DNA of 64,000 nt from Pyramidobacter sp. YE332. GTDB lineage: Bacteria > Synergistota > Synergistia > Synergistales > Dethiosulfovibrionaceae. The position numbers and the translations under genes are program-made. The DNA is taken from the NCBI RefSeq assembly GCF_033060595.1, contig NZ_CP133038.1, positions 1,302,001 to 1,366,000 on the forward strand. Reading direction: 5' to 3'. The notes beneath the pieces are model-generated. The model was given only the letters and a program-made list of their open reading frames with translations. It did not search any database and had not been told where the DNA came from. Shown here piece after piece: positions 1-64,000 of this stretch; the stretch's first letter is position 1, and every line of letters begins with the position of its first letter.

Positions 1-282
1 ATCGGCCGGGAAGTGATCCGCGACGTGCTGGGAGAAACGGGCGTGCTGCCCGATCTTTCCGTGCCGCCGACGGGCGAGGATTTTTCGTTTTATACGCTGA
101 AAGTTCCGGCCGCTTTCGCCTGGCTCGGCTGCCGCCCTGACGGCGTCAAGCCCGAAGACATGCCGGCGCTCCACAACGACCGTTTCCTTCCCGACCCCGC
201 CTGTTTCCCCTATGGAATTCAGTACCTCGCTTCAATGGCGCTGAAACTTCTCGACTCCGACCTGAAAGGACTCAAAAAATGA
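1..282 (+). CDS. M20 family metallo-amidohydrolase, C-terminal part (cut by window start)
   Basis: The reading frame is open from base 1, so the gene starts outside the window; only the last 93 residues are seen. They match the C-terminal end of M20/AbgB-type amidohydrolases: a Pro-Pro-Thr-Gly-Glu-Asp-Phe-Ser-Phe stretch corresponds to the late metal-ligand region (usually G-x-E-D-F), followed by the histidine in ALHNDRF (usually LHxxxF). Enzymes of this family hydrolyse N-acyl or peptide-like amide bonds with a two-zinc centre in the cytosol. The stop codon overlaps the next start (ATGA at 279-282), so the two amidohydrolases are translationally coupled and may act together, as AbgA and AbgB do. 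The substrate cannot be told. Confidence 0.85.
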   Translation: MGREVIRDVLGETGVLPDLSVPPTGEDFSFYTLKVPAAFAWLGCRPDGVKPEDMPALHNDRFLPDPACFPYGIQYLASMALKLLDSDLKGLKK

Positions 283-1565
283 CGTGCACGCTAACCGAAA
301 ACGATCGCATTCAGAAAATGATCGAACGCCGCCGCGATTTTCACCGCTATCCCGAGACCGGCTGGACGGAGTTCCGCACCACGGCCAAAGTCGCCGAAAT
401 CATGGATCGGCTCGGCTATACCTTGAGATTCGGAGGGGACTTCATGAGACCGGAAACGATCATGGGACGGGTGATCGACGTTGAAGCGCAGATGCGGCGC
501 GCCGTCGATCAGGGGGCCGACCCCGCATGGGTGAAAAAAACGGGCGGCATCACCGGCCTCTGCGCCGAGCTGGACACGGGACGCGACGGCCCCGTCGTCG
601 CCATGCGCTTCGACATCGATTGCGTGGATACCGACGAAGCCGCGGACGAAGGGCACCTTCCCGCCAGGGAAGGTTTCCGCTCCGTCAACAAGGGCTGGAT
701 GCACGCCTGCGGTCACGACGGGCACACCGCGATCGGCCTGGCGGTGGCCGAATACGTCTCCGAACACAAAGACTCCCTCAAAGGCAAGATCCGTTTTCTC
801 TTTCAGCCGGCGGAAGAGGGCGTGCGCGGCGGCTACGCGATGACGCAGGCCGGCCTGCTGGACGACGCGGACTGGTTCATCGCGCTCCATCTCGGCCTCG
901 GCGTGCCGACAGGAACGGTCTACGGCGGCACCTATGGTTTCCTCTGCACTACGAAAATCGACGTCGATTTCACCGGCAAGGGGGCCCACGCCGGCGGCGA
1001 GCCCAATCAGGGGAAAAACGCGCTGCTGGCGGCCGCCTCGGCCGCGCTGAACCTCCACGCCATCGCCCCGCATCGCGACGGGCCGACGCGCATCAACGTC
1101 GGCGTGCTTCAGGCCGGCGAAGGACGCAACGTCGTGCCTCCCAAGGCGTCCATGAAGATCGAGACGCGAGGCGCGACCGACGACATTCTCAAATATGTGT
1201 ACGAGCGCGCCGTTCAAGTCATTCAGGGGGCCGCCGCCATGTACGACTGCACGGCGGAGATCTTCAAACGCGGCGAGGCGAACACCGCCGACAGCGATCG
1301 GGAGATCGTCGACATCATCTGCGACGCGGCCCGCGAGGTTAAGGGCGTCACGAAAGTCTTCCCCAAACAGCTGATGTCGGGAAGCGACGACGCCTGCTGG
1401 ATGATGAAGCGCGTGCAGGATCGCGGCGGCAAAGCCACGTACGTCGGTCTGGGGGCGACCATCGCCGCGGGACACCACAACGACCATTTCGACTTCGACG
1501 AGGCCTGCCTGCCCATCGGCTGCGACGTCCTCTGCGGCGCTATCAGGCGTCTCTCCGGAAAATAA
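279..1565 (+). CDS. M20 family amidohydrolase, AbgA-like
   Basis: A 428-residue M20 peptidase-type amidohydrolase. Metal-site motifs are clear: HACGHDGH at residues 142-149, with the preceding RSVNKGWM typical of p-aminobenzoyl-glutamate hydrolase subunit A, MRFDID near 109-114, and FQPAEEG near 175-181 carrying the catalytic and bridging glutamates. An N-terminal insert at about residues 50-90 also resembles AbgA. The ATG overlaps the stop of the preceding M20 gene (ATGA), suggesting a two-subunit or sequential hydrolase. No transporter is visible in the operon, but its upstream part is outside the window. It likely deacylates N-acyl amino acids or pteroyl/aminobenzoyl-glutamate-like amides; the exact substrate is inference. 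A strong hairpin follows at 1576-1615. Confidence 0.88.
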   Translation: MTCTLTENDRIQKMIERRRDFHRYPETGWTEFRTTAKVAEIMDRLGYTLRFGGDFMRPETIMGRVIDVEAQMRRAVDQGADPAWVKKTGGITGLCAELDTGRDGPVVAMRFDIDCVDTDEAADEGHLPAREGFRSVNKGWMHACGHDGHTAIGLAVAEYVSEHKDSLKGKIRFLFQPAEEGVRGGYAMTQAGLLDDADWFIALHLGLGVPTGTVYGGTYGFLCTTKIDVDFTGKGAHAGGEPNQGKNALLAAASAALNLHAIAPHRDGPTRINVGVLQAGEGRNVVPPKASMKIETRGATDDILKYVYERAVQVIQGAAAMYDCTAEIFKRGEANTADSDREIVDIICDAAREVKGVTKVFPKQLMSGSDDACWMMKRVQDRGGKATYVGLGATIAAGHHNDHFDFDEACLPIGCDVLCGAIRRLSGK

Positions 1566-1575
1566 AGAAACGACA

Positions 1576-1615
1576 GAAAGCGGGGAATCTGCTTCGCCGC
1601 AAATTCCCCGCTTTC
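1576..1615. terminator. Bidirectional terminator between convergent genes
   Basis: Thirteen-base arms (GAAAGCGGGGAAT at 1576-1588 and its complement at 1603-1615) around a 14-nt loop, placed between the converging amidohydrolase and Nudix genes. The T-tract is short on both strands, so efficiency is uncertain. Confidence 0.7.
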
Positions 1616-1621
1616 ATCATG

Positions 1622-2008
1622 CTATCGTCCCGCCGCCAGCCGACGAACGATCCCTTCGTCGGCCGGACAGAAGTCGAAATCCAACAGACGCGCCGGCGCG
1701 ACCCATCGCATCTCCCGATGCACGTTCAGCGTCGCCGTTCCGCTCTGAATCCGGGCCTTGAAAAAATTGAAATGGATCGTCCCATCCGGATAAGCATAGC
1801 TCAGATCGGCATAAAGCCCCTCCAGCTTGAGGCAGACGCCCAGCTCTTCGCGGCATTCGCGGATCAGACATTCTTCCATGGATTCTCCGGGCTCGCGCTT
1901 GCCGCCGGGAAACTCCCAGCGATCGGCGCAGTTCCCGCCGCCTTGCCGCTGGCAGATCAAAATTTTCCCTTTATCGCCGCAGATGATGGCAGCCGCCACG
2001 TCGATCAT
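1622..2008 (-). CDS. mutT: Nudix hydrolase, MutT-like (8-oxo-dGTP diphosphatase type)
   Basis: A 128-residue single-domain Nudix hydrolase. The Nudix box is intact at about residues 34-56 (GGKREPGES...RECREELG), fitting G-x5-E-x7-R-E-U-x-E-E-x-G. The upstream WEFPGGK and the short length fit MutT/CTP pyrophosphohydrolase-type enzymes that clean oxidised nucleotides from the pool. It is convergent with the AbgA-like gene and divergent from ychJ, so probably monocistronic. Substrate preference (8-oxo-dGTP against other nucleotides) cannot be decided from sequence. Confidence 0.85.
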   Translation of the reverse strand: MIDVAAAIICGDKGKILICQRQGGGNCADRWEFPGGKREPGESMEECLIRECREELGVCLKLEGLYADLSYAYPDGTIHFNFFKARIQSGTATLNVHREMRWVAPARLLDFDFCPADEGIVRRLAAGR

Positions 2009-2140
2009 GGCATCTTTCCTCGCTTTCGCACGGTGGATTTTCTATCGTCATTTTCATTGTAACAGTCCTCCCGAATCGCGCAAGGTCGCTCGGCCGCTTT
2101 TGTGCGGTCGAGTTCGCCGCTCACGTCTTTCGCTGAAGAA

Positions 2141-2150
2141 GTGCTATAAT
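2141..2150 (+). promoter_or_regulatory. Extended -10 promoter for the ychJ-like gene
   Basis: TGCTATAAT (-10 hexamer TATAAT at 2145-2150 with an upstream TGn) lies 75 nt before the ychJ start. No good -35 is visible at 17 nt, which fits an extended -10 promoter. Confidence 0.5.
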
Positions 2151-2224
2151 GAGACAATGTTCAGCCGGAGCAGACTTTTGCCTCCTCCGGCCAATCTTCT
2201 GCATTTCCCGAAAGGAGTTCCATC

Positions 2225-2716
2225 ATGTCCCTTTGTCCTTGTGGTTCACACCGTGAATTGGAAGAATGCTGCCGACCCATTATCAAAGGCAGCCGCCGCG
2301 CCAAAACTGCCGTAGAATTGATGAAGGCCCGCTACGTGGCCTACACGACCGGCGACGTCGATTTTATCATTTCCAGCCATGATCCGGAAACACGGGAGAA
2401 CGTCAGCAAGGAAGCGACCGAAGAATGGTCCCGTTCGGCGCGCTGGCTCGGCATCGAGATCCTCAGCACGGTCGGCGGCGGTCCGGACGATGACGACGGC
2501 GTCGTCGAATTCGTGGCCCATTTCGAACTTGAGGGCAAAAAAATAAACCACCACGAGAAATCGTACTTCAAAAAGATCAACGGGAACTGGTTCTTCGTGG
2601 ACGGTCAGATCGTCCCCGAAACGTACGTCCGTTCGGCCCCGAAAGTGGGACGGAACGACCCGTGCCCCTGCGGAAGCGGAAAGAAATACAAGTTCTGCTG
2701 CGGCAAAAACCGTTAG
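2225..2716 (+). CDS. YchJ-like protein with N- and C-terminal SEC-C zinc motifs
   Basis: A 163-residue protein of the YchJ (UPF0225) type. It opens with a SEC-C-like motif ([13 protein letters not shown]) and ends with a classical one ([17 protein letters not shown]), with an NTF2-like middle part about 100 residues long. SEC-C motifs bind zinc and, in SecA, contact SecB and ribosomes; the function of free-standing YchJ proteins is not established. An A/G-rich ribosome site (GAAAGGAG) sits correctly before the ATG. The stop is eight bases before the DUF1846 gene start, so the two are probably co-transcribed. Acidic insert GGGPDDDD at about 78-86 is notable but unexplained. Confidence 0.85.
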
Positions 2717-2724
2717 GTCTTTCC

Positions 2725-4242
2725 ATGGCTTCTCAAATCGGCTTCGACAACGAAAAATACCTGAAGGAGCAAACCGCGGCCATCGCGGAACGGGTCAGGC
2801 AAAACGGGCAAAAACTCTACCTTGAATTCGGCGGCAAGCTTATTTTCGACTATCACGCGGCGCGCTGCCTTCCCGGCTTCGATCCCAACGTGAAGATGCG
2901 CCTGCTGGAGAGTTTTCGCGACGAGGCGGAAGTCATCATCTGCCTCTATTCGGGAGACGTCGAGCGCAAAAAAATCCGCGCCGACTTCGGCACCACGTAC
3001 GATTCCGAAGTCCTCCGCCTGATCGACGAATTCACGCAGCGCGGCCTGCACGTGGCCGGCGTGGTGATCACCCGTTTCGAAGGCCAGCCGACCGTCCAGA
3101 ACTTCCGCCGGCGTCTGGAGAACCGCGGCATCGCCGTTTATACGCACTATGCCACCAAAGGCTATCCCACCGACGTGGACACCATCGTCAGCGAAGACGG
3201 GTACGGACGCAACGACTACATCCCCACCACCAAACCGATCGTCGTCGTCACCGCGCCGGGCCCCGGCAGCGGCAAACTGGCGACGTGCCTTTCACAGATC
3301 TATCACGATTACAAACGGGGCATCCATTCGGGCTATTCGAAATACGAGAGCTTCCCCGTCTGGAACCTGCCGCTCAAGCATCCGCTGAATCTGGCCTACG
3401 AGGCGGCGACCGCCGACCTCGGCGACGTCAATCTGATCGACCATTTTCATCTCGAAGCCTACGACCGAAAGACCGTGAACTACAATCGCGATCTGGAAGC
3501 CTTCCCCATCCTCCAGCGGATCCTCTGCCGTATCACCGGCGGCGACGCGGGCTACAAATCCCCCACGGATATGGGCGTCAACCGGATCGCCTGGGGGATC
3601 GTCGACGACGGCGCCGTGCGCGAAGCCTCCTGTCAGGAGATCATTCGCCGCTATTTCCGCACTTCCTGCGAGGTCGCGCTCGGTCAGGCGGACAAAAATT
3701 GCCTGCAGCGCATCAGCCTGATCATGAAAGAGCTGGATCTTCTCCCCGAATACCGCCGCGTGGTGATCCCGGCGCGGGAGGCCGTCAAGGAAGGCCAGGC
3801 ACGCGGCAAAGGCGACGGCGGCATCTTCACCGGAGCGGCCATCGAACTGGCCGACGGCGCGATCGTGACGGGAAAGAATTCTCCGCTGCTCCATTCCTCT
3901 TCCAGCGCCGTGCTGAACGCAGCCAAGATCCTCGCTCACATTCCCGACGATATCGACTTGCTGCCGCACAACATCCTCCAGTCCCTTTCGTACTTCAAGA
4001 AAGAGATTTTCGGCGAGAACAAGCTGGCCCTCGATCTCGAGGAAACCTTGCTCGCCCTCAGCATCAGCGCCACTTCCAACCCCGCCGCCGCCGCCGCGGT
4101 GGAACAGCTGCGCCATCTGAGGAACCGGGAATGTCACCTTTCGCACATCCCGACGCCGGGCGACGAGAGCGGTTTCCGCAAACTGGGCATGAATCTCACG
4201 AGTGATCCGTCTTTCTCGAGCAAAAGTCTTTTCGACGAGTAA
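2725..4242 (+). CDS. DUF1846 (UPF0371) family protein
   Basis: A 505-residue protein from the ATG at 2725. A longer open frame reaches back to 2662 but runs inside ychJ, and conserved DUF1846 sequence (IGFDNEKYLKEQTAAI) begins right after this ATG. The family is widespread in Firmicutes and anaerobes and has solved structures, but no agreed biochemical role; a GPGSGKLATCLSQ segment near residue 180 resembles a nucleotide-binding loop. The gene closes a probable two-gene operon with the ychJ-like gene and is followed by a strong terminator. Family assignment is confident, function is not. Confidence 0.85.
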   Translation: MASQIGFDNEKYLKEQTAAIAERVRQNGQKLYLEFGGKLIFDYHAARCLPGFDPNVKMRLLESFRDEAEVIICLYSGDVERKKIRADFGTTYDSEVLRLIDEFTQRGLHVAGVVITRFEGQPTVQNFRRRLENRGIAVYTHYATKGYPTDVDTIVSEDGYGRNDYIPTTKPIVVVTAPGPGSGKLATCLSQIYHDYKRGIHSGYSKYESFPVWNLPLKHPLNLAYEAATADLGDVNLIDHFHLEAYDRKTVNYNRDLEAFPILQRILCRITGGDAGYKSPTDMGVNRIAWGIVDDGAVREASCQEIIRRYFRTSCEVALGQADKNCLQRISLIMKELDLLPEYRRVVIPAREAVKEGQARGKGDGGIFTGAAIELADGAIVTGKNSPLLHSSSSAVLNAAKILAHIPDDIDLLPHNILQSLSYFKKEIFGENKLALDLEETLLALSISATSNPAAAAAVEQLRHLRNRECHLSHIPTPGDESGFRKLGMNLTSDPSFSSKSLFDE

Positions 4243-4268
4243 AAGCCGACGGCGCGCCGTCGGCTTTT
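4241..4268. terminator. Terminator after the DUF1846 gene
   Basis: Perfect 28-nt palindrome (14-nt arms, AAAAGCCGACGGCG and its complement) beginning at the stop codon of the DUF1846 gene and ending in a TTTTCTTT tract. Confidence 0.8.
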
Positions 4269-4328
4269 CTTTATGCTAAAATTGACTGAAACTGAACAGG
4301 AGCTTTCGAGTATCGGGAGGTGATCCTT

Positions 4329-4919
4329 TTGGCTTTCACGGCCAGAAAATCCTTTGTTGCGGCCGGCGCACTTTTTCTCGTCTGTTCTTCGCTCTCTGCG
4401 GCGTTCGCCGTCCCAGACGCCAGCGTCACGGCCACAACGGTTCCGCAGGTCCCGGCGCCGGCAGCGGAGGATCAGAACCATCGCCGCTCTTCCGCGGGGC
4501 CTGCGCAGCTTCCTCGCTTTAAGGGCGTCGGCAACGCCCACGGCAAAGTCGAGACGGGATTCGTGCGCGAAGAGAAGTCCCACGATCTTCTTGAGGACAA
4601 GGAGCAGCAGAGCGGGATCAAGTTTTCCCCGGGGATCCAAAAACTTGTCGATAACGCCGGCAAGACGATAAAGGACATCGACGAAGCGACTTTGAATGCC
4701 GTGCAGGCACCGCTCGGCCTTTTGGGAATCGAGGCCGAGAGCGCGAGAATTCGCCCTTCTCACGGCGGCGTCGGCCTGGGGATCTCGATAAAACTGGATA
4801 AAAAGAAAAAGCACGCGGAGAATGAAAACGAAGCCGCGCCGGCACGCCACGAGGGAAACGAACTCTACGAACTCCTCGCTCCTCAAAACGGCGGCACCCA
4901 TTCTCCGTCCGGCTTTTAG
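4329..4919 (+). CDS. Secreted protein of unknown function
   Basis: A 196-residue protein starting with TTG at 4329. The GTG at 4320 lies inside the ribosome site GGGAGGTGATCC (4315-4326), so it cannot be the start; the TTG is correctly spaced. Residues 1-28 form a signal peptide (FTARKSF, a hydrophobic core, cut after SAAFA). The mature protein is low in structure, with a Pro/Ala-rich start, a central KFSPGIQKLVDNAGKTI segment and a Lys/Glu-rich tail. I do not recognise a family. A 58-aa membrane protein follows 11 nt downstream, then typA, suggesting an envelope role for the pair. Confidence 0.6.
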   Translation: MAFTARKSFVAAGALFLVCSSLSAAFAVPDASVTATTVPQVPAPAAEDQNHRRSSAGPAQLPRFKGVGNAHGKVETGFVREEKSHDLLEDKEQQSGIKFSPGIQKLVDNAGKTIKDIDEATLNAVQAPLGLLGIEAESARIRPSHGGVGLGISIKLDKKKKHAENENEAAPARHEGNELYELLAPQNGGTHSPSGF

Positions 4920-4930
4920 AAAAGGAGACC

Positions 4931-5107
4931 ATGCACATGTTCACTTCTACGATAGCGCCGTTGATCCTTTGTCTCTGTGCCCTGGCATTTTTCTGGCTGG
5001 GTTTTTCCTTTCGGCGCGCCGGCCGTCCGGGAAAAGCGGCGTTCGACTTCGTCTGCGGTTTCTCCCTGCTTATCGTGCTCTACTACATTATGACCGAATT
5101 TCGCTAA
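4931..5107 (+). CDS. Small membrane protein, 58 aa, two transmembrane helices
   Basis: A short ORF with ATG at 4931 preceded by AAAAGGAG (4919-4926), a good ribosome site 11 nt after the previous stop. Residues 8-27 and 42-55 are hydrophobic and separated by a basic loop (FRRAGRPGKAAF), giving a helical hairpin. No family is recognised. The position directly after the secreted protein suggests the two are co-expressed. Support is the ribosome site, the hydrophobic pattern and the tight spacing. Confidence 0.6.
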   Translation: MHMFTSTIAPLILCLCALAFFWLGFSFRRAGRPGKAAFDFVCGFSLLIVLYYIMTEFR

Positions 5108-5260
5108 GCCAAGTGACAGAGGGATGCAGAGCAACATCTGCGTTCCTCTTTGATTTTTGCCGGGAGCCCCAACTTGTACTTTAGAGGGATCTGCTGTATC
5201 ATTTCTTTTTTGAAAGACATCTTTCAGCGGCAGCAATCCGGCAAAGTAAGGAGCATTCTC

Positions 5261-7135
5261 ATGTATTCAGTAGACAAAATCCGAAATTTGGCGATCGTGG
5301 CTCACATCGACCACGGCAAGACCACGCTGATCGACTCCATTTTCCGCGGCGCTCACACGTTCCGTGAAAACGCACAGATCGCGGAGCGTGTCATGGACAG
5401 CGGCGAACTCGAGCGCGAGCGCGGCATCACGATCACGTCCAAACATTGCACCGTCGAATGGAACGAATACCTGATCAACATCATCGACACGCCCGGGCAC
5501 GCCGATTTTTCCGGCGAGGTAGAGCGCGTCCTCTCGATGGTCGACAGCGTTCTCCTTCTGGTCGACGCCAACGAAGGGCCGATGCCTCAGACGCGTTACG
5601 TCCTTTCCCGCGCGCTGGCCATGGGGCTGAAACCGATCGTCATCATCAACAAGGTGGATCGTCCCGCAGCGACGCCTTACCAAGCGCTCGAGAAGACTTT
5701 CGATCTGTTTCTCGAACTCGGCGCTACGGACGAGCAGGCCGATTTTCCCGTGCTTTACGGTTCGGGACTGGCCGGGTGGCTGGTGCGCAATCTCGAAAAG
5801 GATGCCCATGAAGGGATGGATGCCTTGTTTCAGACCATCGTCGACAGGGTTCCGCCGCCTCCCGCCACCGCCGACAAACCATTTCTCATGCAGGTCAGCA
5901 CGCTGGCCTGGAACGATTATGTCGGACAGATCGCCTGCGGCCGCGTCGTCGCGGGGACGCTGCACAAGAACGACCCGTTCGTCCACAGCCGCACCAAATG
6001 GATCGACGAAAACGACCGCAAAAAAGGCTGGGAGACGGTTTCCTCCAATCAGGAGAAAGCCGTGCACCTCTGGGTCACGCGCGGCCTTGAACGCGTGGAG
6101 GTCGACGAAGTTTTCGCCGGCGACATCGTCTGGCTTTCCGGTCCCAAGTCGATCAGCATCGGCGATACGATGGCCTCCGAAGCGCTGAACGGCGAAACGC
6201 TCCACCCGCTCGACATCGAGGAGCCGACGGTTTCCATGTTCTTCCTCGTCAACAACAGCCCCTTTGCCGGACGCGACGGCACGCCGCTGACGCTGCGCCA
6301 GCTCAAGGGACGGCTCGAGCGCGAATGCCAGACGAACGTCGCCCTGAGAGTCGAAGATCTGGGGCGCCCCGACGGCCTGAAGGTTTCCGGGCGCGGCGAG
6401 CTGCAGATGGCCATTCTGGTGGAACAGATGATCCGCGAAGGCTCGGAACTCTGCGTTTCCCGCCCCGAAGTCATCACCAAGACCGACGAGTCGGGGCATC
6501 TTCTCGAGCCGATCGAACAGCTGATCGTCGACGTCCCCGAAACGTACCAGGGCGTGGTCATCGAGAAACTGGCGGGGCGCAAGGCCGAAATGGTCAGCAT
6601 GAACAATCTTTCCACGGGCATCGTCCGCATGGAATTCGACATTCCCACCCGCGGGTTGCTGGGGTACCGCAACACGTTCCTGACGGACACGCGCGGCCTC
6701 GGCATCATGTCTTCGCGTTTCCGCGGCTACGACCTGTGGCGCGGCGAAGTCGTCAGCCGCAACCGAGGCTCGATGGTCAGCATGGACACGGGGACCGCGA
6801 CGAGCTATCAGCTGGAGAACCTTCAGGAGCGCGGCGTGCTCTTCATCAGTCCCGGCACGGAAGTCTACGCCGGCGAAGTGATCGGCGAACATTCCCGCCC
6901 CAACGACATTCCCTGCAACCCCACCAAGAGAAAAGCCCAGACGAACTACCGCTCGTCGACCAAGGAGATGGGGATCCACCTCGACGTTCCCCGCACAGTC
7001 GTTCTGGATCGTGCGTTGGAGTGGATCGCAGACGATGAACTCGTGGAGGCCACGCCCAAGGAAGTGCGCATCCGCAAGACGATTCTCGATATGACCGAAC
7101 GCAAGAAGGCTGGAAAGATCAAAAACGAAGCTTAG
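5261..7135 (+). CDS. typA: Ribosome-associated GTPase TypA/BipA
   Basis: A 624-residue translational GTPase. The ATG at 5261 ([23 protein letters not shown]) has AAGGAG upstream; an in-frame extension to 5150 has no such support. G1 is AHIDHGKTT, the switch region includes RERGITI, G3 is DTPGHADF, G4 is NKVD and the C-terminal TypA domain carries the RSSTKE motif near residue 570. BipA acts on 50S assembly at low temperature and in stress adaptation. gpsA follows after 15 nt and is probably co-transcribed. Confidence 0.96.
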
Positions 7136-7150
7136 GAAAGGAGCGATTAT

Positions 7151-8143
7151 ATGAACGCCACAGTCACGGTTTGGGGGGCTGGCACGTGGGGGACCGCGTT
7201 AGCGCAAAGCCTCGCCCGCAGCGGTCATGAAGTGTGCCTCTGGTGTTTCGTTGAAGAGCAGGCACGCGCCATCAACGCAAACGGCTACAATCCTTCTTAT
7301 CTCCAGGATTTCCAGCTTTCTCCGCTGATCCATGCCGCACACGCGCTGCAGGAAGCGGCAGAGTTCTCTGATTACTGGCTTTTCGTCACCCCCACGCAGT
7401 TCCTGCGCGCGACGCTGGAAAAGATCGTTCCTTTTTATACGCCGAAAGTCGAAATCGCCAACGCGGCCAAAGGCGTTGAGATACGTTCGTTAAAGCTTAT
7501 AAGCCAGCTGCTGGAAGAATTTTTCCCGGGAGCGGCCTACACGGCCCTTTCGGGACCAAGCCACGCGGAAGAAGTGATCCGCAACTTGCCGATGGCGCTC
7601 GTTTCCGCTTCGCTGAATCGGGAATCGGCGAGGCTCTGGCAAAAACTCCTCAACAGAGAGACGTTCCGCGTTTATACGAACCCGGACGTGACCGGCGTGG
7701 AAGTCGGCGGCGCCGTTAAAAACGTCGTCGCCATCGCCTCGGGGCTCCTTCACAGCTTGGAGATGGGCGACAACGCCACGGCGGCGATGGTCACGCGCGG
7801 CCTTTCGGAGATTACCCGTTTGGGAGTCGCGCTGGGCGGCCGTCCCCAGACTTTTTCCGGCCTCGCCGGCATAGGCGATTTGATGGTCACGGCTTACAGC
7901 CGTCATTCGCGCAACTTCCGTCTGGGCGAGATGATCGGCCGCGGAATGACGCTGAACGAGGCCGCGGCCGCGCTTGGACAGGTGGCCGAAGGCGCTTATA
8001 CCGTGAAGGCCGTCAAGGAACTCGCGGAAAAGTTCTCCGTCGAAATGCCGATCTCTTCCGCAGTCCATGAAGTACTTTACGGGCACCTCGATCTTGAAGA
8101 CGCCTTGCGGAATTTGCTGACTCGCGATCCCAAACCGGAATAG
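7151..8143 (+). CDS. gpsA: Glycerol-3-phosphate dehydrogenase [NAD(P)+]
   Basis: 330 residues, the usual length of GpsA. The N-terminal Rossmann motif GAGTWGTALAQ binds NAD(P); the catalytic lysine lies in GGAVKNVVAIASG (about 182-194) and the substrate region in TFSGLAGIGDL. It reduces dihydroxyacetone phosphate to sn-glycerol 3-phosphate in the cytosol, feeding phospholipid synthesis. The acyltransferase plsY that uses its product is also in this window (35820-36419). AAAGGAG precedes the ATG, and the gene lies 15 nt after typA. Confidence 0.96.
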   Translation: MNATVTVWGAGTWGTALAQSLARSGHEVCLWCFVEEQARAINANGYNPSYLQDFQLSPLIHAAHALQEAAEFSDYWLFVTPTQFLRATLEKIVPFYTPKVEIANAAKGVEIRSLKLISQLLEEFFPGAAYTALSGPSHAEEVIRNLPMALVSASLNRESARLWQKLLNRETFRVYTNPDVTGVEVGGAVKNVVAIASGLLHSLEMGDNATAAMVTRGLSEITRLGVALGGRPQTFSGLAGIGDLMVTAYSRHSRNFRLGEMIGRGMTLNEAAAALGQVAEGAYTVKAVKELAEKFSVEMPISSAVHEVLYGHLDLEDALRNLLTRDPKPE

Positions 8144-8252
8144 CCCATTTTTTTAGCTTTACTCCATTTGACACAAAAGCTAACTCTTGCGCATATCAAA
8201 GACTTATTGTAAACTTTGGTCAATGACAAAAAAGCGAAGGAGGTGCAACAGA

Positions 8253-8423
8253 ATGGCTGCGAAGGTTAATGTCGACGTCTGCGTCGGCTGCGGCGCGTGC
8301 GAAGGCGCTTGCCCCGTTGAGGCAATCACTCTTGAGGACGGCAAGTCTAAAGTCGATGAAGGCAAGTGCGTTGAGTGCGGTTCCTGCGTCAGCGCTTGCC
8401 CCGTTGAAGCAATCTCCCTGTAA
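8253..8423 (+). CDS. 2[4Fe-4S] ferredoxin
   Basis: A 56-residue clostridial-type ferredoxin. Two CxxCxxCxxxCP clusters are intact ([12 protein letters not shown] and [12 protein letters not shown]), each ligating one [4Fe-4S] centre, with internal two-fold repetition (both halves end PVEAI). The ATG at 8253 follows AGGAGGTG (8239-8246); the frame is open further upstream but without a ribosome site. It serves as the low-potential electron carrier for oxidoreductases in anaerobic amino-acid fermentation. A candidate -35 TTGACA lies at 8168-8173 with a poor -10. Monocistronic, closed by a very strong terminator. Confidence 0.95.
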
Positions 8424-8464
8424 GAAATATCGGGCCGTTCCCCAGCGGACGGCCTTATTTTTTT

Positions 8465-8505
8465 GCAAAAGAAGACCACCGGCATCGCCGGTGGTCTTCT
8501 TTTGC
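8465..8505. terminator. Strong bidirectional terminator after ferredoxin
   Basis: Perfect 19-bp stem (8465-8483 with 8487-8505) and ATC loop, with T-runs on both strands. It serves the ferredoxin gene. Confidence 0.85.
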
Positions 8506-8570
8506 AATCAGAGGAGCCTCTCTCCCCTTTCGCTCCTGCAGGGTGGAAGGAGAGGCTCCGCAGAGACCAT

Positions 8571-8960
8571 CTATTTTTTACCCTTCCGTCTGGCAAAAAG
8601 GGAGAGCGGCTTCTTCAAGAAAGCCAACTTTAAGGATCCCGTCGCGATATCTTCGGCAGGCAGGATCAGCGCGGAACTTTCCTCCGTTTCAAGGGACGCA
8701 TTACCGTTTTCCGCCCCCGCAGGCACAAAAAGGTTCAGATTGACGTTGAATTTCCTTCCCAAGTCCCCCGCCAGCAAAAACAGCAGCCACGTTCCCGCGT
8801 AAAGAAGGACCAGCGAGGAATCCACGAGGATCGCCATGAGGCAGAGAATGCCCAGCAGCACACGCAGCGCCAGAGGATTGACCTTTTTCCCCCTCAATTT
8901 CGCCAGGCCCAGCACCGCCAGGATTCCCAGCGCCAGACACTCGAACAAGCGTTTGATCAT
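8571..8960 (-). CDS. Small membrane protein of unknown function
   Basis: 129 residues from the ATG at 8960 (GAGGTGAG ribosome site just upstream; the longer GTG start at 8996 lacks one). The N-terminal 75 residues hold two or three hydrophobic helices (ALGILAVLGLAKL, LALRVLLGILCLMAILV, LVLLYAGTWLLFLLA); the rest is a polar tail ending in a basic KKPLSLFARRKGKK. No family is recognised. It stands alone between the ferredoxin and metK. Confidence 0.6.
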   Translation of the reverse strand: MIKRLFECLALGILAVLGLAKLRGKKVNPLALRVLLGILCLMAILVDSSLVLLYAGTWLLFLLAGDLGRKFNVNLNLFVPAGAENGNASLETEESSALILPAEDIATGSLKLAFLKKPLSLFARRKGKK

Positions 8961-9082
8961 CGATCTCACCTCATTAAAATTTTTCTCAACCGGCACGTGA
9001 AAACGCCTTTGTTCCGACCGTAAAAATTATACCAGCATTCAACCCCAAAGGACAACTTTCCCGCACGAGCATCTCCAGACCA

Positions 9083-9120
9083 CAGGCCGGCCCTCGCAAA
9101 ATTTTGCGAGGGCCGGCCTG
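9083..9120. terminator. 38-nt perfect palindrome downstream of metK
   Basis: A perfect 19-bp inverted repeat with no unpaired loop bases, 9 nt after the metK stop. It lacks a T-tract on the metK strand, so it may act as a 3'-end stabiliser or a weak terminator. Confidence 0.5.
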
Positions 9121-9129
9121 CCCTTTGCG

Positions 9130-10314
9130 TCAGCGCCGCAAAGCGTCGACGCGATCAAGTTTCTCCCAGCAGGGAAGAGGCTCGAGGTCGATACGCCCCA
9201 TGTGCCCGTAGGCGGCCAGACGGCGATATTGCGGCGTGCGCAGCTCCAGATCGCGGATGATCGCCGCGGGACGGAAATCGAAGTTGGCGCGCACCAGCTC
9301 GGTCAGCTGTTCCTCGTTGAGTTTAGAAGTCCCGAAAGTCTCCACGTGCACCGAAACGGGACGAGCCACGCCGATGGCGTAAGCCACCTGGATCTGACAA
9401 CGCCTGGCCAGGCCGGCCGCGACGACGTTCTTGGCGGCGTAGCGGGCCATATACGCGCCCGAACGGTCCACTTTCGTCGGGTCCTTGCCGGAGAAAGCGC
9501 CGCCGCCGTGAGGCACCATGCCGCCGTACGTATCAACGATGATCTTGCGTCCCGTCAGCCCCGTGTCGGCCATCGGCCCCCCGAGGACGAAACGCCCCGT
9601 GGGATTGACGAGGACGCGAGGATTCTTCATCAATTCTTTGGGCATAACCGGTTCGATGACGTCCCGGGTGATCAAGTCGCGCAGCTCTTCCAGCGAAACC
9701 ATGGGACTGTGCTGCGACGACACCACAATCGTGTCAGCCGCGACGGCAACGCCGTCGCGGTATTCCAGCGTGACCTGGGTCTTGCCGTCGGGACGCAGGC
9801 AATTCAGCGTACCGTCCTTGCGCACGGCCGTGAGACGGCGGGCCAGGCGCTGGGCCAGCGCAAACGGCATGGGGAGGAATTCGGGCGTCTCGTCGGTCGC
9901 GTAACCGATCATCATGCCCTGGTCGCCGGCGCCGATACGATCGATCTGGTCGTCGTCCATCTCCGACTCGCGGATTTCCATGGCTCTGTCAACGCCCATG
10001 GCGATGTCGCCGGACTGCTCGTCGATCTGCGTGAACACGGCGCAGGTCTCGCCGTCAAAACCGAATTTGGCACGGTTATAGCCTACGTCGAGCACCGCTT
10101 TGCGGGCGATGCCGGGAATGTCTACGTAGGCCTTCGTGGTGATCTCGCCGGCGACGATGATCGCCCCTGTGGCAACCAGCGTTTCGCAGGCCACACGGCT
10201 CATCGGGTCCTGCGCGAGGATTGCGTCGAGCACGCCGTCGGAAATCTGATCGGCCAGCTTGTCAGGATGCCCTTCGGTGACCGATTCCGAAGAGATAAGG
10301 ATTTTTTCCGCCAT
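9130..10314 (-). CDS. metK: S-adenosylmethionine synthetase
   Basis: 394 residues from the ATG at 10314 (GGAGGTACTGCA upstream). It has the three MetK signatures: [19 protein letters not shown] at the N-terminus, [13 protein letters not shown] near residue 115, and [19 protein letters not shown] near 265. It makes S-adenosylmethionine from methionine and ATP. The leader (10358-10531) is a SAM-I riboswitch with a terminator, so the gene is shut down by its own product. Confidence 0.97.
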
Positions 10315-10357
10315 TGCAGTACCTCCATAAAGTGAAATCGCCGTTCTCACGGGAGAT

Positions 10358-10390
10358 AAAAAAGAGCCTCTCCGCGAGGAGAGACTCAAA
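10358..10390 (-). terminator. Riboswitch expression-platform terminator of metK
   Basis: Hairpin GAGTCTCTCC...GGAGAGGCTC followed by TTTTTT on the minus strand, between the SAM-I aptamer and the metK ribosome site. It forms when SAM is bound. Confidence 0.85.
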
Positions 10391-10402
10391 AACAGCCGAG
10401 TG

Positions 10403-10528
10403 TGCTCCTCTCATCATCCGACCCGCAGCATTCTCGCTCCGGTCTCTGGTTTTGGCACCACACTCCCCGTACGGGCAGGTTGCCGGGCATCGTCGGGCCA
10501 GTCCCTCAGCCGCTCTTGATAAGAGTTT
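10403..10528 (-). promoter_or_regulatory. SAM-I (S-box) riboswitch
   Basis: The minus strand reads CTTATCAAGAGCGGCTGAGG, then GGACTGGCCC, a CCCGGCAACC core, GGTGCCAAAACCAG and a closing GATGAGAGGAG. These are the conserved S-box blocks (P1, kink-turn, the pseudoknot-forming loop and J3/4) in the right order and spacing. A terminator follows at 10390-10358, so this is a transcription-attenuating OFF switch for metK. Confidence 0.95.
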
Positions 10529-10537
10529 TACCGGTTC

Positions 10538-10565
10538 ATTATACACAGCTCCATAAAGTTGTCAA
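10538..10565 (-). promoter_or_regulatory. metK promoter
   Basis: On the minus strand TTGACA (10565-10560), a 16-nt spacer and TATAAT (10543-10538), a near-consensus sigma-70 promoter. Transcription should start near 10531, just ahead of the S-box. Confidence 0.8.
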
Positions 10566-10581
10566 CCGAATAAAAGCGTAC

Positions 10582-10615
10582 AAAAAGGGAGCCCGCGCCT
10601 CCTCGCAAGCTCCCT
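10582..10615 (-). terminator. Terminator after yajC
   Basis: Minus-strand stem AGGGAGC/GCTCCCT (10615-10609 with 10592-10586) followed by TTTTTG. It lies about 50 nt after the yajC stop. Confidence 0.6.
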
Positions 10616-10665
10616 CACCTTGTTCCCGACGACGTAGGGCAGTACGCCCCCGGGGACGTCAAAAA

Positions 10666-10929
10666 TTATTTGCAGACCATCTGCACAGCGCCGCGAAGAA
10701 TCTCGATGCGGCTGCCGCCCGTTTCAATGACCAAAGTTTCCTCATCGGCCTCGAGCACCGTTCCCTTGACGCCGCCGATGGTCACGACGCGGTCGCCGGC
10801 CTTCACGCCCCGCTGCATCTCATCGTGCGCGCGCTTCCGTTTCTTTCCCGGGATCAGAATGAAGGCGTAATAGAAAAGGATCAGAACGCCGACATAGAGC
10901 AGCGTGTAGTACAGGCCCTTGCTTTCCAT
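10666..10929 (-). CDS. yajC: Sec translocon accessory protein YajC
   Basis: An 87-residue bitopic membrane protein: one N-terminal helix (YTLLYVGVLILFYYAFIL), a basic stretch (GKKRKRAHDEM) and the conserved GDRVVTIGGVKGTV block followed by ETGGSRIEILRGAVQ. YajC joins SecDF and SecYEG at the membrane. Its usual neighbours (tgt, secD, secF) are absent; here it follows the M20 gene by 15 nt on the same strand and may be co-transcribed with it. Confidence 0.92.
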   Translation of the reverse strand: MESKGLYYTLLYVGVLILFYYAFILIPGKKRKRAHDEMQRGVKAGDRVVTIGGVKGTVLEADEETLVIETGGSRIEILRGAVQMVCK

Positions 10930-10944
10930 CGCGGGGCGGCCGTT

Positions 10945-12135
10945 TTATCTGCCGAGATAATCTTCGACGATGGAGACGAAGACCGCCGAACCTTTCCAGA
11001 ACACGTCTTCGTCGACGTCGAAGTGGGGGTTGTGGTGCGGGCCGTCGGTGTGCTTTTCGTGGTTCGACGAGGACAGGAACATAAAAGCGCCGGGACGTTC
11101 CCTAAGGTAGAAGGCAAAATCCTCGCCGCCCATGTTCGGCGCTGGAATGGAAGTGACCACGCCGTCTCCGCCCAGCACCTTGACCGCCGCGCCAGCCGCC
11201 AACTTGGCCATTTCGTCGTCGTTCACCACCGGGGCCGCGCCCCAGATCATCTCGTACTTGCACTCGGCGCGGTACGACGTGGCGATGCCTGCGGCGATCT
11301 CGCCGATACGTTTGCCAAGATACTGACGCACCTCTTCTTCGAGCGCGCGCGTCGTCCCCTCGATCTCCACCTCGCCGGGAATGGCGTTGTAGGCGATGCC
11401 TCCATGGATCCGGCCGATGGTGACGACCGCCGCCTTGGTGGAAGGCACCTCGCGGGCGATGATCTCCTCCAGAGCCAGCACGATGTTGGACGCGACGACG
11501 ATCGGATCGACGCCTTTCTCGGGCGTCGATCCGTGACAGCCCTTGCCCGTCACGTGCAGTATGAAATGGTCGTACGACGCCATGCAGCAACCGGGCGTCA
11601 CGATCACCGTCCCCGCGGGGATATTCGGGTCGATGATGGTGCCGATATGCATGCCGAACACGGCGTCGACGTGGGGATTTTCCATCACGCCTTCCTTGAG
11701 CATGATCTGAGAGCCGGTGCAGGTCTCTTCGCCGGTCTGGAAGATCAGCTTGACCGTTCCCTTCAGGTCGGCTTTGTGCTCGTTCAGAACTTTGGCGGCG
11801 CCGAGAAGCATCGTGATGTGCGTGTCGTGGCCGCAGGCATGCATCCGTCCCTCGTGCCTGGAAGCGAAGGGCAGCCCCGTCGCCTCCGCGATAGGCAGAC
11901 CGTCCATATCGGCGCGCAGGGCCACGACCTTGCCGGGCTTGCCGCCTTCGATCAGGGCGACGACGCCGGAATCGAGCGCGTTCTTCTTGTAAGGGATCCC
12001 CATCGCGTCGAGTTCCGCGCACAGCAGCGCCTGAGTTTCGGGAAGATCCTCGCCCAGCTCAGGGATCTGATGGAACCGGCGTCTCAGCGCCACAAGATCG
12101 TTTTGAAGCGATTGGCATTTCTCCCACATATTCAA
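10945..12135 (-). CDS. M20 family amidohydrolase (N-acyl amino acid hydrolase type)
   Basis: 396 residues, typical of hippurate/N-acetyl-amino-acid hydrolases. Metal site motifs: ALRADMDGLP at 72-81, HACGHDTH at 99-106, and IFQTGEE at 131-137 (the common form is FQPAEE). A late GGEDFAF motif lies near residue 343. AAAGGAG precedes the ATG. Upstream on the same strand lie two small membrane-protein genes and a PucR regulator, a cassette suggesting import of an N-acyl amino acid or amide followed by hydrolysis in the cytosol. The substrate is not known. Confidence 0.9.
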   Translation of the reverse strand: MNMWEKCQSLQNDLVALRRRFHQIPELGEDLPETQALLCAELDAMGIPYKKNALDSGVVALIEGGKPGKVVALRADMDGLPIAEATGLPFASRHEGRMHACGHDTHITMLLGAAKVLNEHKADLKGTVKLIFQTGEETCTGSQIMLKEGVMENPHVDAVFGMHIGTIIDPNIPAGTVIVTPGCCMASYDHFILHVTGKGCHGSTPEKGVDPIVVASNIVLALEEIIAREVPSTKAAVVTIGRIHGGIAYNAIPGEVEIEGTTRALEEEVRQYLGKRIGEIAAGIATSYRAECKYEMIWGAAPVVNDDEMAKLAAGAAVKVLGGDGVVTSIPAPNMGGEDFAFYLRERPGAFMFLSSSNHEKHTDGPHHNPHFDVDEDVFWKGSAVFVSIVEDYLGR

Positions 12136-12253
12136 GAGCTCCTTTCAGTCCATGACATCCATGTGATAAAAGAGAGGGCGAAAGACGGCATCGTCCCCGC
12201 CCTGACTCGATACAGAGGTTCGAATCTCACCTTTTTTGGATAGCTTCGATGAA

Positions 12254-12910
12254 TCAGGCTTTCTTCTCCATCACGTAGAACGCGCGGGCGATGGCGATGC
12301 AGCCGAAGACCGCCGCGGGGATCGTAATGTAGGCCGGAGTTTTGACGAAGTAGATCAGCGCCAGAGGGATAGCGAGGCCGAAAACGGCGATCTTGGGATA
12401 TTTGATCGCGAAGTTGCCGAAGGTACCGCCGAAGATCGCGCCGGCCGCGTACTTGACGAAAGCGTCGGAAACGACCTTGGGCAGCGCGGCGACGACGGAC
12501 GCGCCGATGAACGCGGCCAGGAGGACGGCGATCAGATTGGTGACGATGGAGCCGCAGATGCCCAGCGTCGAGACCACTTCGGCCTGGAGCGTGCCGGGCT
12601 CGGTGTGCGTGGCGTCGAGCGCCTGAGCGGCGCAGGGCACGCGCATGTTGCCGATGTTGCCGGAAAGGAACACGAGATAAGACCCGGAAAGGCCGATCAC
12701 GGAATAATAGGAAATCGGTTCGACGAAATAGAACGCGCCAAAGGATGCGGCCACAAGCCCCCAGGCCTTCAGCACCACGTCGAGGCTGGGCCAGCAGTTA
12801 TAAGCGCTGCACAGCCACAAAACGGGCAAAAAACTCATGGCGGCGGCGAGAAGATTCGTCGGCGTACCGATACGGATACAACCTTTTTTCCACTGAGCGT
12901 TCAGATCCAT
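12254..12910 (-). CDS. Polytopic membrane protein, partner of the DUF5058-like gene
   Basis: 218 residues from the ATG at 12910; the upstream ATG at 12928 overlaps the ribosome site AAGGAGG and is rejected. About six hydrophobic segments are visible (e.g. LLAAAMSFLPVLWLC, ISYYSVIGLSGSYLVFL, IVTNLIAVLLAAFIGASVV, IAVFGLAIPLALIYFV, ITIPAAVFGCIAIA). No named family is recognised. It starts 27 nt after the DUF5058-like gene and lies 118 nt upstream of the M20 amidohydrolase. I infer a two-subunit permease for the amidohydrolase substrate; nothing in the sequence proves transport. Confidence 0.7.
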   Translation of the reverse strand: MDLNAQWKKGCIRIGTPTNLLAAAMSFLPVLWLCSAYNCWPSLDVVLKAWGLVAASFGAFYFVEPISYYSVIGLSGSYLVFLSGNIGNMRVPCAAQALDATHTEPGTLQAEVVSTLGICGSIVTNLIAVLLAAFIGASVVAALPKVVSDAFVKYAAGAIFGGTFGNFAIKYPKIAVFGLAIPLALIYFVKTPAYITIPAAVFGCIAIARAFYVMEKKA

Positions 12911-12937
12911 AGAAAAAACCTCCTTCATCCATCCTGA

Positions 12938-13657
12938 TTACATCATGACGACGTCGTGGATCACGGCGCACGCCATGCCGAAGAGCATGGCGATGCCGAG
13001 CGCGTATTCGGTGAGCTTGGGATGCTTCGGCACGACGCACTTCACCAGGAAGACCATCGCCACGGCTCCGGTCAGCGCGGCGAGCATGTTGCCCGTGCCG
13101 CGGCGGATCTCGTTGCTGCACAGATAGCCGAAGACGCCCAGAGAGGCCGCGCCGCCGATCGCGGCCAGCCATTTCGTGTCGCCGCCGCCCATTTTTTCGC
13201 GGAGTTTTTCCAGATAAGGAGCGAAGAGCCCGCTGACGAGGAGCCAACCGCAGCCGTTCAGGGCCATCGCGAACCAGGTCACGGCCATGACCTGCAGCGT
13301 GAAATTCTCCTTGCCCAGCCCGCTGCCGGCCGCCTCGGCCGCCAGAGTAGCCGCCGTCAGCTCGGTCGGAGCCGCGCCGATGATGGACAGACGCAGCCAG
13401 GCCATAGGCGAACCGATCGTCGCCATCAGACCGACCATGACGATGAAGACGCCGATGGCGGGACCGATGGCCGAGATCAGTCCGACGCGGAACGCCGTCT
13501 TGGTGATTTCCGGACTGATCTGCGCCTCGCGGGCCGTCCGCTTGGCCAGACGGGTGAACAGCAGCGACTGAACCAGCGACACCACGACGGTGACGGCGCA
13601 GAGGGCCCAGACCATGGGCTGGTTGCCAATTCTCATAACTTCCTGCAAAGACTCCAT
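12938..13657 (-). CDS. DUF5058-like polytopic membrane protein
   Basis: 239 residues with about seven hydrophobic segments and a glycine/proline-rich centre (AIGPAIGVFIVMVGLMATIGSP, then a GAAPTELTAATLAAEAAGSG loop, residues about 94-113). The N-terminus (IGNQPMVWALCAVTVVVSL) resembles proteins I recall as DUF5058, often found beside M20 peptidases; this assignment is from memory. GAGGAGG precedes the ATG. It is the first gene of the cassette, probably controlled by the upstream PucR regulator. The conserved polar loop between helices is a candidate substrate site. Confidence 0.65.
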   Translation of the reverse strand: MESLQEVMRIGNQPMVWALCAVTVVVSLVQSLLFTRLAKRTAREAQISPEITKTAFRVGLISAIGPAIGVFIVMVGLMATIGSPMAWLRLSIIGAAPTELTAATLAAEAAGSGLGKENFTLQVMAVTWFAMALNGCGWLLVSGLFAPYLEKLREKMGGGDTKWLAAIGGAASLGVFGYLCSNEIRRGTGNMLAALTGAVAMVFLVKCVVPKHPKLTEYALGIAMLFGMACAVIHDVVMM

Positions 13658-14015
13658 GAAAACCGTACCTCCTCGAAAATGATCGCCATAAGATGGACCA
13701 GAACAACGTTCCGGCCTTTTCGATAAAGCCCCGCGTCAGCTCTTCTCCTTCAGCGCTCACCGCCGACGTTGTTTTCATCATAAATATTTCTTTCACAAAC
13801 ATCAATGTTCTTAAAAGACAAAAAACAAGGATATTTTTTCATAGCGTCGATCTGAGTTCTTTTTTTATATCAGTTTTTCAAATTACAACAAATTAATACC
13901 GATAAAAATAGCCACAGGAGACTATTTTCATGCTCCTGTGGCTTATTTTGTATTCAAGAGACAAGATCGCACCGACATTTTACCATCATGCGGCCATGAG
14001 GATCGGCCGTTTCCG
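13658..14015. other. Intergenic region between cassette genes and PucR gene
   Basis: About 360 bp, AT-rich in its centre (13780-13910), in contrast with the GC-rich flanks. It holds the PucR gene terminator at one end and should hold the promoter of the membrane-protein/M20 operon. I see no convincing -35/-10 pair and no clear operator palindrome. Confidence 0.5.
13905..13942 (-). terminator. Terminator after the PucR-family gene
   Basis: Stem GCCACAGGAG (13911-13920) with CTCCTGTGGC (13933-13942), followed on the minus strand by TATTTTTAT. Confidence 0.75.
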
Positions 14016-15625
14016 TTACGCCTTTTTGTGCATGCGGTACAGCTTCAAAGCTATCATCACGTTGAGTCGATCGCCGCTTTTGGACGGATCGATGCCGAGG
14101 AGATCGCAGATCTTCCGCCAACGGTACTTGAGCGTGTTATAGTGAACGTCCATCGCCATGGCCGCGTCTTTCAAGTTCCAATTGCAGCTCACCGTCGTCT
14201 GAAGCGTATCCAGCAGCGTGGCGCCGGCAGGCCGTTCATCGCTCAGGAGCGGCCCCAGATAACGCTCCATGAAGCTGCAGCCCTCGGAAGTACCGGCTAC
14301 GCCATACAGCAGTTTATAGACCCCCATTTCCGACCACGATGCGATGACGTTGCCGCCCGTGCTGCGACGCAGAAGTTCAAGTCCCTGCTGGGCCTGGCGG
14401 TAACTTTCGGGACAGTCGAAGACGTTGTTGCACGGATCGCCCACGCCGACTGTCACCGTAAAACCGGTTTCGGTCTGGATCACCTTCATCATATCGACCA
14501 GCGTGCGCCGCAGCAGGTCGTTAAAGAATCCTCCCCCGTTTTCGTCGCCCGAAGGAAAGATAAAGACGATCGAGTCGCTCATCTCCGCATAGGGATATTT
14601 TCCGCCGTTAAGACGCGCCAGGAACGACCGGGCGATCGCATAGATACGCGACTTGCTGTTTTCGATGGCGTTCACGCCCTGGCCGCCGGAAATGGCGCGG
14701 GTCAGGCAGCTCTTGTAGTTGTCGATATCGACGATGACCACGCGCTGAGGACCTTCAAGGTTCCAGTTGAAACTCTTGGCTCGATTCCAAGCCTCCTGCT
14801 CCATGCGGATGTTACGGGTGATCAGGTCCTGCACGAATTCGTTGCGATAACGCGATTCCACCTGATGCCGAACCTCGCGGCGCTGAAAGTACAGGAGCAG
14901 CGCGCCCTTGGCCTGATTGATCGGGATCTCCGACCAGCGGTCTTTGAGCTTTTCGGCGTCGGCGTCGAAAATGAGGTGTCCCAAAAGCCGGCCGTTGAGC
15001 ATCACGTCCTCGTGGGGATAAAGATTCAGCACGTCCTTGAGCGGAAGCGTATCCAACGCCGCCGGCAGTTGCGGCGAATCGGAGAAAATGTACTTTCTGT
15101 CCGTCGCGAGATCCACGAAGGCCAGATCCACGTGCGTGAATTCGCAGAGCACCTGCATGATTTCCTCGATCTCCGCCGCCCGCACGCTGAGGCCGAAAAA
15201 GGTGTGGCGAACTTTTTCGGAGTATTTGAGCAGGCGCGCCTGGTCGTGAATGATCAGCGACTGCACCGGGTGAATGATGGCGGCAAAGGGGACGGAAATG
15301 GGAATGTCGATGATGGGGAATTTATGCTGGTCGGCCAGGTCGAGCACCGACTGGGGAACCTGTTTGATGTAGCGTTCGGTCTTGATGCCGATGCAGGTGG
15401 CCTGACGTTCGATCAGTTCGCGGACGAGCGCGAGCAGCTGTTCTTCCGTCTGAAAAGCGTAAGCCAGCGTGAGCACGCACTCGCCGCCGCGGATCCATTT
15501 CCACGAGTCGGGGGCTTCGATAAAGGTCGTGGTGGAAATTTCCCGGTCGAGCCCGCCAAATCCCGCCAGCACATGAAACCCTTGAAAGACTCCAGGGCCA
15601 ACGTTTCCCGCACAGTTGTCGTCAT
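14016..15625 (-). CDS. PucR-family transcriptional regulator (N-terminus needs a -1 frameshift)
   Basis: About 535 residues with PucR architecture: an N-terminal PucR domain (VLAGFGGLDREI, then EAPDSW and the GIKTERY...P region), a GGDEF-like middle, and a C-terminal HTH_30 domain (DAAMAMDVHYNTLKYRWRKI). The ATG at 15625 has AAGGAG at good spacing and gives MTTTVRETLALESFKGF, the family's usual opening, but in a frame different from the rest. The shift falls at 15581-15575, a G_GGT_TTC heptamer. Without it, the main frame would start at the poorly supported ATG 15647 or 15671. PucR proteins activate catabolic genes in response to substrate; the adjacent membrane-protein/M20 operon is the likely target. 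Confidence 0.8.
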
Positions 15626-15682
15626 CGCTCAAGATCTCCTTATGCATTTCGAACTTGCGAACTTCATGCAAAGTATAGTACT

Positions 15683-15688
15683 ATTATA
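15683..15688 (-). promoter_or_regulatory. Candidate -10 of the PucR gene
   Basis: TATAAT on the minus strand about 60 nt before the ATG at 15625. The -35 region is not clear. Confidence 0.4.
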
Positions 15689-15855
15689 GAGTTGAATTTT
15701 AAAGGTATCGTTTTCGCTCGTCATAAAGGGACGTCTGTTTTTGTTTTGCCGCCTTTGCGGCGGAAAAGCAGCGCGTCCTCTGCCGATAAGGACGAGTGTT
15801 TCAATTCTACATGAAAATTCTCTGAAGGCAAATTTGAGGAGGCTTCCCAGAAATT

Positions 15856-16476
15856 ATGACTCTGCTCAAAAGTAAAATCCCGGCGTTTTTCGCGTTCGCC
15901 GCCGTTTGCCTTTGTCCCCCAGCGTGGGCGCTTTCGCAGAAGGAGTTCATGGATCTTTGTCTGAACGGCGACGCGCTGCAGGTCGCATCGGCCCTGAAAG
16001 ACGAAGGGATCTCCGTCGGCAAAGCCGACGCCAAAGGCAACACGCCGCTGATGATGGCCGCCCAGGCCAAAGGCAAGGCCGCCGATCCCGACAAAATCAG
16101 GCTGCTCGTCAACGCCGGAAGCAACGTCAACGCCGCCAACAAAGAGAGGATGCGCGCGCTGGCCGCCGCCGCCCAGGACAGCGACAATCCCGAGATTATC
16201 GTCGCCCTGGCCGCGGCCGGAGCCGAGCTGGAAGAACGCGGCTCCCGCGGCTGGACGCCGCTCGGTCTCGCGGCGATGCGCAATCCCAATCCCGAGATCG
16301 CCGCGGCGCTGATCGACCTCGGCGCCGATCTCGCCGCCGCGGATAACTCCGGCGCCACCCCGTTCATGCTGGCCGCGCGGGCCGGCAACGCCTACGAAGT
16401 TCTGATCACGCTGCTTGACGAAGGCGCCGATCCCACCGTGACCGGCGCCAACAAAAGACGGCCTGGAGTTACATAG
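15856..16476 (+). CDS. Secreted ankyrin-repeat protein, N-terminal ORF of a split gene
   Basis: 206 residues with a signal peptide (basic start, IPAFFAFAAVCLC core, cut after PAWA) and four or so ankyrin repeats, seen as NTPLMMAAQ, RMRALAAAAQDSDNPEIIVALAAAGA, GWTPLGLAAMRNPNPEIAAALIDLGA and GATPFMLAARAGN. The last repeat breaks off at a run of four A (16453-16456): reading one base back continues with KTAWSYIESG, the repeat-end motif also seen in the next ORF as KTAFDYAQ. The gene therefore reads as the first part of a longer ankyrin/coiled-coil protein. GAGGAGG precedes the ATG. Function unknown; export suggests an envelope or extracellular binding role. Confidence 0.75.
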   Translation: MTLLKSKIPAFFAFAAVCLCPPAWALSQKEFMDLCLNGDALQVASALKDEGISVGKADAKGNTPLMMAAQAKGKAADPDKIRLLVNAGSNVNAANKERMRALAAAAQDSDNPEIIVALAAAGAELEERGSRGWTPLGLAAMRNPNPEIAAALIDLGADLAAADNSGATPFMLAARAGNAYEVLITLLDEGADPTVTGANKRRPGVT

Positions 16477-16505
16477 AAAGCGGCAAAAAATACACTCCCG
16501 AACAA

Positions 16506-17045
16506 TTGGCCACGCTCAAAGAGCGCACGCAGCAAAAGAATGCTCCCGCCCCCATGACGCCGGAACGCTTCGCCAAACTCTGCCGCCGCGGTCTGGCACG
16601 ACGCGTCGGTCTTTACCTCGAGGCCCGCACCGACCCGAACGCTCCCGTCGATGGCCTGACGCCGCTGATGTGGGCCGCGCAGTACAACGCGCACCCCGAC
16701 GTCGTCGGTGTTCTCATGAAGTGGGGGGCCCGCGAGAACGCCCGCGACGACCGCGGGCGCACCGCGCTGATCCTGGCCGCCTCGACGAACGGCAATCCGA
16801 AAGTCCTTTCCGAGCTTCTCGTTCACGGAGCCCGCGTCGATTACCGCGACGTCGACGGCAAGACCGCCTTCGATTACGCCCAGGCCAATCCGGCGTTCGC
16901 CGCCGAGGATCTGCTGCTCCTTTCCTCCATCGCCGCAAGCGTAAACGAAGCGGAAGAGCGCGGCATCCAGATCGGTGCCGAGCGTCAGAAAAGCGTCGGC
17001 GGCCCCGCGGACAATCCGCGGATCGTGCCGCTCTATAAAAAATAG
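16506..17045 (+). CDS. Ankyrin-repeat protein, middle ORF of a split gene
   Basis: 179 residues counted from the TTG at 16506, but the frame is open back to the break near 16456 and no ribosome site precedes the TTG. Repeats are visible as GLTPLMWAAQYNAHPDVVGVLMKWGA, GRTALILAASTNGNPKVLSELLVHGA and GKTAFDYAQ. It ends at a TAG right after six A (17037-17042); one extra A, or a -1 shift, joins it to the coiled-coil ORF downstream (IADEQNEILRLTTAAVELRKKAD). Most likely the middle third of one gene from 15856 to 19009. Confidence 0.7.
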   Translation: MATLKERTQQKNAPAPMTPERFAKLCRRGLARRVGLYLEARTDPNAPVDGLTPLMWAAQYNAHPDVVGVLMKWGARENARDDRGRTALILAASTNGNPKVLSELLVHGARVDYRDVDGKTAFDYAQANPAFAAEDLLLLSSIAASVNEAEERGIQIGAERQKSVGGPADNPRIVPLYKK

Positions 17046-17092
17046 CCGACGAGCAGAACGAGATCCTTCGCCTCACGACAGCCGCCGTCGAG

Positions 17093-19009
17093 TTGCGGAA
17101 AAAAGCCGACCTCGCCGCCCAGACGGCCGAAAACGCCCAAAAACGGCTCCAGACCGGCCGCGAACTGTCGGAGCAGCAGAAAAGCCTGATCCAGCAGCTC
17201 ACCGACAACATCGCGGAACTCAAGGCCAGCCAGCGGCAAGAGCTGGAACTGAGCCGCGGGGACATCGACACGCTGACGGCGTTGTGGCAGAGCGAAATGC
17301 AGAAGAACCTCAAACTGATCGAAGAAAACAGGCTGGACTTCCAAAAGCGGAAAGGCGAAATCGACGCGCTCGCCGCTCGCCTGCAGGCCGCCGAAGCGCG
17401 ATCGAACCGGTTGGCCGAAGAGAAAGCGGCCGCCGAAGCTGATTTCGGCAAAGAACGCGCCGAGACGGAGAACAATTTGGCGGCGGTCAAGTCCCATCTC
17501 GAAGAAGCATACAGAAACGAAGTGGAGCGACTGAACGCCCAAATCCGCGTCGGCGAGGAAAAAAGCCACCAGGCCGTTCAATATCAAAGCGTGGCCCTGT
17601 CCCAGCACCGACAGGAAGTTATCGACCTGAAATCTCGCCAGGCTCGCCTGCTTGAAGAAAACGCCCTGAAATACGAACAGCAACTGGCCGAGCTTAAAAA
17701 TCGGCACGCCAAAGAACTGCAAGAAGTTACGCTGCAAAACGAACAGAAGCTTGACGCGAAAATCCGGGAAACCGTCGCCACCATGGAAGAACGACAACGG
17801 AACGCGCTCCTCCAGGAACAGAGCCGTCACGCCGTGGCGCTGGGCGAGCAGCAAAAGCGCCTTGAAGAAGCCCACGAGGCTCAAATCTCGGCGTTGAGCC
17901 GCCAGAAAGACGAAGAACTCCACGAGAAAATGGAAGCTGCCCTGCAGGAGAACTCCGCCTTGAAAAAGCAGTTCGACGAGACGCTGGTCGTGCTGAACGC
18001 CAGCCTGCGGAAGGAACGCGAGATCTCCGCCGCTCTGGAAGCCGAGCTGAACTCGCAGAAAGACAAAGCCGCCCAAGATCTGGCCGAAGTTCAGGCCCGT
18101 CTGGACAGCCGTGAGAAACAGTTGCACGCCGAACTGAACGAAAAGCTGACAGCGCAGGACACTCAGCTCAAAGCCGCGTTCGAGATCGAAAAAGCCCGTC
18201 TGGAGACCGCTCATCGTCAGGAAATGTTCGATGCCGTTTCCAAGTTGGAAGCCCAGTATAACGATGAGCTGAACCGTCTTAGAAAGAGCCGCGGCGACGA
18301 ATTGAACGAAAAAGTCTCCGCCCTGCAGCGCGCTTTCGACGTCGCGCAGGCCCAAAGCCGCGAGCTGTTGGACGCAACTCTGGCCGCCGCCGAGACTCAA
18401 AAGCGCGCGGAAGCGGAAAAAGAAGCCGCGGCGACCAAAGCCGGCATCGAACAGGGTCGGCAGGAAGCCAGCCGCCTTCTCGAGACGGCCTACGCCCAGT
18501 CGCTGCGTCAGGCGGAACTCCGGTACGACAAAATGCTCAAGGAACAGCAAACGCAGCAGCAGATCGAGTTCGCCACCTCCAGTGACGCCCTCAACGCCAA
18601 ACACCGCCAAGAAATGGAACAGGCCGCCGCCCGGGCCGAGCGTGACGTAAAGAGCGTCCTGGCCCGCGCGGAACAGCAAAAGATGCAAGACGTGGCCGCG
18701 CTGCGCGCCGACTTTGCGCGGCGGCTGGCGGAGCGCGAGCGTGAGCTGGCGGCGCAGCGCGCTGCGGAGATCGAACAGGCACGGAACGCCGCCGCACGCG
18801 ACAGCGAAAAACTGATCGCCGCGCTCAAGCAGGAATACGAAAAGCGCCTCGCGACCCTGCTGGCTCAGAAAGACGCCTTTCACGCCGCCGAGCTGAAAAA
18901 ATTGGAAGCGATCCAGAAAGGCGCGCTCAGGGCCGCGGCAGAATCTCACCGCGAGCCCGAGCAGTCCGTGCTGGCCCAATCTGACCAGCCGCCGACCAAG
19001 ACGAATTAG
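17093..19009 (+). CDS. Long coiled-coil protein, C-terminal ORF of the split ankyrin gene
   Basis: 638 residues from TTG at 17093; the frame is open back to the break at 17043. Composition is dominated by Glu, Lys, Gln, Ala, Arg with heptad-like spacing over nearly the whole length, so it is one long coiled coil, with no enzymatic motif. Repeats such as RHAKELQEVTL, RHAVALGEQQ, RQEMFDAVSK and RQEMEQAAAR suggest internal duplication. No ribosome site supports an independent start. Joined to the two upstream ORFs it would form a secreted protein of about 1,050 residues, ankyrin head plus long stalk. Function unknown. Confidence 0.65.
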   Translation: MRKKADLAAQTAENAQKRLQTGRELSEQQKSLIQQLTDNIAELKASQRQELELSRGDIDTLTALWQSEMQKNLKLIEENRLDFQKRKGEIDALAARLQAAEARSNRLAEEKAAAEADFGKERAETENNLAAVKSHLEEAYRNEVERLNAQIRVGEEKSHQAVQYQSVALSQHRQEVIDLKSRQARLLEENALKYEQQLAELKNRHAKELQEVTLQNEQKLDAKIRETVATMEERQRNALLQEQSRHAVALGEQQKRLEEAHEAQISALSRQKDEELHEKMEAALQENSALKKQFDETLVVLNASLRKEREISAALEAELNSQKDKAAQDLAEVQARLDSREKQLHAELNEKLTAQDTQLKAAFEIEKARLETAHRQEMFDAVSKLEAQYNDELNRLRKSRGDELNEKVSALQRAFDVAQAQSRELLDATLAAAETQKRAEAEKEAAATKAGIEQGRQEASRLLETAYAQSLRQAELRYDKMLKEQQTQQQIEFATSSDALNAKHRQEMEQAAARAERDVKSVLARAEQQKMQDVAALRADFARRLAERERELAAQRAAEIEQARNAAARDSEKLIAALKQEYEKRLATLLAQKDAFHAAELKKLEAIQKGALRAAAESHREPEQSVLAQSDQPPTKTN

Positions 19010-19030
19010 ATTTCTCAAGCGCGGCGACAA

Positions 19031-19071
19031 AAGCCCCTGAAATCCGGCGCAGGCCGTTTCAGGGGCTTTTT
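19031..19071 (+). terminator. Terminator after the coiled-coil gene
   Basis: GCCCCTGAAA (19033-19042) pairs with TTTCAGGGGC (19057-19066), followed by TTTTTCTC. Confidence 0.8.
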
Positions 19072-19091
19072 CTCAAGGGACCGGCAGAGCG

Positions 19092-19841
19092 TTACTCTTT
19101 GAACCACTTGTCGCGCAGAGCCGCCAGCTCCCCGCTTTTGTCCATTTCCTCGATGATGCCGTTGACCGCGGCGCTCAGCGCCTCGTCCTGCTTGGGCATG
19201 GCGATGGCCTTGTCAGCGCCGGTGATCTGTTTGTTGAAAGCGACCGTGACTTTGCCGGCGAAATCCTTGGCCTGCATGTACTGCTTCGCCACGGGAATGT
19301 CCATCAGCGTCGCGGCGGCGCGCCCGAGCACAACCTCGCGCACGCAGTCGTCGAACTTCTGGAACGTCTTCACTTCCACGTTGCCGAGACTGCGCGCGAA
19401 ATTCTCCTGCACCGTGCCGATCTGCACCGCCACGATCTTGCCGGCCAGTGCGTCGGTGTCTTGGGGCGGGTTTTCGACTCCAGTGACGAAAGCGCTGAAG
19501 GAGATCTCGTACGGAGCCGAGAAGTTGACGCGCTTGGCGCGCTCCGGCGTGGCCGACATGCCGGCGGCGACCAGATCGACCTTGCCCGACATCAGCGCCG
19601 GGATCAGCGAATCGAAAGGCATGTCGAGCCATTCGACCTTTTTGCCCAGTTTTTTGGCGACCGTCTCGGTCAGCTCGATGTCGAAGCCAACCAGCTCGCC
19701 TTTTTCGTTGCGCGATTCGTAAGGCGGATACGTGCTCTCGGTCGCGGCGACCAGCGTGTCCTTGTCCAGAGCCGAAGCCGCGAAAGCGGCGCTTGCGGCC
19801 AGCGTCAGCAGAGCGGAAAGTGCAGCGATGCGTTTAAACAT
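19092..19841 (-). CDS. Amino-acid ABC transporter substrate-binding protein
   Basis: 249 residues of the SBP_bac_3 (cluster 3) family. A signal peptide (ALSALLTLAASAAFAA) is followed by the conserved opening LVAATESTYPPYE, then GFDIELTETVAKKLGKKVEW, PFDSLIPAL and GKVDLVAAGMSATPERA. These bind polar amino acids outside the membrane and hand them to a permease/ATPase pair. No permease or ATPase gene is adjacent, so it is an orphan here and must use components encoded elsewhere. There is no lipobox cysteine. Confidence 0.9.
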   Translation of the reverse strand: MFKRIAALSALLTLAASAAFAASALDKDTLVAATESTYPPYESRNEKGELVGFDIELTETVAKKLGKKVEWLDMPFDSLIPALMSGKVDLVAAGMSATPERAKRVNFSAPYEISFSAFVTGVENPPQDTDALAGKIVAVQIGTVQENFARSLGNVEVKTFQKFDDCVREVVLGRAAATLMDIPVAKQYMQAKDFAGKVTVAFNKQITGADKAIAMPKQDEALSAAVNGIIEEMDKSGELAALRDKWFKE

Positions 19842-20000
19842 TTTAAAAACAACCTCCTGAGTGACGACAGATTTTTGTCGGACTTTTTTCGTCCTTGCAA
19901 CGTATATTATTACTATTCAGTTCATCTGTCAAGCGCTCATTAAAAAATAGTTTATTGATCTCGGCAATTCGATTTCTCCGTAGAAACGAGGTGGCTGTGC

Positions 20001-21233
20001 ATGAACGAAAACGAGTTCGCCGCGCGCGTCGCCGCGCTCGGCGGCCAGCTTTACGTCGTCGGCGGCTGGGTACGCGACCGCCTGATCGGACGCCCCGCCG
20101 AGGACAAGGACTACGTCGTCTGCGGCCTCGACGCGCAAACGCTCGAGCGCGAATTCCAGGTCCGCTCCGTGGGGCGGCAGTTTCCCGTTTATCTGCTGGA
20201 AGTCAGCGGCCGCCTCAGCGAAGTGGCGCTGGCGCGCACCGAGCGCAAGACCGGGACGGGCTATCGCGGTTTTGAAGCGCGCTTCAGCCCCGAGACGACC
20301 ATCGAAGAAGACCTGTACCGCCGCGACACGCGCATGAACAGCATGGCCGTCCGCCTGCCCGGCGGCGAGCTGATCGACCCGTTCGGCGGGCGCGGCGACA
20401 TCAAGAACAAAATCATCCGCGCCACGTCGGAACATTTCCGCGACGATCCGGTCCGCGCGCTGCGCGCCGCCCGCCAATCCGCCCAGCTGGGATTTTCCAT
20501 CGATCCCGGCACGGTCGAACTGATGTCCGCCTGCCGCGGCGAACTGGCGCGGGAACCGGCCGAGCGCGTTTTCGCCGAGATGCGCAGGGCGCTCGCTTCC
20601 CCGCGGCCGGAATTTTTTTTCACCGCGCTGCGCGACGCCGGGATCCTCGACGCCGTTTTCCCCGAGCTGGCGGCGCTGATCGGCGTGGAACAGCCGGCGC
20701 TCTACCACCGCGGCCTCGACGCCTTCGAGCACAGTATGGAAGTTCTGCGCCGCGCCGCCGCGCTGACGCCACGCGCGGCGACGCGCTTCGCCGCCCTCGT
20801 CCACGACCTCGGCAAGGAGCTGACGCCGCGGCAGGAATGGCCGCGTCACATCGGGCACGAAGAACGCGGGCTGGCCGCGCTGGAGCGGCTCGACCGCCGC
20901 ATGACGCTGCCGCGGCCGTGGTATCATTTCGCCCGCTTTATGATCGCCAATCACATGCGGCTCCCCCGCCTGCGCCGCCCCGGCGCTATCGTGGCGGTCA
21001 TCGGGGAGATGCGGCGCGGCGGTTTCGACGCGGCGGAAGTTTCCGCCGTGATCCGCGCCGATCACGGCGCGCTGCCCGACTTTCTGCAGCGCTACGGTCG
21101 GTACGCCGCCGTTCTCGACGAAGAACGCGCCCGTCTGGCGTTCCCCGCCGATCTGCCGCCGCAGGCGCGCGGCCGGTGGCTGCGCATGCGTCTGGCCGAA
21201 GCTCTCGCCCGCCGCCTGCCGCCCGAAGGATAA
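20001..21233 (+). CDS. cca: CCA-adding tRNA nucleotidyltransferase with HD domain
   Basis: 410 residues, close to E. coli Cca (412). The nucleotidyltransferase head shows YVVGGWVRDRLIGRPAEDKDYVV, and RRDTRMNSMAV, DPFGG, DDPVRALRAAR follow in the class II order. The C-terminal half has an HD phosphohydrolase signature (FEHSMEVL, FAALVHDLGKE). It adds or repairs the 3' CCA of tRNAs; the HD part in E. coli gives phosphatase and phosphodiesterase activity. The tRNAs in this window already encode CCA, so repair may be its main job. ACGAGGTGG precedes the ATG. Confidence 0.93.
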   Translation: MNENEFAARVAALGGQLYVVGGWVRDRLIGRPAEDKDYVVCGLDAQTLEREFQVRSVGRQFPVYLLEVSGRLSEVALARTERKTGTGYRGFEARFSPETTIEEDLYRRDTRMNSMAVRLPGGELIDPFGGRGDIKNKIIRATSEHFRDDPVRALRAARQSAQLGFSIDPGTVELMSACRGELAREPAERVFAEMRRALASPRPEFFFTALRDAGILDAVFPELAALIGVEQPALYHRGLDAFEHSMEVLRRAAALTPRAATRFAALVHDLGKELTPRQEWPRHIGHEERGLAALERLDRRMTLPRPWYHFARFMIANHMRLPRLRRPGAIVAVIGEMRRGGFDAAEVSAVIRADHGALPDFLQRYGRYAAVLDEERARLAFPADLPPQARGRWLRMRLAEALARRLPPEG

Positions 21234-21304
21234 TACGGCGGCGCTCCGCCGCTCCGTTCAAGAGACGTTCCGCACGGAACGTCTGACAGTCTTCGCCGCC
21301 GTAT
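21233..21304. other. Nested hairpin after cca
   Basis: Outer arms ATACGGCGGCG (21233-21243) and CGCCGCCGTAT (21294-21304) enclose inner arms AGACGTTCCG (21263-21272) and CGGAACGTCT (21275-21284). There is no T-tract, so it may protect the 3' end rather than terminate. Confidence 0.5.
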
Positions 21305-21345
21305 CCCAAAGACGGGCGACTCCGACCGCGCAGCGCGGCCGCCCC

Positions 21346-22095
21346 CTATGGATGAAGCAGCTTCTTCAGGTACGTCTCATTCAATAAATGAGCCGTTTCG
21401 AAAACGCCGTTGTAAAAAACCGCATAGTTGTTGAAAACACATGGGACGTTTTTGGCTTTTTCCAAGGTGTCGACTGCGACCAGATTCAGAGGGATGTCGT
21501 TTTTATCGCAATACCTTCGCACTTGCTCGACGCAGTCCGGAATATACGGACATTGCGCCCCGTAGTAGATCGTCAGCGATTTATCGTCGATCCTCATCGC
21601 TTTTGCGTTTTCGGAAAAACGGGGTTTCCGTCCGTCAAAAGACAAAGCCAACAGCTCGTAATCATCTCCGGCGGTATCTGCCACCTCGAAACCATACTTG
21701 AGCAGGAATTTTTTTTCGGACAAATAGGGCTTTTTCTTTTTTGAACTCAGCGCGCACACGCCGGATTTCCCTTTTTCCTTTGCGTCAGCGATGCAATACT
21801 CGATGAGATCCCGCGCGTGTCCTTTGCCTTTGAACGAGCCGGCCACCCACAGGCAATAGACGTACATATAATTTTCTCCGCGCACGGGGACCCACGACGA
21901 TTCCAGAGGCGCGTACTCGATGAACACCTTTCCTCGTTCATTGAGTTTACGAAAGACATGCCCTTCCTGGATACGCTCCTTGAGCCATTGTTTTTTGACC
22001 GACACGCCGTCCTGATGTTTTTTATCTGCGATTGCGCAGCACACATGCTCCGAGTCGAGGTTGCCGATCGTCAGATTCACATAGTTCCTGCCCAT
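21346..22095 (-). CDS. GNAT acetyltransferase with YoaP-like C-terminal domain
   Basis: 249 residues in two parts. Residues about 1-145 look like a GNAT N-acetyltransferase, with the acetyl-CoA loop in VAGSFKGKGHARDLIEYC. Residues about 150-249 resemble the YoaP-like domain, including a thioredoxin-like YYGAQCPYIPDCVEQVRRYC segment. Bacillus subtilis YoaP has the same fusion. Substrate unknown. Base composition is noticeably more AT-rich than neighbours, which hints at recent acquisition. No operon partner. Confidence 0.75.
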   Translation of the reverse strand: MGRNYVNLTIGNLDSEHVCCAIADKKHQDGVSVKKQWLKERIQEGHVFRKLNERGKVFIEYAPLESSWVPVRGENYMYVYCLWVAGSFKGKGHARDLIEYCIADAKEKGKSGVCALSSKKKKPYLSEKKFLLKYGFEVADTAGDDYELLALSFDGRKPRFSENAKAMRIDDKSLTIYYGAQCPYIPDCVEQVRRYCDKNDIPLNLVAVDTLEKAKNVPCVFNNYAVFYNGVFETAHLLNETYLKKLLHP

Positions 22096-22209
22096 TTCCT
22101 TTTCTCCTTATGGCATCGCCCTCTTGACCGCCAAGGCCGCCGCACAACCATGACAACAACGGCGCTATAAGTCCATTGAATATTTGGATTTCTTAATGAC
22201 AACCGACAT

Positions 22210-22263
22210 AAAAGCGGCGAGAGAGCTGATCAAACCCGGCTGATCAGCCTTCGCCGCTTTTTC
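22210..22263. terminator. Terminator downstream of the 22285-22914 gene
   Basis: Two nested stems: AAAGCGGCGA/TCGCCGCTTT (22211-22220, 22251-22260) and GCTGATCA/TGATCAGC (22225-22232, 22241-22248), with T/A-rich edges on both strands. Confidence 0.7.
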
Positions 22264-22284
22264 GGCACTTTCTTCGACGCGGGC

Positions 22285-22914
22285 TCAGCTTTTACGCCAG
22301 TATTTTTCCTCGCTGAGCGGGAACAGTTCGTCCGCCGTGCGGCGGATGTCGCCGACCGCTTCGAAAAGTTCCCGCGCCGCCAGCAGCGCGTCGCGGAAAT
22401 CGAGCAGCGCCTCCACGCGTTCGACACGCCGTTCGCCCGCCAGGGTGGCGGGCAGCTCCGACAGCGACAATTCCAGATCCTCTTCTTCGGCGCCTCGGTG
22501 CTGGGAGCCGAGCAGCTGTCGCCGGTGAGACCAGTCGATCCGGTCGGCCACGCAGCGGCACAGCGAGCCGAGAAAGGCGCGGCTTTCGTTCAGGCCGGTC
22601 AGCGGCGCCGCGCCGGCCGTGCAGAGTTTTTTCAGCGCCGCCGCGCAGCGCCGCGTCAGAGAGACCATCTCCAGCGTTTCCCTGACGGAACGGGAGCCGC
22701 GCGCTTCGCAGCGGTCGAGGCAGTCCAGCGCCAGTTCGTCGAGCACTTCGGCCTGATGGGCCGTCTGCAGCGAATTGGAAGGCTGATTCTCCTCGAAGGA
22801 ACCGGCCGCGCTTTCCACCATGAAAAGGAACGCCTTGAGAAATTCAAGGAAGCTGCGCTGCAGCGGCGTGAGGTCGCGCCGCTCGAAAAAATCGGGACGA
22901 ATCACTTTTTTCAC
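22285..22914 (-). CDS. Protein of unknown function, helical
   Basis: 209 residues, no signal peptide, no recognised motif. The sequence is mostly helical, rich in Leu, Arg, Glu and Ala, with seven cysteines scattered (two as CRC and CDC-like pairs). Opening KKVIRPDFFERRDLTPLQRSFLEFLKAFLFMVESAAGSFE may form an amphipathic bundle. It is divergent from xth and followed by a strong terminator, so monocistronic. Codon use and GC-rich composition match neighbours, supporting a real gene. Confidence 0.55.
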   Translation of the reverse strand: MKKVIRPDFFERRDLTPLQRSFLEFLKAFLFMVESAAGSFEENQPSNSLQTAHQAEVLDELALDCLDRCEARGSRSVRETLEMVSLTRRCAAALKKLCTAGAAPLTGLNESRAFLGSLCRCVADRIDWSHRRQLLGSQHRGAEEEDLELSLSELPATLAGERRVERVEALLDFRDALLAARELFEAVGDIRRTADELFPLSEEKYWRKS

Positions 22915-23080
22915 CGCCCTTTCGGGTATAATGATGGGCGAACACGCCTCCTTTTCGCGGAGTTCAACGGTACTTCAACGATTATAATCGAATCCGCGCG
23001 AAAAAAAGACTTGAGCCGTTTTTCGGCAGTCTTGTCTGCCGCGCGTTTTTCTAACGAACAATTTTTGCGGAGGTTGAATC

Positions 23081-23851
23081 ATGAGAGTCGCTACCTTTAA
23101 CGTGAATTCGCTGCGCACCCGCCTGCCGATCCTCGAGCGCTGGCTGCCCGGCGCGGATGTGGACGTGCTGGCCCTGCAGGAGACAAAAGTGCAGGACGGC
23201 GAATTTCCCCTTGCCGAGGTGGAAAAGCTCGGCTACCGCGCCGCCTTCCGCGGCGAAAAATCCTACAACGGCGTCGCCATCCTCTCGAAGCAAGAGCCCG
23301 ACGAGGTGGTCCACGGCTTCGCCGACGGCGCGTCGCCGCTCTGGGACACGCGCCTGATCGCCGCGCGCTTCGGGGACACGTGGATCCTCGATACCTACGT
23401 GCCGCAGGGCAAGGAGATCACCCACCCCGACTACGAAGCCAAAAAGGAATTTCTGCGCCGCACCGCCGCGCTGATCGCCGCGCACAAGGACGAAAAGCTG
23501 CTCTGGACCGGCGACCTCAACGTGGCCCCGACCGAGCTGGACGTGACCAATCCCGCCAACAAGAAGGATCACGTCTGTTTCGTCAAGGAGCTGCGCGACC
23601 TTTTCGCGCAGCTCTGCGCGCCGCTGGTCATCGACCTGCTGCGCGTCCACCACCCCGGCGAGGAGCTGTACTCGTTCTTCGATTACCGCGTCAAAAACGC
23701 GCTGGAACGCAACATCGGCTGGCGCATCGACCACATGCTCGCCACGCCGTCTCTGGCGAAACAAAGCCGGGCCTGCTGGATCGACGCGGAACCGCGCGGC
23801 TGGGAAAAGCCTTCGGACCACACGCCCATGCTGGCCGATTTCGCCGACTGA
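23081..23851 (+). CDS. xth: Exodeoxyribonuclease III
   Basis: 256 residues of the AP-endonuclease/ExoIII family. Motifs: RVATFNVNSLRTRL at the start (metal-binding Asn), LALQETKV (catalytic Glu), YVPQGKE, TGDLNVAPTELD, and the C-terminal RIDHMLATP and SDHTPMLAD (catalytic Asp-His). It cleaves at abasic sites and degrades 3' ends in base-excision repair. GGAGG precedes the ATG. The ProRS-like gene follows after 16 nt and is probably co-transcribed. Confidence 0.95.
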   Translation: MRVATFNVNSLRTRLPILERWLPGADVDVLALQETKVQDGEFPLAEVEKLGYRAAFRGEKSYNGVAILSKQEPDEVVHGFADGASPLWDTRLIAARFGDTWILDTYVPQGKEITHPDYEAKKEFLRRTAALIAAHKDEKLLWTGDLNVAPTELDVTNPANKKDHVCFVKELRDLFAQLCAPLVIDLLRVHHPGEELYSFFDYRVKNALERNIGWRIDHMLATPSLAKQSRACWIDAEPRGWEKPSDHTPMLADFAD

Positions 23852-23867
23852 CGACAGGGGAAACGCC

Positions 23868-25400
23868 ATGAAATGGATGAGCGAACTGCTGATGCCCGTT
23901 TCGCGCGGGCGTTCCTCGAAACTGCACGACCTCGGCTTGGCCAAAATCGCGCAGGGCGGCTACGGCCTGTGGAACCCCAACGACGAAACGCTGATCCTGC
24001 TGCCGGAGGGGAAAGTCCTCTTCCAGCGCACCGAGGACTTTCTGCTTCGCAGCCTCGAAGCCTTCCGCCCGCAACGTCTCGACTGCGGGACCTCCGCTCG
24101 CGGCGCCCTCGACGCCGCCGTGCGTCTGATCAAACGCGCCGCCGACCTGCCGGTTCTCCTCGCCGAGCGCCGTGGGGACGAGCTCCGACTGCTGGGACTT
24201 CACGGCGACTTCGAAGCCTCGCTCGAAATGGCCAACGACGCGCTGCGCGCTGTCGGCGGCGCCGTCTGCACGCTGGGCCTGCGCCTGCGCCGCGTCGACC
24301 GTCTGACGCCCGAAGGGCACCGCGTCGATTTGCTCTGCCGCTCCGAGGCGCCGCTTCGCGGCGAAGAAGGACTGATCTGTCCCGACTGCGGCTGGATGGC
24401 CGCCTTCGACAGCCCCTGCCGCTTCGGCGGAGAGACGTCGGATGCCGCGCCGGAAGAGCTGCGCGAAGTGGCCACGCCGGGCTGCTCCACCGTCGAAAAA
24501 TTGTGCGAATATCTCAAGATCGCGCCGTCGCGGATCGTCAAGTGCATGTTCTACGCCGTCGAGGGGCGCGGCCTGGCCGCCGTGATCCTGCGCGCCGACC
24601 GCCAGGTCTGTCTGGAAAAAGTCCGCGCCGCGTTCCAGGGCGCGTCCGTCCGCCCCGCCGAGCCGGACGAACTGGCCGCCGTCATGGGCGATTCGGCCGG
24701 CTATATGGGCCCGGTAGGGCTGCCCGCCTCGGTGGCACTGCTCGCCGACTTCAGCGCCGTCGGCGTCAAAAACGCCGTCGTCGGCGCCAACAAGCCCGGC
24801 TTTCATAAAACGGGCGCCTGCTGGGGCCGCGATTTCAAGACCGACTTCGTCGCCGACGTGACGCTGCTTCAGAAAGGCGATCACTGCCCCCACTGCGGTA
24901 CGGCGCTGGAAAAGAGCGAACTGCGCCGCATCGCCGCCTTCCGCCCCGTCGATCCCGCCGGGTTCGCCGAACCGTCGCTGACCTTTTTCAACGGTTCCGC
25001 CAAAGCCCACGTCCCCGCCTGGAGCGCCGAGATCGACCTGACGGCGCTGCTCTCGGCCGCAAGCGAAAACTCCGAACGCTGGCCCGGCGAGATCGCCCCG
25101 TTCGACGTCTACGTTTACTGGGAGGGCGACGAAGCGCCGGACGCGCTCGCGCCGCTGATCGGCGCGCTCGAAGGCGCCGGGCTCCGCATCGTCGGCGACG
25201 ACCGCGGCGGCACGTTCGAAAATCGCCGGGCCGAAGCCGCGGCGATCCGCGCGCCGCAGACCGTCTGCCTCAAAAAGGGCGGCGACGGCTGGCTGCTCGA
25301 CGTGACACGGAACGGCCGCACCGAAACGTTCTCGCCCGCACAGTTTGCCGCGCAGCAGGAAACTTTTTCGGCCGCGGAGCGCCGTCCGTTCCGGACGTGA
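23868..25400 (+). CDS. Prolyl-tRNA synthetase-like protein with editing domain but degenerate catalytic core
   Basis: 510 residues laid out like a bacterial ProRS but shortened. Residues 171-175 (CPDCG) match the Cys pair leading into the ProRS insertion domain. Residues about 198-335 are a recognisable INS/YbaK-type editing domain: VATPGCSTVEKL, SRIVKCMFYA (Lys225 at the position of the editing lysine), GYMGPVGL, KNAVVGANKPGFHKTG and WGRDF. CPHCG at 340-344 follows, then a C-terminal part resembling the anticodon-binding domain (EIAPFDVYVY...GDDRGGTFENRRAEA). The class II motifs 2 and 3, including the GIGVSR block, are absent and the N-terminal core is about 60 residues short. It is therefore unlikely to charge tRNA and may deacylate mischarged tRNA in trans. 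Confidence 0.75.
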   Translation: MKWMSELLMPVSRGRSSKLHDLGLAKIAQGGYGLWNPNDETLILLPEGKVLFQRTEDFLLRSLEAFRPQRLDCGTSARGALDAAVRLIKRAADLPVLLAERRGDELRLLGLHGDFEASLEMANDALRAVGGAVCTLGLRLRRVDRLTPEGHRVDLLCRSEAPLRGEEGLICPDCGWMAAFDSPCRFGGETSDAAPEELREVATPGCSTVEKLCEYLKIAPSRIVKCMFYAVEGRGLAAVILRADRQVCLEKVRAAFQGASVRPAEPDELAAVMGDSAGYMGPVGLPASVALLADFSAVGVKNAVVGANKPGFHKTGACWGRDFKTDFVADVTLLQKGDHCPHCGTALEKSELRRIAAFRPVDPAGFAEPSLTFFNGSAKAHVPAWSAEIDLTALLSAASENSERWPGEIAPFDVYVYWEGDEAPDALAPLIGALEGAGLRIVGDDRGGTFENRRAEAAAIRAPQTVCLKKGGDGWLLDVTRNGRTETFSPAQFAAQQETFSAAERRPFRT

Positions 25401-25436
25401 TACAATGGGAACGACATAAAAAGGAGCGTGCTGAAC

Positions 25437-25838
25437 ATGAAACTCGATCTCAGAAAAAAGCGATTCCTCATTTCGATAGTCCTGCTGCTCTGCGGCGTGT
25501 TCGCCCTCTCTCCCTATCTCGTCTCCAATCCCGGCCGCGACCTGCTCAAGAGCGTCTCGCGGCTGGACAAACCGTTGGCCGCTTCGGTGATGAGATCCGT
25601 CTCCCTCGGCCAGGCGCTCGTTGAAAAGGGACGCGAGCAGGCCGCCGCCAGCGGCCATGAGCAGGCCGTTGCCGTCCTGACGGAAAAAATCGGCGCCAAC
25701 GTCGAGAACCTGAAAAAAGAGCTGCTCGCCATGCCGCCGCATTCCACGCAGCTGTCCCCGGGCGCCCGTACCGCTTACGAGACGCTGGAAGCGCAGCTGA
25801 CGGACTTCATCGTCTCCCTGGCGGAAAGCGGGAAGTAG
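25437..25838 (+). CDS. Membrane-anchored protein of unknown function
   Basis: 133 residues from the ATG at 25437 (AAGGAG at 25421-25426; the GTG at 25428 is too close to it). One N-terminal signal anchor (FLISIVLLLCGVFALSPYLV) follows a very basic start (KLDLRKKR), so the rest faces the outside. The exported part is helical, with repeated Glu/Gln/Ala. No family is recognised. The next gene follows immediately (2 nt), and the pair precedes a convergent secreted coiled-coil gene, so an envelope function is likely but unproven. Confidence 0.6.
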   Translation: MKLDLRKKRFLISIVLLLCGVFALSPYLVSNPGRDLLKSVSRLDKPLAASVMRSVSLGQALVEKGREQAAASGHEQAVAVLTEKIGANVENLKKELLAMPPHSTQLSPGARTAYETLEAQLTDFIVSLAESGK

Positions 25839-25840
25839 CC

Positions 25841-26308
25841 GTGCCCTTCGCGTTGACAAAAGAAAACGCCGCCCTCTTCGGACAGCGGGTAAACGCTGTG
25901 GTGCGCGGCTACATCGAGGCGCAGAACAGCATCTTCAAGTTCTCGTTTCTGAAAGCGCTGGGGTTGAAGCGCGTCGATCCCGCCATGGCGGCGGCGAAAG
26001 CCGGCGCGCTGAGGACCGAGGCGCAGTCCATGCTTGACGAAGTGCGCGAGCTCAAACTCGAGGCCGGAGATCCGCTGCACGAGTTCTTCATGACCATGCG
26101 CCCCTACCTGCGCAGTTTGCAGACCGCCATGACCTTCTTCATCGACCTCTGCGGTTCCATGAACGCCGCCCAAGCGGACAAACGTTCCCGTTATTGGAAA
26201 GAGCGCTACAAAAAGGACCTCGAAGAGCTTCAGCAGAAAGAGACCGATTATCTCGCGATCGGCAACGAGCTGAACCAGCGTTGGAAAAAGATCGCCGAAA
26301 AACAATGA
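25841..26308 (+). CDS. Helical cytosolic protein of unknown function
   Basis: 155 residues from a GTG two nt after the preceding stop. No signal peptide; long helices (DPAMAAAKAGALRTEAQSML, RYWKERYKKDLEELQQKE). One moderately hydrophobic helix (RSLQTAMTFFIDLCGSM, about 90-106). No recognised family. The tight spacing shows co-translation with the membrane-anchored protein upstream, so the two may form a complex. Confidence 0.55.
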   Translation: MPFALTKENAALFGQRVNAVVRGYIEAQNSIFKFSFLKALGLKRVDPAMAAAKAGALRTEAQSMLDEVRELKLEAGDPLHEFFMTMRPYLRSLQTAMTFFIDLCGSMNAAQADKRSRYWKERYKKDLEELQQKETDYLAIGNELNQRWKKIAEKQ

Positions 26309-26312
26309 CCGC

Positions 26313-26365
26313 GCAGAAAACGGGGCCGGCTTCCCATCAGGGGAGTCCGGTCCCGTTTTCTCTGC
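26313..26365. terminator. Bidirectional terminator between convergent genes
   Basis: Stem AGAAAACGGGGCCGG (26315-26329) with CCGGTCCCGTTTTCT (26347-26361), one G-T wobble, with an inner TTCCC/GGGAG extension. Serves the genes on both sides. Confidence 0.75.
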
Positions 26366-26369
26366 GAAG

Positions 26370-27521
26370 CTATTTTTGCTGCAGGCGGCGCGTGATCTCG
26401 TCGAACTCGCGGCGCACGCCCGAACTGTCGAAAGCTTGGATCTCCGGCAGCTGCATCGCCGCCAGCATGTCGAACAGCTGCATGCCCGACTGGATCACCG
26501 CGTTCATGTCGCTGATGTGCTGCACCGTCGCGTAGGTGTTGGCCGCCACTTCGCGGTCGCGTTTGATGCTGCGGATGCAGTTCTGCACGCTTGTCTTCTG
26601 GTTGTCCAGCAGTTTCAAATATTGTTCGGCCGCTTTCACCGTCATCTCGTTGGAGGCGGCGTTGCTGCGGAAGATCGCCTTCTGATCCGCCGAGAAATCG
26701 TTGCGGTCCAGCGCCGCACGGGCTTCCTTCAGGCTGGCGGCGGCGCCTTCGGAAATCTTCTTCACCTGCGGCCGCCATTCGCCGTCGATCTTGTTCACGA
26801 ACCCGTACTGCGTGTCCAGCAGCACGTCGATCAGCGTCACGTACATGCCATAATATTTGCGGGCGATGGACGTGTCGTCCTTGTTCTGCGCCATAAGCTG
26901 CGTCAGCTGCGCCGTGACGCCCTTGACGTTCTCGAAGATCACGGCGTTGCGCAGCAGGCTGTCGCCGACTACCGACGAGAACAGCACGTCGGCCTGCGCG
27001 TCGGTCAGCTTCAGTCCCCAGCCGCGCAGCTCCGCCGCGATTGCGTCGCGGATCTGCGCCAGCTCGTCGCGCAGACGTTTGACGTCCTTCTCGGCCTCGG
27101 CGATCGTTTCATCGCAGTCCTTCACCGTCTTCACAAACGGATTGTAGGACTTCTGCGGCGCCCCGATACGCTTGTTCTTGTATTCCTCGATCCTCCGATA
27201 CAGCCGGGGCAGACGCTCTTTGATCTCCTCGGAACGGTCCACCAACTTGAGCGTCTCCGAGGACAGCAGAATCCCCTGAGCCCGGCGCAGCAGCTTGGCA
27301 ATCTTGGCGCCCGTCTTCTGCTGGTCGGCGCCCAGCCAGGAACTTTCCGGCAAACGTTTTTGCTTCTCGCGCAGGGTCGTAGCCTCGTCAAGAGTCCCCG
27401 TCAGATTTTCCCATTCCGACATCACCGCCTCCGGCAGCGCGGCGCAAATCCGCTCCGCCATGACCGCGCCGGCCATCCACAGCAGCACGGTCATCCACAG
27501 CGCGCCCTTGAAAGCTTTCAT
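26370..27521 (-). CDS. Secreted coiled-coil protein of unknown function
   Basis: 383 residues with a signal peptide (GALWMTVLLWMAGAVMA, cut near residue 22). The remainder is mostly alpha-helical with long charged stretches (EEIKERLPRLYRRIEEYKNKR, DETIAEAEKDVKRLRDELAQI). No enzymatic motif. It is convergent with the membrane-anchored and helical pair at 25437-26308; all three are unknown and may belong together in envelope biology. GGAGGGTACGG lies before the ATG. Confidence 0.6.
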   Translation of the reverse strand: MKAFKGALWMTVLLWMAGAVMAERICAALPEAVMSEWENLTGTLDEATTLREKQKRLPESSWLGADQQKTGAKIAKLLRRAQGILLSSETLKLVDRSEEIKERLPRLYRRIEEYKNKRIGAPQKSYNPFVKTVKDCDETIAEAEKDVKRLRDELAQIRDAIAAELRGWGLKLTDAQADVLFSSVVGDSLLRNAVIFENVKGVTAQLTQLMAQNKDDTSIARKYYGMYVTLIDVLLDTQYGFVNKIDGEWRPQVKKISEGAAASLKEARAALDRNDFSADQKAIFRSNAASNEMTVKAAEQYLKLLDNQKTSVQNCIRSIKRDREVAANTYATVQHISDMNAVIQSGMQLFDMLAAMQLPEIQAFDSSGVRREFDEITRRLQQK

Positions 27522-27700
27522 CCCTTCCGTACCCTCCTTGGATTCCCACGGGTGATCTTGTGTATCGCGCCCTTTTCATACAGGAAATCTGCGCTGATGT
27601 CAATGACGATTTGCACAATATCCTAAAGTCCACCGAAAAAAACGAGACGGGCCGACGCCAAAGTTCCCTTTGCTCCGCACCGAGCGAGGGGACGCGCTTT

Positions 27701-29086
27701 TCAGGCACGCTGGAGCCGCCCGTCGATCTGCCGCAACCGGCGGTACGAGAGGGCGCTGAGCACGAAGAAAATCAGCAGCCAGCCGGCCGCCGTGGCATGG
27801 GCAATGGCCGAGATACCCAGCGACGGCACCAGCCAGAACGAGAGAATCACGCGTACGACGATCTGCAGCAGCGAGACGATCATCACGATGCGAAATTCGC
27901 CCAGCCCGCGAAAGAAACTCTGCATCACCACGTCGACGGCGCTGAGGGCGAGGTAAACCGCCTGAGGCCTCAGATAAAGGCTGCCTGCCTGGACAATCAC
28001 CGGGTTGGAGCCGCCGGGCACGAAAATCCCCATGATCGCCGCGGCGTTCAGAAACAGGAGCGTACAGGCCACGGTCACGTACGCCAGATTCATCGCAAGC
28101 CCCGCTCGGAATCCGGCCCGCACGCGTTCCGCGTGCCCCGCCCCCACGTTCTGAGCGATGAACGTCGACTCGGCCGTGGAAATGCCCTCGTAGGGCATGA
28201 CCACGATCGCCTCGATGCGCGTCGCCGCGTTGTAGCCAGCCACCACGTCGGCTCCCATCGGATTGACGCAGCCCTGCGTGAGGAAACGCCCCACGTAGAC
28301 GATAATGGACTGCAGCGCCGCCGCCCAGCTGTAGCTGATCGTCTGCCCCAACGCCGCGCGGTCAACGGCACAGTCGCCGCGACGAAGCGCCAGCAACGGT
28401 TCGTAACGATAAACATAATAAATGCAGGCGGCCGAGGAAAACATCTGCGACAGCACGGTGGCCAGCGCCGAACCGCGCACGCCCAGCCCCAGCGCGCCGA
28501 CGAAGAGCAGATTCATGGCGATGTGCAGCGCCGACGCCGCCGCCTGAAAGACGAACGGGATCTTCGAGTTGCCGATGCCGCGCAGCACCGAGGCGTAGTA
28601 ATTGTACAAAAACGAGAAGATCAGCCCGGCGAAGACGATGTTCAGATAGGCCATCGTCTCGTCGTGCAGTTCCGCCGGCGCTTTCGTCCACATCAGAACG
28701 CCGCGCGCGCCGTACAGACACAGCGCCGTCAGCCCGAGCGTGAACAGCGCGCCGAAGATCAGCGCCGTGGACATGGCTCTTTTGAGTTTTTCCGTATCGC
28801 CGGAGCCGTAAATCTGAGCGATCAGCACGGAAACGCCGGTGCACCCGCCGGCCAGGAAGAACACGACGATAAACAGAATCGGCGTGGCCACGCTGACCGC
28901 CGCCAGCGAATGGCCGCCGAGAAAACGGCCGACGATGACCGCGTCGACCGTGATGTACAACTGGAGAAAAAAATTCCCCACCATGATGGGCAGCGCAAAG
29001 AGAAAAACAGGCCGGAAAACGCCGCCCGAGAGCATCCGATTCTTTGGCTCCGCGCCTTCCATCCGGCCGCCCCCGCAGGGACTCAT
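27701..29086 (-). CDS. MATE family efflux transporter
   Basis: 461 residues with 12 predicted helices. The opening RPVFLFALPIMVGNFFLQLYITVDAVIVGRFLGGHSLAAVSVATP is the MatE signature, and the second half repeats it (SYSWAAALQSIIVYVGRFLTQGCVNPMGADVVAGYNAATRIEA). It resembles the DinF/NorM-like group of bacterial MATEs that expel cations or drugs with a Na+ or H+ gradient. It begins 3 nt after the proA stop, so it is the third gene of a proB-proA operon, an unusual place for a MATE. Confidence 0.9.
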   Translation of the reverse strand: MSPCGGGRMEGAEPKNRMLSGGVFRPVFLFALPIMVGNFFLQLYITVDAVIVGRFLGGHSLAAVSVATPILFIVVFFLAGGCTGVSVLIAQIYGSGDTEKLKRAMSTALIFGALFTLGLTALCLYGARGVLMWTKAPAELHDETMAYLNIVFAGLIFSFLYNYYASVLRGIGNSKIPFVFQAAASALHIAMNLLFVGALGLGVRGSALATVLSQMFSSAACIYYVYRYEPLLALRRGDCAVDRAALGQTISYSWAAALQSIIVYVGRFLTQGCVNPMGADVVAGYNAATRIEAIVVMPYEGISTAESTFIAQNVGAGHAERVRAGFRAGLAMNLAYVTVACTLLFLNAAAIMGIFVPGGSNPVIVQAGSLYLRPQAVYLALSAVDVVMQSFFRGLGEFRIVMIVSLLQIVVRVILSFWLVPSLGISAIAHATAAGWLLIFFVLSALSYRRLRQIDGRLQRA

Positions 29087-29089
29087 CGC

Positions 29090-30343
29090 TCAGCGCCGGA
29101 CCTGGCCGCTGCCGCGGATCTTGTACTTCGTGCTGGTCAGCTGCTCGATGCCCATGGGGCCGCGGGCGTGCAGCTTCTGCGTGCTGATGCCGATTTCCGC
29201 GCCCAGGCCGAAGACGCCGCCGTCGGTAAAGCGCGTTGAAGCGTTCACGTAGACCGCCGCCGCATCGACGCGATCGAGAAACTTTTCCGCCTCGGCGTAA
29301 TCGGTCGTAAGGATGCTCTCGGAATGCCCCGTGCCCCAGCGAGCGATATGCGCCAGCGCTTCGTCGAGCGAATTCACGATCTTGACCGAGAGGATCAGAT
29401 CGAGGTACTCCGTCGACCAGTCCTCGTCGGCGGCCGGCTCCATATCCGCAAAGATCTCACGGGCTGCGGCGTCGCCGCGCAGTTCCACGCCGTGAGCCAC
29501 CAGCGCGTTAGCCACGGCCGGCAGAACCGTCGGCGCCGCGTCTTTGTGGATCAGCAGCGTCTCCATGGCGTTGCACGCCGAAGGCCGCTGCGTCTTGGCG
29601 TTGATGACGATCGGCACGCACATCTGCGGATCGGCGGAAGCGGCGATATACGTGTGGCACACGCCGTCGCCCGTCATGATGCAGGGCACGGAACAGTGCT
29701 CGCGCACGGCTTTTTTCAGACCGCGGCCGCCGCGCGGGATCAGCACGTCCAGATCGTCCAGCTGCATCAGCGCCGTCGTCGCCTCGTGGCCGGGCACGTC
29801 GAGCAGCTGGATGCAGCTTTCGGGCAGCCCCGCGGAGGAAACGGCCTCGATCAACGCGCTGACGATCACACGGCTGGAATCCATGGCTTCGCTCCCGCCG
29901 CGCAAAATCACCGCGTTGCCCGACTTGAGGCAGAGCGCTGCCGTATCGGCGGTCACGTTGGGACGCGACTCGTAAATGACGCCGATCACGCCGAGCGGCA
30001 CGCGCACTTGCGCAATCTTCAGCCCGTCGGAATTGACATAACCGCGCACCGTCTGACCGATCGGATCGGGCAACGCCGCCACTTCCTCGATGCCGACCGC
30101 CATGTCTTCTACGCGCTGCTCCGTGAGTTTCAGCCGCTCCAGCATCGCCTGGCCGAGGCCGTTTTCTTCTCCACCGCGCATGTCGCGCCCGTTGGCCTCC
30201 AGGATTTCGTCCTTATGGGCGCGCAGTGCCGTCGCCATGGCCCGCAGCGCTTCGTTTTTCTTCGCCGAACTGGTCTGTGCCAGCACGGCCGCGGAAACGC
30301 GGGCATTCTTTCCCATTTCATGCAAAATCAACGATGCGTCCAT
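29090..30343 (-). CDS. proA: Gamma-glutamyl phosphate reductase
   Basis: 417 residues, the usual length. Family motifs: VPLGVIGVIYESRPNVTADTAALCLKSGNAVILRGG, LDVLIPRGGRGL, and the catalytic cysteine in the KTQRPSACNAMETLL block. It reduces L-glutamyl-5-phosphate to glutamate semialdehyde, the second step of proline synthesis. It follows proB by 24 nt, so the pathway enzymes are made together. Confidence 0.97.
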   Translation of the reverse strand: MDASLILHEMGKNARVSAAVLAQTSSAKKNEALRAMATALRAHKDEILEANGRDMRGGEENGLGQAMLERLKLTEQRVEDMAVGIEEVAALPDPIGQTVRGYVNSDGLKIAQVRVPLGVIGVIYESRPNVTADTAALCLKSGNAVILRGGSEAMDSSRVIVSALIEAVSSAGLPESCIQLLDVPGHEATTALMQLDDLDVLIPRGGRGLKKAVREHCSVPCIMTGDGVCHTYIAASADPQMCVPIVINAKTQRPSACNAMETLLIHKDAAPTVLPAVANALVAHGVELRGDAAAREIFADMEPAADEDWSTEYLDLILSVKIVNSLDEALAHIARWGTGHSESILTTDYAEAEKFLDRVDAAAVYVNASTRFTDGGVFGLGAEIGISTQKLHARGPMGIEQLTSTKYKIRGSGQVRR

Positions 30344-30367
30344 GATTCATTCTCCATTTCTCGACCG

Positions 30368-31492
30368 TCAGGCCCGAAGCACCGCAAGGTTGTCGCGGTG
30401 GATGACCTCGTCGAAATCCTTCGCACCCAGCAGCGCTTCAAATTCATCGCTGCGGTGCCCCTTGATCTTTTTCAGATCCCGCGAATTGAAATTCGTCAGG
30501 CCGCGGGCGATCTCCTCCCCGTCTGGAGCCAACACCGCCAACAGACGGCCGGCCTCGAATTCGCCGTTGACGGCCGTGATGCCCTTGGCCAGCAGGCTGC
30601 CGCCCTGTTCCGTCAGCGCTTTGACGGCTCCCGCGTCGATCGTCACCGACTCGAAGGGACGGTTGGCCGCGATCCACTGCTTGCGCGCGTGACGGTGCTC
30701 CATCGGCGGGATGAACAGAGTGCCCAGCACTTCGCCGTCGAGGATGCGGTGCAGCACGTTCTCCGCCGCACCGGAAGCGATCACCAGCGGGATGCCCGCC
30801 GGCAGCACCACGTCGGCGGCCGTGATCTTGGTGTACATGCCGCCGGAGGACATGCTGCTGCCCTTGCTGCCCGAGTTGTCGCGGATGCTCTGCGAAACGG
30901 TGCGCACCTCGTGGATCAGCCTGGCATCTTTGTGAACGCGAGGATCGGCATCGTAAAGCCCGTCGATGTCGGAAAGGATGATCAACAGATCGGCGCCGGC
31001 GGCGCAGGCGACCAGGGCCGACAGCGTGTCGTTGTCGCCGAATTTGAGTTCGTCCACGGCGATCGTATCGTTCTCGTTGATCACGGGAATCACGTTCATT
31101 TCGGCGAGAGCGTGCATGGTGTTGCACAGATTGAGATAGCGCGAGCGGTCGTTGAACCCGACGCGAGTCAGCAGAATCTGCGCGGTCGTGCAGCCGTACT
31201 CGGAGAAAAGTTTTTCGTACATCTGCATCAACAGCCCCTGCCCCACCGCCGCCAACGCTTGCCTGACCGGCAGGCTGGATGGCTTTTCCGCGTAACCGAG
31301 GCGCCCCATGCCGGCTCCGACCGCTCCTGACGAAACGAGCAGCACGTCGGTACCGCGGTTGTGAAGGTCGGCCAAAGCGCGGCAAAGCCTGTCCATGCGC
31401 TGGATATTGATTTTCCCGTTACTGTGCGTGATGGTGCTCGTGCCGACCTTGACCACCACGCGGCGACATTTTTTCAGCTCGCTGCGGTCCAT
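30368..31492 (-). CDS. proB: Glutamate 5-kinase
   Basis: 374 residues: an amino-acid kinase domain (RVVVKVGTSTI, LLVSSGAVGAGMGRLG, INENDTIAVDELKFGDNDTLSALVA, LIILSDIDGLYDADP) followed by a C-terminal PUA domain (about 280-374, ITAVNGEFEAGRLLAVLAPDGEEIARGLTNF) as in E. coli ProB. It makes glutamyl phosphate and is normally inhibited by proline. First gene of proB-proA-MATE. GGAGGCG precedes the ATG. Confidence 0.97.
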   Translation of the reverse strand: MDRSELKKCRRVVVKVGTSTITHSNGKINIQRMDRLCRALADLHNRGTDVLLVSSGAVGAGMGRLGYAEKPSSLPVRQALAAVGQGLLMQMYEKLFSEYGCTTAQILLTRVGFNDRSRYLNLCNTMHALAEMNVIPVINENDTIAVDELKFGDNDTLSALVACAAGADLLIILSDIDGLYDADPRVHKDARLIHEVRTVSQSIRDNSGSKGSSMSSGGMYTKITAADVVLPAGIPLVIASGAAENVLHRILDGEVLGTLFIPPMEHRHARKQWIAANRPFESVTIDAGAVKALTEQGGSLLAKGITAVNGEFEAGRLLAVLAPDGEEIARGLTNFNSRDLKKIKGHRSDEFEALLGAKDFDEVIHRDNLAVLRA

Positions 31493-31639
31493 CGAAACGC
31501 CTCCTCTGTTGAAACGCTTGTATTGCGTTTCGATCCTGAAGTGTGTGGCTTATTGTACCACGAAAAACCGGCGCCCGACGTCCTCCGAAAGCGGCGCGAT
31601 TTCAGCGCGCCAAAATCACGCCGCTTCGTAACTTTGTCA

Positions 31640-31668
31640 CTGACAAAACGGGGCCTTCCCTTTATACT
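31640..31668 (+). promoter_or_regulatory. trxA promoter
   Basis: CTGACA (31640-31645), a 17-nt spacer and TATACT (31663-31668). Start of transcription near 31675 gives a leader of about 60 nt. Confidence 0.7.
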
Positions 31669-31680
31669 TGTTTCAGCGAT

Positions 31681-31705
31681 AAAAAAGCCCGGCTTGCAGC
31701 CGGGC
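31681..31705 (-). terminator. Hairpin with minus-strand T-tract in the trxA leader
   Basis: GCCCGGCT (31687-31694) pairs with AGCCGGGC (31698-31705); on the minus strand it is followed by TTTTTT. It could stop antisense transcription toward proB or stabilise the trxA 5' end. Confidence 0.5.
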
Positions 31706-31737
31706 AACTTCAGCGATTTACAGGAGGAAACAAAGAA

Positions 31738-32046
31738 ATGACGCCGATTGTCCTTACCAGTGAAAATTTTCAGAGTGAAGTCCTTCAAAGCAGCGAACCG
31801 GTGCTGGTCGATTTCTGGGCGCCGTGGTGCGCGCCCTGCCGCGCCTTTTCGCCCGTCCTCGACGAGATCGCCGCTGAAGCTTCGGGCTTCAAAGTCGGCA
31901 AGGTCAACGTAGACGAGCAGTCTGAACTGGCGGCTTCGCTCCGTATCATGAGCATCCCCACGCTGATTTTGTTCAAAAACGGCGCTCCCTCCGCCCGCAC
32001 CGTCGGCGTGCAGTCGAAGGAAAACGTGCTCGCCCTGCTCAAATAG
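31738..32046 (+). CDS. trxA: Thioredoxin
   Basis: 102 residues from the ATG at 31738, preceded by CAGGAGGAAA. The active site is WCAPC rather than the usual WCGPC; the rest is standard (VLVDFWAPWCAPC, INVDE-like KVNVDEQ, SIPTLILFKNG with the cis-proline). It reduces protein disulfides with electrons from thioredoxin reductase. The Ala in the active site may shift its redox potential slightly. Monocistronic, with its own promoter and a strong 3' hairpin. Confidence 0.93.
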   Translation: MTPIVLTSENFQSEVLQSSEPVLVDFWAPWCAPCRAFSPVLDEIAAEASGFKVGKVNVDEQSELAASLRIMSIPTLILFKNGAPSARTVGVQSKENVLALLK

Positions 32047-32072
32047 CCGGCGCGAAAACATGGCCTGAAGAC

Positions 32073-32116
32073 GGGCGAAAGCGCCCGACGGATCAGTCCG
32101 TCGGGCGCTTTCGCCC
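32073..32116. terminator. Perfect 20-bp stem between trxA and the Crp-type gene
   Basis: Arms 32073-32092 and 32097-32116, loop TCAG. No long T-tract on either side, but the stem lies between converging genes. Confidence 0.65.
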
Positions 32117-32130
32117 CGCAGTGTCCCGAT

Positions 32131-32802
32131 TCATTTTTTTGCCGTCAGCCGCGCCATTTTGTCCGGCGCAAGCAGCTCGATACAGCCGCGGGAAAGCCGC
32201 GTCATGCCTTCGTCCTGGAAGTAACGCAGCATCCTCGTCACCACTTCGCGGGCCGTGCCCAGGTGCGCGGCGATCTTCTCGTGAGTGATCTTCAGCTTCC
32301 CCGTCCCCTCCAGCTCGCTCTCCTTCAACAAAAATTCCGCCAGACGGGCGTCGAAACTTTTCCACAGCACCTGTTCGACCAGCCAGAGGATATCGGACAG
32401 ATGGGAAGCCGCGACCTCGCCGATGAAATTCGCGAAGACCAGCGAACGCGCCACCAGACGCTTGCACGCCGCCGGCGGGATCACCCACAGCCGCGAGCTC
32501 TTTTCCGCCTCGACGCTGACGTCGAAACGAAGTCCCGGCACGGCGCAGGTGGCCGAAAACAGGCAGATGTCGCCGGGAACAAGGCGGTGCAGCGTCAGCT
32601 CGCGTCCCTCCGGAGAGAGGATAAAGGCGCGGATCTGCCCGTCCATGACGGCGATCAGGCCGTCGCAGTCCGCTGAACCGGTATGGAGCGGCACGCCGGC
32701 TTCGACGACGCGGACGAGCGCCGCCGCTTCCAGCTCCGTTCGCTCGTCCGCCGTCAGCCGTTCCCAGAACGGGAAACAGTCTTTCAACTCGATGGGATTC
32801 AC
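32131..32802 (-). CDS. Crp/Fnr family transcriptional regulator
   Basis: 223 residues: an N-terminal cyclic-nucleotide-type beta-barrel (VVEAGVPLHTGSADCDGLIAVMDGQIRAFILSPEGRELTLHRLVPGDICLF) and a C-terminal winged helix (KITHEKIAAHLGTAREVVTRMLRYFQDEGMTRLSRGCIELL). This arrangement resembles Fnr-like regulators of anaerobes that lack an Fe-S site; the cysteines present do not form an Fnr motif. Effector and targets are unknown. It lies just downstream of the ctsR-clpC operon, separated by a terminator. Confidence 0.9.
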   Translation of the reverse strand: MNPIELKDCFPFWERLTADERTELEAAALVRVVEAGVPLHTGSADCDGLIAVMDGQIRAFILSPEGRELTLHRLVPGDICLFSATCAVPGLRFDVSVEAEKSSRLWVIPPAACKRLVARSLVFANFIGEVAASHLSDILWLVEQVLWKSFDARLAEFLLKESELEGTGKLKITHEKIAAHLGTAREVVTRMLRYFQDEGMTRLSRGCIELLAPDKMARLTAKK

Positions 32803-32844
32803 CTTCCTTCGCCGTTGCTGCCGGACGGCTTTGAATTTTTACAA

Positions 32845-32877
32845 GAAAGCCGCCGAAGTTTTTCGGCGGCTTTCGTT
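32845..32877 (-). terminator. Terminator of the ctsR-clpC operon
   Basis: Stem GAAAGCCGCCGAA/TTCGGCGGCTTTC at about 32846-32875, ending in TTGTAAAAATTC on the minus strand. It overlaps the clpC stop region. Confidence 0.7.
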
Positions 32878-35201
32878 TACTCGGAAACTGCAGCCAGTTC
32901 CCGTTTGGCGCGACGGCGCGGCGGGCGCGCGCTGAACGCGAGCGTTTCGCCGGCGAGGACACAGTCCACCGTGGAGCCGTCGGGTACCTCACCGGACAGG
33001 ATCAGATCGGAGAGCGGATCTTCGATCTTCGTCTGGATCAGGCGGCGCAGCGGCCGAGCCCCCTGATTCTGAGCCGCCGCAGCCCGGAGCAGGAACTCCC
33101 GCGCGTCCTTCGCCATGGAGAGGATGATGCCGTGCTCGCCGAGACGCGAGCGCAGATCGAACATCATGATGTCGAACACGCGCGCCATCTCTTCGGCGCT
33201 GAGCGGATGGAAGACGAGCTGCGCGTCGAGCCGGTTGAGGAACTCGGGACGGAAGAATTCCCTCACGGCGCCGAGCAGCGCTTCCGATTGTTTCTTCTTT
33301 TCCGCTTCCGCGGAGGCGGAAAAGCCGAACCCCGCTTTCGCCGTTTCGCGCACGCCGAGGTTGCTGGTCATGATGATGACGGTGTTCTTGAAGTCGACCG
33401 TGCGTCCGTGGGCGTCGGTGAGCCGTCCCTCTTCGAGGATCTGCAGCAGCAGGTTGAACACGTCGGGATTGGCCTTTTCGATCTCGTCGAACAGCACGAC
33501 CGACCAGGGATGACGGCGCACGGCCTCGGTGAGGCGGCCTTCCTCGTCGTAGCCCACGTAGCCGGGCGGCGCGCCGATCAGCTTGGCGGCCTCGTGGCGC
33601 TCCATGTACTCGCTCATGTCGAAGGCCAGCAGCGCTTTTTCGCTGCCGAACAGCGCGCGCGCCAGGCAGCGGGCCAGTTCGGTCTTGCCGACGCCGCTGG
33701 GGCCGAGGAACAAAAAGCTGCCCACGGGACGGCGCGGGTCTTTCAGGCCGCTGCGCGAACGGCGCACGGCGCGGCAGAGCGCGCTCACCGCTTCGTCCTG
33801 ACCGACCAGGCGCTGGTGGATCTCCGATTCGAGGCGCAACAGACGCTGGGCTTCGTGTTCGGTCAGGGTCTTGACGGGGATGCCGCTCCACTCGGAGAGC
33901 ACGCCGGCGATCTCCTCCTCGTCGACGGTCAGCCCTTCGGGGATCTGCTGTCCGTCGAGGTCAAGGCGCACTTTCGCGCCCGCTTCGTCGATCAGATCGA
34001 TAGCCTTGTCGGGCAGGCTGCGGTCGGACAGATAGCGGCTGGACAGGCGCACGGCGGCTTCCAGCGCGCCTTCGGTGTAGTGTACGCTGTGATGTTTCTC
34101 GTAGCTTTCCTTCAATCCCTGCAGGATCGCCAGCGCCGCATCCTGATCGGGCTCGCCGACCGCCACGGGCTGGAAACGCCGTTCCAGCGCCGCGTCTTTT
34201 TCGATGTTCTTCGTGTACTCGTCGCGCGTCGTCGCGCCGATGACCTGAAACTCGCCGCGGGCCAGGCTGGGCTTGAGGATGTTGGCCGCGTCCAGCGAGC
34301 CTTCGGCGCTCCCCGCGCCGACGACGGTGTGCAGCTCGTCGATGAAAAGGATCACGTTTTTGGCGGCGGTCAGCTCGTCGACGATCTTCTTCATGCGGTC
34401 CTCGAACTCGCCGCGGTATTTGGTGCCGGCCACGATCGTCCCCATGGTCAGTTCCACGACGCGCTTGCCCTTGAGCAGCGAGGGTACGGCGCCTTTTTGG
34501 ATTCTGTAGGCCAGTCCTTCCACGATCGCCGTCTTGCCCACGCCGGGATCGCCGACCAGCACGGGATTGTTCTTGCGGCGGCGGCAGAGGATCTGCATCA
34601 TGCGGTGCGTCTCCTGCTCGCGGCCGATCAGCGGATCCAGTTCGCCTTTGGCGGCCTTGGCCGTCAGGTCGACGCAGTACTTGTCCAGCGTCGGCGTCTT
34701 GGCGTCCGCCGCCGGACGGCTGGCGGCATTCTTTTCTTCATCGGCCGCTTCCTGGCGGCTGGACTGCGCGACCAGCTGTTTTTTCAGGCCGACGCGCAGA
34801 TTTTCCGTGTCAAGCCCCAGTTCCGCCAGCGCATGACAGGCTGTGCACTCCGGCGCGGACAACACGCCGAGCAACAGATGTTCGGTGCCGACGTAACTCG
34901 AATGAAGTTCGCGGGCCAGATGGATCGCCGCGTTCAGCACCCCGCGGGCCCGATCCGACAGCGGCAGGTCGACGGGCTGCGCGTACGGCGCCGCCGGCGG
35001 CCTCAGCGCGAGGATCTCGCGCGCCACGTCCTCGGCGGCCAGTCCCGCATCTTTCAGGGCCAGCGCCGCCACCGACGACTCTTCGGCGATCAGGCCGATC
35101 ATCAGATGTTCCGTGCCGATAAATGCGTGTCCAAGGCGCAGTGCCTCACGATGCGCGATCTGGATCACGCGTTTGCTTCGTTCCGTAAAAAATTGCCACA
35201 A
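32877..35201 (-). CDS. clpC: Clp protease ATPase subunit ClpC, without middle (M/UVR) domain
   Basis: 774 residues. Two N-terminal Clp repeats (about 1-150), NBD1 with GDPGVGKT and VILFIDELH, and NBD2 with [19 protein letters not shown] and a KAGFGFS loop suited to ClpP binding. Between NBD1 and NBD2 the chain goes straight from [17 protein letters not shown] to [21 protein letters not shown], so the coiled-coil M-domain and UVR motif of typical ClpC (about 40-60 residues) are missing. It unfolds substrates for ClpP. It follows ctsR by 40 nt; mcsA and mcsB, normally in between, are absent. Confidence 0.93.
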
Positions 35202-35241
35202 GGCACTCCCCTCCTTGATTTCTCCGAACGATTTTCAAAAC

Positions 35242-35739
35242 TTAGGCCAAATCGAGGCCGCAGAGCATTTTCTTGAGCATCTCGGCCGCCAGTAAACTTT
35301 TCTTGTAAGGCGACACGTCGAACATGTTGTCGCACAGTTCGCTGATATGGCGCAACGAAATTTCGATCAGCAGGCGCTCGCGGGCGTTGATCATGCCGCG
35401 AGCCTGGAGAGAACACAAGAGGCGTTTCGCGTCCGCCTCGGAAATGGAATCGCCGACGATCTTGACGATGTGCCGGGCGCGCTCTTCGGGCATGTCGTAG
35501 CTGATCTTCATGATGCGGATATAACCATGTCCGCCGCGCTGGCTTTCTACGATATAGCCGCGTTCGGGCGTGAAGCGGCTCCGCAGCACGTAATTGATCT
35601 GGCTGGGAACGCAGCCGAAGCGCTCCGCCACGTCTTTGCGGCGCAGCGAAACACGTTCGGCGTCGGCGGCGCGGTCCTGCTCTTCCTGTTCGAAAAGTTC
35701 GTTGATATAGCTTTCGATGACCTCAGTCAAACTGCTCAT
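35242..35739 (-). CDS. ctsR: Transcriptional repressor of class III heat-shock genes
   Basis: 165 residues from the ATG at 35739 (CGGAGGAA upstream; the longer start at 35760 is less likely). The N-terminal winged helix contains RKDVAERFGCVPSQINYVLRSRFTPERGYIVESQRGGHGYIRI, where the RGGHGYIRI wing differs from the common RGGGGYIRI by one Gly-to-His change. The C-terminal dimerisation part follows. CtsR represses clp genes until heat releases it; in this operon it would repress itself and clpC through the operator at 35791-35807. Confidence 0.93.
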   Translation of the reverse strand: MSSLTEVIESYINELFEQEEQDRAADAERVSLRRKDVAERFGCVPSQINYVLRSRFTPERGYIVESQRGGHGYIRIMKISYDMPEERARHIVKIVGDSISEADAKRLLCSLQARGMINARERLLIEISLRHISELCDNMFDVSPYKKSLLAAEMLKKMLCGLDLA

Positions 35740-35777
35740 GTCAGGCTTCCTCCGTTCCATCCATCAGAACTGGAACG

Positions 35778-35806
35778 ATTGTAGCTTATTGGTCAAATAT
35801 AGTCAA
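35778..35806 (-). promoter_or_regulatory. ctsR-clpC promoter
   Basis: Minus strand TTGACT (35806-35801), a 17-nt spacer and TACAAT (35783-35778). The CtsR operator covers the -35 element, so repressor binding would block RNA polymerase. Confidence 0.8.
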
Positions 35807-35807
35807 G
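35791..35807. promoter_or_regulatory. CtsR operator
   Basis: GGTCAAATATAGTCAAG on the plus strand matches the tandem heptad (A/G)GTCAAA-NAN-(A/G)GTCAAA. A third half-site-like TGGTCAG follows at 35811-35817. It overlaps the -35 of ctsR, giving autoregulation and heat induction. Confidence 0.85.
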
Positions 35808-35819
35808 AACTGGTCAGAT

Positions 35820-36419
35820 TTATTTCTGACCAACTTTATTTTCCGTGCCGCCGGCCAGACGCCTCAGGTTGGTGCGGTGACGCCACAGCGACAGCGCCGC
35901 CAGCACCAGCGCGAGGATCACGAAAGCGCGGTGAAGCCCGAAAAAGTAAAAAGATCCGGCGATGAACAGCAGCGCCGCCAACGAAGCCACGGAAACGTAA
36001 CGCGTGGCTTTCATGATCAGGAACCAGAGAGCGCCGCCCAGCAGCACCGCCGCGCACGACGGCCACATCTGCACGAAAAACAGCGTGCCCAGCGTCGTGG
36101 CCACGCCCTTGCCGCCGTAAAATCCGAGCCAGACGGGATAGTTATGCCCGCACACGGCGGCGAAAGCCGCCGCCGCCACCGCCGCGTCGCTGCCGCCGAA
36201 AGCGCGGCACAGCATCACGACGGCGCCGCCCTTGAGCATGTCCGCGAGCGTCACGAGCACGGCCCATTTTTTCCCCATCACACGGCCCACGTTGGTGCCG
36301 CCGGTATTTCCCGAGCCGAACGTGCGGATGTCCTCGCCTCTTATGATCTTGACCGCGAGATACCCTGTGGGGAACGAGCCGAAAAGATAACCGATTGCCG
36401 CCCAAAGCGCCAGTTCCAT
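35820..36419 (-). CDS. plsY: Glycerol-3-phosphate acyltransferase PlsY
   Basis: 199 residues from the ATG at 36419 (AGAGGAGAAA upstream). Five membrane helices and the three PlsY motifs: GSFPTGYL, GSGNTGGTNVGRVMG, and GHNYPVWLGFYGGKGVATTLG. It acylates glycerol-3-phosphate from acyl-phosphate at the membrane, using the product of gpsA in this window. Separate from the upstream synthetase-like gene by 130 nt; end is 80 nt from the ctsR promoter. Confidence 0.95.
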   Translation of the reverse strand: MELALWAAIGYLFGSFPTGYLAVKIIRGEDIRTFGSGNTGGTNVGRVMGKKWAVLVTLADMLKGGAVVMLCRAFGGSDAAVAAAAFAAVCGHNYPVWLGFYGGKGVATTLGTLFFVQMWPSCAAVLLGGALWFLIMKATRYVSVASLAALLFIAGSFYFFGLHRAFVILALVLAALSLWRHRTNLRRLAGGTENKVGQK

Positions 36420-36549
36420 GCTGTTTTTCTCCTCTTGATGTTTTTTTATCGGCGTTTCGCCCCCGGCGGAAGCGGACGCGCGGAAAACCGTGGGGTTCTT
36501 TATAAAATACGTTCCCGCAGCAGACCGCACTTCGTAAATTTCCGCCGGC

Positions 36550-38601
36550 TCAGTCCCGCGCTTTTTGTCGCCGCAGCGCAAACGCGTCGGCGATCTCCGC
36601 GCCGAGTCCTTTCGGACGGACAAAGATCGGATTGATGTCCAGCAGCTCGATGTCCGGCTCCGCACAGCCTATCTGCGACAGCGTGACGATCTGCTGCGCC
36701 AGCGCTTCCACGTCCATGGGCGTGCCGAACCATTCGCCGGAGATGAGCGGATACCCCTTGAGGCTTGCGATCATATCCATGGCCGTTTCCAGCGAAACCG
36801 GCGCCACGCGCAGCGAAATGTCTTTCATCAGACCGTAATAGGCGCCGCCCAGCGCTACGGCCACGACCGGTCCGAAGAGCGGGTCGCGCTTGATGCCGAT
36901 CATGCACTCGATGCCGTCGGTGATCATCTTCTGAGCCACCACGCCCTGGATCTCCGCTCCGGCATGGACGCGGCTGGTGCGTTCGAGGATGCGGCCGTAG
37001 GCGTTGCGCAGCTCTTCCTCGGTACGCAGATTCAACGCTACGGCGCGGGCCTGCTGCTTGCTGGCAAAGGACGGCGAAACCACCTTCAACACCAGCGGGA
37101 AACCGATGCTGCGCGCCGTCTCCAGCACTTCCGCCACCGAAACGCAGAGACGGTGCCTGACCGTCTTCAGCCCGTAGGCTTCGACCAGCGCCACGGCGTC
37201 GCGCTCGCTCAGGCGCAGCGGGCAGCGTTCGAGGAACGGATGCCGCGCCGGCTTGCAGAGTTCGCTCATCGGGCGGATATCGCGGCCGATGCGCCACAAA
37301 CTGGACAGAGCCTCGGCGACGCGGCGCGGGCTGCTGAACAGAGGTACGCCTTCCATATTCATGCGCCGCACCATCTCGTCCAGCGGGCGCCAGCGGCTCA
37401 GGCAGCAGCAGGCCAGCGTCCTGCCGCCGCGGCGGTGCATCGTGCCCATGGCGCGGGCGAGACGCTCGCCCTGAGCGGCCGTCAGCGAACCGGTAATGAC
37501 GAGGATCATGTCGCATTCGCCGCTGTCCTGCAGCGTATCGAGGATCCGTCCCAGCGTCCCTTCGCGGTTAAGCGCCTGTTCGGACAGGTCCGCCGGGTTG
37601 GCGGCGTTAGCCCACCGAGGCAGCAGGACCTGGATCTTTTCTTTCAGCGCGGGCGAAAACTCGACCACGTCCAGCCCGGCTTCGCGGCACTGATCGCCCT
37701 GCATCATCGCCAGTCCTTCGGACAGCGCCAGCACCGCCACACGGTTGCCCTGCGGCGGCACCCCCAGCGAGGACAGCTTGCCGAGATCGACGATCTGCTG
37801 CGCGTCGCGCAGCAGCACCACGCCGAACTGACCGGCCACCGACTCCCACATGATCGAGTCGGTCCAGGCCGCGTCGTCATGACGCCGCGCCAGACGGTCG
37901 CGAAACGCCTCGTTCACGCCGCTTCGCAGCAGCACCACCGGCAGCCGGCGCTCCGCCGCACGCGAGGCCATGGCGAGAAAGTCGCGTCCCCGCGTCAACG
38001 ATTCGAAGCTGAGGATCAACAGCGTCGTCATCGGATCGCCGATGGCCGTTTCCATGCAGCGTAACAATTCGCCGTCGCTGTCGGCGCAGTTGCCGAGAGA
38101 AACGACGCGGCGAAAACGGACGCCCGCCTCCACCGCCATGGCATAGAGCGAAAACGGCACCGTGCCGCCCTGAGCGATCAGCGTCACATGCCGTTCCTGC
38201 GGTTGACTGTCGGGCATTCGCACGGCCGCCGACCAGCACAGCGCCAGCCGCCGTTCCCAGTCGAAAAATCCTTGGCTGCCCGGCCCCAGCGCCCGGCCGC
38301 CGGCGGCTCGATATTCCCGCAGCAGCTGCCGCTCTTCTTCGCGCTCAAGGCGCGGGCAGCCGATGATCACAAAACCGATCCGCCGCTCGAGGCATTGTTT
38401 CAACAGCGGCGCGCAGTTCGTGCAGCCCGGCGAGATCATGACCACGTCGATTTTTTCGTCGGGCCATTCGGCCGCCGCGGCGCTCTCGCGGCACACCGCG
38501 AAGAAATCCCCGCGCCCCAGGTCGCTCATCAGCGCCAGCGGGCGCAGATCGGTCCCCGTGCCGTCTCCGTCGCCGACGATCAACAGTCCGCGGTCCCACA
38601 T
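36550..38601 (-). CDS. ADP-forming acyl-CoA synthetase-like protein (fused alpha and beta parts)
   Basis: 683 residues in the order CoA-binding/CoA-ligase (about 1-420) and ATP-grasp (about 450-680), as in fused NDP-forming acetyl-CoA synthetases. The ATP-grasp half is well kept (RLSERDAVALVEAYGL, GFPLVLKVVSPSFASK, VVAQKMITDGIECMIGIKRDPLFGPVVAVALGG, DINPIFV). In the alpha half, the SHTGAL block that holds the phosphohistidine reads RRHDDAA: a His remains but its neighbours changed, and the N-terminal CoA-binding domain is divergent. Such enzymes recover ATP from acyl-CoA made during amino-acid fermentation. Activity of this one is uncertain. Confidence 0.8.
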   Translation of the reverse strand: MWDRGLLIVGDGDGTGTDLRPLALMSDLGRGDFFAVCRESAAAAEWPDEKIDVVMISPGCTNCAPLLKQCLERRIGFVIIGCPRLEREEERQLLREYRAAGGRALGPGSQGFFDWERRLALCWSAAVRMPDSQPQERHVTLIAQGGTVPFSLYAMAVEAGVRFRRVVSLGNCADSDGELLRCMETAIGDPMTTLLILSFESLTRGRDFLAMASRAAERRLPVVLLRSGVNEAFRDRLARRHDDAAWTDSIMWESVAGQFGVVLLRDAQQIVDLGKLSSLGVPPQGNRVAVLALSEGLAMMQGDQCREAGLDVVEFSPALKEKIQVLLPRWANAANPADLSEQALNREGTLGRILDTLQDSGECDMILVITGSLTAAQGERLARAMGTMHRRGGRTLACCCLSRWRPLDEMVRRMNMEGVPLFSSPRRVAEALSSLWRIGRDIRPMSELCKPARHPFLERCPLRLSERDAVALVEAYGLKTVRHRLCVSVAEVLETARSIGFPLVLKVVSPSFASKQQARAVALNLRTEEELRNAYGRILERTSRVHAGAEIQGVVAQKMITDGIECMIGIKRDPLFGPVVAVALGGAYYGLMKDISLRVAPVSLETAMDMIASLKGYPLISGEWFGTPMDVEALAQQIVTLSQIGCAEPDIELLDINPIFVRPKGLGAEIADAFALRRQKARD

Positions 38602-38702
38602 AGCGATTCCTCCTTGCGTTCTTCATGACGTGAAGATTATATCCCATCGCCCAAATCCTGTGAAGTTTGCGCCGCCGCGGCGCCATCCGCGCCCGACGAA
38701 TT

Positions 38703-38740
38703 AAAAAGAGCGCCCCGGCAAAACCGGAACGCTCTTTTTC
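38703..38740. terminator. Terminator after the HU gene
   Basis: AAAAAGAGCG...CGCTCTTTTT stem with inner CCGG pairing, T-rich on both strands, 35 nt past the HU stop. Confidence 0.75.
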
Positions 38741-38774
38741 GCTTGGACTGATGAAACCTTGGTTGAGGGAGAGA

Positions 38775-39113
38775 TTACTTCTTGCCCTTCTTGGCAGCCT
38801 TGGGAGCGGGCTTCTTGGCAGCTTTCTTGGCGACGGTGGCGTCGACGGCCTCGCGCAGAAGCTTGCCGGCCTTGAACACAGGTACTTTCTTGGCGGGGAT
38901 GTGGACAGTCTTGGAAGGATCCTGAGGATTGCGGCCCGTACGAGCGCTGCGCTGACGTACTTCGAAAGTGCCGAAGCCCACGATCTGGACCTTGCCCTGC
39001 TTCTGCAGCGTGTCCTTCACGCCTTCGAGCATGGCGGCCACCGCGTTGGCAGCGTCGACCTTCCGAAGATTCGTCTTTTCCCTTACGAACTCAACCAATT
39101 CAGCCTTTGTCAT
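38775..39113 (-). CDS. hup: HU-type DNA-binding protein with lysine/alanine tail
   Basis: 112 residues. The first 90 are a standard HU fold (TKAELVEFVREKTNLRKVDAANAVAAMLEGV, VQIVGFGTFEVRQRSARTGRNPQDP, PAKKVPVFKAGKLLREAV). The last 20 or so are a basic AKK/APK-repeat tail (KKAAKKPAPKAAKKGKK) that ordinary HU lacks but some actinobacterial and other HU proteins have. It bends and compacts DNA. Strong promoter and its own terminator indicate high, independent expression. Confidence 0.93.
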   Translation of the reverse strand: MTKAELVEFVREKTNLRKVDAANAVAAMLEGVKDTLQKQGKVQIVGFGTFEVRQRSARTGRNPQDPSKTVHIPAKKVPVFKAGKLLREAVDATVAKKAAKKPAPKAAKKGKK

Positions 39114-39155
39114 TTTTCAGACACCTCCACACAGGATTTGGTACTCAACGATGTG

Positions 39156-39183
39156 AGTATATCACAGCATTCGCGCCTGACAA
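39156..39183 (-). promoter_or_regulatory. hup promoter
   Basis: Minus strand TTGTCA (39183-39178), a 16-nt spacer and TATACT (39161-39156), 43 nt upstream of the HU start. Confidence 0.7.
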
Positions 39184-39399
39184 GCCCCCCAACAGCGGAT
39201 TTCTGCTGATTTCGCGTTCTGAAACGGGCTCCCCCATGGCTTGCGAAAGGGGCATAATACAAATTTTTGCAGTAAAAGCCATTTCTAAAAGCATATACGG
39301 CTCTTCCTGATACTGCAAAACGAGAAAATTTCTGCTATGATAAAGAACATCGAAAAAACTTCATTTTTTTTGCTTTTTCATGAAGGAGGACGGTTGCTC

Positions 39400-39759
39400 A
39401 TGTATTCAATGGCTCACGTCGGGATCCGCGTGCAGGATCTTCATCGGTCGCTTCACTTCTATGTCGATGCCCTCGGCGGCATGAAGGACAAGGAGTTCCA
39501 AATGCCTTCGGGATCCCATCTGGTCTTCGTCAGGTTTGCGGACTTCGCCGTCGAGCTGATCTGCAAGCCCGGCGACGACCGCGTTCCGGGGCGCAACCAC
39601 GTGGCGATTTCCGTGCCGTCCATGGAAGACGCCCTCCGGCGCCTCGGCAGCTGCGGCTTTGCCGCCGGCCCCGTCAGTCCTATGGGGGACCATGCCCGCA
39701 ATTGCTTTCTCAACGGCCCCGACGGCGAGATCATCGAACTTTGTGAAGGGAGCCTGTAG
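39400..39759 (+). CDS. VOC (glyoxalase/bleomycin-resistance) family protein
   Basis: 119 residues from the ATG at 39400 (GAAGGAGGA at 39382-39390; an upstream in-frame start at 39337 lacks a site). One VOC unit pair: HVGIRVQDLHRSLHFYVDALG with a metal-type His at the start, and NHVAISVPSMEDALRRL ... FLNGPDGEIIELCE with the C-terminal metal Glu. It may be a lactoylglutathione lyase, methylmalonyl-CoA epimerase or dioxygenase relative; the sequence does not decide. Monocistronic. Confidence 0.85.
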   Translation: MYSMAHVGIRVQDLHRSLHFYVDALGGMKDKEFQMPSGSHLVFVRFADFAVELICKPGDDRVPGRNHVAISVPSMEDALRRLGSCGFAAGPVSPMGDHARNCFLNGPDGEIIELCEGSL

Positions 39760-39775
39760 CTGCTTATCCAACAAA

Positions 39776-39802
39776 GAATCCCTGTCCGCCAGACAGGGAT
39801 TC
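39776..39802. terminator. Terminator between VOC and Rrf2 genes
   Basis: GAATCCCTGTC (39776-39786) pairs with GACAGGGATTC (39792-39802); loop of 5 nt. Located between converging genes. Confidence 0.7.
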
Positions 39803-39821
39803 CGTCATTCGCTCCGCCGCG

Positions 39822-40277
39822 TCATTGCCGGTTTTCGGCCCGCGTTTTTCCCATCTCTTCTTCGTAGTTCCGGATTAAACTGCCGACTGTCGTTTCCTCA
39901 GCTATCTTGTTCACCATGAAATTAAGATTCTGCCAGAAATGGGAAGAAGCGCAGACATGACCGCGCTGATGCGCCAACTCACATCCCTCAGGCGTGGTGC
40001 ATTCGGGAAAAACGATCTGTTCGCCAGCAGCCCTCAGCACTTCGGCAACCGTGATCGTATCAGGGTCGCGAACCAATTCATAGCCGCCGCGGGCGCCCCT
40101 GTAACTGCGCAGGATCCCGGCGCGGCGCAGCTTGGATACCAGCTGCTCCAGATACGTGTCGGAAAGATTCTCGGCCTTGGCCACGTCGCTGACGCTGACC
40201 GGCAGCCCGCTCCGGGCCATTTCGGAGATAGCGATGACCGCGCGCAGTCCGTAATGAGCCCTTGTTGAAACTTTCAT
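39822..40277 (-). CDS. Rrf2/IscR family transcriptional regulator
   Basis: 151 residues. N-terminal winged helix (STRAHYGLRAVIAISEMARSGLPVSVSDVAKAENLSDTYLEQLVSKLRRAGILRSYRGARGGYELVR) is strongly Rrf2. Three cysteines in CTTPEGCELAHQRGHVC (about 93-109) have the spacing of IscR Fe-S ligands, so it probably senses Fe-S status, redox or NO. No isc/suf genes are adjacent. The operator is not identified; AT-rich upstream DNA (40340-40400) probably holds its promoter. Confidence 0.9.
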   Translation of the reverse strand: MKVSTRAHYGLRAVIAISEMARSGLPVSVSDVAKAENLSDTYLEQLVSKLRRAGILRSYRGARGGYELVRDPDTITVAEVLRAAGEQIVFPECTTPEGCELAHQRGHVCASSHFWQNLNFMVNKIAEETTVGSLIRNYEEEMGKTRAENRQ

Positions 40278-40539
40278 TGAAAAGAACCTCCGTCTCTGTC
40301 GGGTTCGACAAATTCCATCGGATAAAAATCCGTAACGTGCCTCTCGGACAAATTGAACATCTTTTATTTATACGTACAGTGTCGCTAAACTATATCACAA
40401 AAACGTCTGACAGTATAGACAGGAATTCAGTTGTCCTCTCAAATAGGCCGCCATCCCAAGTTTCGAAAAGATCGAACGATTTTTTCGAGCGCCGCGGTGC
40501 GAAGCACTGCATTTTCAACGATGCGCTTTGATTGAGAAT
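40278..40539. other. Intergenic region upstream of the Rrf2 gene
   Basis: About 260 bp between the Rrf2 start and the structured repeat. It is AT-rich from 40340 to 40430 and should carry the Rrf2 promoter on the minus strand. I find no ORF with a ribosome site and no clear IscR-type palindrome. Confidence 0.4.
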
Positions 40540-40694
40540 AATATCATACTTTTTCTTGATTAAAAAGCCGAACGCAGGGGCGCGGCGAGGAAAATTCACA
40601 ACGCACGCCGCGCAGCAGCCGAGATCGTCCCGAGCGGCTGAACTTCCTCACGGCGCCCAGCAAACCATGGTAATACTTCCTATGCAAGAATCAG
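40540..40694 (+). repeat. Dispersed structured repeat, copy A
   Basis: About 155 bp closely resembling 51100-51257 in the same orientation. Shared blocks include AAGCCGAACGC/AGGCCGAACGC, GATTCACAA-like ATTCACAA, GTCCCGAGCG, CTGAACT and TAATACTT. It can fold: GGGCGC (40578-40583) pairs with GCGCCC near 40653, GAGGAA with TTCCTC inside it, and GCCG...CGGC forms an inner stem. It lies 50 bp upstream of the MATE gene at 40746. Confidence 0.7.
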
Positions 40695-40745
40695 TTTCGG
40701 ATTACCGACACTTCAGCGAGATCGTTTAAGGAGCCCTGACCTACC

Positions 40746-42155
40746 ATGAACAACTTCCCCGATGCCGCCCAGCAGCAGTTCATCAAGATGACTCAGTCGC
40801 CTCTGCGGCCTCTGATTCTCGGCTTGGCCATGCCAACCATCTGCAGCATGCTGATCACTTCCTTTTACAACATGGCCGACACGTTCTTCGTGGCCCGTAT
40901 CGGCACCAGCGCCGCCGGCGCCGTCGGCGTGGTCTATTCGCTGATGGCGATCATTCAGGCGATCGGTTTCATGTTCGGCATGGGAGCCGGCAGCATCGCC
41001 TCGCGGCGTCTGGGCGAACGGAAAGACGACGAGGCCCGAACAGCCACCTCGTCGGCGTTTTTCGCCGCGCTCGCGTTCGGCCTGCTGGTCGCCGCCGGCG
41101 GGCTGATCTGGCTGGATCCTTTTATGAGGCTGCTCGGATCGACGGAGACCATTCTGCCCTTCGCGCGTCAATACGCCCGCTGGATCCTGATCGGCGCTCC
41201 GCTGATGACGACGTCTTTCGTGATGAATACCAATCTGCGTTCCGAAGGCAAGGCTTTCTTCGCCATGCTCGGCATCGTCACCGGCGGGCTGCTGAACGTG
41301 GTGCTGGATCCGCTGTTCATCTTCACGTTCAAAATGGGCATCGCCGGCGCCGCCATCGCCACCGTGCTGAGCCAGTGCGTCAGTTTCTCCATTCTGATGT
41401 CGCACTTCATTTTCAAACGCACGGTGCTGCGCATCAGCCCGCGGTATGTGTCCCGTTCGCCTGCCTTTTACGGTCTGATCGTCCGCACCGGCATGCCGAC
41501 GCTGTTTCGCCAGGGCATGGCTTCGCTGGCCAGTATCGCGCTCAACACCAGCGCCGCCGTTTACGGCGACGCCGCGCTCGCGGCCATGGCCATCGTCATG
41601 CGCGTGTCCATGTTCATCGGTTCCATCTTGATCGGCTTCGGGCAGGGTTTCCAGCCCGTGGCCGGCTACAACTTCGGCGCCAAGCGCTACGACCGCGTCA
41701 TCGAAGCGTATAAATTCTGCGTCCGTACCGGCCTGATCGTGCTAACATGTCTGGCGGCGTGCTTTTTCGTCTTTGCGCCGCAGGTCATCGCCCTGTTTCA
41801 AAATACCGATCCGCGCGTTTCTCAGATCGGCTCCTTCGCCTTCCGCGCCCACTGTGTGACGCTCGTCACCCTGCCCGTGACCGCTCTCACCGACATGTTG
41901 TTCCAGGTCACCGGGCGCTACAAAGAAGCGTCGTTCCTTTCCGGCGCCCGGCGCGGCTTCTTCTTTATCCCCTGCGTCATCATCCTGCCCCGCTTCATCG
42001 GCCTCACCGGCATCCAAATCAGCCAGCCCGTCGCCGACGTCCTCTGCGCCTGTTTCTCCATCCCCCTCGTCAGAAATTACCTCAACTGGATGCGCGCGCA
42101 GACTTCCGCAGTGAGAACAAATTCCACCACGGAGCAACGGAGAAGCGGAGAATGA
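40746..42155 (+). CDS. MATE family efflux transporter
   Basis: 469 residues, 12 helices, with the MatE signature LRPLILGLAMPTICSMLITSFYNMADTFFVARIGTSAAGAVGVVYSLMAI and its second-half counterpart PTLFRQGMASLASIALNTSAAVYGDAALAAMAIVMRV. Closer to the MepA-like group by its opening, but that is a guess. It differs from the MATE at 27701. AAGGAG precedes the ATG. Its stop overlaps the ATG of the GxxExxY gene (ATGA, 42152-42155). The structured repeat just upstream could be a leader element. Confidence 0.92.
   Translation: MNNFPDAAQQQFIKMTQSPLRPLILGLAMPTICSMLITSFYNMADTFFVARIGTSAAGAVGVVYSLMAIIQAIGFMFGMGAGSIASRRLGERKDDEARTATSSAFFAALAFGLLVAAGGLIWLDPFMRLLGSTETILPFARQYARWILIGAPLMTTSFVMNTNLRSEGKAFFAMLGIVTGGLLNVVLDPLFIFTFKMGIAGAAIATVLSQCVSFSILMSHFIFKRTVLRISPRYVSRSPAFYGLIVRTGMPTLFRQGMASLASIALNTSAAVYGDAALAAMAIVMRVSMFIGSILIGFGQGFQPVAGYNFGAKRYDRVIEAYKFCVRTGLIVLTCLAACFFVFAPQVIALFQNTDPRVSQIGSFAFRAHCVTLVTLPVTALTDMLFQVTGRYKEASFLSGARRGFFFIPCVIILPRFIGLTGIQISQPVADVLCACFSIPLVRNYLNWMRAQTSAVRTNSTTEQRRSGE
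42124..42150 (+). repeat. Left inverted repeat flanking the GxxExxY gene
   Basis: 27 bp (CCACCACGGAGCAACGGAGA and following bases), complementary to 42614-42640 at 23 of 27 positions. It overlaps the last codons of the MATE gene, implying that insertion rewrote that gene's 3' end. Confidence 0.65.
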
Positions 42156-42526
42156 CAAACTCTAGGTTGCACGTGATTTCCCCTGCTCTCAACTCTTTAT
42201 GTGATGAAATCGTCAACGGGGTATTTGCCGTACATAAATCTCCGGGCCCCGGACTTCTGCAGCGAGTTTATCAGACACGCCTCGCTCACGAGCTCCAATT
42301 GCGACGCCTCAAAGTTGAAACTGAAGTTCCCGTCAATTTCACATTCAAGCAGCTTCAGGTCAACGACGCCTACCGTTTGGACACGCTCATCAACGACCAA
42401 GTCATCATCGAACTCAAAGCCATAGAAAGTCTTTTACCGGTTCATACCGCACAGCTTCTTTCATATATGAAACTCACGGGAAAGACTTTGGGGTATCTCA
42501 TCAATTTCAACGTTCCTCTGAAATAA
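42152..42526 (+). CDS. GxxExxY family protein (PD-(D/E)XK nuclease-like)
   Basis: 124 residues. The family motif appears as GPGLLQRVY, with Gln instead of the usual Glu. Downstream RLDTLINDQVIIELKA supplies the D...E-x-K core of the PD-(D/E)XK fold, and HTAQLLSYMKLTG...GYLINFNV is the standard family ending. Function is not established; such genes are scattered and often sit in insertions such as rRNA intervening sequences. Composition is AT-richer than neighbours. It starts inside the MATE stop and is framed by 27-bp inverted repeats, so it looks like a small mobile cassette. Confidence 0.85.
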   Translation: MTNSRLHVISPALNSLCDEIVNGVFAVHKSPGPGLLQRVYQTRLAHELQLRRLKVETEVPVNFTFKQLQVNDAYRLDTLINDQVIIELKAIESLLPVHTAQLLSYMKLTGKTLGYLINFNVPLK

Positions 42527-42613
42527 AAGACGGTATTCATCGTCTGCTCCTTCCCTATTCAGCTCGACTTCCGCGGACAATATCACAATAAGTGTAATAT
42601 TCCCTTTGCATTG

Positions 42614-42640
42614 CTCCGCTTCGCCGCTTCTCCGCGGTGG
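42614..42640 (-). repeat. Right inverted repeat flanking the GxxExxY gene
   Basis: CTCCGCTTCGCCGCTTCTCC and following bases, the counterpart of 42124-42150 (23/27 identical after reverse-complementing). It lies 17 bp before the tRNA-Leu promoter. Confidence 0.65.
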
Positions 42641-42656
42641 GTTTCGTTTTAAGGAC

Positions 42657-42684
42657 TTGACGCCAATCCAACGCGTGGTATAAT
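42657..42684 (+). promoter_or_regulatory. tRNA-Leu promoter
   Basis: TTGACG (42657-42662), a 16-nt spacer, and TATAAT (42679-42684), 12 nt before the mature 5' end of the tRNA. Confidence 0.8.
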
Positions 42685-42696
42685 GCCCTGTGTCAC

Positions 42697-42781
42697 GCGG
42701 AGGTGGCGGAATTGGCAGACGCGCAAGACTAAGGATCTTGTGGAGCAATCCATGGGGGTTCGATTCCCCCCCCCCGCACCA
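42697..42781 (+). tRNA. tRNA-Leu, anticodon AAG, CCA encoded
   Basis: 85 nt. Acceptor GCGGAGG, D-arm GCG...CGC with the usual GAATTGGCAGA loop, anticodon stem CAAGA/TCTTG, loop CTAAGGA, long variable arm (TGGA/TCCA), T-arm GGGGG-TTCGATT-CCCCC, encoded ACCA. Anticodon positions 42731-42733 read AAG, rare for bacterial Leu tRNAs, which normally use GAG for CUU/CUC. The acceptor 3' strand is CCCCCGC, leaving an A-C mismatch at A5. Own promoter and a strong terminator suggest it is transcribed. Confidence 0.9.
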
Positions 42782-42792
42782 AACTGTGAACA

Positions 42793-42842
42793 CGAAAAGC
42801 GGCTCCGTACGAAGGCACGATTCGTACGGAGCCGCTTTTTCG
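42793..42842 (+). terminator. Terminator after tRNA-Leu
   Basis: Long stem CGAAAAGCGGCTCCGTACGAA (42793-42813) with its complement at 42821 on, 7-nt loop, then TTTTTCG. It also faces the methyltransferase gene on the other strand. Confidence 0.85.
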
Positions 42843-42944
42843 TTCCCGATCATGCCGGAGCTCGCGGCGTCCAACGGCATTCCGCGACGGATCCGCGCGC
42901 TGCCGCTGTCGTTGCGGGAAAACTTCAGTGTTTGCGATTCTTCC

Positions 42945-43760
42945 TCACAGGCTCTGCTTCAGCAGATCGAGATACAACAGTCCCATGACATTTGTGCTCG
43001 ACACGGCGACTTTTTTATCGTCTCCCAAATACTTGCCGATTTCCCTTTTGACCCTGTCCAGCTCTTTCTCTCCGTATTCAGGCCCGTAAAGCCAGCTCGT
43101 GTAGCGCAGATAGAAATTCTCCGGATCGACGCGTTCTTCTCGATGACTCACGTGTGTCCAAAAGTCAGGATAATAGCCGTCGGCCAACAGGAGGTTCATA
43201 AAATAGACGATGTCGCTGCCTCCGTGTGTGTGCGGCGCCCGTCCCAACCCCAGCGCGATCTTTTCCAGAAACAGGTCTTTGATTTTGAGCCACGAGCTGA
43301 TGAAGATCCCTTTTCGGGCCAGGCCGATAATCCTGGGATAATTCTCGTAGTATGAGATGACGGGACTGTTGGATATGAACACGTAGTCGTATTTTTTCTC
43401 GGGCGCAAAGTCCTGAAAAGCGGCGCTGTGAATGACGATCGAGGTTCCATCGTATCCAGACTGAGAAAGATGATCCCGCGCCTGCCTCACCATTTCCACG
43501 GAAGGCTCCAGCCCCTCGGCAAGAGCGCCTTCGTCGAGGAGCCTCTTCAGATAGCGTCCTGCCCCGCAGCCGATATCGATCACGCTGCGGCCTTTCAGCT
43601 CGGCTTTCGCCCTGAAAAGATCAAAAACTTGGTCGTTACCGGCATTGGACGAGATCTTTCGGAATTCGCGCACCCGTTTGTTCCACATGGCGTTGGATTT
43701 TTCCATGTCCTGCCGCGGTTTCGACAGTTTCCTGACGCAAATATCCTTTATGTCGTTCAT
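42945..43760 (-). CDS. Class I SAM-dependent methyltransferase
   Basis: 271 residues. SAM-binding motif I is VIDIGCGAGRYLKRLLDEG (about 61-79), followed by an acidic EGLEPSVEMV and DYVFISNSPVISYYENYPRI, placing it in the Methyltransf_11/25 type. The C-terminal 90 residues have no recognised domain. Substrate unknown. Composition is slightly AT-richer than the chromosome, and it stands next to an insertion element. Confidence 0.8.
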   Translation of the reverse strand: MNDIKDICVRKLSKPRQDMEKSNAMWNKRVREFRKISSNAGNDQVFDLFRAKAELKGRSVIDIGCGAGRYLKRLLDEGALAEGLEPSVEMVRQARDHLSQSGYDGTSIVIHSAAFQDFAPEKKYDYVFISNSPVISYYENYPRIIGLARKGIFISSWLKIKDLFLEKIALGLGRAPHTHGGSDIVYFMNLLLADGYYPDFWTHVSHREERVDPENFYLRYTSWLYGPEYGEKELDRVKREIGKYLGDDKKVAVSSTNVMGLLYLDLLKQSL

Positions 43761-44024
43761 CGCTTCATACCCCGCAAAAATTCTTCAGCAATTTTTCAAC
43801 GGAACCGCATAGGCCGCTCAAATTGTCCCCAAGGCTTTACTATAAACTTCGCCGTCTCCGCGCTTATCGCACGACAAAAGAGGCTTTCCTCGATTGCAGA
43901 GATCGGTCCTATTATATATTAAGCGGACTGCCTGTCAATCGTTCAAGCTCCGGTGCGAATCGAGGAACTTCTGAAAAGTCCGGCGGTCCAAGGCGGTATC
44001 TCTCGATTTCAGCTTATGGTCGCG

Positions 44025-44040
44025 ATTTTCCTCCAGGCAT
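44025..44040 (+). repeat. Target-site duplication, left copy (ISNCY-like element)
   Basis: ATTTTCCTCCAGGCAT, identical to 45624-45639 and directly abutting the inferred end of the element. Perfect identity implies recent insertion. Confidence 0.85.
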
Positions 44041-44155
44041 GTCAATAGCCAATAAAAATGTCACCATAACTGCTCATTGAAAAAGTCACCCCCTCACACT
44101 CCCATCACAGCAAGACACCTCGAAAGAACTCCCCATCGTGCCGCCATAACAACGT

Positions 44156-45540
44156 CTACGCGAACGTACGTTTATCCCGACATGTGCTATGATATCCCTG
44201 CCTTTTGACGACGCCATGCCGCCAAGGGTGGTCCGGAGCGGGCTTGTGCGCTTTCACAAGCCCGCTTTTCCGTTTCTTTGCCGATGCCTCATCGGAGTTG
44301 ACTCGTTTTTGACTTTCAACCTCCTTCATCTCGATCCGTCTGCCCTTGGAAACACCCCAGATCCGCCCGGTCGACGTTTCACGCACCTCAACCGTCGTTT
44401 TGGCCATCCCGAGACAATCGTCCGCCGCCGGAACGTACCGACGACCTCCGTAGGAGATCATGCCGCCGTGATCCGTCCTGCGAGATTCGCGACGCGCAAA
44501 GAGAAAATCCAAATCGACTTTTCCTTCCGGCTTCACATAAACGTCCTCTCCCTCAGCCGGATTGACGGCAAACTTCCGATTGTGCCTGGCGATGAGCTTG
44601 GGCAAAACCTCGTTGGCCGCCGTGATATCCGAGACGCCAAGCAGCCTCAGCTCCCCCGGCAGCCTGTCCTGCATCGTGTTCCAAAGACGTTCGACACGCC
44701 CCTTCGCCTCCGGCGTCAAGGCAAAGATCTGCCCGATCCCAAGATCCTTCAGCCCCCGTCCGAAACAACTTAACGGCTCCCCTTCCTCGCCTCATTCCCT
44801 TCATTTTCTTCATTCCTTCCATTCCCTTCATTCCTTCCATTCCCTTCATTTTTTTCATTCCCTTCGATCCGATCCTCATCATCCTGCGCCCGTGCCTTTG
44901 GAGAGCGGAAAATCGTATGCCGGTCGCTGTAAATCGCCATCGGCAGCCCATACCCCTCGATCCCCATCCCCAGCGCGGCGACATAGCCCGCCATACATTC
45001 GTTCTCAGTGAAACAGGCGCCAGTCACGATCCCCGTCGCATCGTCAATATAAGCGTGCAGCGTCGCACGCCCGTTCCCCCTGCCAAACCATTCAAACGAC
45101 GTGGCGTCAGTCTGCCACAACATCCCCGCGGCCACCTTCCGCGGTCGGGAACGGTGAAGCTTCGGCCGCCGCCGCACACTCTTCTTGCTCCTGATCCCCT
45201 CGTCCTTCAGAATGCGGACGACACTCGAACGACTGATCCCGATCCCCTCCCGTTCGTTCAGGCATTCCGCAAAGTGAGAGAAGTTGAAATCGTAATAGAC
45301 CTCCTCATACGCCTTCAGCACCGACTCCCGAACCTCATCTCCGATCCTGCGCCGAGACGTTCTGCCGCGGTTGCCGTGAACAAGCCCCGCCGCCCCTTGA
45401 GCGACGAACCTCTTCTTGATCCTGATGATTTGCCGTTGACAGAGCCCCAGCTTTTCCGCCGCCTCCCTGTTCGTCATGCGTCCGTCGACAAGCGCTCCGA
45501 TAATCCTGATACGATCCAGTTCCTTTTGTGACAATGTCAT
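44156..45540 (-). pseudogene. ISNCY-like transposase, frameshifted
   Basis: The N-terminal part reads from the ATG at 45540 (MTLSQKELDRIRIIGALVDG, with CAGGAG upstream) through an HTH region (TNREAAEKLGLCQRQIIRIKKRF) and an integrase core (LWQTDATSFEWFG, AYIDDATGIVTGACF, YSDRHTIF), and stops at 44770. The C-terminal part (LSCFGRGLKDLGIGQIFALTPEAKGRVERLWNTMQ onward, ending at 44156) continues in the -1 frame. The break follows eight 9-bp repeats (44794-44865) that insert an (x-x-Asn)8 tract where normal transposases have a short charged linker. As it stands the protein is not made in one piece, unless by frameshifting in the G-rich run near 44780. Confidence 0.8.
44794..44865 (-). repeat. 9-bp tandem repeat, eight copies, inside the transposase
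   Basis: On the minus strand eight units of the GAAGGGAAT / GGAAGGAAT type, coding for Glu-Gly-Asn, Glu-Lys-Asn or Gly-Arg-Asn triplets. Unit length is a multiple of three, so copy-number changes would not shift the frame. Confidence 0.85.
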
Positions 45541-45623
45541 TCGCTCCTGTTTCATGAACGGTATTATCTCAGAGTGACATTTTCTTGGAACAGTTATGGG
45601 TGACTTTATCACTGAACAACGAC

Positions 45624-45639
45624 ATTTTCCTCCAGGCAT
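45624..45639 (+). repeat. Target-site duplication, right copy (ISNCY-like element)
   Basis: Identical to 44025-44040. Its last base is the first T of the helicase -35 element TTGACA. Confidence 0.85.
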
Positions 45640-45667
45640 TGACAAACACGCATGAAACGATCATAAT
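45639..45667 (+). promoter_or_regulatory. Promoter of the DEAD-box helicase
   Basis: Consensus TTGACA (45639-45644), 17-nt spacer, CATAAT (45662-45667). The transcript would have a leader of about 105 nt before the GTG start, as is common for cold-shock helicases. The insertion element ends 15 bp upstream. Confidence 0.8.
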
Positions 45668-45777
45668 TGTTTCCTTTGACGCGATTTCAGCGTCATGATT
45701 CAGGGATGAAACGCCAAGGGCGGCTCGCGGTGGGCGGTCCTTTGGGAATCCCTTGCGATTCTGGGAGGAATTACGAA

Positions 45778-47559
45778 GTGACCGCAGCAAGTTTTAGAGA
45801 TTTCAATCTGCCCGAGAGTTTTCTCGCCGCTCTCGATCAACGAGGCTTTACGACGCCGACGCCGGTTCAGGCGCAGGTGCTGTCGCAGCCCAATCTGGAC
45901 ACGGACATGGTCGTGCAGGCGCGCACGGGTTCCGGCAAGACGCTGGCTTTTCTTCTGCCGCTGCTGAACGAACTCGAAGGCGGCGGCAAAAAGCCCCGCC
46001 TGCTGGTGCTCTCGCCGACGCGCGAGCTGGCCATGCAGAACGCCGGCGAATCGGAATTTTTAGGCCACATCAGAGGCATCGCCACGGCAAGCATCGTCGG
46101 CGGCATGAGCATGGAGCACCAGATCTTCCAGCTCCGGCGCGGCGCCTCGGTCGTCGTCGGCACGCCGGGACGCGTCCTCGATCATATCCGCCGCGGCACG
46201 CTCGACCTGAGCGATATCGAAACGCTGGTTCTCGACGAGGGCGACAACATGCTCGACATGGGGTTCCGCGACGAGCTGGAAGCGATCCTCGAAGCCGCCG
46301 TGAACCGCAAAAAGACTTGGCTTTTCTCGGCGACGATGCCCGACTCGGTGTTTTCGCTCTGCAAGCGCTATCTCAAGGAGCCGTTGCGGCTGGAACTGAA
46401 CCACGAGGAGGAGCAGCACGAAGACATCGTGCACCGCGTGTATCTGGTGCCTTCGCGTCAGCGCATGGAAGCGCTGGTCAACATCCTGCTGTGGGAGAAG
46501 CCGGCGCTCTGCCTGATATTCTGCCATACCAAGACCGATACGGGAGAAGTGGCGGGGCGTCTTCAGGAAGAAGGCCTGATGGCTCTGGCCCTGAACGGCG
46601 ACATGACGCAGCGCGAACGCAGCAACGCCTTGGAATCTTTCCGCACCGGGCGCATCCCCATTCTGGTCGCCACCAACGTGGCCGCCCGCGGGCTGGACGT
46701 GCAGGGCGTCAGCCACGTGATCCAGCTGGGCCTTCCCGACAGCATGGAGACCTTCGTGCACCGCTCCGGACGCACCGGGCGGGCCGGTCACGAAGGCAGC
46801 AACCTGTTGCTGCTGACGCCGCAGGAATCGGGACGCTTCAAGTTCATGATCCGCAGCTCCGAGATGAAGGTCGAATGGCTGAAAGTCCCCGACATTCAGG
46901 AGATCAGCGTCATTCAGCGCGAACGCCGCGAAGAATCGCTGCTGGAGCTCGTTCCCGCGCCGGAGATCCGCGCCTGGGCCGAGTCGCTCCTCGAACGCAG
47001 CGACGACGCCGCGGATCTGGCGGCCAAGCTGCTGTCGGTCGTGGTCAAGGACATCCCCACGGGTTACTCCCTGAGGGATTCGCTCCAGCGCGAGCTCGAC
47101 CAGCGCCGCGAGCGCGCCGCCGCGCGCCGTGAAGGCCGCGTCGGTTCCCGCTTCGACGGCGAACGGCGCGGCATCGGCGCGGAACGCGCGCGCTTTCGCG
47201 GGCAAGGCCTTTCCATCCGCATCGCCAAGGGACGGAACGACCAGGAATGGTCCGTGGGGCGGATCTTGGGCGCGCTGTGCGCGGCGCTCGGCGTCAGCCG
47301 CGACGAGATCGGCAACATCAAAATGCGCGACTCGCACACCGAGGTGGAGCTGAGTCCCGCGGCGATCGCCAGCCTCGACGACGGCGGACGGCGGCGGCTG
47401 ATCGACCGCGGCTTGATCTCCGGAGGCTCCGGCGAACCCCAGCCCCGCTTGGGCGGCCCGCGCCGCGAGCGCCGCTTCGATCGTTCCGGCGAACGTCTCG
47501 GCAAAAGGAATTTCGAGCGCGCTTCGGAGCGCCGTCCTCGATACGGGCGCGACGCTTAA
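45778..47559 (+). CDS. DEAD-box RNA helicase, CsdA/DbpA-like
   Basis: 593 residues from a GTG at 45778 with GGGAGGAA at 45763-45770; the frame is open upstream but lacks a ribosome site. Motifs in order: Q-motif FTTPTPVQAQ, motif I ARTGSGKT, LSPTRELA, TPGRVLDH, DEGDNMLDMGF (DEGD in place of DEAD), SAT, ARGLDVQGVSHV, HRSGRTGRAG. The C-terminal part holds a CsdA/DbpA-type RNA-binding domain (WSVGRILGALCAALGVSRDEIGNIKMRDSHTEVEL) and an Arg/Gly-rich tail. It likely remodels ribosome precursors or mRNA in the cold. Confidence 0.93.
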   Translation: MTAASFRDFNLPESFLAALDQRGFTTPTPVQAQVLSQPNLDTDMVVQARTGSGKTLAFLLPLLNELEGGGKKPRLLVLSPTRELAMQNAGESEFLGHIRGIATASIVGGMSMEHQIFQLRRGASVVVGTPGRVLDHIRRGTLDLSDIETLVLDEGDNMLDMGFRDELEAILEAAVNRKKTWLFSATMPDSVFSLCKRYLKEPLRLELNHEEEQHEDIVHRVYLVPSRQRMEALVNILLWEKPALCLIFCHTKTDTGEVAGRLQEEGLMALALNGDMTQRERSNALESFRTGRIPILVATNVAARGLDVQGVSHVIQLGLPDSMETFVHRSGRTGRAGHEGSNLLLLTPQESGRFKFMIRSSEMKVEWLKVPDIQEISVIQRERREESLLELVPAPEIRAWAESLLERSDDAADLAAKLLSVVVKDIPTGYSLRDSLQRELDQRRERAAARREGRVGSRFDGERRGIGAERARFRGQGLSIRIAKGRNDQEWSVGRILGALCAALGVSRDEIGNIKMRDSHTEVELSPAAIASLDDGGRRRLIDRGLISGGSGEPQPRLGGPRRERRFDRSGERLGKRNFERASERRPRYGRDA

Positions 47560-47568
47560 ACAAAAGCG

Positions 47569-47611
47569 CAGGAGCCGTTTTGCTTTTTAGAGCGAAAACG
47601 GCTCCTGTTTG
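47569..47611 (+). terminator. Terminator after the helicase gene
   Basis: CAGGAGCCGTTTT (47569-47581) pairs with AAAACGGCTCCTG (47595-47607), then TTTGTTT. Confidence 0.8.
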
Positions 47612-47736
47612 TTTCTCCCGTTTTGATTTTCAGCGCCCCAAGCGAGTATAATGGACGGGAATTATGAAGAAGAAGCGGCGCGATCGTCGCATTTCCGCCG
47701 ACGGGAGCGTACATTTTTCGAGAAGGAGTTTTTTCC

Positions 47737-48105
47737 ATGGAATTCGATCCGGAAACTATGAAAATTCACATCTGCAAAAAATGCAAGGGATTGGGATTTG
47801 GCATCGACCTGAAGGGTAACCGCTTCAATTGTTCCGAGTGCAACGGAACGGGGCGCATTCTCGTCAAGACGCTCAAGGAGGAGTTCACGCTCGACAGTCT
47901 GAGCGAGAATCTCTCTTTCGACAAGGAAACGATGAAAGTCCGCGTCTGCAAATCCTGCGGCGGCCTGGGCAGCATCAATTACGGCGTCGAAGAGCGCGAA
48001 TGCGAGGACTGCCACGGCACGGGACGGATCATCGAACAGAAGATCCTTACGGAATACCAGCTGCATCACGTCGACGGGATCGCCGCCGCCGAAGAGAAAG
48101 CATGA
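47737..48105 (+). CDS. Zinc-binding protein with four CxxCxGxG-type motifs
   Basis: 122 residues. Four motifs of the DnaJ zinc-finger type: CKKCKGLGF, CSECNGTGR, CKSCGGLGS and CEDCHGTGR, in two pairs separated by about 40 residues that repeat the sequence F-D-x-E-T-M-K-(I/V). So the protein is a duplication of one two-motif unit. There is no J domain or substrate domain, unlike DnaJ. GAGAAGGAG precedes the ATG. It may be a small zinc chaperone or adaptor; function unknown. Confidence 0.8.
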   Translation: MEFDPETMKIHICKKCKGLGFGIDLKGNRFNCSECNGTGRILVKTLKEEFTLDSLSENLSFDKETMKVRVCKSCGGLGSINYGVEERECEDCHGTGRIIEQKILTEYQLHHVDGIAAAEEKA

Positions 48106-48176
48106 ACGTTCGGGGAGCCGTTTTGCTTTAAACCGCGAAAAAATGCGAAAGACGACGCCCAACCGCTAAAAACAGC

Positions 48177-48204
48177 TTGCTTTGTTCACAAGCTGTGCTA
48201 TACT
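48177..48204 (+). promoter_or_regulatory. Promoter of the 6S-like RNA
   Basis: TTGCTT (48177-48182), 16-nt spacer and TATACT (48199-48204); start expected near 48211. Confidence 0.65.
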
Positions 48205-48210
48205 TTTCGT

Positions 48211-48413
48211 AATGATAAAGTCTACCTGCGGTGTTCGTGATCTTGGCTTTCGTCTTGAGCCAACACCTGTCGTCCGGTGAAGAGAGGCTGCGGCCGTCGT
48301 GGCGGTCGGGCAATCTTCCATTTCTAGCGGAACGGGTCAAGACTGCCGCGACACGGCACTGTGGGCCCAGTTTATCGAAAAAGAGAGAACTCTCAGGGGG
48401 TTCCCTCTTTTTT
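48211..48413 (+). ncRNA. Structured RNA, probably 6S RNA
   Basis: About 200 nt between a good promoter and a terminator (AGAGAGAAC/GTTCCCTCT, then seven T). No ORF with a ribosome site lies in it. Ends can pair: GATAAA (about 48214) with TTTATC (48371-48376), TGCGGTGT with ACACGGCA (one mismatch), and TCTTG with CAAGA further in, so the molecule is a long interrupted rod with internal bulges, as 6S RNA is. The 5' GGTGTTCG block is also like 6S. 6S RNA binds sigma-70 RNA polymerase in stationary phase. An alternative is an attenuator leader of the HAD gene 57 nt downstream. Confidence 0.55.
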
Positions 48414-48469
48414 TGTATCCAGCGCCGACGGAACATAAAATCTTTTCGATACAAACAGGAAGTGAGACA

Positions 48470-49462
48470 ATGAGTTCCCCCTATATCCATCTCGATCAAA
48501 TCCGCGGGGTCGTTTTCGACTGGGACGGCGTCATTGCCGAGAGCAGGCTCGATTTCGCCCCGATCCGGGAAAAATACTTCGGCGGACGGCGCGTTCCTCT
48601 GCTGGAGACGGCGGCGGAGATGCGCGAGCCTCTCAGAACCGAGCTCATGAACGCCATCAGGGACGAAGAGATGCGAGGCGCCGCACGTTCCGCCGCGATC
48701 GCCGGCGCTTTCGATCTCGTCAGCCTGCTCGACGGACGCCGCATTCCTTGGTGCGTCGTGTCGCGAAACTGCCGCGAATCCATCGAACGCGCCGCCCAAA
48801 GCATTGGCTTCAGGCTGCCGCCGCAGACCTTCGGGCGCGAAGCCCGCCACGTCAAACCGGATCCGCGAGCGCTGACCGACGCGGCAGCGTCCATCGGCGT
48901 GCCCGCTTCCCAGTGCCTCGTCGTCGGCGACTACCTTTACGAGCTGCTTGCAGCGCGGCGTGCCGGCATGCGCTGCGTTCTCGTGAACAACTGCTCCGAT
49001 CCCGAATGCGCCGCGCTGGCCGACGCGACTTTCGCCACAATGCACGCTCTCGCCAGGGGCTTGGTCGAGGCACAGGCTCTTGTGCCATGGGAATACCGCC
49101 GGTTCGTGCGGGATAACGGTCGGCGGGCGCTCGAAAGGATGCACGGACAGTCCGTTCATGTCGACGTTTTCCTCTCGCCGCGCTGTTTGTCTCTGCTGGG
49201 AGATTTGGCCGCGGCGGGGCTCGGAGAGATCACCGTAAACGCCGGCCGCACCGTGAGCCCCGCAGAGCTGGAGGGGCACCCCCTGCTCAGTCCTCTTTGG
49301 CTGGGAATGCCTGTCGTGCAGGCGTTAATCTCGATATTTGCCGTTCATTACCCGCTGCTGCACGTTGCCGCGGGGCAGGCGGGGCGTCCGCTCTCTTCCG
49401 TTGTCAGCGCCCAAAATTTCGCGGCGGAAATCTCCCGCGGCTCATCGGCGGGCTCACCATAA
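48470..49462 (+). CDS. HAD-superfamily hydrolase with extra C-terminal region
   Basis: 330 residues from the ATG at 48470; weak AGGAAGTGAG upstream. HAD motif I is FDWDGVIAES (about 16-25), motif II VVSRN, motif III/IV KPDP...CLVVGDYLYEL (GDxxxD-like with Tyr/Glu changes). The first 200 residues are the HAD domain, probably a phosphatase. The last 110 (from WEYRRFVRDNG) are not recognised and include a hydrophobic ISIFAVHYPLLHVAAG. Substrate unknown. Confidence 0.75.
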   Translation: MSSPYIHLDQIRGVVFDWDGVIAESRLDFAPIREKYFGGRRVPLLETAAEMREPLRTELMNAIRDEEMRGAARSAAIAGAFDLVSLLDGRRIPWCVVSRNCRESIERAAQSIGFRLPPQTFGREARHVKPDPRALTDAAASIGVPASQCLVVGDYLYELLAARRAGMRCVLVNNCSDPECAALADATFATMHALARGLVEAQALVPWEYRRFVRDNGRRALERMHGQSVHVDVFLSPRCLSLLGDLAAAGLGEITVNAGRTVSPAELEGHPLLSPLWLGMPVVQALISIFAVHYPLLHVAAGQAGRPLSSVVSAQNFAAEISRGSSAGSP

Positions 49463-49463
49463 A

Positions 49464-49517
49464 AAAAGCGGGAAGTTTGCGTCGTCGAAACAACGCGGCG
49501 CAAACTTCCCGCTTTTA
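49464..49517. terminator. Bidirectional terminator
   Basis: AAAAGCGGGAAGTTTGCG and its complement CGCAAACTTCCCGCTTTT with A/T runs on both sides, between the converging HAD and DUF218 genes. Confidence 0.8.
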
Positions 49518-50294
49518 TTGATCCTGTTTCTCATAGCGTGAACGGAACCAGTCCCTCAGAAGCGCCAGCGTTTCGCGCCAGGCCATCGAGGTCAGCTCCA
49601 GGCCCCGGCAGGTCGGCACGAAGTTCACCGGGCGCCAGGGCACGTTCCGCACGAGGCTGGGCGCAGGCGAAGGGACGACCTCGAAATCAGGCATGAATTT
49701 TTTCGCCCAGCGCAGAGCCCGCGCCATATGAAAACGGTCCGTGACGAGAAAGACCTGCGGGCGCGGACGCTCGTCGGGATACAGCCTTCGCAAAAAAACG
49801 GCGCTCTCGCGCAGATTGCCCTCGGTATTCAAGGAACGAGTTTCCAGAAGCACTTTTTCCCGAGGCGGCGAATCCCGCAGCCATCGCGCCATCAACGGCG
49901 ACTCGATGCCCGAAAGCAGGAGCTTCGCGTCTCCGCAGCGCGATAAAATTTCTCTCGCTGTCCGCAGACGCCGCTGCGAAGAAACGGAGGGCTGATACGT
50001 CTGTCCTTCGGCGACCGTGCCGCCGCCGAGCACAAGCACGACGGCCGAACGGCCGCCGCTCCCTTCCTTTGCTTCCGGCGTCAGAGCTTCCAAAAAGGCA
50101 AGCATCTTTTTGCCGCAGAAATCAGTGCACGAAAAAGCGAAAAGCAGCGTCAGCAGCCCCCACAGGACGCGCCGCTTTGCGCGCCCCTCCGCCGCCGGGA
50201 TCAGAAGCAAAAAGAACGACGCCGCCAGGAACAGTCCCAGCGGCGACAGCAGGGCGATGATCAGCGTCGACTGAAAGAAAGACCACTGACTCAT
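49515..50294 (-). CDS. YdcF/SanA-like DUF218 membrane protein
   Basis: 259 residues. Two N-terminal membrane helices (STLIIALLSPLGLFLAASFFLLLIP, VLWGLLTLLFAFSCTDFCG) and a DUF218 domain from about 83: AVVLVLGGG, RLRTAREILSRC, LLLSG, TEGNLRESAVFLRRL, VFLVTDRFHMARAL. DUF218 proteins are linked to envelope or peptidoglycan processes (SanA, ElyC), mechanism unsettled. Its ATG overlaps the stop of the GntR gene (ATGA at 50294-50291), so the two are translated together. Confidence 0.85.
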   Translation of the reverse strand: MSQWSFFQSTLIIALLSPLGLFLAASFFLLLIPAAEGRAKRRVLWGLLTLLFAFSCTDFCGKKMLAFLEALTPEAKEGSGGRSAVVLVLGGGTVAEGQTYQPSVSSQRRLRTAREILSRCGDAKLLLSGIESPLMARWLRDSPPREKVLLETRSLNTEGNLRESAVFLRRLYPDERPRPQVFLVTDRFHMARALRWAKKFMPDFEVVPSPAPSLVRNVPWRPVNFVPTCRGLELTSMAWRETLALLRDWFRSRYEKQDQ

Positions 50295-50974
50295 GGGCGG
50301 AGCGGAAGACGTTCGGAAGTATGCGTGTTCAAGTAAGCCTCGAGGCGCGCCCGGCTCATGCGTATGTGAGCCCTCATGGCCTCGCGCACCCTTCTCTCGT
50401 CGCGGTCCAGAAGCGCTTCGATGATCTCCACATGCCCCTCGGCAAGGTGCCTGATGTACTCGGTGTCGCCCAGCGAATACGGACGATACAGGTTGATCAC
50501 ATCCACCAGCTCCTGCAGCGAATTCATCAGGAAACGGTTGCCGGACGACTGATACAGGAAGGCGTGGAAACGGCGGTCCTCTTCCAAATACTTTTGCGGA
50601 TCCGTATCGTTGCCCATGTGTTTGAAAATTTCGAGAAACTCTTTCAGCTCCTTTTCCGGAGGGTTCACCGACACCAGCGCCGCCGCGAACATTTCCAAGT
50701 CCTCGCGCAGCTCGTAGAGCGCCCCCGCGTCGCTGATCGACGGCAGGGAGACGTAGGCCCCCTTGCGTGGCGTCAGCGTTACCAGCGAAGTCTTCGCCAG
50801 CTGACGGATCGCTTCGCGCACCGGCGTCCGCGACACGGCCATTTTTTCCGCCAGCTCGACTTCGGAAAGTTTTTCCCCCGGCTTGATGATACCGCTCACA
50901 ATAGCCTGCTTGATCTTCTCGTAAACGATCTGACGAAGATCCATGTTCTTCGCCGGATGAAGCGGATTATACAT
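50291..50974 (-). CDS. GntR/FadR family transcriptional regulator
   Basis: 227 residues from the ATG at 50974, with GGGGTG upstream. An N-terminal GntR helix-turn-helix (QIVYEKIKQAIVSGIIKPGEKLSEVELAEKMAVSRTPVREAIRQLAKTSLVTLTPRKGAYV) and an all-helical FCD ligand domain (LREDLEMFAAALV, DRRFHAFLYQSSGNRFL, HVEIIEALLDRDERRVREAMRAHI). FCD proteins usually sense organic or amino acids. The M20/membrane operon at 52245-54926 is the nearest catabolic target; a TTTTGT-N5-ACAAAA palindrome sits in its promoter. Confidence 0.92.
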   Translation of the reverse strand: MYNPLHPAKNMDLRQIVYEKIKQAIVSGIIKPGEKLSEVELAEKMAVSRTPVREAIRQLAKTSLVTLTPRKGAYVSLPSISDAGALYELREDLEMFAAALVSVNPPEKELKEFLEIFKHMGNDTDPQKYLEEDRRFHAFLYQSSGNRFLMNSLQELVDVINLYRPYSLGDTEYIRHLAEGHVEIIEALLDRDERRVREAMRAHIRMSRARLEAYLNTHTSERLPLRP

Positions 50975-51099
50975 GATCATCACCCCATCATATAGAAGCA
51001 ACGCTTTGCAACCTTTATTTATGATTATACAAAAAACATTGAGCCGCCGCAATCATGAAATCTGCACGAAGTCACGCTGAAAACGCGGCGTTTTCCTGA

Positions 51100-51257
51100 T
51101 AATACTCTTTCTTAATTAAAAGGCCGAACGCGAGGGCGCTGCGGGAGAGATTCACAAAGCGAGCTGCGCAGACCGCGCAGCGGTCGAGGGAGTCCCGAGC
51201 GACTGAACTCCTCCGGAGCGCCCGGGAAACTATGTTAATACTTTCCATCAAGAATTA
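51100..51257 (+). repeat. Dispersed structured repeat, copy B
   Basis: About 158 bp similar to 40540-40694. It folds the same way: GGGCGCT (51134-51140) with AGCGCCC near 51218-51224, a GGGAG/CTCC extension, an inner GTCG...CGAC stem where copy A has GCCG...CGGC, and an extra GCTGCGC/GCGCAGC hairpin. An IS5-family element is inserted right at its 3' end (TA at 51256-51257). Confidence 0.7.
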
Positions 51258-51316
51258 GGGCTTGTTTAAAAAACGTCAAAGTTGCCTAAATCGATCCAAT
51301 CGCTTAAACTTTTCTC

Positions 51317-51739
51317 ATGGAAGAGAGAAGATATGAACTGACCTCCAGCGAGTGGAATCGAATCAAGAGAATGCTGCCGCCCGAACACCCGAAATCAGGT
51401 CAACGTGGACGCCCGGCAAAATACGATAACCGCAGGATCATCAATGGGATTCTGTGGCTTGCCAGAAGTGGAGCGCCATGGAGAGATCTTCCGGAGCGTT
51501 ACGGCAAATGGCAGGCAGTTTACGCACGTTTCAGGCTGTGGAAACAGCGGGGAATATTCGAGGCGATCTTTGCCGCCCTAAGCGCTGATGCCGACATGGA
51601 AAATCTCTCTATCGACTCCACGTCCTGCAAAGTACATCAAAGTGCCAACGGGAGAGGGAAAACCCCGGAAGGGGGAAAAAAGGGGCTCAAGCGATTGGCA
51701 TGTCCAGAGGCGGCAGGAATACGAAAATTCATGCGATAG
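51317..51739 (+). CDS. IS5-family transposase, orfA (N-terminal part)
   Basis: 140 residues. Opens with the IS427-type domain DUF4096 (LTSSEWNRIKRMLPPE, GRPAKYDNRRIINGILWLARSGAPWRDLPERYGKWQAVYARFRLW) and contains the first catalytic Asp in SIDSTSCKVHQS. After the A_AAA_AAG site the frame ends in unrelated residues. Full transposase is made by -1 frameshifting into orfB. Confidence 0.88.
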   Translation: MEERRYELTSSEWNRIKRMLPPEHPKSGQRGRPAKYDNRRIINGILWLARSGAPWRDLPERYGKWQAVYARFRLWKQRGIFEAIFAALSADADMENLSIDSTSCKVHQSANGRGKTPEGGKKGLKRLACPEAAGIRKFMR

Positions 51740-52107
51740 TAGATGGTTTAGGCAATCCGCTGGCGCTCCTGCTCAGTCCCGGCAATGACCACGATTCCCG
51801 CTACGCCGTGTCCTTGCTCGGGCAAGCGGAAATCAGAGGGAGCAACGTCATCGGCGATAAGGCTTACGGTTCGCAAGCCATCAGAGAGTACATTACTTCT
51901 CGGGAGGGAAGTTACACTATCCCGCCGAAGAGCGATAATCCCGAACCGTGGTTTATAGATGAGCATGTTTACAAGGAACGACACTTGGTTGAATGTTTCT
52001 TTCAGAAAATCAAATGGTTCCGTAGAATTTTCACCCGCTATGACAAACTTGACGCTTCGTTTTTCGCTTTTGTTCTTGTTGCTGCCAGTGTTATTTTATT
52101 GAAATAA
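51700..52107 (+). CDS. IS5-family transposase, orfB (C-terminal part)
   Basis: 135 residues from the first possible start; in the fused protein the frame is entered at 51682 (KKGAQAIGMSRGGRNTKIHAIVD). It carries the second Asp in VIGDKAYGS and the catalytic Glu in KERHLVECFFQKIKWFRRIFTRYDK, completing the DDE triad. It ends 30 bp before the right inverted repeat. Confidence 0.88.
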   Translation: MSRGGRNTKIHAIVDGLGNPLALLLSPGNDHDSRYAVSLLGQAEIRGSNVIGDKAYGSQAIREYITSREGSYTIPPKSDNPEPWFIDEHVYKERHLVECFFQKIKWFRRIFTRYDKLDASFFAFVLVAASVILLK

Positions 52108-52185
52108 TACAAGCTGAAATGTTTTTTAAACAAGCCCTAGTATCACACGATCGTTTCCCAAGACTTCTTTCAGGGCCGTTCCATA

Positions 52186-52226
52186 CAAAAAGCCGCCCCG
52201 TTGCCGTACATGGCAACGGGGCGGCT
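52186..52226 (-). terminator. Terminator of the second amidohydrolase operon
   Basis: Perfect 15-bp stem AGCCGCCCCGTTGCC (52191-52205) with 52212-52226, then TTTTTGTATGG on the minus strand. Confidence 0.85.
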
Positions 52227-52244
52227 TCGTCTGCCCCGCTTCTT

Positions 52245-52688
52245 TTACTTCATGAAGCGAAGGACTGTTTCGGCGATGATCGCGGAACCGAGGAACGTCC
52301 CCACGAAGACCATCAGCCCGACGAGGATGATCCTCAATCCCTGTTTTTTCAGAAGGTCGATGTCCTTGCCGAGCGCCAGTCCGGCATAGGCCAGGATGGG
52401 CGTGCAAAGGCCGACAAAGCCGATCTTGCCGGCGGCCTTGCTGATGAACGCCGCGCCGGGCAGCAGATCGGGGATCGTCACGATGCAACCCAGCGTGGTG
52501 ATGTAAGCGACCGCGGGCAGACCTTTCCAGGGGATCAGCTTATGGATGATCACGCCGGCCGCGACGATGCCGAGCAGCACCGCCATGCCCAGCAGCGTGT
52601 CGGCAAGCGCGACGCCCTGCATCATATTGACGACGACGCTCAGGAACGTATCGATGAGCATGAAAAGGACGAGCTGTACATTAGTCAT
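52245..52688 (-). CDS. Small polytopic membrane protein, partner of the DUF3100-like gene
   Basis: 147 residues with four hydrophobic helices (LVLFMLIDTFLSVVVNMM, LLGMAVLLGIVAAGVIIH, IGFVGLCTPILAYAGLAL, IILVGLMVFVGTFLGSAIIAE) and a glycine-rich middle. No family is recognised with confidence. It starts 24 nt after the DUF3100-like gene and ends at a strong terminator. By analogy with the pair at 12254-13657 I infer that the two form one transporter for the M20 substrate. Confidence 0.7.
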   Translation of the reverse strand: MTNVQLVLFMLIDTFLSVVVNMMQGVALADTLLGMAVLLGIVAAGVIIHKLIPWKGLPAVAYITTLGCIVTIPDLLPGAAFISKAAGKIGFVGLCTPILAYAGLALGKDIDLLKKQGLRIILVGLMVFVGTFLGSAIIAETVLRFMK

Positions 52689-52712
52689 GGTCGTATACTC
52701 CCTTCTTCTGGG

Positions 52713-53528
52713 CTACTTCTGCGCGCCGGGTTTGCTCGGAGCGTCCTTCACGCCGCACAGGCGGACGAGGAACTCCGTCATGGGCAGACCGATGAAGACC
52801 GACATGTACAGGCCGTCCAGACCGGAGAGCATGTTGCTGGAAGCAGCCAGAGCCGTAAGCTCTTCTTTCAGATCGGGGAACATCGCCACAAGCGGCGCCA
52901 GAGACGTCGTCATCATACTGGCGCTGCCGGTGCCGCAGGCCATCGCCAGAGCCTGGGGACTGAACCAGGAGATCGTCGAAGCGATGATGGAGCTCATGAA
53001 GCTGCAGAACAGAGCGCCGAAGACGGTGCCGGTGATGTACACGCCCATGACGCCCAAGCCTTCGGGAGAGTCGATCCCGTACTTTTCACCGACCAGGGCG
53101 ACGCTCGACTCGCGCGCGTTGGAGAAGGCGGCGCCGACGGCTTCGCGGCGCAGCCCCAGCAGCACGGCGAAGGGAACGCCCAGCAGGGCGGTGCCGAGGT
53201 TGCCGAATTCCTGCAGCAGGAGCGCGGGAGCCGAATGGACGACCTTCCAGAAGCTGGGGCCGACCAGCGTGCCGTAACGGGCCATGAGCAGGAAAAACGT
53301 CACGCCGACCAGCGACGAGACCTGCATCATGTCGTCCATCGAGAGGAGCTTCATCTTTGGCAGGCTGATGACCGCGCCCAGAATGAACGAGTAGAACATG
53401 GGCACCAGAACCAGCTTGGCCGGGCCGACGTCGAACGTCTTGCCGCCGATAAGCTCGGCGACGACCGACAAGGCGAGCGCCAAGGCGTGGATCTTCCAGT
53501 TCCTCAATGCTTTGCCGACAGTTTCCAT
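52713..53528 (-). CDS. DUF3100-like polytopic membrane protein
   Basis: 271 residues from the ATG at 53528 with AAGGAGG upstream. About eight helices; characteristic loops NARESSVALVGEKYGIDSPEGLGVMGVYITGTVFGALFC and ALAMACGTGSASMMTTSLAP with conserved small residues. The resemblance to DUF3100 is from memory. It sits between the M20 amidohydrolase and the 147-residue membrane protein. The gene order and spacing support a transport role for the hydrolase substrate; direct proof is lacking. Confidence 0.7.
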   Translation of the reverse strand: METVGKALRNWKIHALALALSVVAELIGGKTFDVGPAKLVLVPMFYSFILGAVISLPKMKLLSMDDMMQVSSLVGVTFFLLMARYGTLVGPSFWKVVHSAPALLLQEFGNLGTALLGVPFAVLLGLRREAVGAAFSNARESSVALVGEKYGIDSPEGLGVMGVYITGTVFGALFCSFMSSIIASTISWFSPQALAMACGTGSASMMTTSLAPLVAMFPDLKEELTALAASSNMLSGLDGLYMSVFIGLPMTEFLVRLCGVKDAPSKPGAQK

Positions 53529-53612
53529 ACAAAAAAGCCTCCTTCTGAAATAGAGAATGTGAAGAGATAAAGCCGAACTTCGACCGAAGGGCACACGCCC
53601 CTCGGACACAAC

Positions 53613-54926
53613 CTAATATTCGGAAAAGCGGGCGTCCATCGCCGCGAGATACTGCTCCTTCGTGTAAATGGGCTTGAAGCCGCCGATGATCTCGCGCGCC
53701 TTGGCCGCGTCGTCGGCCAGCAACTCGACGACCGTCGCCAGCAGGGCCTTGGCCGAGTCCATCACCGCGGCGTGGAAGTCCGTCACCTTGAACTGCGCGG
53801 AATGGAGCGCGCCGACGGAACCGCCCGCCGACGGATGAATGCCGGGCATCAGGTGGCAGATATCGCCCATGTCCGTCGAAGCGGCAAAGTAAGAGCCCGT
53901 CAGCACCTTGTCGCGTCCGACCAGAGCCGCGGCGTTTTCGACGAAAAGACGGTTCAGCGGATCGCAAACCGCCAGCGGCATGTCGCCGGGGATGCTGGTA
54001 AAATGGAACGTGCAGCCCAGCGCCTCGGCGCCGCTCCTGAAGGCCCGCTCCACCTTGGCGAACACCGAATCGATCACGGCCGCGTCGGCGGCGCGCACGT
54101 AGCCTTCGAGGCGCACGTCGTCCGGCACGCTGTTGACCGAATCGCCGCCCTTGGTGATGATGAAGTGGACGCGCACGTGATCGTTGTCGCGGAACGTCTC
54201 GCGCAGCGCGTTGACGGCGTTGATGCCGGCGACGGCCGCATACAGCGCGTTGATGCCCTGGTCGGGAGCAGCGGCGGCGTGAGCCTGTTTGCCCTCATAG
54301 CGCACCATGAACACGCGGAAGCCGTTGCCGTGATAAGGGACGGAGAACGCCGGCCCTGAGGAGAACTCGCCCGCATGGATCATCATCGCCATGTCCACGT
54401 CGTCGAACTCGCCCAGGCGCACGAATTCGGGCTTGCCGCACAGATAAGTGATTTTGCCCTCGTCGCGCATCTTCTTGCGGCGGTCGATCTCGATGAACTC
54501 CTCCGCGGGAACGGCCATCAGCGCCACGGAACCGTCGAGCTCCTTCATGACGCCGCTCCTGACCAACGCCGCCGCCGCGGTCAGCACGATTGAAGTCTGA
54601 AGATTGTGCCCGCAGCTGTGGGAAGCGCCGTCGACGGGATTGGCCTGCGGATGGTTGCGGCAGACGATGCCGTCCAGCTCGCCGATCAGCGCGATCTTTG
54701 GTCCTTCATTCTCGCCGATGTCGGCGCGAAGCCCGGTCAACGCGATGCCTTTCTTCAGTTTCAATCCCAACGCCTCAAGATTTTCGGCGAGTTTGCCGCT
54801 GGTGCGCTTTTCGAAAAATCCCAGCTCGGCGTTGGCCGCGATGTCCTCCGCATAGGCGCGGACCGTCGGCTCCGCCGCGTCGACCGCCGCAAAAATCTTT
54901 TCCTTCAACGACTCTCTGTCAACCAA
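53613..54926 (-). CDS. M20 family amidohydrolase
   Basis: 437 residues from a TTG at 54926, preceded by GGGAGG at good spacing. Metal-site motifs: GELDGI (about 82-87), SHSCGHNLQ (102-110), VPAEEF (139-144), with a late STDMGDI corresponding to the G-x-E-D region. This variant of the M20 family (GHNL instead of GHDxH) is seen in AbgB-like and indole-acetyl-amino-acid hydrolase-like enzymes. First gene of an operon with two membrane proteins, so the pathway is import and then hydrolysis. Substrate unknown. Confidence 0.88.
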   Translation of the reverse strand: MVDRESLKEKIFAAVDAAEPTVRAYAEDIAANAELGFFEKRTSGKLAENLEALGLKLKKGIALTGLRADIGENEGPKIALIGELDGIVCRNHPQANPVDGASHSCGHNLQTSIVLTAAAALVRSGVMKELDGSVALMAVPAEEFIEIDRRKKMRDEGKITYLCGKPEFVRLGEFDDVDMAMMIHAGEFSSGPAFSVPYHGNGFRVFMVRYEGKQAHAAAAPDQGINALYAAVAGINAVNALRETFRDNDHVRVHFIITKGGDSVNSVPDDVRLEGYVRAADAAVIDSVFAKVERAFRSGAEALGCTFHFTSIPGDMPLAVCDPLNRLFVENAAALVGRDKVLTGSYFAASTDMGDICHLMPGIHPSAGGSVGALHSAQFKVTDFHAAVMDSAKALLATVVELLADDAAKAREIIGGFKPIYTKEQYLAAMDARFSEY

Positions 54927-55063
54927 TCAGAACGCCTCCCTCAAAACATAGAACGTCCATCGGCGCGAAAAAACAAAAGGCCGCGACTTTTTACAGAGGC
55001 CGCCTTCACACCGCAGGACACAAAATAACTTCGCTTGCAACGCCTTTCTTCAGAGGCAAATCG

Positions 55064-55092
55064 AATATAATCTAACGCATTCGTTTTGTCAA
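55064..55092 (-). promoter_or_regulatory. Promoter of the M20/membrane-protein operon
   Basis: Minus strand TTGACA (55092-55087), 17-nt spacer, TATATT (55069-55064), about 140 nt before the TTG start. The consensus -35 implies strong basal activity unless repressed. Confidence 0.75.
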
Positions 55093-55100
55093 CTACAAAA
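55084..55100. promoter_or_regulatory. Candidate FadR/GntR operator
   Basis: TTTTGTCAACTACAAAA, perfect 6-bp arms with a 5-nt centre, overlapping the -35 element. Its TTGT-N5-ACAA core is of the GntR-FCD operator type. The regulator at 50291-50974 is the likely binder; this is inference. Confidence 0.5.
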
Positions 55101-55249
55101 TTATCAGAAATATAAAAACGAAATTTGCATTATTATGCAGGAAACAGTATTTTCATCCCGACGCCTCGGCGTCCGCCGCGCGCATCGTTTTTTCCCGCGC
55201 CGCCGCTCCTTGACGGATAATGCAAATCGGTGTATTCTACCTACGACGC

Positions 55250-55326
55250 GCGCTCGTAGCTCAATCGGATAGAGTGTTGCCCTCCGGAGGCAAAGGTTGT
55301 GGGTTCAAGTCCCGCCGAGCGCGCCA
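55250..55326 (+). tRNA. tRNA-Arg, anticodon CCG, CCA encoded
   Basis: 77 nt: acceptor GCGCTCG/CGAGCGC, D-arm with AGCTCAATCGGATAGAGT, anticodon stem TTGCC/GGCAA with loop CTCCGGA, T-arm GTGGGTTCAAGTCCCGC, encoded GCCA. All arms pair. Confidence 0.93.
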
Positions 55327-55342
55327 TTTTTTTCGAAGAAAT

Positions 55343-55416
55343 TACCCCGTGGTGCAACGGCAGCACAAGGGATTTTGGTTCCCTTGATCCTGGTTCGAAT
55401 CCAGGCGGGGTAGCCA
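55343..55416 (+). tRNA. tRNA-Gln, anticodon TTG, CCA encoded
   Basis: 74 nt, 16 nt after tRNA-Arg: acceptor TACCCCG/CGGGGTA, D-arm GTGCAACGGCAGCAC, anticodon stem AGGGA/TCCCT with loop TTTTGGT, T-arm CCTGGTTCGAATCCAGG, encoded GCCA. Probably one transcript with tRNA-Arg. Confidence 0.93.
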
Positions 55417-55480
55417 ACAATACCGACCGTATGACGGATTCCGCCAAAGCGTGGACGGCGTCCGTCTTGTCTTTCCGACA

Positions 55481-55527
55481 AAAACGAGAGCCCAGTCTTC
55501 TTTGCAGGACTGGGCTCTCGTTTTTTG
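55481..55527. terminator. Terminator of the tRNA-Arg/Gln unit
   Basis: CGAGAGCCCAGTC with GACTGGGCTCTCG (ends at 55520), then TTTTTTG. Also lies beyond the mutS2 stop on the other strand. Confidence 0.85.
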
Positions 55528-55579
55528 TTTGTCGTCCGCGCGGCGGATCGAGGGAAAGAACGCCGGCGGCGAAGAAGGT

Positions 55580-57919
55580 TCAGCGGAACTTCACGATGGT
55601 CACGCCCCAGCCGCCTTCGGAGTGGTCGCCGAGGCGGTACTCGGAGACGTAGGGCAAACGGGCGCAGAGCTGATGCACGAGCTTGCGCAGGATGCCTTCG
55701 CCGCGGCCGTGGATGACGGCGACTTCGCCGTACCCGGCACGCATGGCCTGATCGAGATAGCGCTCCACCAGCGGAACGGCTTCGTCGGCCAGCATGCCGC
55801 GCACCATGATGGAACTGGGCACGCCTTCGGGACGGCGCACGATGGCGATCTCGTCCGCGCTCTGCCGCGCCTGGGGCGCGGATGTCGGCGTCAACTTCGC
55901 CAGCGGCACGGTGATGCGCATGGCGCCGGCCTGCACTTCGGCGTTCTTGCCGTCGATGGCCACGATCTCGCCCTTGACGCTGCTGTCGTTCAGCTTCACG
56001 GGCGAGCCGACCGCCAGCCGGGGCGCAGGGGACGTGCGCCGCTCTTCGATGGCATTCTGGCGCACGGCCGAGGTATCGCGGGTCTTGTCGATCTGCGACT
56101 TCTGCCGGGCCATCTCGCGGTGTCCGGCCGAGCGCGCCGCGCCCTGCAGCGATTTGAGCAGCGAACGGGCTTTCGCCTCGGCGTCGTCGAGGACTTTCTG
56201 CGATTCGCGCTCCGCCTTCAGGATCATTTCGTCCCGTTTCCGTTCGGTCTCGGAACGGCTCTGCTGAAGTTTTTTCCTTTCGGCGTCGAGCCGCTGTTTT
56301 TCCTGCGCCAGTTCGCGCGAGAGCTTCTCGACGGCCAGGCGTTTTTCCTGCAGCTGGCCGATCAGGCGCTCGACGTTCAGCTCGTCGGAATTCAGACACT
56401 CTTCGGCCCGCTTGACGATGCCGGGCGGCATGCCGTAGCGTTGGGCGATCGCCAGGGCGTTGCTCTGGCCGGGGATGCCGACGAGCAGATGATACGTGGG
56501 GCTGAGGGTCTTCATGTCGAAATCGACGCAGGCCGCTTCCACGCCGGGGGTGGTGGTCGCGAAGCGCTTGATCGGATTGTGATGGGTCGTCGCCAGCACG
56601 AGAGTCTTGCGGCGCAAGAACTCCTCCAGCACGGCGATGCCCAGGGCCGCGCCTTCCTGCGGATCGGTGCCGGCTCCCAGTTCGTCGAGCAGCGCCAGCG
56701 AATCGGCGTCGGCGTTTTCGAGCATCGAAACGATGCGTTTCAGATGGGAACTGAAGGTCGAAAGGCTCTGTTCGATACTCTGCTCGTCGCCGATATCGGC
56801 GTAAATCGCGGAGATGCTGCCGACGCTGGAACCGTCGCCGGCCGGCACGGGCAGGCCGCACCAGGCCAGATACACGGCCAGAGCGCACGTTTTCAACGCC
56901 ACGGTCTTGCCGCCGGTGTTGGGGCCGGTGACAACGAGCGCCCGGAAATCCCGGCCGCAGGAGACGTCGATGGGGACGGCGCGCTCGCCCAGCAGCGGGT
57001 GGCGCACGTCGTAAAAGCAGAACTCGGAACGTTTGACCAGTTCGGGCATGCGCCAGCGTTTGAAATGGATCAGGTCGTCCATGCAATAGAACAGGTCGAG
57101 CTGCGCCAGCGCCGTTTCCGCTTCGTTCACGGCGTTCCGGCGGTCGAGGAGCATCTTCGTCAGCTCGCCGAAGATGCGGCGCTCTTCCTGGCGCTGCTGC
57201 TCCAGCAGCGCCGCGATGCGGTTGTTGGAGACGACCAGAGCGTGCGGTTCCATGTAGACCGAATTGCCCGACGCCGACTTGTCGGTGACGATGCCGGGGA
57301 AGCGGTTGATGAAAGCCTGCTTCACCAACACGGCGAAGCGGCCGCTGCGTATCGAAAGCACGCGTTCCTGGAGCATGCCGCTGAAAGGACCGTTCAGAAA
57401 GCCGTTGCCCACGGCGCGCGCTTCGCGCCGTTTCTGGTCCAGTTCGGCGCGGATCTCGCGCAGTTTGGGCGAGGCGCCGTCGGCCAGCGAGCCGTCGCTG
57501 TTCAAGACCGAAAGCCGTTCGAGCTCGTCCGAAAATTCGCGGATGCGGTCACAAAACCAGACCAGCGCCGGGAACTTCTCTTTCGCCGCCTGCGCGCATT
57601 CCTTGACGGCCATGGCCAGCGTCAGCAGAACGCGGACCTTTAGCAGTTCCTCCCCCAGCAGCAGCCCCGTATGGCGCGCCTCGTCCAGCGCTGCGGAGAC
57701 GACCTGCACCGCCTCGTTCCACGGGAAGTTCCCGCCGCTTTCCGTAAAGCTCAAATAAGCCGCCAGCAGATTCTGGCGGCTTATCAGACTTTTCATGTCG
57801 GCGGCAGGCTCTATCCGGACGAGAGCCGCGCGTCCCAGTTCGCTCCTCGCGCCCGCGGCAAGGAGCTCGAGGACGTCGTCGATCTCGAGCGACTGCCGCG
57901 CCTCTTCGTTGATTTTCAC
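55580..57919 (-). CDS. mutS2: Endonuclease MutS2
   Basis: 779 residues. MutS core with Walker A VTGPNTGGKTVALKT (about 325-339), the STFSSHL and LLDELGAGTDP Walker B region and TTHH switch, then a long coiled coil (about 510-600) and a C-terminal Smr domain with GVHGRGEGxL-like IHGRGEGILRKL. No mismatch-recognition domain I is present, as expected. MutS2 suppresses recombination and, in Firmicutes, also splits collided ribosomes (RqcU). It follows cvpA by 13 nt. Confidence 0.96.
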   Translation of the reverse strand: MKINEEARQSLEIDDVLELLAAGARSELGRAALVRIEPAADMKSLISRQNLLAAYLSFTESGGNFPWNEAVQVVSAALDEARHTGLLLGEELLKVRVLLTLAMAVKECAQAAKEKFPALVWFCDRIREFSDELERLSVLNSDGSLADGASPKLREIRAELDQKRREARAVGNGFLNGPFSGMLQERVLSIRSGRFAVLVKQAFINRFPGIVTDKSASGNSVYMEPHALVVSNNRIAALLEQQRQEERRIFGELTKMLLDRRNAVNEAETALAQLDLFYCMDDLIHFKRWRMPELVKRSEFCFYDVRHPLLGERAVPIDVSCGRDFRALVVTGPNTGGKTVALKTCALAVYLAWCGLPVPAGDGSSVGSISAIYADIGDEQSIEQSLSTFSSHLKRIVSMLENADADSLALLDELGAGTDPQEGAALGIAVLEEFLRRKTLVLATTHHNPIKRFATTTPGVEAACVDFDMKTLSPTYHLLVGIPGQSNALAIAQRYGMPPGIVKRAEECLNSDELNVERLIGQLQEKRLAVEKLSRELAQEKQRLDAERKKLQQSRSETERKRDEMILKAERESQKVLDDAEAKARSLLKSLQGAARSAGHREMARQKSQIDKTRDTSAVRQNAIEERRTSPAPRLAVGSPVKLNDSSVKGEIVAIDGKNAEVQAGAMRITVPLAKLTPTSAPQARQSADEIAIVRRPEGVPSSIMVRGMLADEAVPLVERYLDQAMRAGYGEVAVIHGRGEGILRKLVHQLCARLPYVSEYRLGDHSEGGWGVTIVKFR

Positions 57920-57932
57920 CTCGGATCACCAA

Positions 57933-58436
57933 CTATACGATCTGTTTCGGGAAAAAAGCGTCGAGAGAGTTTTTGATGTCGGGAAGGACCGCGTTGACGA
58001 GCAGCACCGTGCGGCTGTTTCGCAGTTCCACGCCGGGCAGAAAGCGCTCGGCATGCTGCAGCGTCACGACGACGAGGATCACGATCGCCGCGCCCTTGAC
58101 GCCGCCGACCAGAAAACCGCACAGACGATCCAGCGCCGACAGCGACGCCATCGACAGCAGCGCGCGGAAGAGCTTGCCGACCAGCGCGCAGACGATGCAA
58201 ACGGCAAAGAAAACAAGCGCGATCGCGATCATCCGGCTCACCGAAGCGTTGAGCAAGCCGAAAAAATTCCTGAGCGCGGCGTCCACCGGATCGGCGTATT
58301 TGAAGCCGAAATAAACGCCGCCGATGATGCCGGCCAGGGAAAAGATCTCGCCGGAAAAACCGCGGAAAATCCCCTTGACGGCGAAAAAGACCACGATCAG
58401 CAGCATGCAAAGGTCGAATCCGTCCACAAGGGTCAT
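57933..58436 (-). CDS. CvpA family membrane protein
   Basis: 167 residues with four helices and the CvpA pattern (VDGFDLCMLLIVVFFAVKGIFRGFSGEIFSLAGIIGG, ALDRLCGFLVGGVKGAAIV). CvpA is needed for colicin V production and envelope functions in E. coli; its job in other bacteria is unclear. It overlaps the zapA stop by four bases (58433-58436), the usual zapA-cvpA-mutS2 order. Confidence 0.88.
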   Translation of the reverse strand: MTLVDGFDLCMLLIVVFFAVKGIFRGFSGEIFSLAGIIGGVYFGFKYADPVDAALRNFFGLLNASVSRMIAIALVFFAVCIVCALVGKLFRALLSMASLSALDRLCGFLVGGVKGAAIVILVVVTLQHAERFLPGVELRNSRTVLLVNAVLPDIKNSLDAFFPKQIV

Positions 58437-58720
58437 TCCGCGCCTTCTTTCCGCTCGCTCTTCTCCGGCGCGTTGTCGCCGACAGAATAATATTTGCTCA
58501 GGAGCAGATCGAGTTTCCCCTCGATCTGCTTCAGTTTGTACGCCATGTACATCCAGCCGAGAACCAGCCGCCGTTCCTGATCGACTTTGGGGTCGAGGGA
58601 CGCAAACAGTTTCCGGCTGAATTCGACGATTTCGTCAAACTGCTCGGGCTTAAGAGCCGTACGAAGGAGGTAGGTCTTGGTGCCGAGAGTGACTCTTGCC
58701 TCCCGGGTGTTATCCTCCAT
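58433..58720 (-). CDS. zapA: ZapA-like cell division protein
   Basis: 95 residues. N-terminal REARVTLGTKTYLLRTALKPEQFDEIVEFSRKLF fits the ZapA head and is followed by a helix (DQERRLVLGWMYMAYKLKQIEGKLDLLLSKY) able to form the dimer coiled coil. ZapA cross-links FtsZ filaments. It starts 4 nt after the coiled-coil gene upstream. Confidence 0.75.
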   Translation of the reverse strand: MEDNTREARVTLGTKTYLLRTALKPEQFDEIVEFSRKLFASLDPKVDQERRLVLGWMYMAYKLKQIEGKLDLLLSKYYSVGDNAPEKSERKEGAE

Positions 58721-58724
58721 GTTC

Positions 58725-59018
58725 TTACCGCCTTTCGAAGCCGGCGTCGGGCAGGATGTTTTTCAAGCTCTTGGCGATATCGTCAAGCTTGCTCTCGAGA
58801 GCTTCCTTCTCCTTCTGAAGGTTCATCTTCTCCCGCTCGAGCTCCTCGATGGCGCGGTCCTTCTCCTTGAGCGCGCGGATCTTGTCGAGCTCCTTTTCAT
58901 CCAGCTGCTTCTTCACCTTCGCCAGCTCGTCCTGCAAAGAAGCGTTGGACGCGGCGAACTCGCCGATACGGCCGGAAACGCGCTCCAGAAGCTGATCGAG
59001 TTCGGATAAATTGGTCAT
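58725..59018 (-). CDS. Small coiled-coil protein, ZapB-like in size
   Basis: 97 residues, nearly all coiled coil (LDQLLERVSGRIGEFAASNASLQDELAKVKKQL ... ELEREKMNLQKEKEALESKLDDIAKSLK) with a short tail DAGFERR. It resembles ZapB (a ZapA partner) in length and form, but the sequence alone cannot prove homology. GGAGGAAG precedes the ATG. Adjacent zapA makes a division role plausible. Confidence 0.65.
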   Translation of the reverse strand: MTNLSELDQLLERVSGRIGEFAASNASLQDELAKVKKQLDEKELDKIRALKEKDRAIEELEREKMNLQKEKEALESKLDDIAKSLKNILPDAGFERR

Positions 59019-59067
59019 CGTTTCTTCCTCCTTAGTTTTCTGTATTTCCGCAAGGACCTGTTTCTTA

Positions 59068-61449
59068 TTATCTCAGCTTATAGCCCTTTTGTTCAAGCCC
59101 CGAACGAACGCCGTTGTGTTCCTCTTCCACTTCGGCGTCTTTCAGCGTGCGCTCGCCCAGACGGTACGCCATCGAGAAAGCCATGCTGCGGAATCCTTCC
59201 GGCACGCCCTGGCCTTCGTAGACGTCGAAAAGGCGCACGGTGCTCAGCAGCGAGCCGGCCGCTTCGCGGATGTCGGCGATCACCTTGTCGGCGGGCACAT
59301 CCTTGGCAACGAGCATGGAAATGTCGCGGTAGACCGGCGGATAGGCGTTGTTCTTGGCGTAACGCGGCAGCGGCGCGTCCATGAAAGGCTCCACGTCCAG
59401 TTCAAAAGCGTACAGCGGCGTGTCAAGATCGAGCTGAGCGGCGATGTCGGGCTTCAGGCACATCAGATAGCCGACGGTCTTGCCGTCGAACAGGATCTCG
59501 GCCGTCTGGCCGGCGTGCCCGTCGGCGCGCTGCGCCCGGCGGAACGTCAGCGCGGCGTTGCAGCTTTGGGCCAGCGCTTCCACGTCGCCCTTGACCAGCA
59601 TGAAATCCTCTTTCGAGGAGGCGTAGAGTGCGCGTTTTTCCTTGCCGCTGAAGGCGACGCCGCCGATGCGCTCCACCTCTTTGACAGCGCCGTTTCCCGG
59701 CACGAAGACGCGGCCGAACTCGAAGACGCGGACAGGATCGCGCCAGCCGCCGCGCACCGCTTTGCCGACGCCGTCCAGCAGCCCGGGAAGCAGCGAAGGG
59801 CGCATCACCGACATGTCGGCGCTGATCGGGTTGGCCACGACCTTGCATTGGCCGGCCTCGGGATAACGAAGCAGCGTCAGGCTCTCGGGACTGATAAAGC
59901 TCAGCGTCACCGCTTCGGTATAGCCGCGGCCGATCGCCACGGAACGGAGCAGGCGCTGCAGCCGCATGGCCGGACTGAGCGCTCCGGCGCGGTGCAGAAC
60001 GGGGATCGTCGGCTCGATCGCGTCGTAACCGCGGATGCGTCCGACTTCCTCGATCAGGTCCTCTTCGATGGCGATATCGCAGCGGCGTGTCGGCACTTCG
60101 TATTCGGCGTTGTCCCGACCGCCGGCCGCTCTTTCGATGCCGAGGCGCTTCAGGATCGCCTCGGCCCCGTTCATGTCGTCCCAGACGAGGATCTTCTTCA
60201 TCTTTCCCGCCGTCAGAGGCACGCGGGCCGGCCGGATCTCGCCGTTCTGGGCGTAAAGGCTGCGCGAGAAGGCGCGCACGCCGCCCCACCGCTCCATCAG
60301 ATGCAGCGCGTAGTTCATGGCGGTCTCCGTCAGCAGCGGATCGACGCCGCGGGAATAGCGGAACGAAGCTTCGCTGGGGATGCCGAGGCGGCGCGACGTC
60401 TTGCTGACGAAGGGAGCCGCGAAGTTGGCGCTCTCCAGCAGAACGTGTTCCGTCTTGTCGGTGATTTCCGAGTTGAGCCCGCCCATGACGCCGGCCAGCG
60501 CCACGCCGACGCCGCTGCTGGAGATGACAAGGTCGGAGGGCAGCAACTTGTGGGTTTTGCCGTCGAGCGTGACGAGTTCCTCGCCGTCTCGGGCGGCGCG
60601 CACGCCGATGTTGCGCCCGGGCAGGCTGGCCGCGTCGAAAGCGTGCAGCGGCTGGCCGAGGGCGAGCATCGCGTAGTTGGTGGCGTCGACGATGTTGTTG
60701 ATGGGGCGCATGCCCGACATGCACAGTCTCACGCCGGCCTGCAACGGCGCCGGCGCGATCCGGACCGAATCGGCCATGCCGAGGCGGTAGGCGCGGCAGC
60801 CTTCGCTTTCGAGCGTGATCCCTTCGAACGGCAGCGTCCACTCGCCGTCGTAGCCCGGCTTGGGAACGGCGGGCACGTGCAGATCGCACTGCGGGAACAG
60901 CGCGTGGATCTCCAGCGCCGCGCCGAGAACGCTGAGCAGATCGCCGCGGTTCGGCGTCACCGACATGTCGAAGACCGTGTCGTCCAGCCCCAGCCACGCG
61001 CCGGCATCGGCGCCGAGCGGCGCGTCCTGCGGCAGGATGAGGATGCCGTACACGTCGGTCAGATCGGGCACGCCCAGTTCCTTGGCCGACGCCATCATGC
61101 CGGCGCTGTTGAAACCGTCGAAATCGCGATACTCCAGCTCCATGCCGCCGGCCGTCGACGAGCCGGGCGCGAACCAGGGGATCACGTCGCCCACCTTCAC
61201 GTTCGGCGCCGCGGTGACGCAGAGCGGATACTCCTTCTCCCCCACGTCCAGGCGGGTCACTTTCAGACCGGATTTGGTCGGATGCTGCGAGCACTCGACG
61301 ATCTTGGCGATGCGCACGCCCTTGACGGCCGCGCAGGGACGGGCGACCGACTCGATCTCGGTCCCCGTCACCGTCAGCTTCTCGGCGATCTCTTCAAGAG
61401 GCGCGCCGAGCGTGATGAAATCTTTCAGCCAGTTGATGGAGAGCAGCAT
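59068..61449 (-). CDS. pheT: Phenylalanyl-tRNA synthetase beta subunit
   Basis: 793 residues, the usual length. Parts in order: N-terminal tRNA-binding OB fold (VRIAKIVECSQHPTKSGLKVTRLDVGE), B3/B4 editing domain (GCRAYRLGMADSVRIAP, MRPINNIVDATNYAMLALGQPLHAFDA), B5 (TRRCDIAIEEDLIEEVGRIRGYDAIEPTIP) and C-terminal FDX anticodon-binding domain (YPPVYRDISMLV). With PheS it forms the (alpha-beta)2 enzyme that charges tRNA-Phe and removes tyrosine. ATG shares its A with the pheS stop (TAATG). Confidence 0.97.
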   Translation of the reverse strand: MLLSINWLKDFITLGAPLEEIAEKLTVTGTEIESVARPCAAVKGVRIAKIVECSQHPTKSGLKVTRLDVGEKEYPLCVTAAPNVKVGDVIPWFAPGSSTAGGMELEYRDFDGFNSAGMMASAKELGVPDLTDVYGILILPQDAPLGADAGAWLGLDDTVFDMSVTPNRGDLLSVLGAALEIHALFPQCDLHVPAVPKPGYDGEWTLPFEGITLESEGCRAYRLGMADSVRIAPAPLQAGVRLCMSGMRPINNIVDATNYAMLALGQPLHAFDAASLPGRNIGVRAARDGEELVTLDGKTHKLLPSDLVISSSGVGVALAGVMGGLNSEITDKTEHVLLESANFAAPFVSKTSRRLGIPSEASFRYSRGVDPLLTETAMNYALHLMERWGGVRAFSRSLYAQNGEIRPARVPLTAGKMKKILVWDDMNGAEAILKRLGIERAAGGRDNAEYEVPTRRCDIAIEEDLIEEVGRIRGYDAIEPTIPVLHRAGALSPAMRLQRLLRSVAIGRGYTEAVTLSFISPESLTLLRYPEAGQCKVVANPISADMSVMRPSLLPGLLDGVGKAVRGGWRDPVRVFEFGRVFVPGNGAVKEVERIGGVAFSGKEKRALYASSKEDFMLVKGDVEALAQSCNAALTFRRAQRADGHAGQTAEILFDGKTVGYLMCLKPDIAAQLDLDTPLYAFELDVEPFMDAPLPRYAKNNAYPPVYRDISMLVAKDVPADKVIADIREAAGSLLSTVRLFDVYEGQGVPEGFRSMAFSMAYRLGERTLKDAEVEEEHNGVRSGLEQKGYKLR

Positions 61450-62492
61450 TATTCATGCCTCCCGGAAAGAAGATAGGAAACGTCGCCGTCGAACAGCGCG
61501 CGGAGATCCGTCAGTCCGTATTTGAGCATGGCGATGCGGTCGAGCCCCATGCCCCAGGCGAAGCCGTTGTATTTGTCGGGATCGATGCCGCCGTAGCGCA
61601 GCACGTTGGGATGGCACATGCCCATGCCGCCGATCTCGAGCCAGCCGGTACCCTTGCAGATCTGGCAGCGAGCGTCGGAACCGCCGCACTTGAAGCACTC
61701 GATGTCGACTTCCATCGACGGCTCGGTGAACGGAAAGTAGCTGGCGCGGTAGCGGGCTTTCAGCTTCCTGCCGAAAACGCCGTGGATCATCGCTTCCAGG
61801 CAGCCCTTAAGGTCGCCGACGGAAATGGACTTGTCGACAACCAGGCCTTCGACCTGATGGAACATCGGCGAGTGCGTAGGGTCGTTGTCGCGGCGATAGA
61901 CGCGCCCCGGGCAGGCCACGCGCAGCGGCGCGCCCATGTCGAGCATGGCGTGGATCTCCATGCCGGAAGTATGCGTGCGCAGCAATCGGCCGTCGCCGAA
62001 GTAAAACGTGTCCTGCATGTCGCGGGCCGGATGGTGCGGCGGGATGTTCAGCGCTTCGAAGTTGAAGAAATCCGTCTCGATCTCCGGCCCGGTCACGGTC
62101 ACGAATCCCAGCCCTTCCAGGACTTCCAGCACGTCCATCGTCACCTGCACGACGGGATGCGCGCCGCCGTAGGCCCGGCCGCGGAAGGGCTGCGTAACGT
62201 CGACGCGGTCGCGCAGTTCCATCTCGGTCAAGCGACGGCGTTCGAGCGTTTCGATCGCCTCGTCGAGCTGGCTCTGAAACTCGACTTTGGCGCCGTTGAT
62301 GATCTTGCCCATTTCGGGGCGCTCCTGCGGCGACAGCTTGCCCAGCATTTTCTGCAGGCCCGTCATCGCGCCCTTCTTGCCGAAGACCGCGATCCGGCAG
62401 TCGTTCAGCGATTCGAGCGTAGCGCCGTCTTTCAGAACCGACTCGACGACCGCGCGGATTTTCTCTATTTCAAGAGCGATTTCACTGCTCAT
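61449..62492 (-). CDS. pheS: Phenylalanyl-tRNA synthetase alpha subunit
   Basis: 347 residues. An N-terminal coiled coil is followed by class II catalytic core: HPARDMQDTFYF, LLRTHTSGMEIH, motif 2 RVYRRDNDPTHSPMFHQVEGL, and motif 3 GFAWGMGLDRIAMLKYG. A zinc-like CFKCGGSDARCQICKGTGW loop interrupts the core, as in many Firmicutes-type PheS. Located 140 nt after rplT with a hairpin in between. Confidence 0.97.
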   Translation of the reverse strand: MSSEIALEIEKIRAVVESVLKDGATLESLNDCRIAVFGKKGAMTGLQKMLGKLSPQERPEMGKIINGAKVEFQSQLDEAIETLERRRLTEMELRDRVDVTQPFRGRAYGGAHPVVQVTMDVLEVLEGLGFVTVTGPEIETDFFNFEALNIPPHHPARDMQDTFYFGDGRLLRTHTSGMEIHAMLDMGAPLRVACPGRVYRRDNDPTHSPMFHQVEGLVVDKSISVGDLKGCLEAMIHGVFGRKLKARYRASYFPFTEPSMEVDIECFKCGGSDARCQICKGTGWLEIGGMGMCHPNVLRYGGIDPDKYNGFAWGMGLDRIAMLKYGLTDLRALFDGDVSYLLSGRHE

Positions 62493-62556
62493 GATGTTTC
62501 CTCCTTGTCCGTTCCCGTCGAGAACTTCCCGTTCTCAGACAGGCCTCATAAAACAG

Positions 62557-62591
62557 AAGGGCTCCTGTCATTCTGTGACAGGAGCCCTTCG
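62557..62591 (-). terminator. Hairpin between rplT and pheS
   Basis: 15-bp perfect stem GAAGGGCTCCTGTCA (62557-62571) with 62577-62591, TTCTG loop, then TGTTTT on the minus strand. It separates the infC operon from pheST, perhaps with partial read-through. Confidence 0.75.
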
Positions 62592-62631
62592 CTCTCTTCA
62601 TTGAACAGGTTGAAGAGCTCTTCGTCCAACC

Positions 62632-62988
62632 TTACTTGGCCAACGCCTGACGAGCCTGCTCGGCGATGCCGCGGAAGGCTGCCATGTCGTTGACGGCAAG
62701 ATCGGCAAGCATCTTGCGGTTCACTTCGATGCCGGCCTTCTTCAGGCCGTTCATGAAGAAACTGTACGACATGCCCTCCATGCGCGCGGCCGCGTTGATG
62801 CGGGAGATCCACAGGCGGCGGAAATCCCTCTTCTTGCGGCGGCGGTCCTTGAACATGCTGCTCAGGGCGTGCAGATAGGCTTCGCGGGCGCGGCGGTAAT
62901 TGTTCTTCTTATGGCCGAAGAATCCCTTGGTGATGGAAAAAAGCTTCTTGTACTTTCTATCGCTGGAACTGGCTGCTTTAACGCGCAT
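62632..62988 (-). CDS. rplT: 50S ribosomal protein L20
   Basis: 118 residues, standard L20: a very basic N-terminal extension (KAASSSDRKYKKLFSITKGFFGHKKNNYRRAREAYLHALSSMFKDRRRKKRDFRRLWISRINAA) and globular C-terminal part. It is essential in early 50S assembly. In many bacteria L20 also represses infC-rpmI-rplT by binding the leader; see the leader at 63792-63948. Confidence 0.98.
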   Translation of the reverse strand: MRVKAASSSDRKYKKLFSITKGFFGHKKNNYRRAREAYLHALSSMFKDRRRKKRDFRRLWISRINAAARMEGMSYSFFMNGLKKAGIEVNRKMLADLAVNDMAAFRGIAEQARQALAK

Positions 62989-63014
62989 CGATCTTCACCT
63001 CTGAAATTTTGAAC

Positions 63015-63215
63015 TTATTTGCCGGGCATCATCAGACGCAGCATCTCTTCCTGCCCGTTGGCAAGAAGCCCCGCCTGGCGCAGCCGGCGATGTCTCTTGG
63101 CGTTCTTGGTGCTCAGAAGGTGACGACGTCCGTTCTTCTGATACTTGATCTTGCCGTTGCCCGTGTACGAAAAGCGCTTTTTCGCGCCGGAATGAGTCTT
63201 TGCTTTCCAGACCAT
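63015..63215 (-). CDS. rpmI: 50S ribosomal protein L35
   Basis: 66 residues, conserved throughout ([44 protein letters not shown]). Second gene of infC-rpmI-rplT. Confidence 0.98.
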
Positions 63216-63242
63216 ACTGACAACCTCCGTAAAATTCGCTTT

Positions 63243-63791
63243 CTATTCTTTACCGTCGCCTCTGGCGGAACCAGGAAGCGGCACAAACAACGCTCTCATG
63301 TAGCGGCCTTCCATGCGCGGCTCTTCGTCCATCTTGCCGACGGCGGCGCAGTCAGCCGCAACGCGGTTGATGACCTCACGGCCCTTGTCCAAAAACGCCA
63401 TCTCTCTGCCGCGGAAGAATATGGACACTTTCACGCGGTGCCCGCTTTCGAGGAACTTGATCACGGCTTTCGTCTTGAAATCGTAATCGTGCTCGTCGAT
63501 CTTGGGACGCATCTTGATCTCCTTGAGCGCCTGCACTTTCTGTTTCTTGCGGGCGTACTTGTCGCGCTTCTGCTGCTGGTAGCGGTACTTGCCAAAATCA
63601 AGGATGCGGCACACGGGCAGATTTCCGTCCGGCGCGACCTCCACGAGATCCAGCTCGCGCTCTTCCGCTGCGGCGATTCCTTCAGCCGGAGTCATGACGC
63701 CCAGTTTCCTGCCCTCGTTGTCGATCACAAGGACCTGCTCGGCGCTGATCTCTTCGTTCACTCTCGGCTCGTCGGACATTTTTTTAGCTAT
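63243..63791 (-). CDS. infC: Translation initiation factor IF-3, probable AUA start
   Basis: 182 residues if translation starts at the ATA at 63791-63789. The ribosome site GGAGGTGA lies 5 nt before that ATA, while the first in-frame ATG (63779) would be 17 nt away, too far. The GTG at 63806 is just ahead of the ribosome site. Rare AUU/AUA starts in infC are known: IF-3 discriminates against them and so represses its own mRNA. IF-3 N-domain (RVNEEISAEQVLVIDNEGRKLGV), linker, and C-domain (KEIKMRPKIDEHDYDFKTKAVIKFLESGHRVKVSIFFRGREM) are complete. Confidence 0.95.
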   Translation of the reverse strand: MAKKMSDEPRVNEEISAEQVLVIDNEGRKLGVMTPAEGIAAAEERELDLVEVAPDGNLPVCRILDFGKYRYQQQKRDKYARKKQKVQALKEIKMRPKIDEHDYDFKTKAVIKFLESGHRVKVSIFFRGREMAFLDKGREVINRVAADCAAVGKMDEEPRMEGRYMRALFVPLPGSARGDGKE

Positions 63792-63948
63792 GTGAGTCAC
63801 CTCCACAAGATTTTGCCGCGATAAAAAAATGAGGAAAGGCCCCGCCTCTCCTCATGCACATTCACATACAGTGTGACCTTACGCATGACCTTGCAGCTGC
63901 CGAAGGGCGCCACCAAGGCGAGAGGGATCCCTCTGCTTCTCTATCGCT
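63792..63948 (-). promoter_or_regulatory. Leader of the infC-rpmI-rplT operon (L20-type attenuator)
   Basis: About 155 nt of untranslated leader with long pairing stretches and a terminator at 63855-63822 just before the infC ribosome site. This is the layout of L20-leader autoregulation in Gram-positive-type bacteria, where excess L20 favours termination. I did not fold the aptamer in detail. Confidence 0.65.
63822..63855 (-). terminator. Attenuator terminator in the infC leader
   Basis: Minus strand ATGAGGAGAGG...CCTTTCCTCAT stem followed by TTTTTTTATC, within the infC leader. Confidence 0.75.
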
Positions 63949-63954
63949 TGTGAG

Positions 63955-63983
63955 AGTATAACACCCGCGGACGATTTGCGCAA
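63955..63983 (-). promoter_or_regulatory. infC promoter
   Basis: Minus strand TTGCGC (63983-63978), 17-nt spacer, TATACT (63960-63955). Confidence 0.7.
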
Positions 63984-64000
63984 GCGCCGACTTCGCGTCT

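Follow-up and report, generated by a model that had tools for sequence, protein, structure and literature searches.

A tRNA-Leu(AAG) gene in place of tRNA-Leu(GAG) in a branch of the Synergistota and its predicted deamination by TadA

Deamination of the wobble adenosine by TadA is general in bacteria for tRNA-Arg(ICG), but inosine has also been documented at tRNA-Leu(AAG) in Oenococcus and Streptococcus (PMC11472039, PMC13249217), and bacterial tRNA-Leu(IAG) is already known as a kind, with most reports to date from streptococci and lactobacilli. In streptococci, A34 of tRNA-Leu(AAG) is fully converted to I34 in vivo and is edited by their own TadA in vitro, and the E. coli TadA does not edit this tRNA (PMC11472039). 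When the genomic tRNA database was surveyed, nearly every bacterial tRNA-Leu(AAG) gene fell into the class Bacilli, and Lactobacillales with tRNA-Leu(IAG) show more CUU/CUC (PMC13249217). The spread of inosine tRNAs in eukaryotes raises the question of how a bacterial deaminase with strictly one substrate comes to accept others. A sequence-only reading of a locus from Pyramidobacter had proposed that its tRNA-Leu needs deamination of A34, an activity it described as known mainly for tRNA-Arg(ACG). The need for deamination to I34 stands, as judged from the missing GAG gene, a loop of the TadA-substrate type and an intact tadA, but the confinement to tRNA-Arg does not, given the cases above.

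The window analysed here is a 64 kb stretch of the 2.8 Mb genome of Pyramidobacter sp. YE332 (labelled G000). The tRNA gene and its expression signals comprise the following features.

42657..42684, + strand: promoter TTGACG, 16 nt, TATAAT, with an extended -10 TG (consensus match)
42697..42781, + strand: tRNA-Leu gene, anticodon AAG, class II, CCA encoded (ARAGORN, Rfam, direct reading)
42701..42701, + strand: A5 of the acceptor stem, opposite C68 at 42773 (direct reading; relatives compared)
42729..42735, + strand: anticodon loop C32 U33 A34 A35 G36 G37 A38 (direct reading)
42731..42733, + strand: anticodon AAG, with A34 at 42731 as the proposed TadA target (ARAGORN, direct reading)
42766..42775, + strand: run of ten C, five from the 3' side of the T stem and five from that of the acceptor stem (direct reading)
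42794..42840, + strand: intrinsic terminator with a 20-bp stem, a 7-nt loop and a T-rich 3' arm (folding)

ARAGORN called a tRNA-Leu(aag) at exactly 42697-42781 of the + strand and the same stretch matches the Rfam family RF00005 (51.8 bits, E 3.2e-8); both agree with direct reading on the anticodon AAG, as had been claimed from the letters. The leucine architecture was confirmed by the long variable arm, TGGA-GCAA-TCCA with GCAA as its loop, and by the discriminator A73. Free folding of the RNA gave no cloverleaf (z -0.9), a result that is uninformative for a tRNA. The promoter matches the consensus at 11 of 12 positions (0.2 expected in shuffles), with both hexamers kept in two genomes of the same genus, G001 and G003, and the terminator hairpin folds at -39 kcal/mol (z = -7.4), in line with the earlier description of both signals as excellent. 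As the promoter lies directly upstream and the hairpin directly downstream, the gene appears to be its own transcription unit, and on the evidence of its sequence 42697-42781 is a genuine, intact tRNA-Leu(AAG) gene. Elsewhere in the window, a SAM riboswitch was found at 10408-10525 on the minus strand (RF00162, 71.5 bits), and an insertion sequence with transposase-like frames lies at about 44039-45645; sequence from the end of this element recurs at many contig ends of G131, a draft genome of the same species, and the element is therefore multicopy there.

The acceptor stem, GCGGAGG/CCCCCGC, contains a single mismatch, A5-C68, which together with the run of ten C had been regarded as an oddity. 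Both are real. Another species of the genus, represented by G001, has a tRNA identical to this one, A5-C68 and the ten C included, and the draft genome G003 has nine C at the run, a homopolymer difference, whereas sister genera of the window's family (f1) and the families f3 and f8 carry G5-U68 at this position. An A+-C pair is isosteric with a G-U pair. Since A5-C68 is common to the genus and G5-U68 is found in the sister genera, f3 and f8, a wobble-type pair appears to be maintained at 5-68, and A5-C68 most likely keeps the wobble geometry of its relatives; the comparison indicates that the mismatch is not decay.

The complete 2.8 Mb genome was searched with a covariance model; of the 53 matches, 52 lie above the cut-off, and ARAGORN was used to read every one. 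They include five tRNA-Leu, with the anticodons AAG, UAG, CAG, UAA and CAA, and no tRNA-Leu(GAG) among the 53 matches, so that the suspected lack of GAG is borne out. The only other A34 tRNAs in the genome are two tRNA-Arg(ACG). In the reading frames of the window CUC accounts for 27% and CUU for 17.5% of the leucine codons, together 45%. With no GAG gene in the genome, tRNA-Leu(AAG) alone should read CUU and CUC; these shares suggest that it cannot be spared and, with CUC ahead of CUU, that CUC must be read well. We also compared leucine codon usage between ten genomes with AAG and ten with GAG, taking 20 kb from each but 64 kb in the case of the window, and a recoding as in Lactobacillales was rejected, as CUU, CUC and CUA showed no significant difference allowing for GC3 or other codon boxes. 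A separate observation on the tRNA set, outside the window, is that the 3' part of tRNA-Ser(CGA) occurs a second time, in truncated form, ~10 kb from the intact gene (G000:C1:1441962-1442033 and 1451966-1452052), as expected for an element integrated at tRNA-Ser(CGA).

Across the phylum, 188 Synergistota genomes were searched with a pattern of the D and anticodon arms of tRNA-Leu carrying A34 or G34, with positions 32 and 38 left open. Some of these genomes agree with named Dethiosulfovibrio, Fretibacterium and Synergistaceae records in the coordinates and scores of tadA. The A34 pattern was found in 79/188 genomes, all in f1, f3 and f8, with an atypical-looking match in G125, and the G34 pattern in 69/188, all outside these families; by this search none of the 188 genomes carries both. 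The families f1, f3 and f8 have AAG and never GAG, whereas nine other families have GAG and never AAG, and GAG is also present in three f11 genomes that the pattern had not picked up. G006, another f1 genome, was read over 1.62 of its 1.68 Mb; its tRNA-Leu set is again AAG, UAG, CAG, UAA and CAA, and GAG is absent from the part read. Some draft relatives are without the AAG gene, and two of the draft genomes, G002 and G004, are 82-83% complete. A loss of the gene in G131 was considered and rejected in favour of draft gaps at the repeated insertion sequence, tadA being missing there likewise. The distribution indicates that AAG has replaced GAG across a whole branch of the Synergistota, and the split between the two may go back to just one event within the Synergistota.

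The two kinds of tRNA also differ in the rest of the anticodon loop, which is CUAAGGA in every AAG tRNA-Leu and UUGAGGG in every GAG tRNA-Leu read in Synergistota. CUAAGGA differs only at position 35 from CUACGGA, the loop of the genome's own tRNA-Arg(ACG) and of 13/14 tRNA-Arg(ACG) cases in the phylum, and the context accepted by TadA (C32, U33, A34, G36 and A38) is present. In the structure of S. aureus TadA with RNA, C32-A38 caps the bound loop (PMC7713142), and in E. coli partial conversion to inosine is seen for an orthogonal AAG tRNA that carries the tRNA-Arg2 loop, an effect lost with every tested change at 32, 37 or 38 (PMC11066159). Outside the anticodon arm, several of the AAG tRNAs hardly differ from an f10 GAG tRNA (L389 vs L084), which suggests that the change was probably from GAG to AAG with positions 32 and 38 also altered. 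An origin from the UAG isoacceptor, prompted by its similar loop CUUAGGA, was rejected on the same resemblance of the AAG bodies, although a short tRNA tree does not settle it.

The tadA gene of the genome (G000:C1:1453979-1454437, minus strand) is intact, with HAE and PCxxC zinc/catalytic motifs, and its product passes NCBIfam NF008113 (159.4 bits vs a cut-off of 150). Immediately upstream of it are tRNA-Ser(GCU) and the two tRNA-Arg(ACG) genes (G000:C1:1453979-1454818). In many Synergistota tadA adjoins tRNA-Ser(CGA), Ser(GGA), Arg(CCG) or Arg(ACG). In G006 it is a tRNA-Arg(UCG) that stands beside tadA and coexists with tRNA-Arg(ACG), an unusual redundancy; the idea that TadA might serve only tRNA-Leu there was abandoned because of that tRNA-Arg(ACG).

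Alignment of TadA from 23 AAG and 29 GAG genomes revealed one column that splits completely, with Asn in 23/23 of the former and 0/29 of the latter, 25 of which have Arg and the other four E, D, K or I. None of 14 further GAG TadA has Asn (0/43 GAG genomes in total), whereas Asn is also present in two drafts from the genus of the window. The column corresponds to S. aureus R70 / E. coli R74, and S. aureus R70 is among the partner-subunit residues that hold the anticodon-loop backbone (PMC10586758). The TadA of this genome has Asn at the position instead of Arg, and Arg70 is a usual but not a defining feature of TadA. Within the Synergistota, AAG and Asn70 both fall into family clusters, giving only two independent contrasts on well-supported branches, and a single N70 clade is compatible with the AU test (p 0.35).

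Outside the Synergistota, one scan of named genomes returned the CUAAGGA tRNA-Leu, among the matches listed, in Clostridia, Lactobacillaceae, Streptococcus, Anaerococcus, Verrucomicrobia (including a record labelled Akkermansia), Planctomycetes, Sumerlaeota and Cloacimonadota. Most TadA of these carriers keep Arg70, namely in Streptococcus, Lactobacillaceae, Verrucomicrobia, Planctomycetes, Sumerlaeota and many Clostridia, two Cloacimonadota are without the position and three Clostridia have Asn; a single TadA solution for all AAG carriers was rejected, as most other lineages keep Arg70. In the Clostridia order of the three Asn70 matches (that of G215), 396 genomes were examined, and Asn70 TadA was found in 33/396 and AAG tRNA-Leu in 109/396. 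The AAG loops fall into two classes, CUAAGGA (53) and UUAAGGG/C (56, being 55 UUAAGGG and 1 UUAAGGC). CUAAGGA is present in 20/33 Asn70 genomes and the UUAAGG type in none (Fisher p 1.6e-11, uncorrected for kinship), and the other 13/33 have no AAG match. The UUAAGGG class, seen in 55 genomes of this order, keeps the GAG-type loop and never occurs with Asn70 TadA. Since the Asn70 TadA of Clostridia form a branch apart from those of Synergistota, Asn70 arose at least twice. We regard Asn70, neither necessary nor proven, as a candidate for one of several hypothetical routes to the acceptance of A35.

In light of these data, we consider it very probable that TadA deaminates the wobble A34 to inosine and that tRNA-Leu(AAG) has replaced the GAG isoacceptor as the sole reader of CUU/CUC. 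The organism's own TadA would convert A34 to I34, the resulting tRNA would read CUU, CUC and potentially CUA, and the UAG and CAG isoacceptors would serve CUA and CUG. The switch in this lineage would have recast the loop from the U32...G38 of the GAG type to the C32...A38 of the TadA-substrate type, accompanied by a change from Arg to Asn at the S. aureus R70 equivalent of TadA, a contact to the RNA backbone of the anticodon loop; Asn70 might let TadA accept A35. Conversion of A34 to I34 is the best-supported reading on account of the loop context, the results with the E. coli loop and the editing of streptococcal tRNA-Leu(AAG), although a TadA-like loop alone need not suffice, since the streptococcal tRNA is not edited by E. 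coli TadA (PMC11472039).

Decoding by an unmodified A34, with CUU read well and CUC by A-C wobble and without TadA, would fit the 56 genomes of the Clostridia order in which the AAG loop is without C32-A38 and possibly unedited, but unmodified A34 strongly prefers U-ending codons (PMC11066159), and in this genome CUC exceeds CUU with no other tRNA to read it, next to the exact TadA-substrate loop and an intact tadA; we judge it improbable. Still further from likely is a pseudogene, sequencing error or assembly artefact, with the mismatch and the homopolymer as marks of a broken or misread gene. The A5-C68 pair, the C-run one shorter in G003 and an Rfam score below that of most tRNAs of this genome could be taken in this way, yet the same tRNA with both peculiarities recurs in G001, promoter and terminator are kept, no alternative reader of CUU/CUC exists and AAG is retained in three families. 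Of the marks of a tRNA pseudogene, neither a disrupted fold, nor lost signals, nor a redundant intact isoacceptor was found. The sequence-only reading had itself named a pseudo-tRNA alongside a separate GAG gene as the outcome that would overturn it; this is excluded as far as sequence can exclude it, by the lack of GAG and the conservation of the gene across three families.

With deamination by TadA as the preferred reading, the role of Asn70 is a distinct matter, and we see an even chance that it is a neutral clade marker with no part in accepting tRNA-Leu(AAG). The family clustering with its two contrasts, the many AAG carriers that keep Arg70 and the 13/33 Asn70 genomes of Clostridia with no AAG match all agree with neutrality, whereas the separate Clostridia TadA clade, with its association with CUAAGGA and never with the UUAAGG type, and the contact of S. 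aureus R70 with the loop backbone argue against it. A wider reading, which we offer only tentatively and hold to be rather unlikely as a whole, is that tRNA-Leu was repeatedly brought under inosine editing through a copy of the tRNA-Arg loop, and this in many more phyla than the reports so far show, and that the change of Arg70 to Asn retuned TadA for A35 in Synergistota and separately in the Clostridia order. If true, the enzyme behind DNA base editors would have undergone a natural switch of specificity through one residue.

What is new here is the switch in Synergistota, the CUAAGGA loop in several further phyla and the correlation with TadA residue 70. None of the Synergistota lineage, the wide occurrence of the loop or the TadA residue was found in our literature search; two surveys by Rafels-Ybern and colleagues were outside the search and may mention Synergistota. 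Three Synergistota families are fixed for the switch and offer a clean AAG/GAG contrast among close relatives, the same loop in further phyla provides natural replicates, and the single candidate residue of TadA is testable with purified enzyme.

The locus resembles the tRNA-Leu(IAG) of Streptococcus and other Lactobacillales in that AAG replaces GAG, never both being present, and in that TadA is the expected editor (PMC11472039, PMC13249217); the Lactobacillaceae and Streptococcus loci that we read have the same CUAAGGA loop. Unlike in the Lactobacillales, the phylum is Synergistota, TadA has Asn70 instead of Arg70 and no shift in leucine codon usage is detectable in our sample. Oenococcus oeni, the first bacterial case (cited in PMC8072771 and PMC8266599), likewise has an A34 tRNA-Leu, which is edited to I34 there and predicted to be so here, where the leucine and arginine tRNAs are the only ones with A34. 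Compared with tRNA-Arg(ICG), the loop is identical except for nucleotide 35 and the predicted enzyme is the same, but the substrate here is a class-II leucine tRNA with A35 instead of C35.
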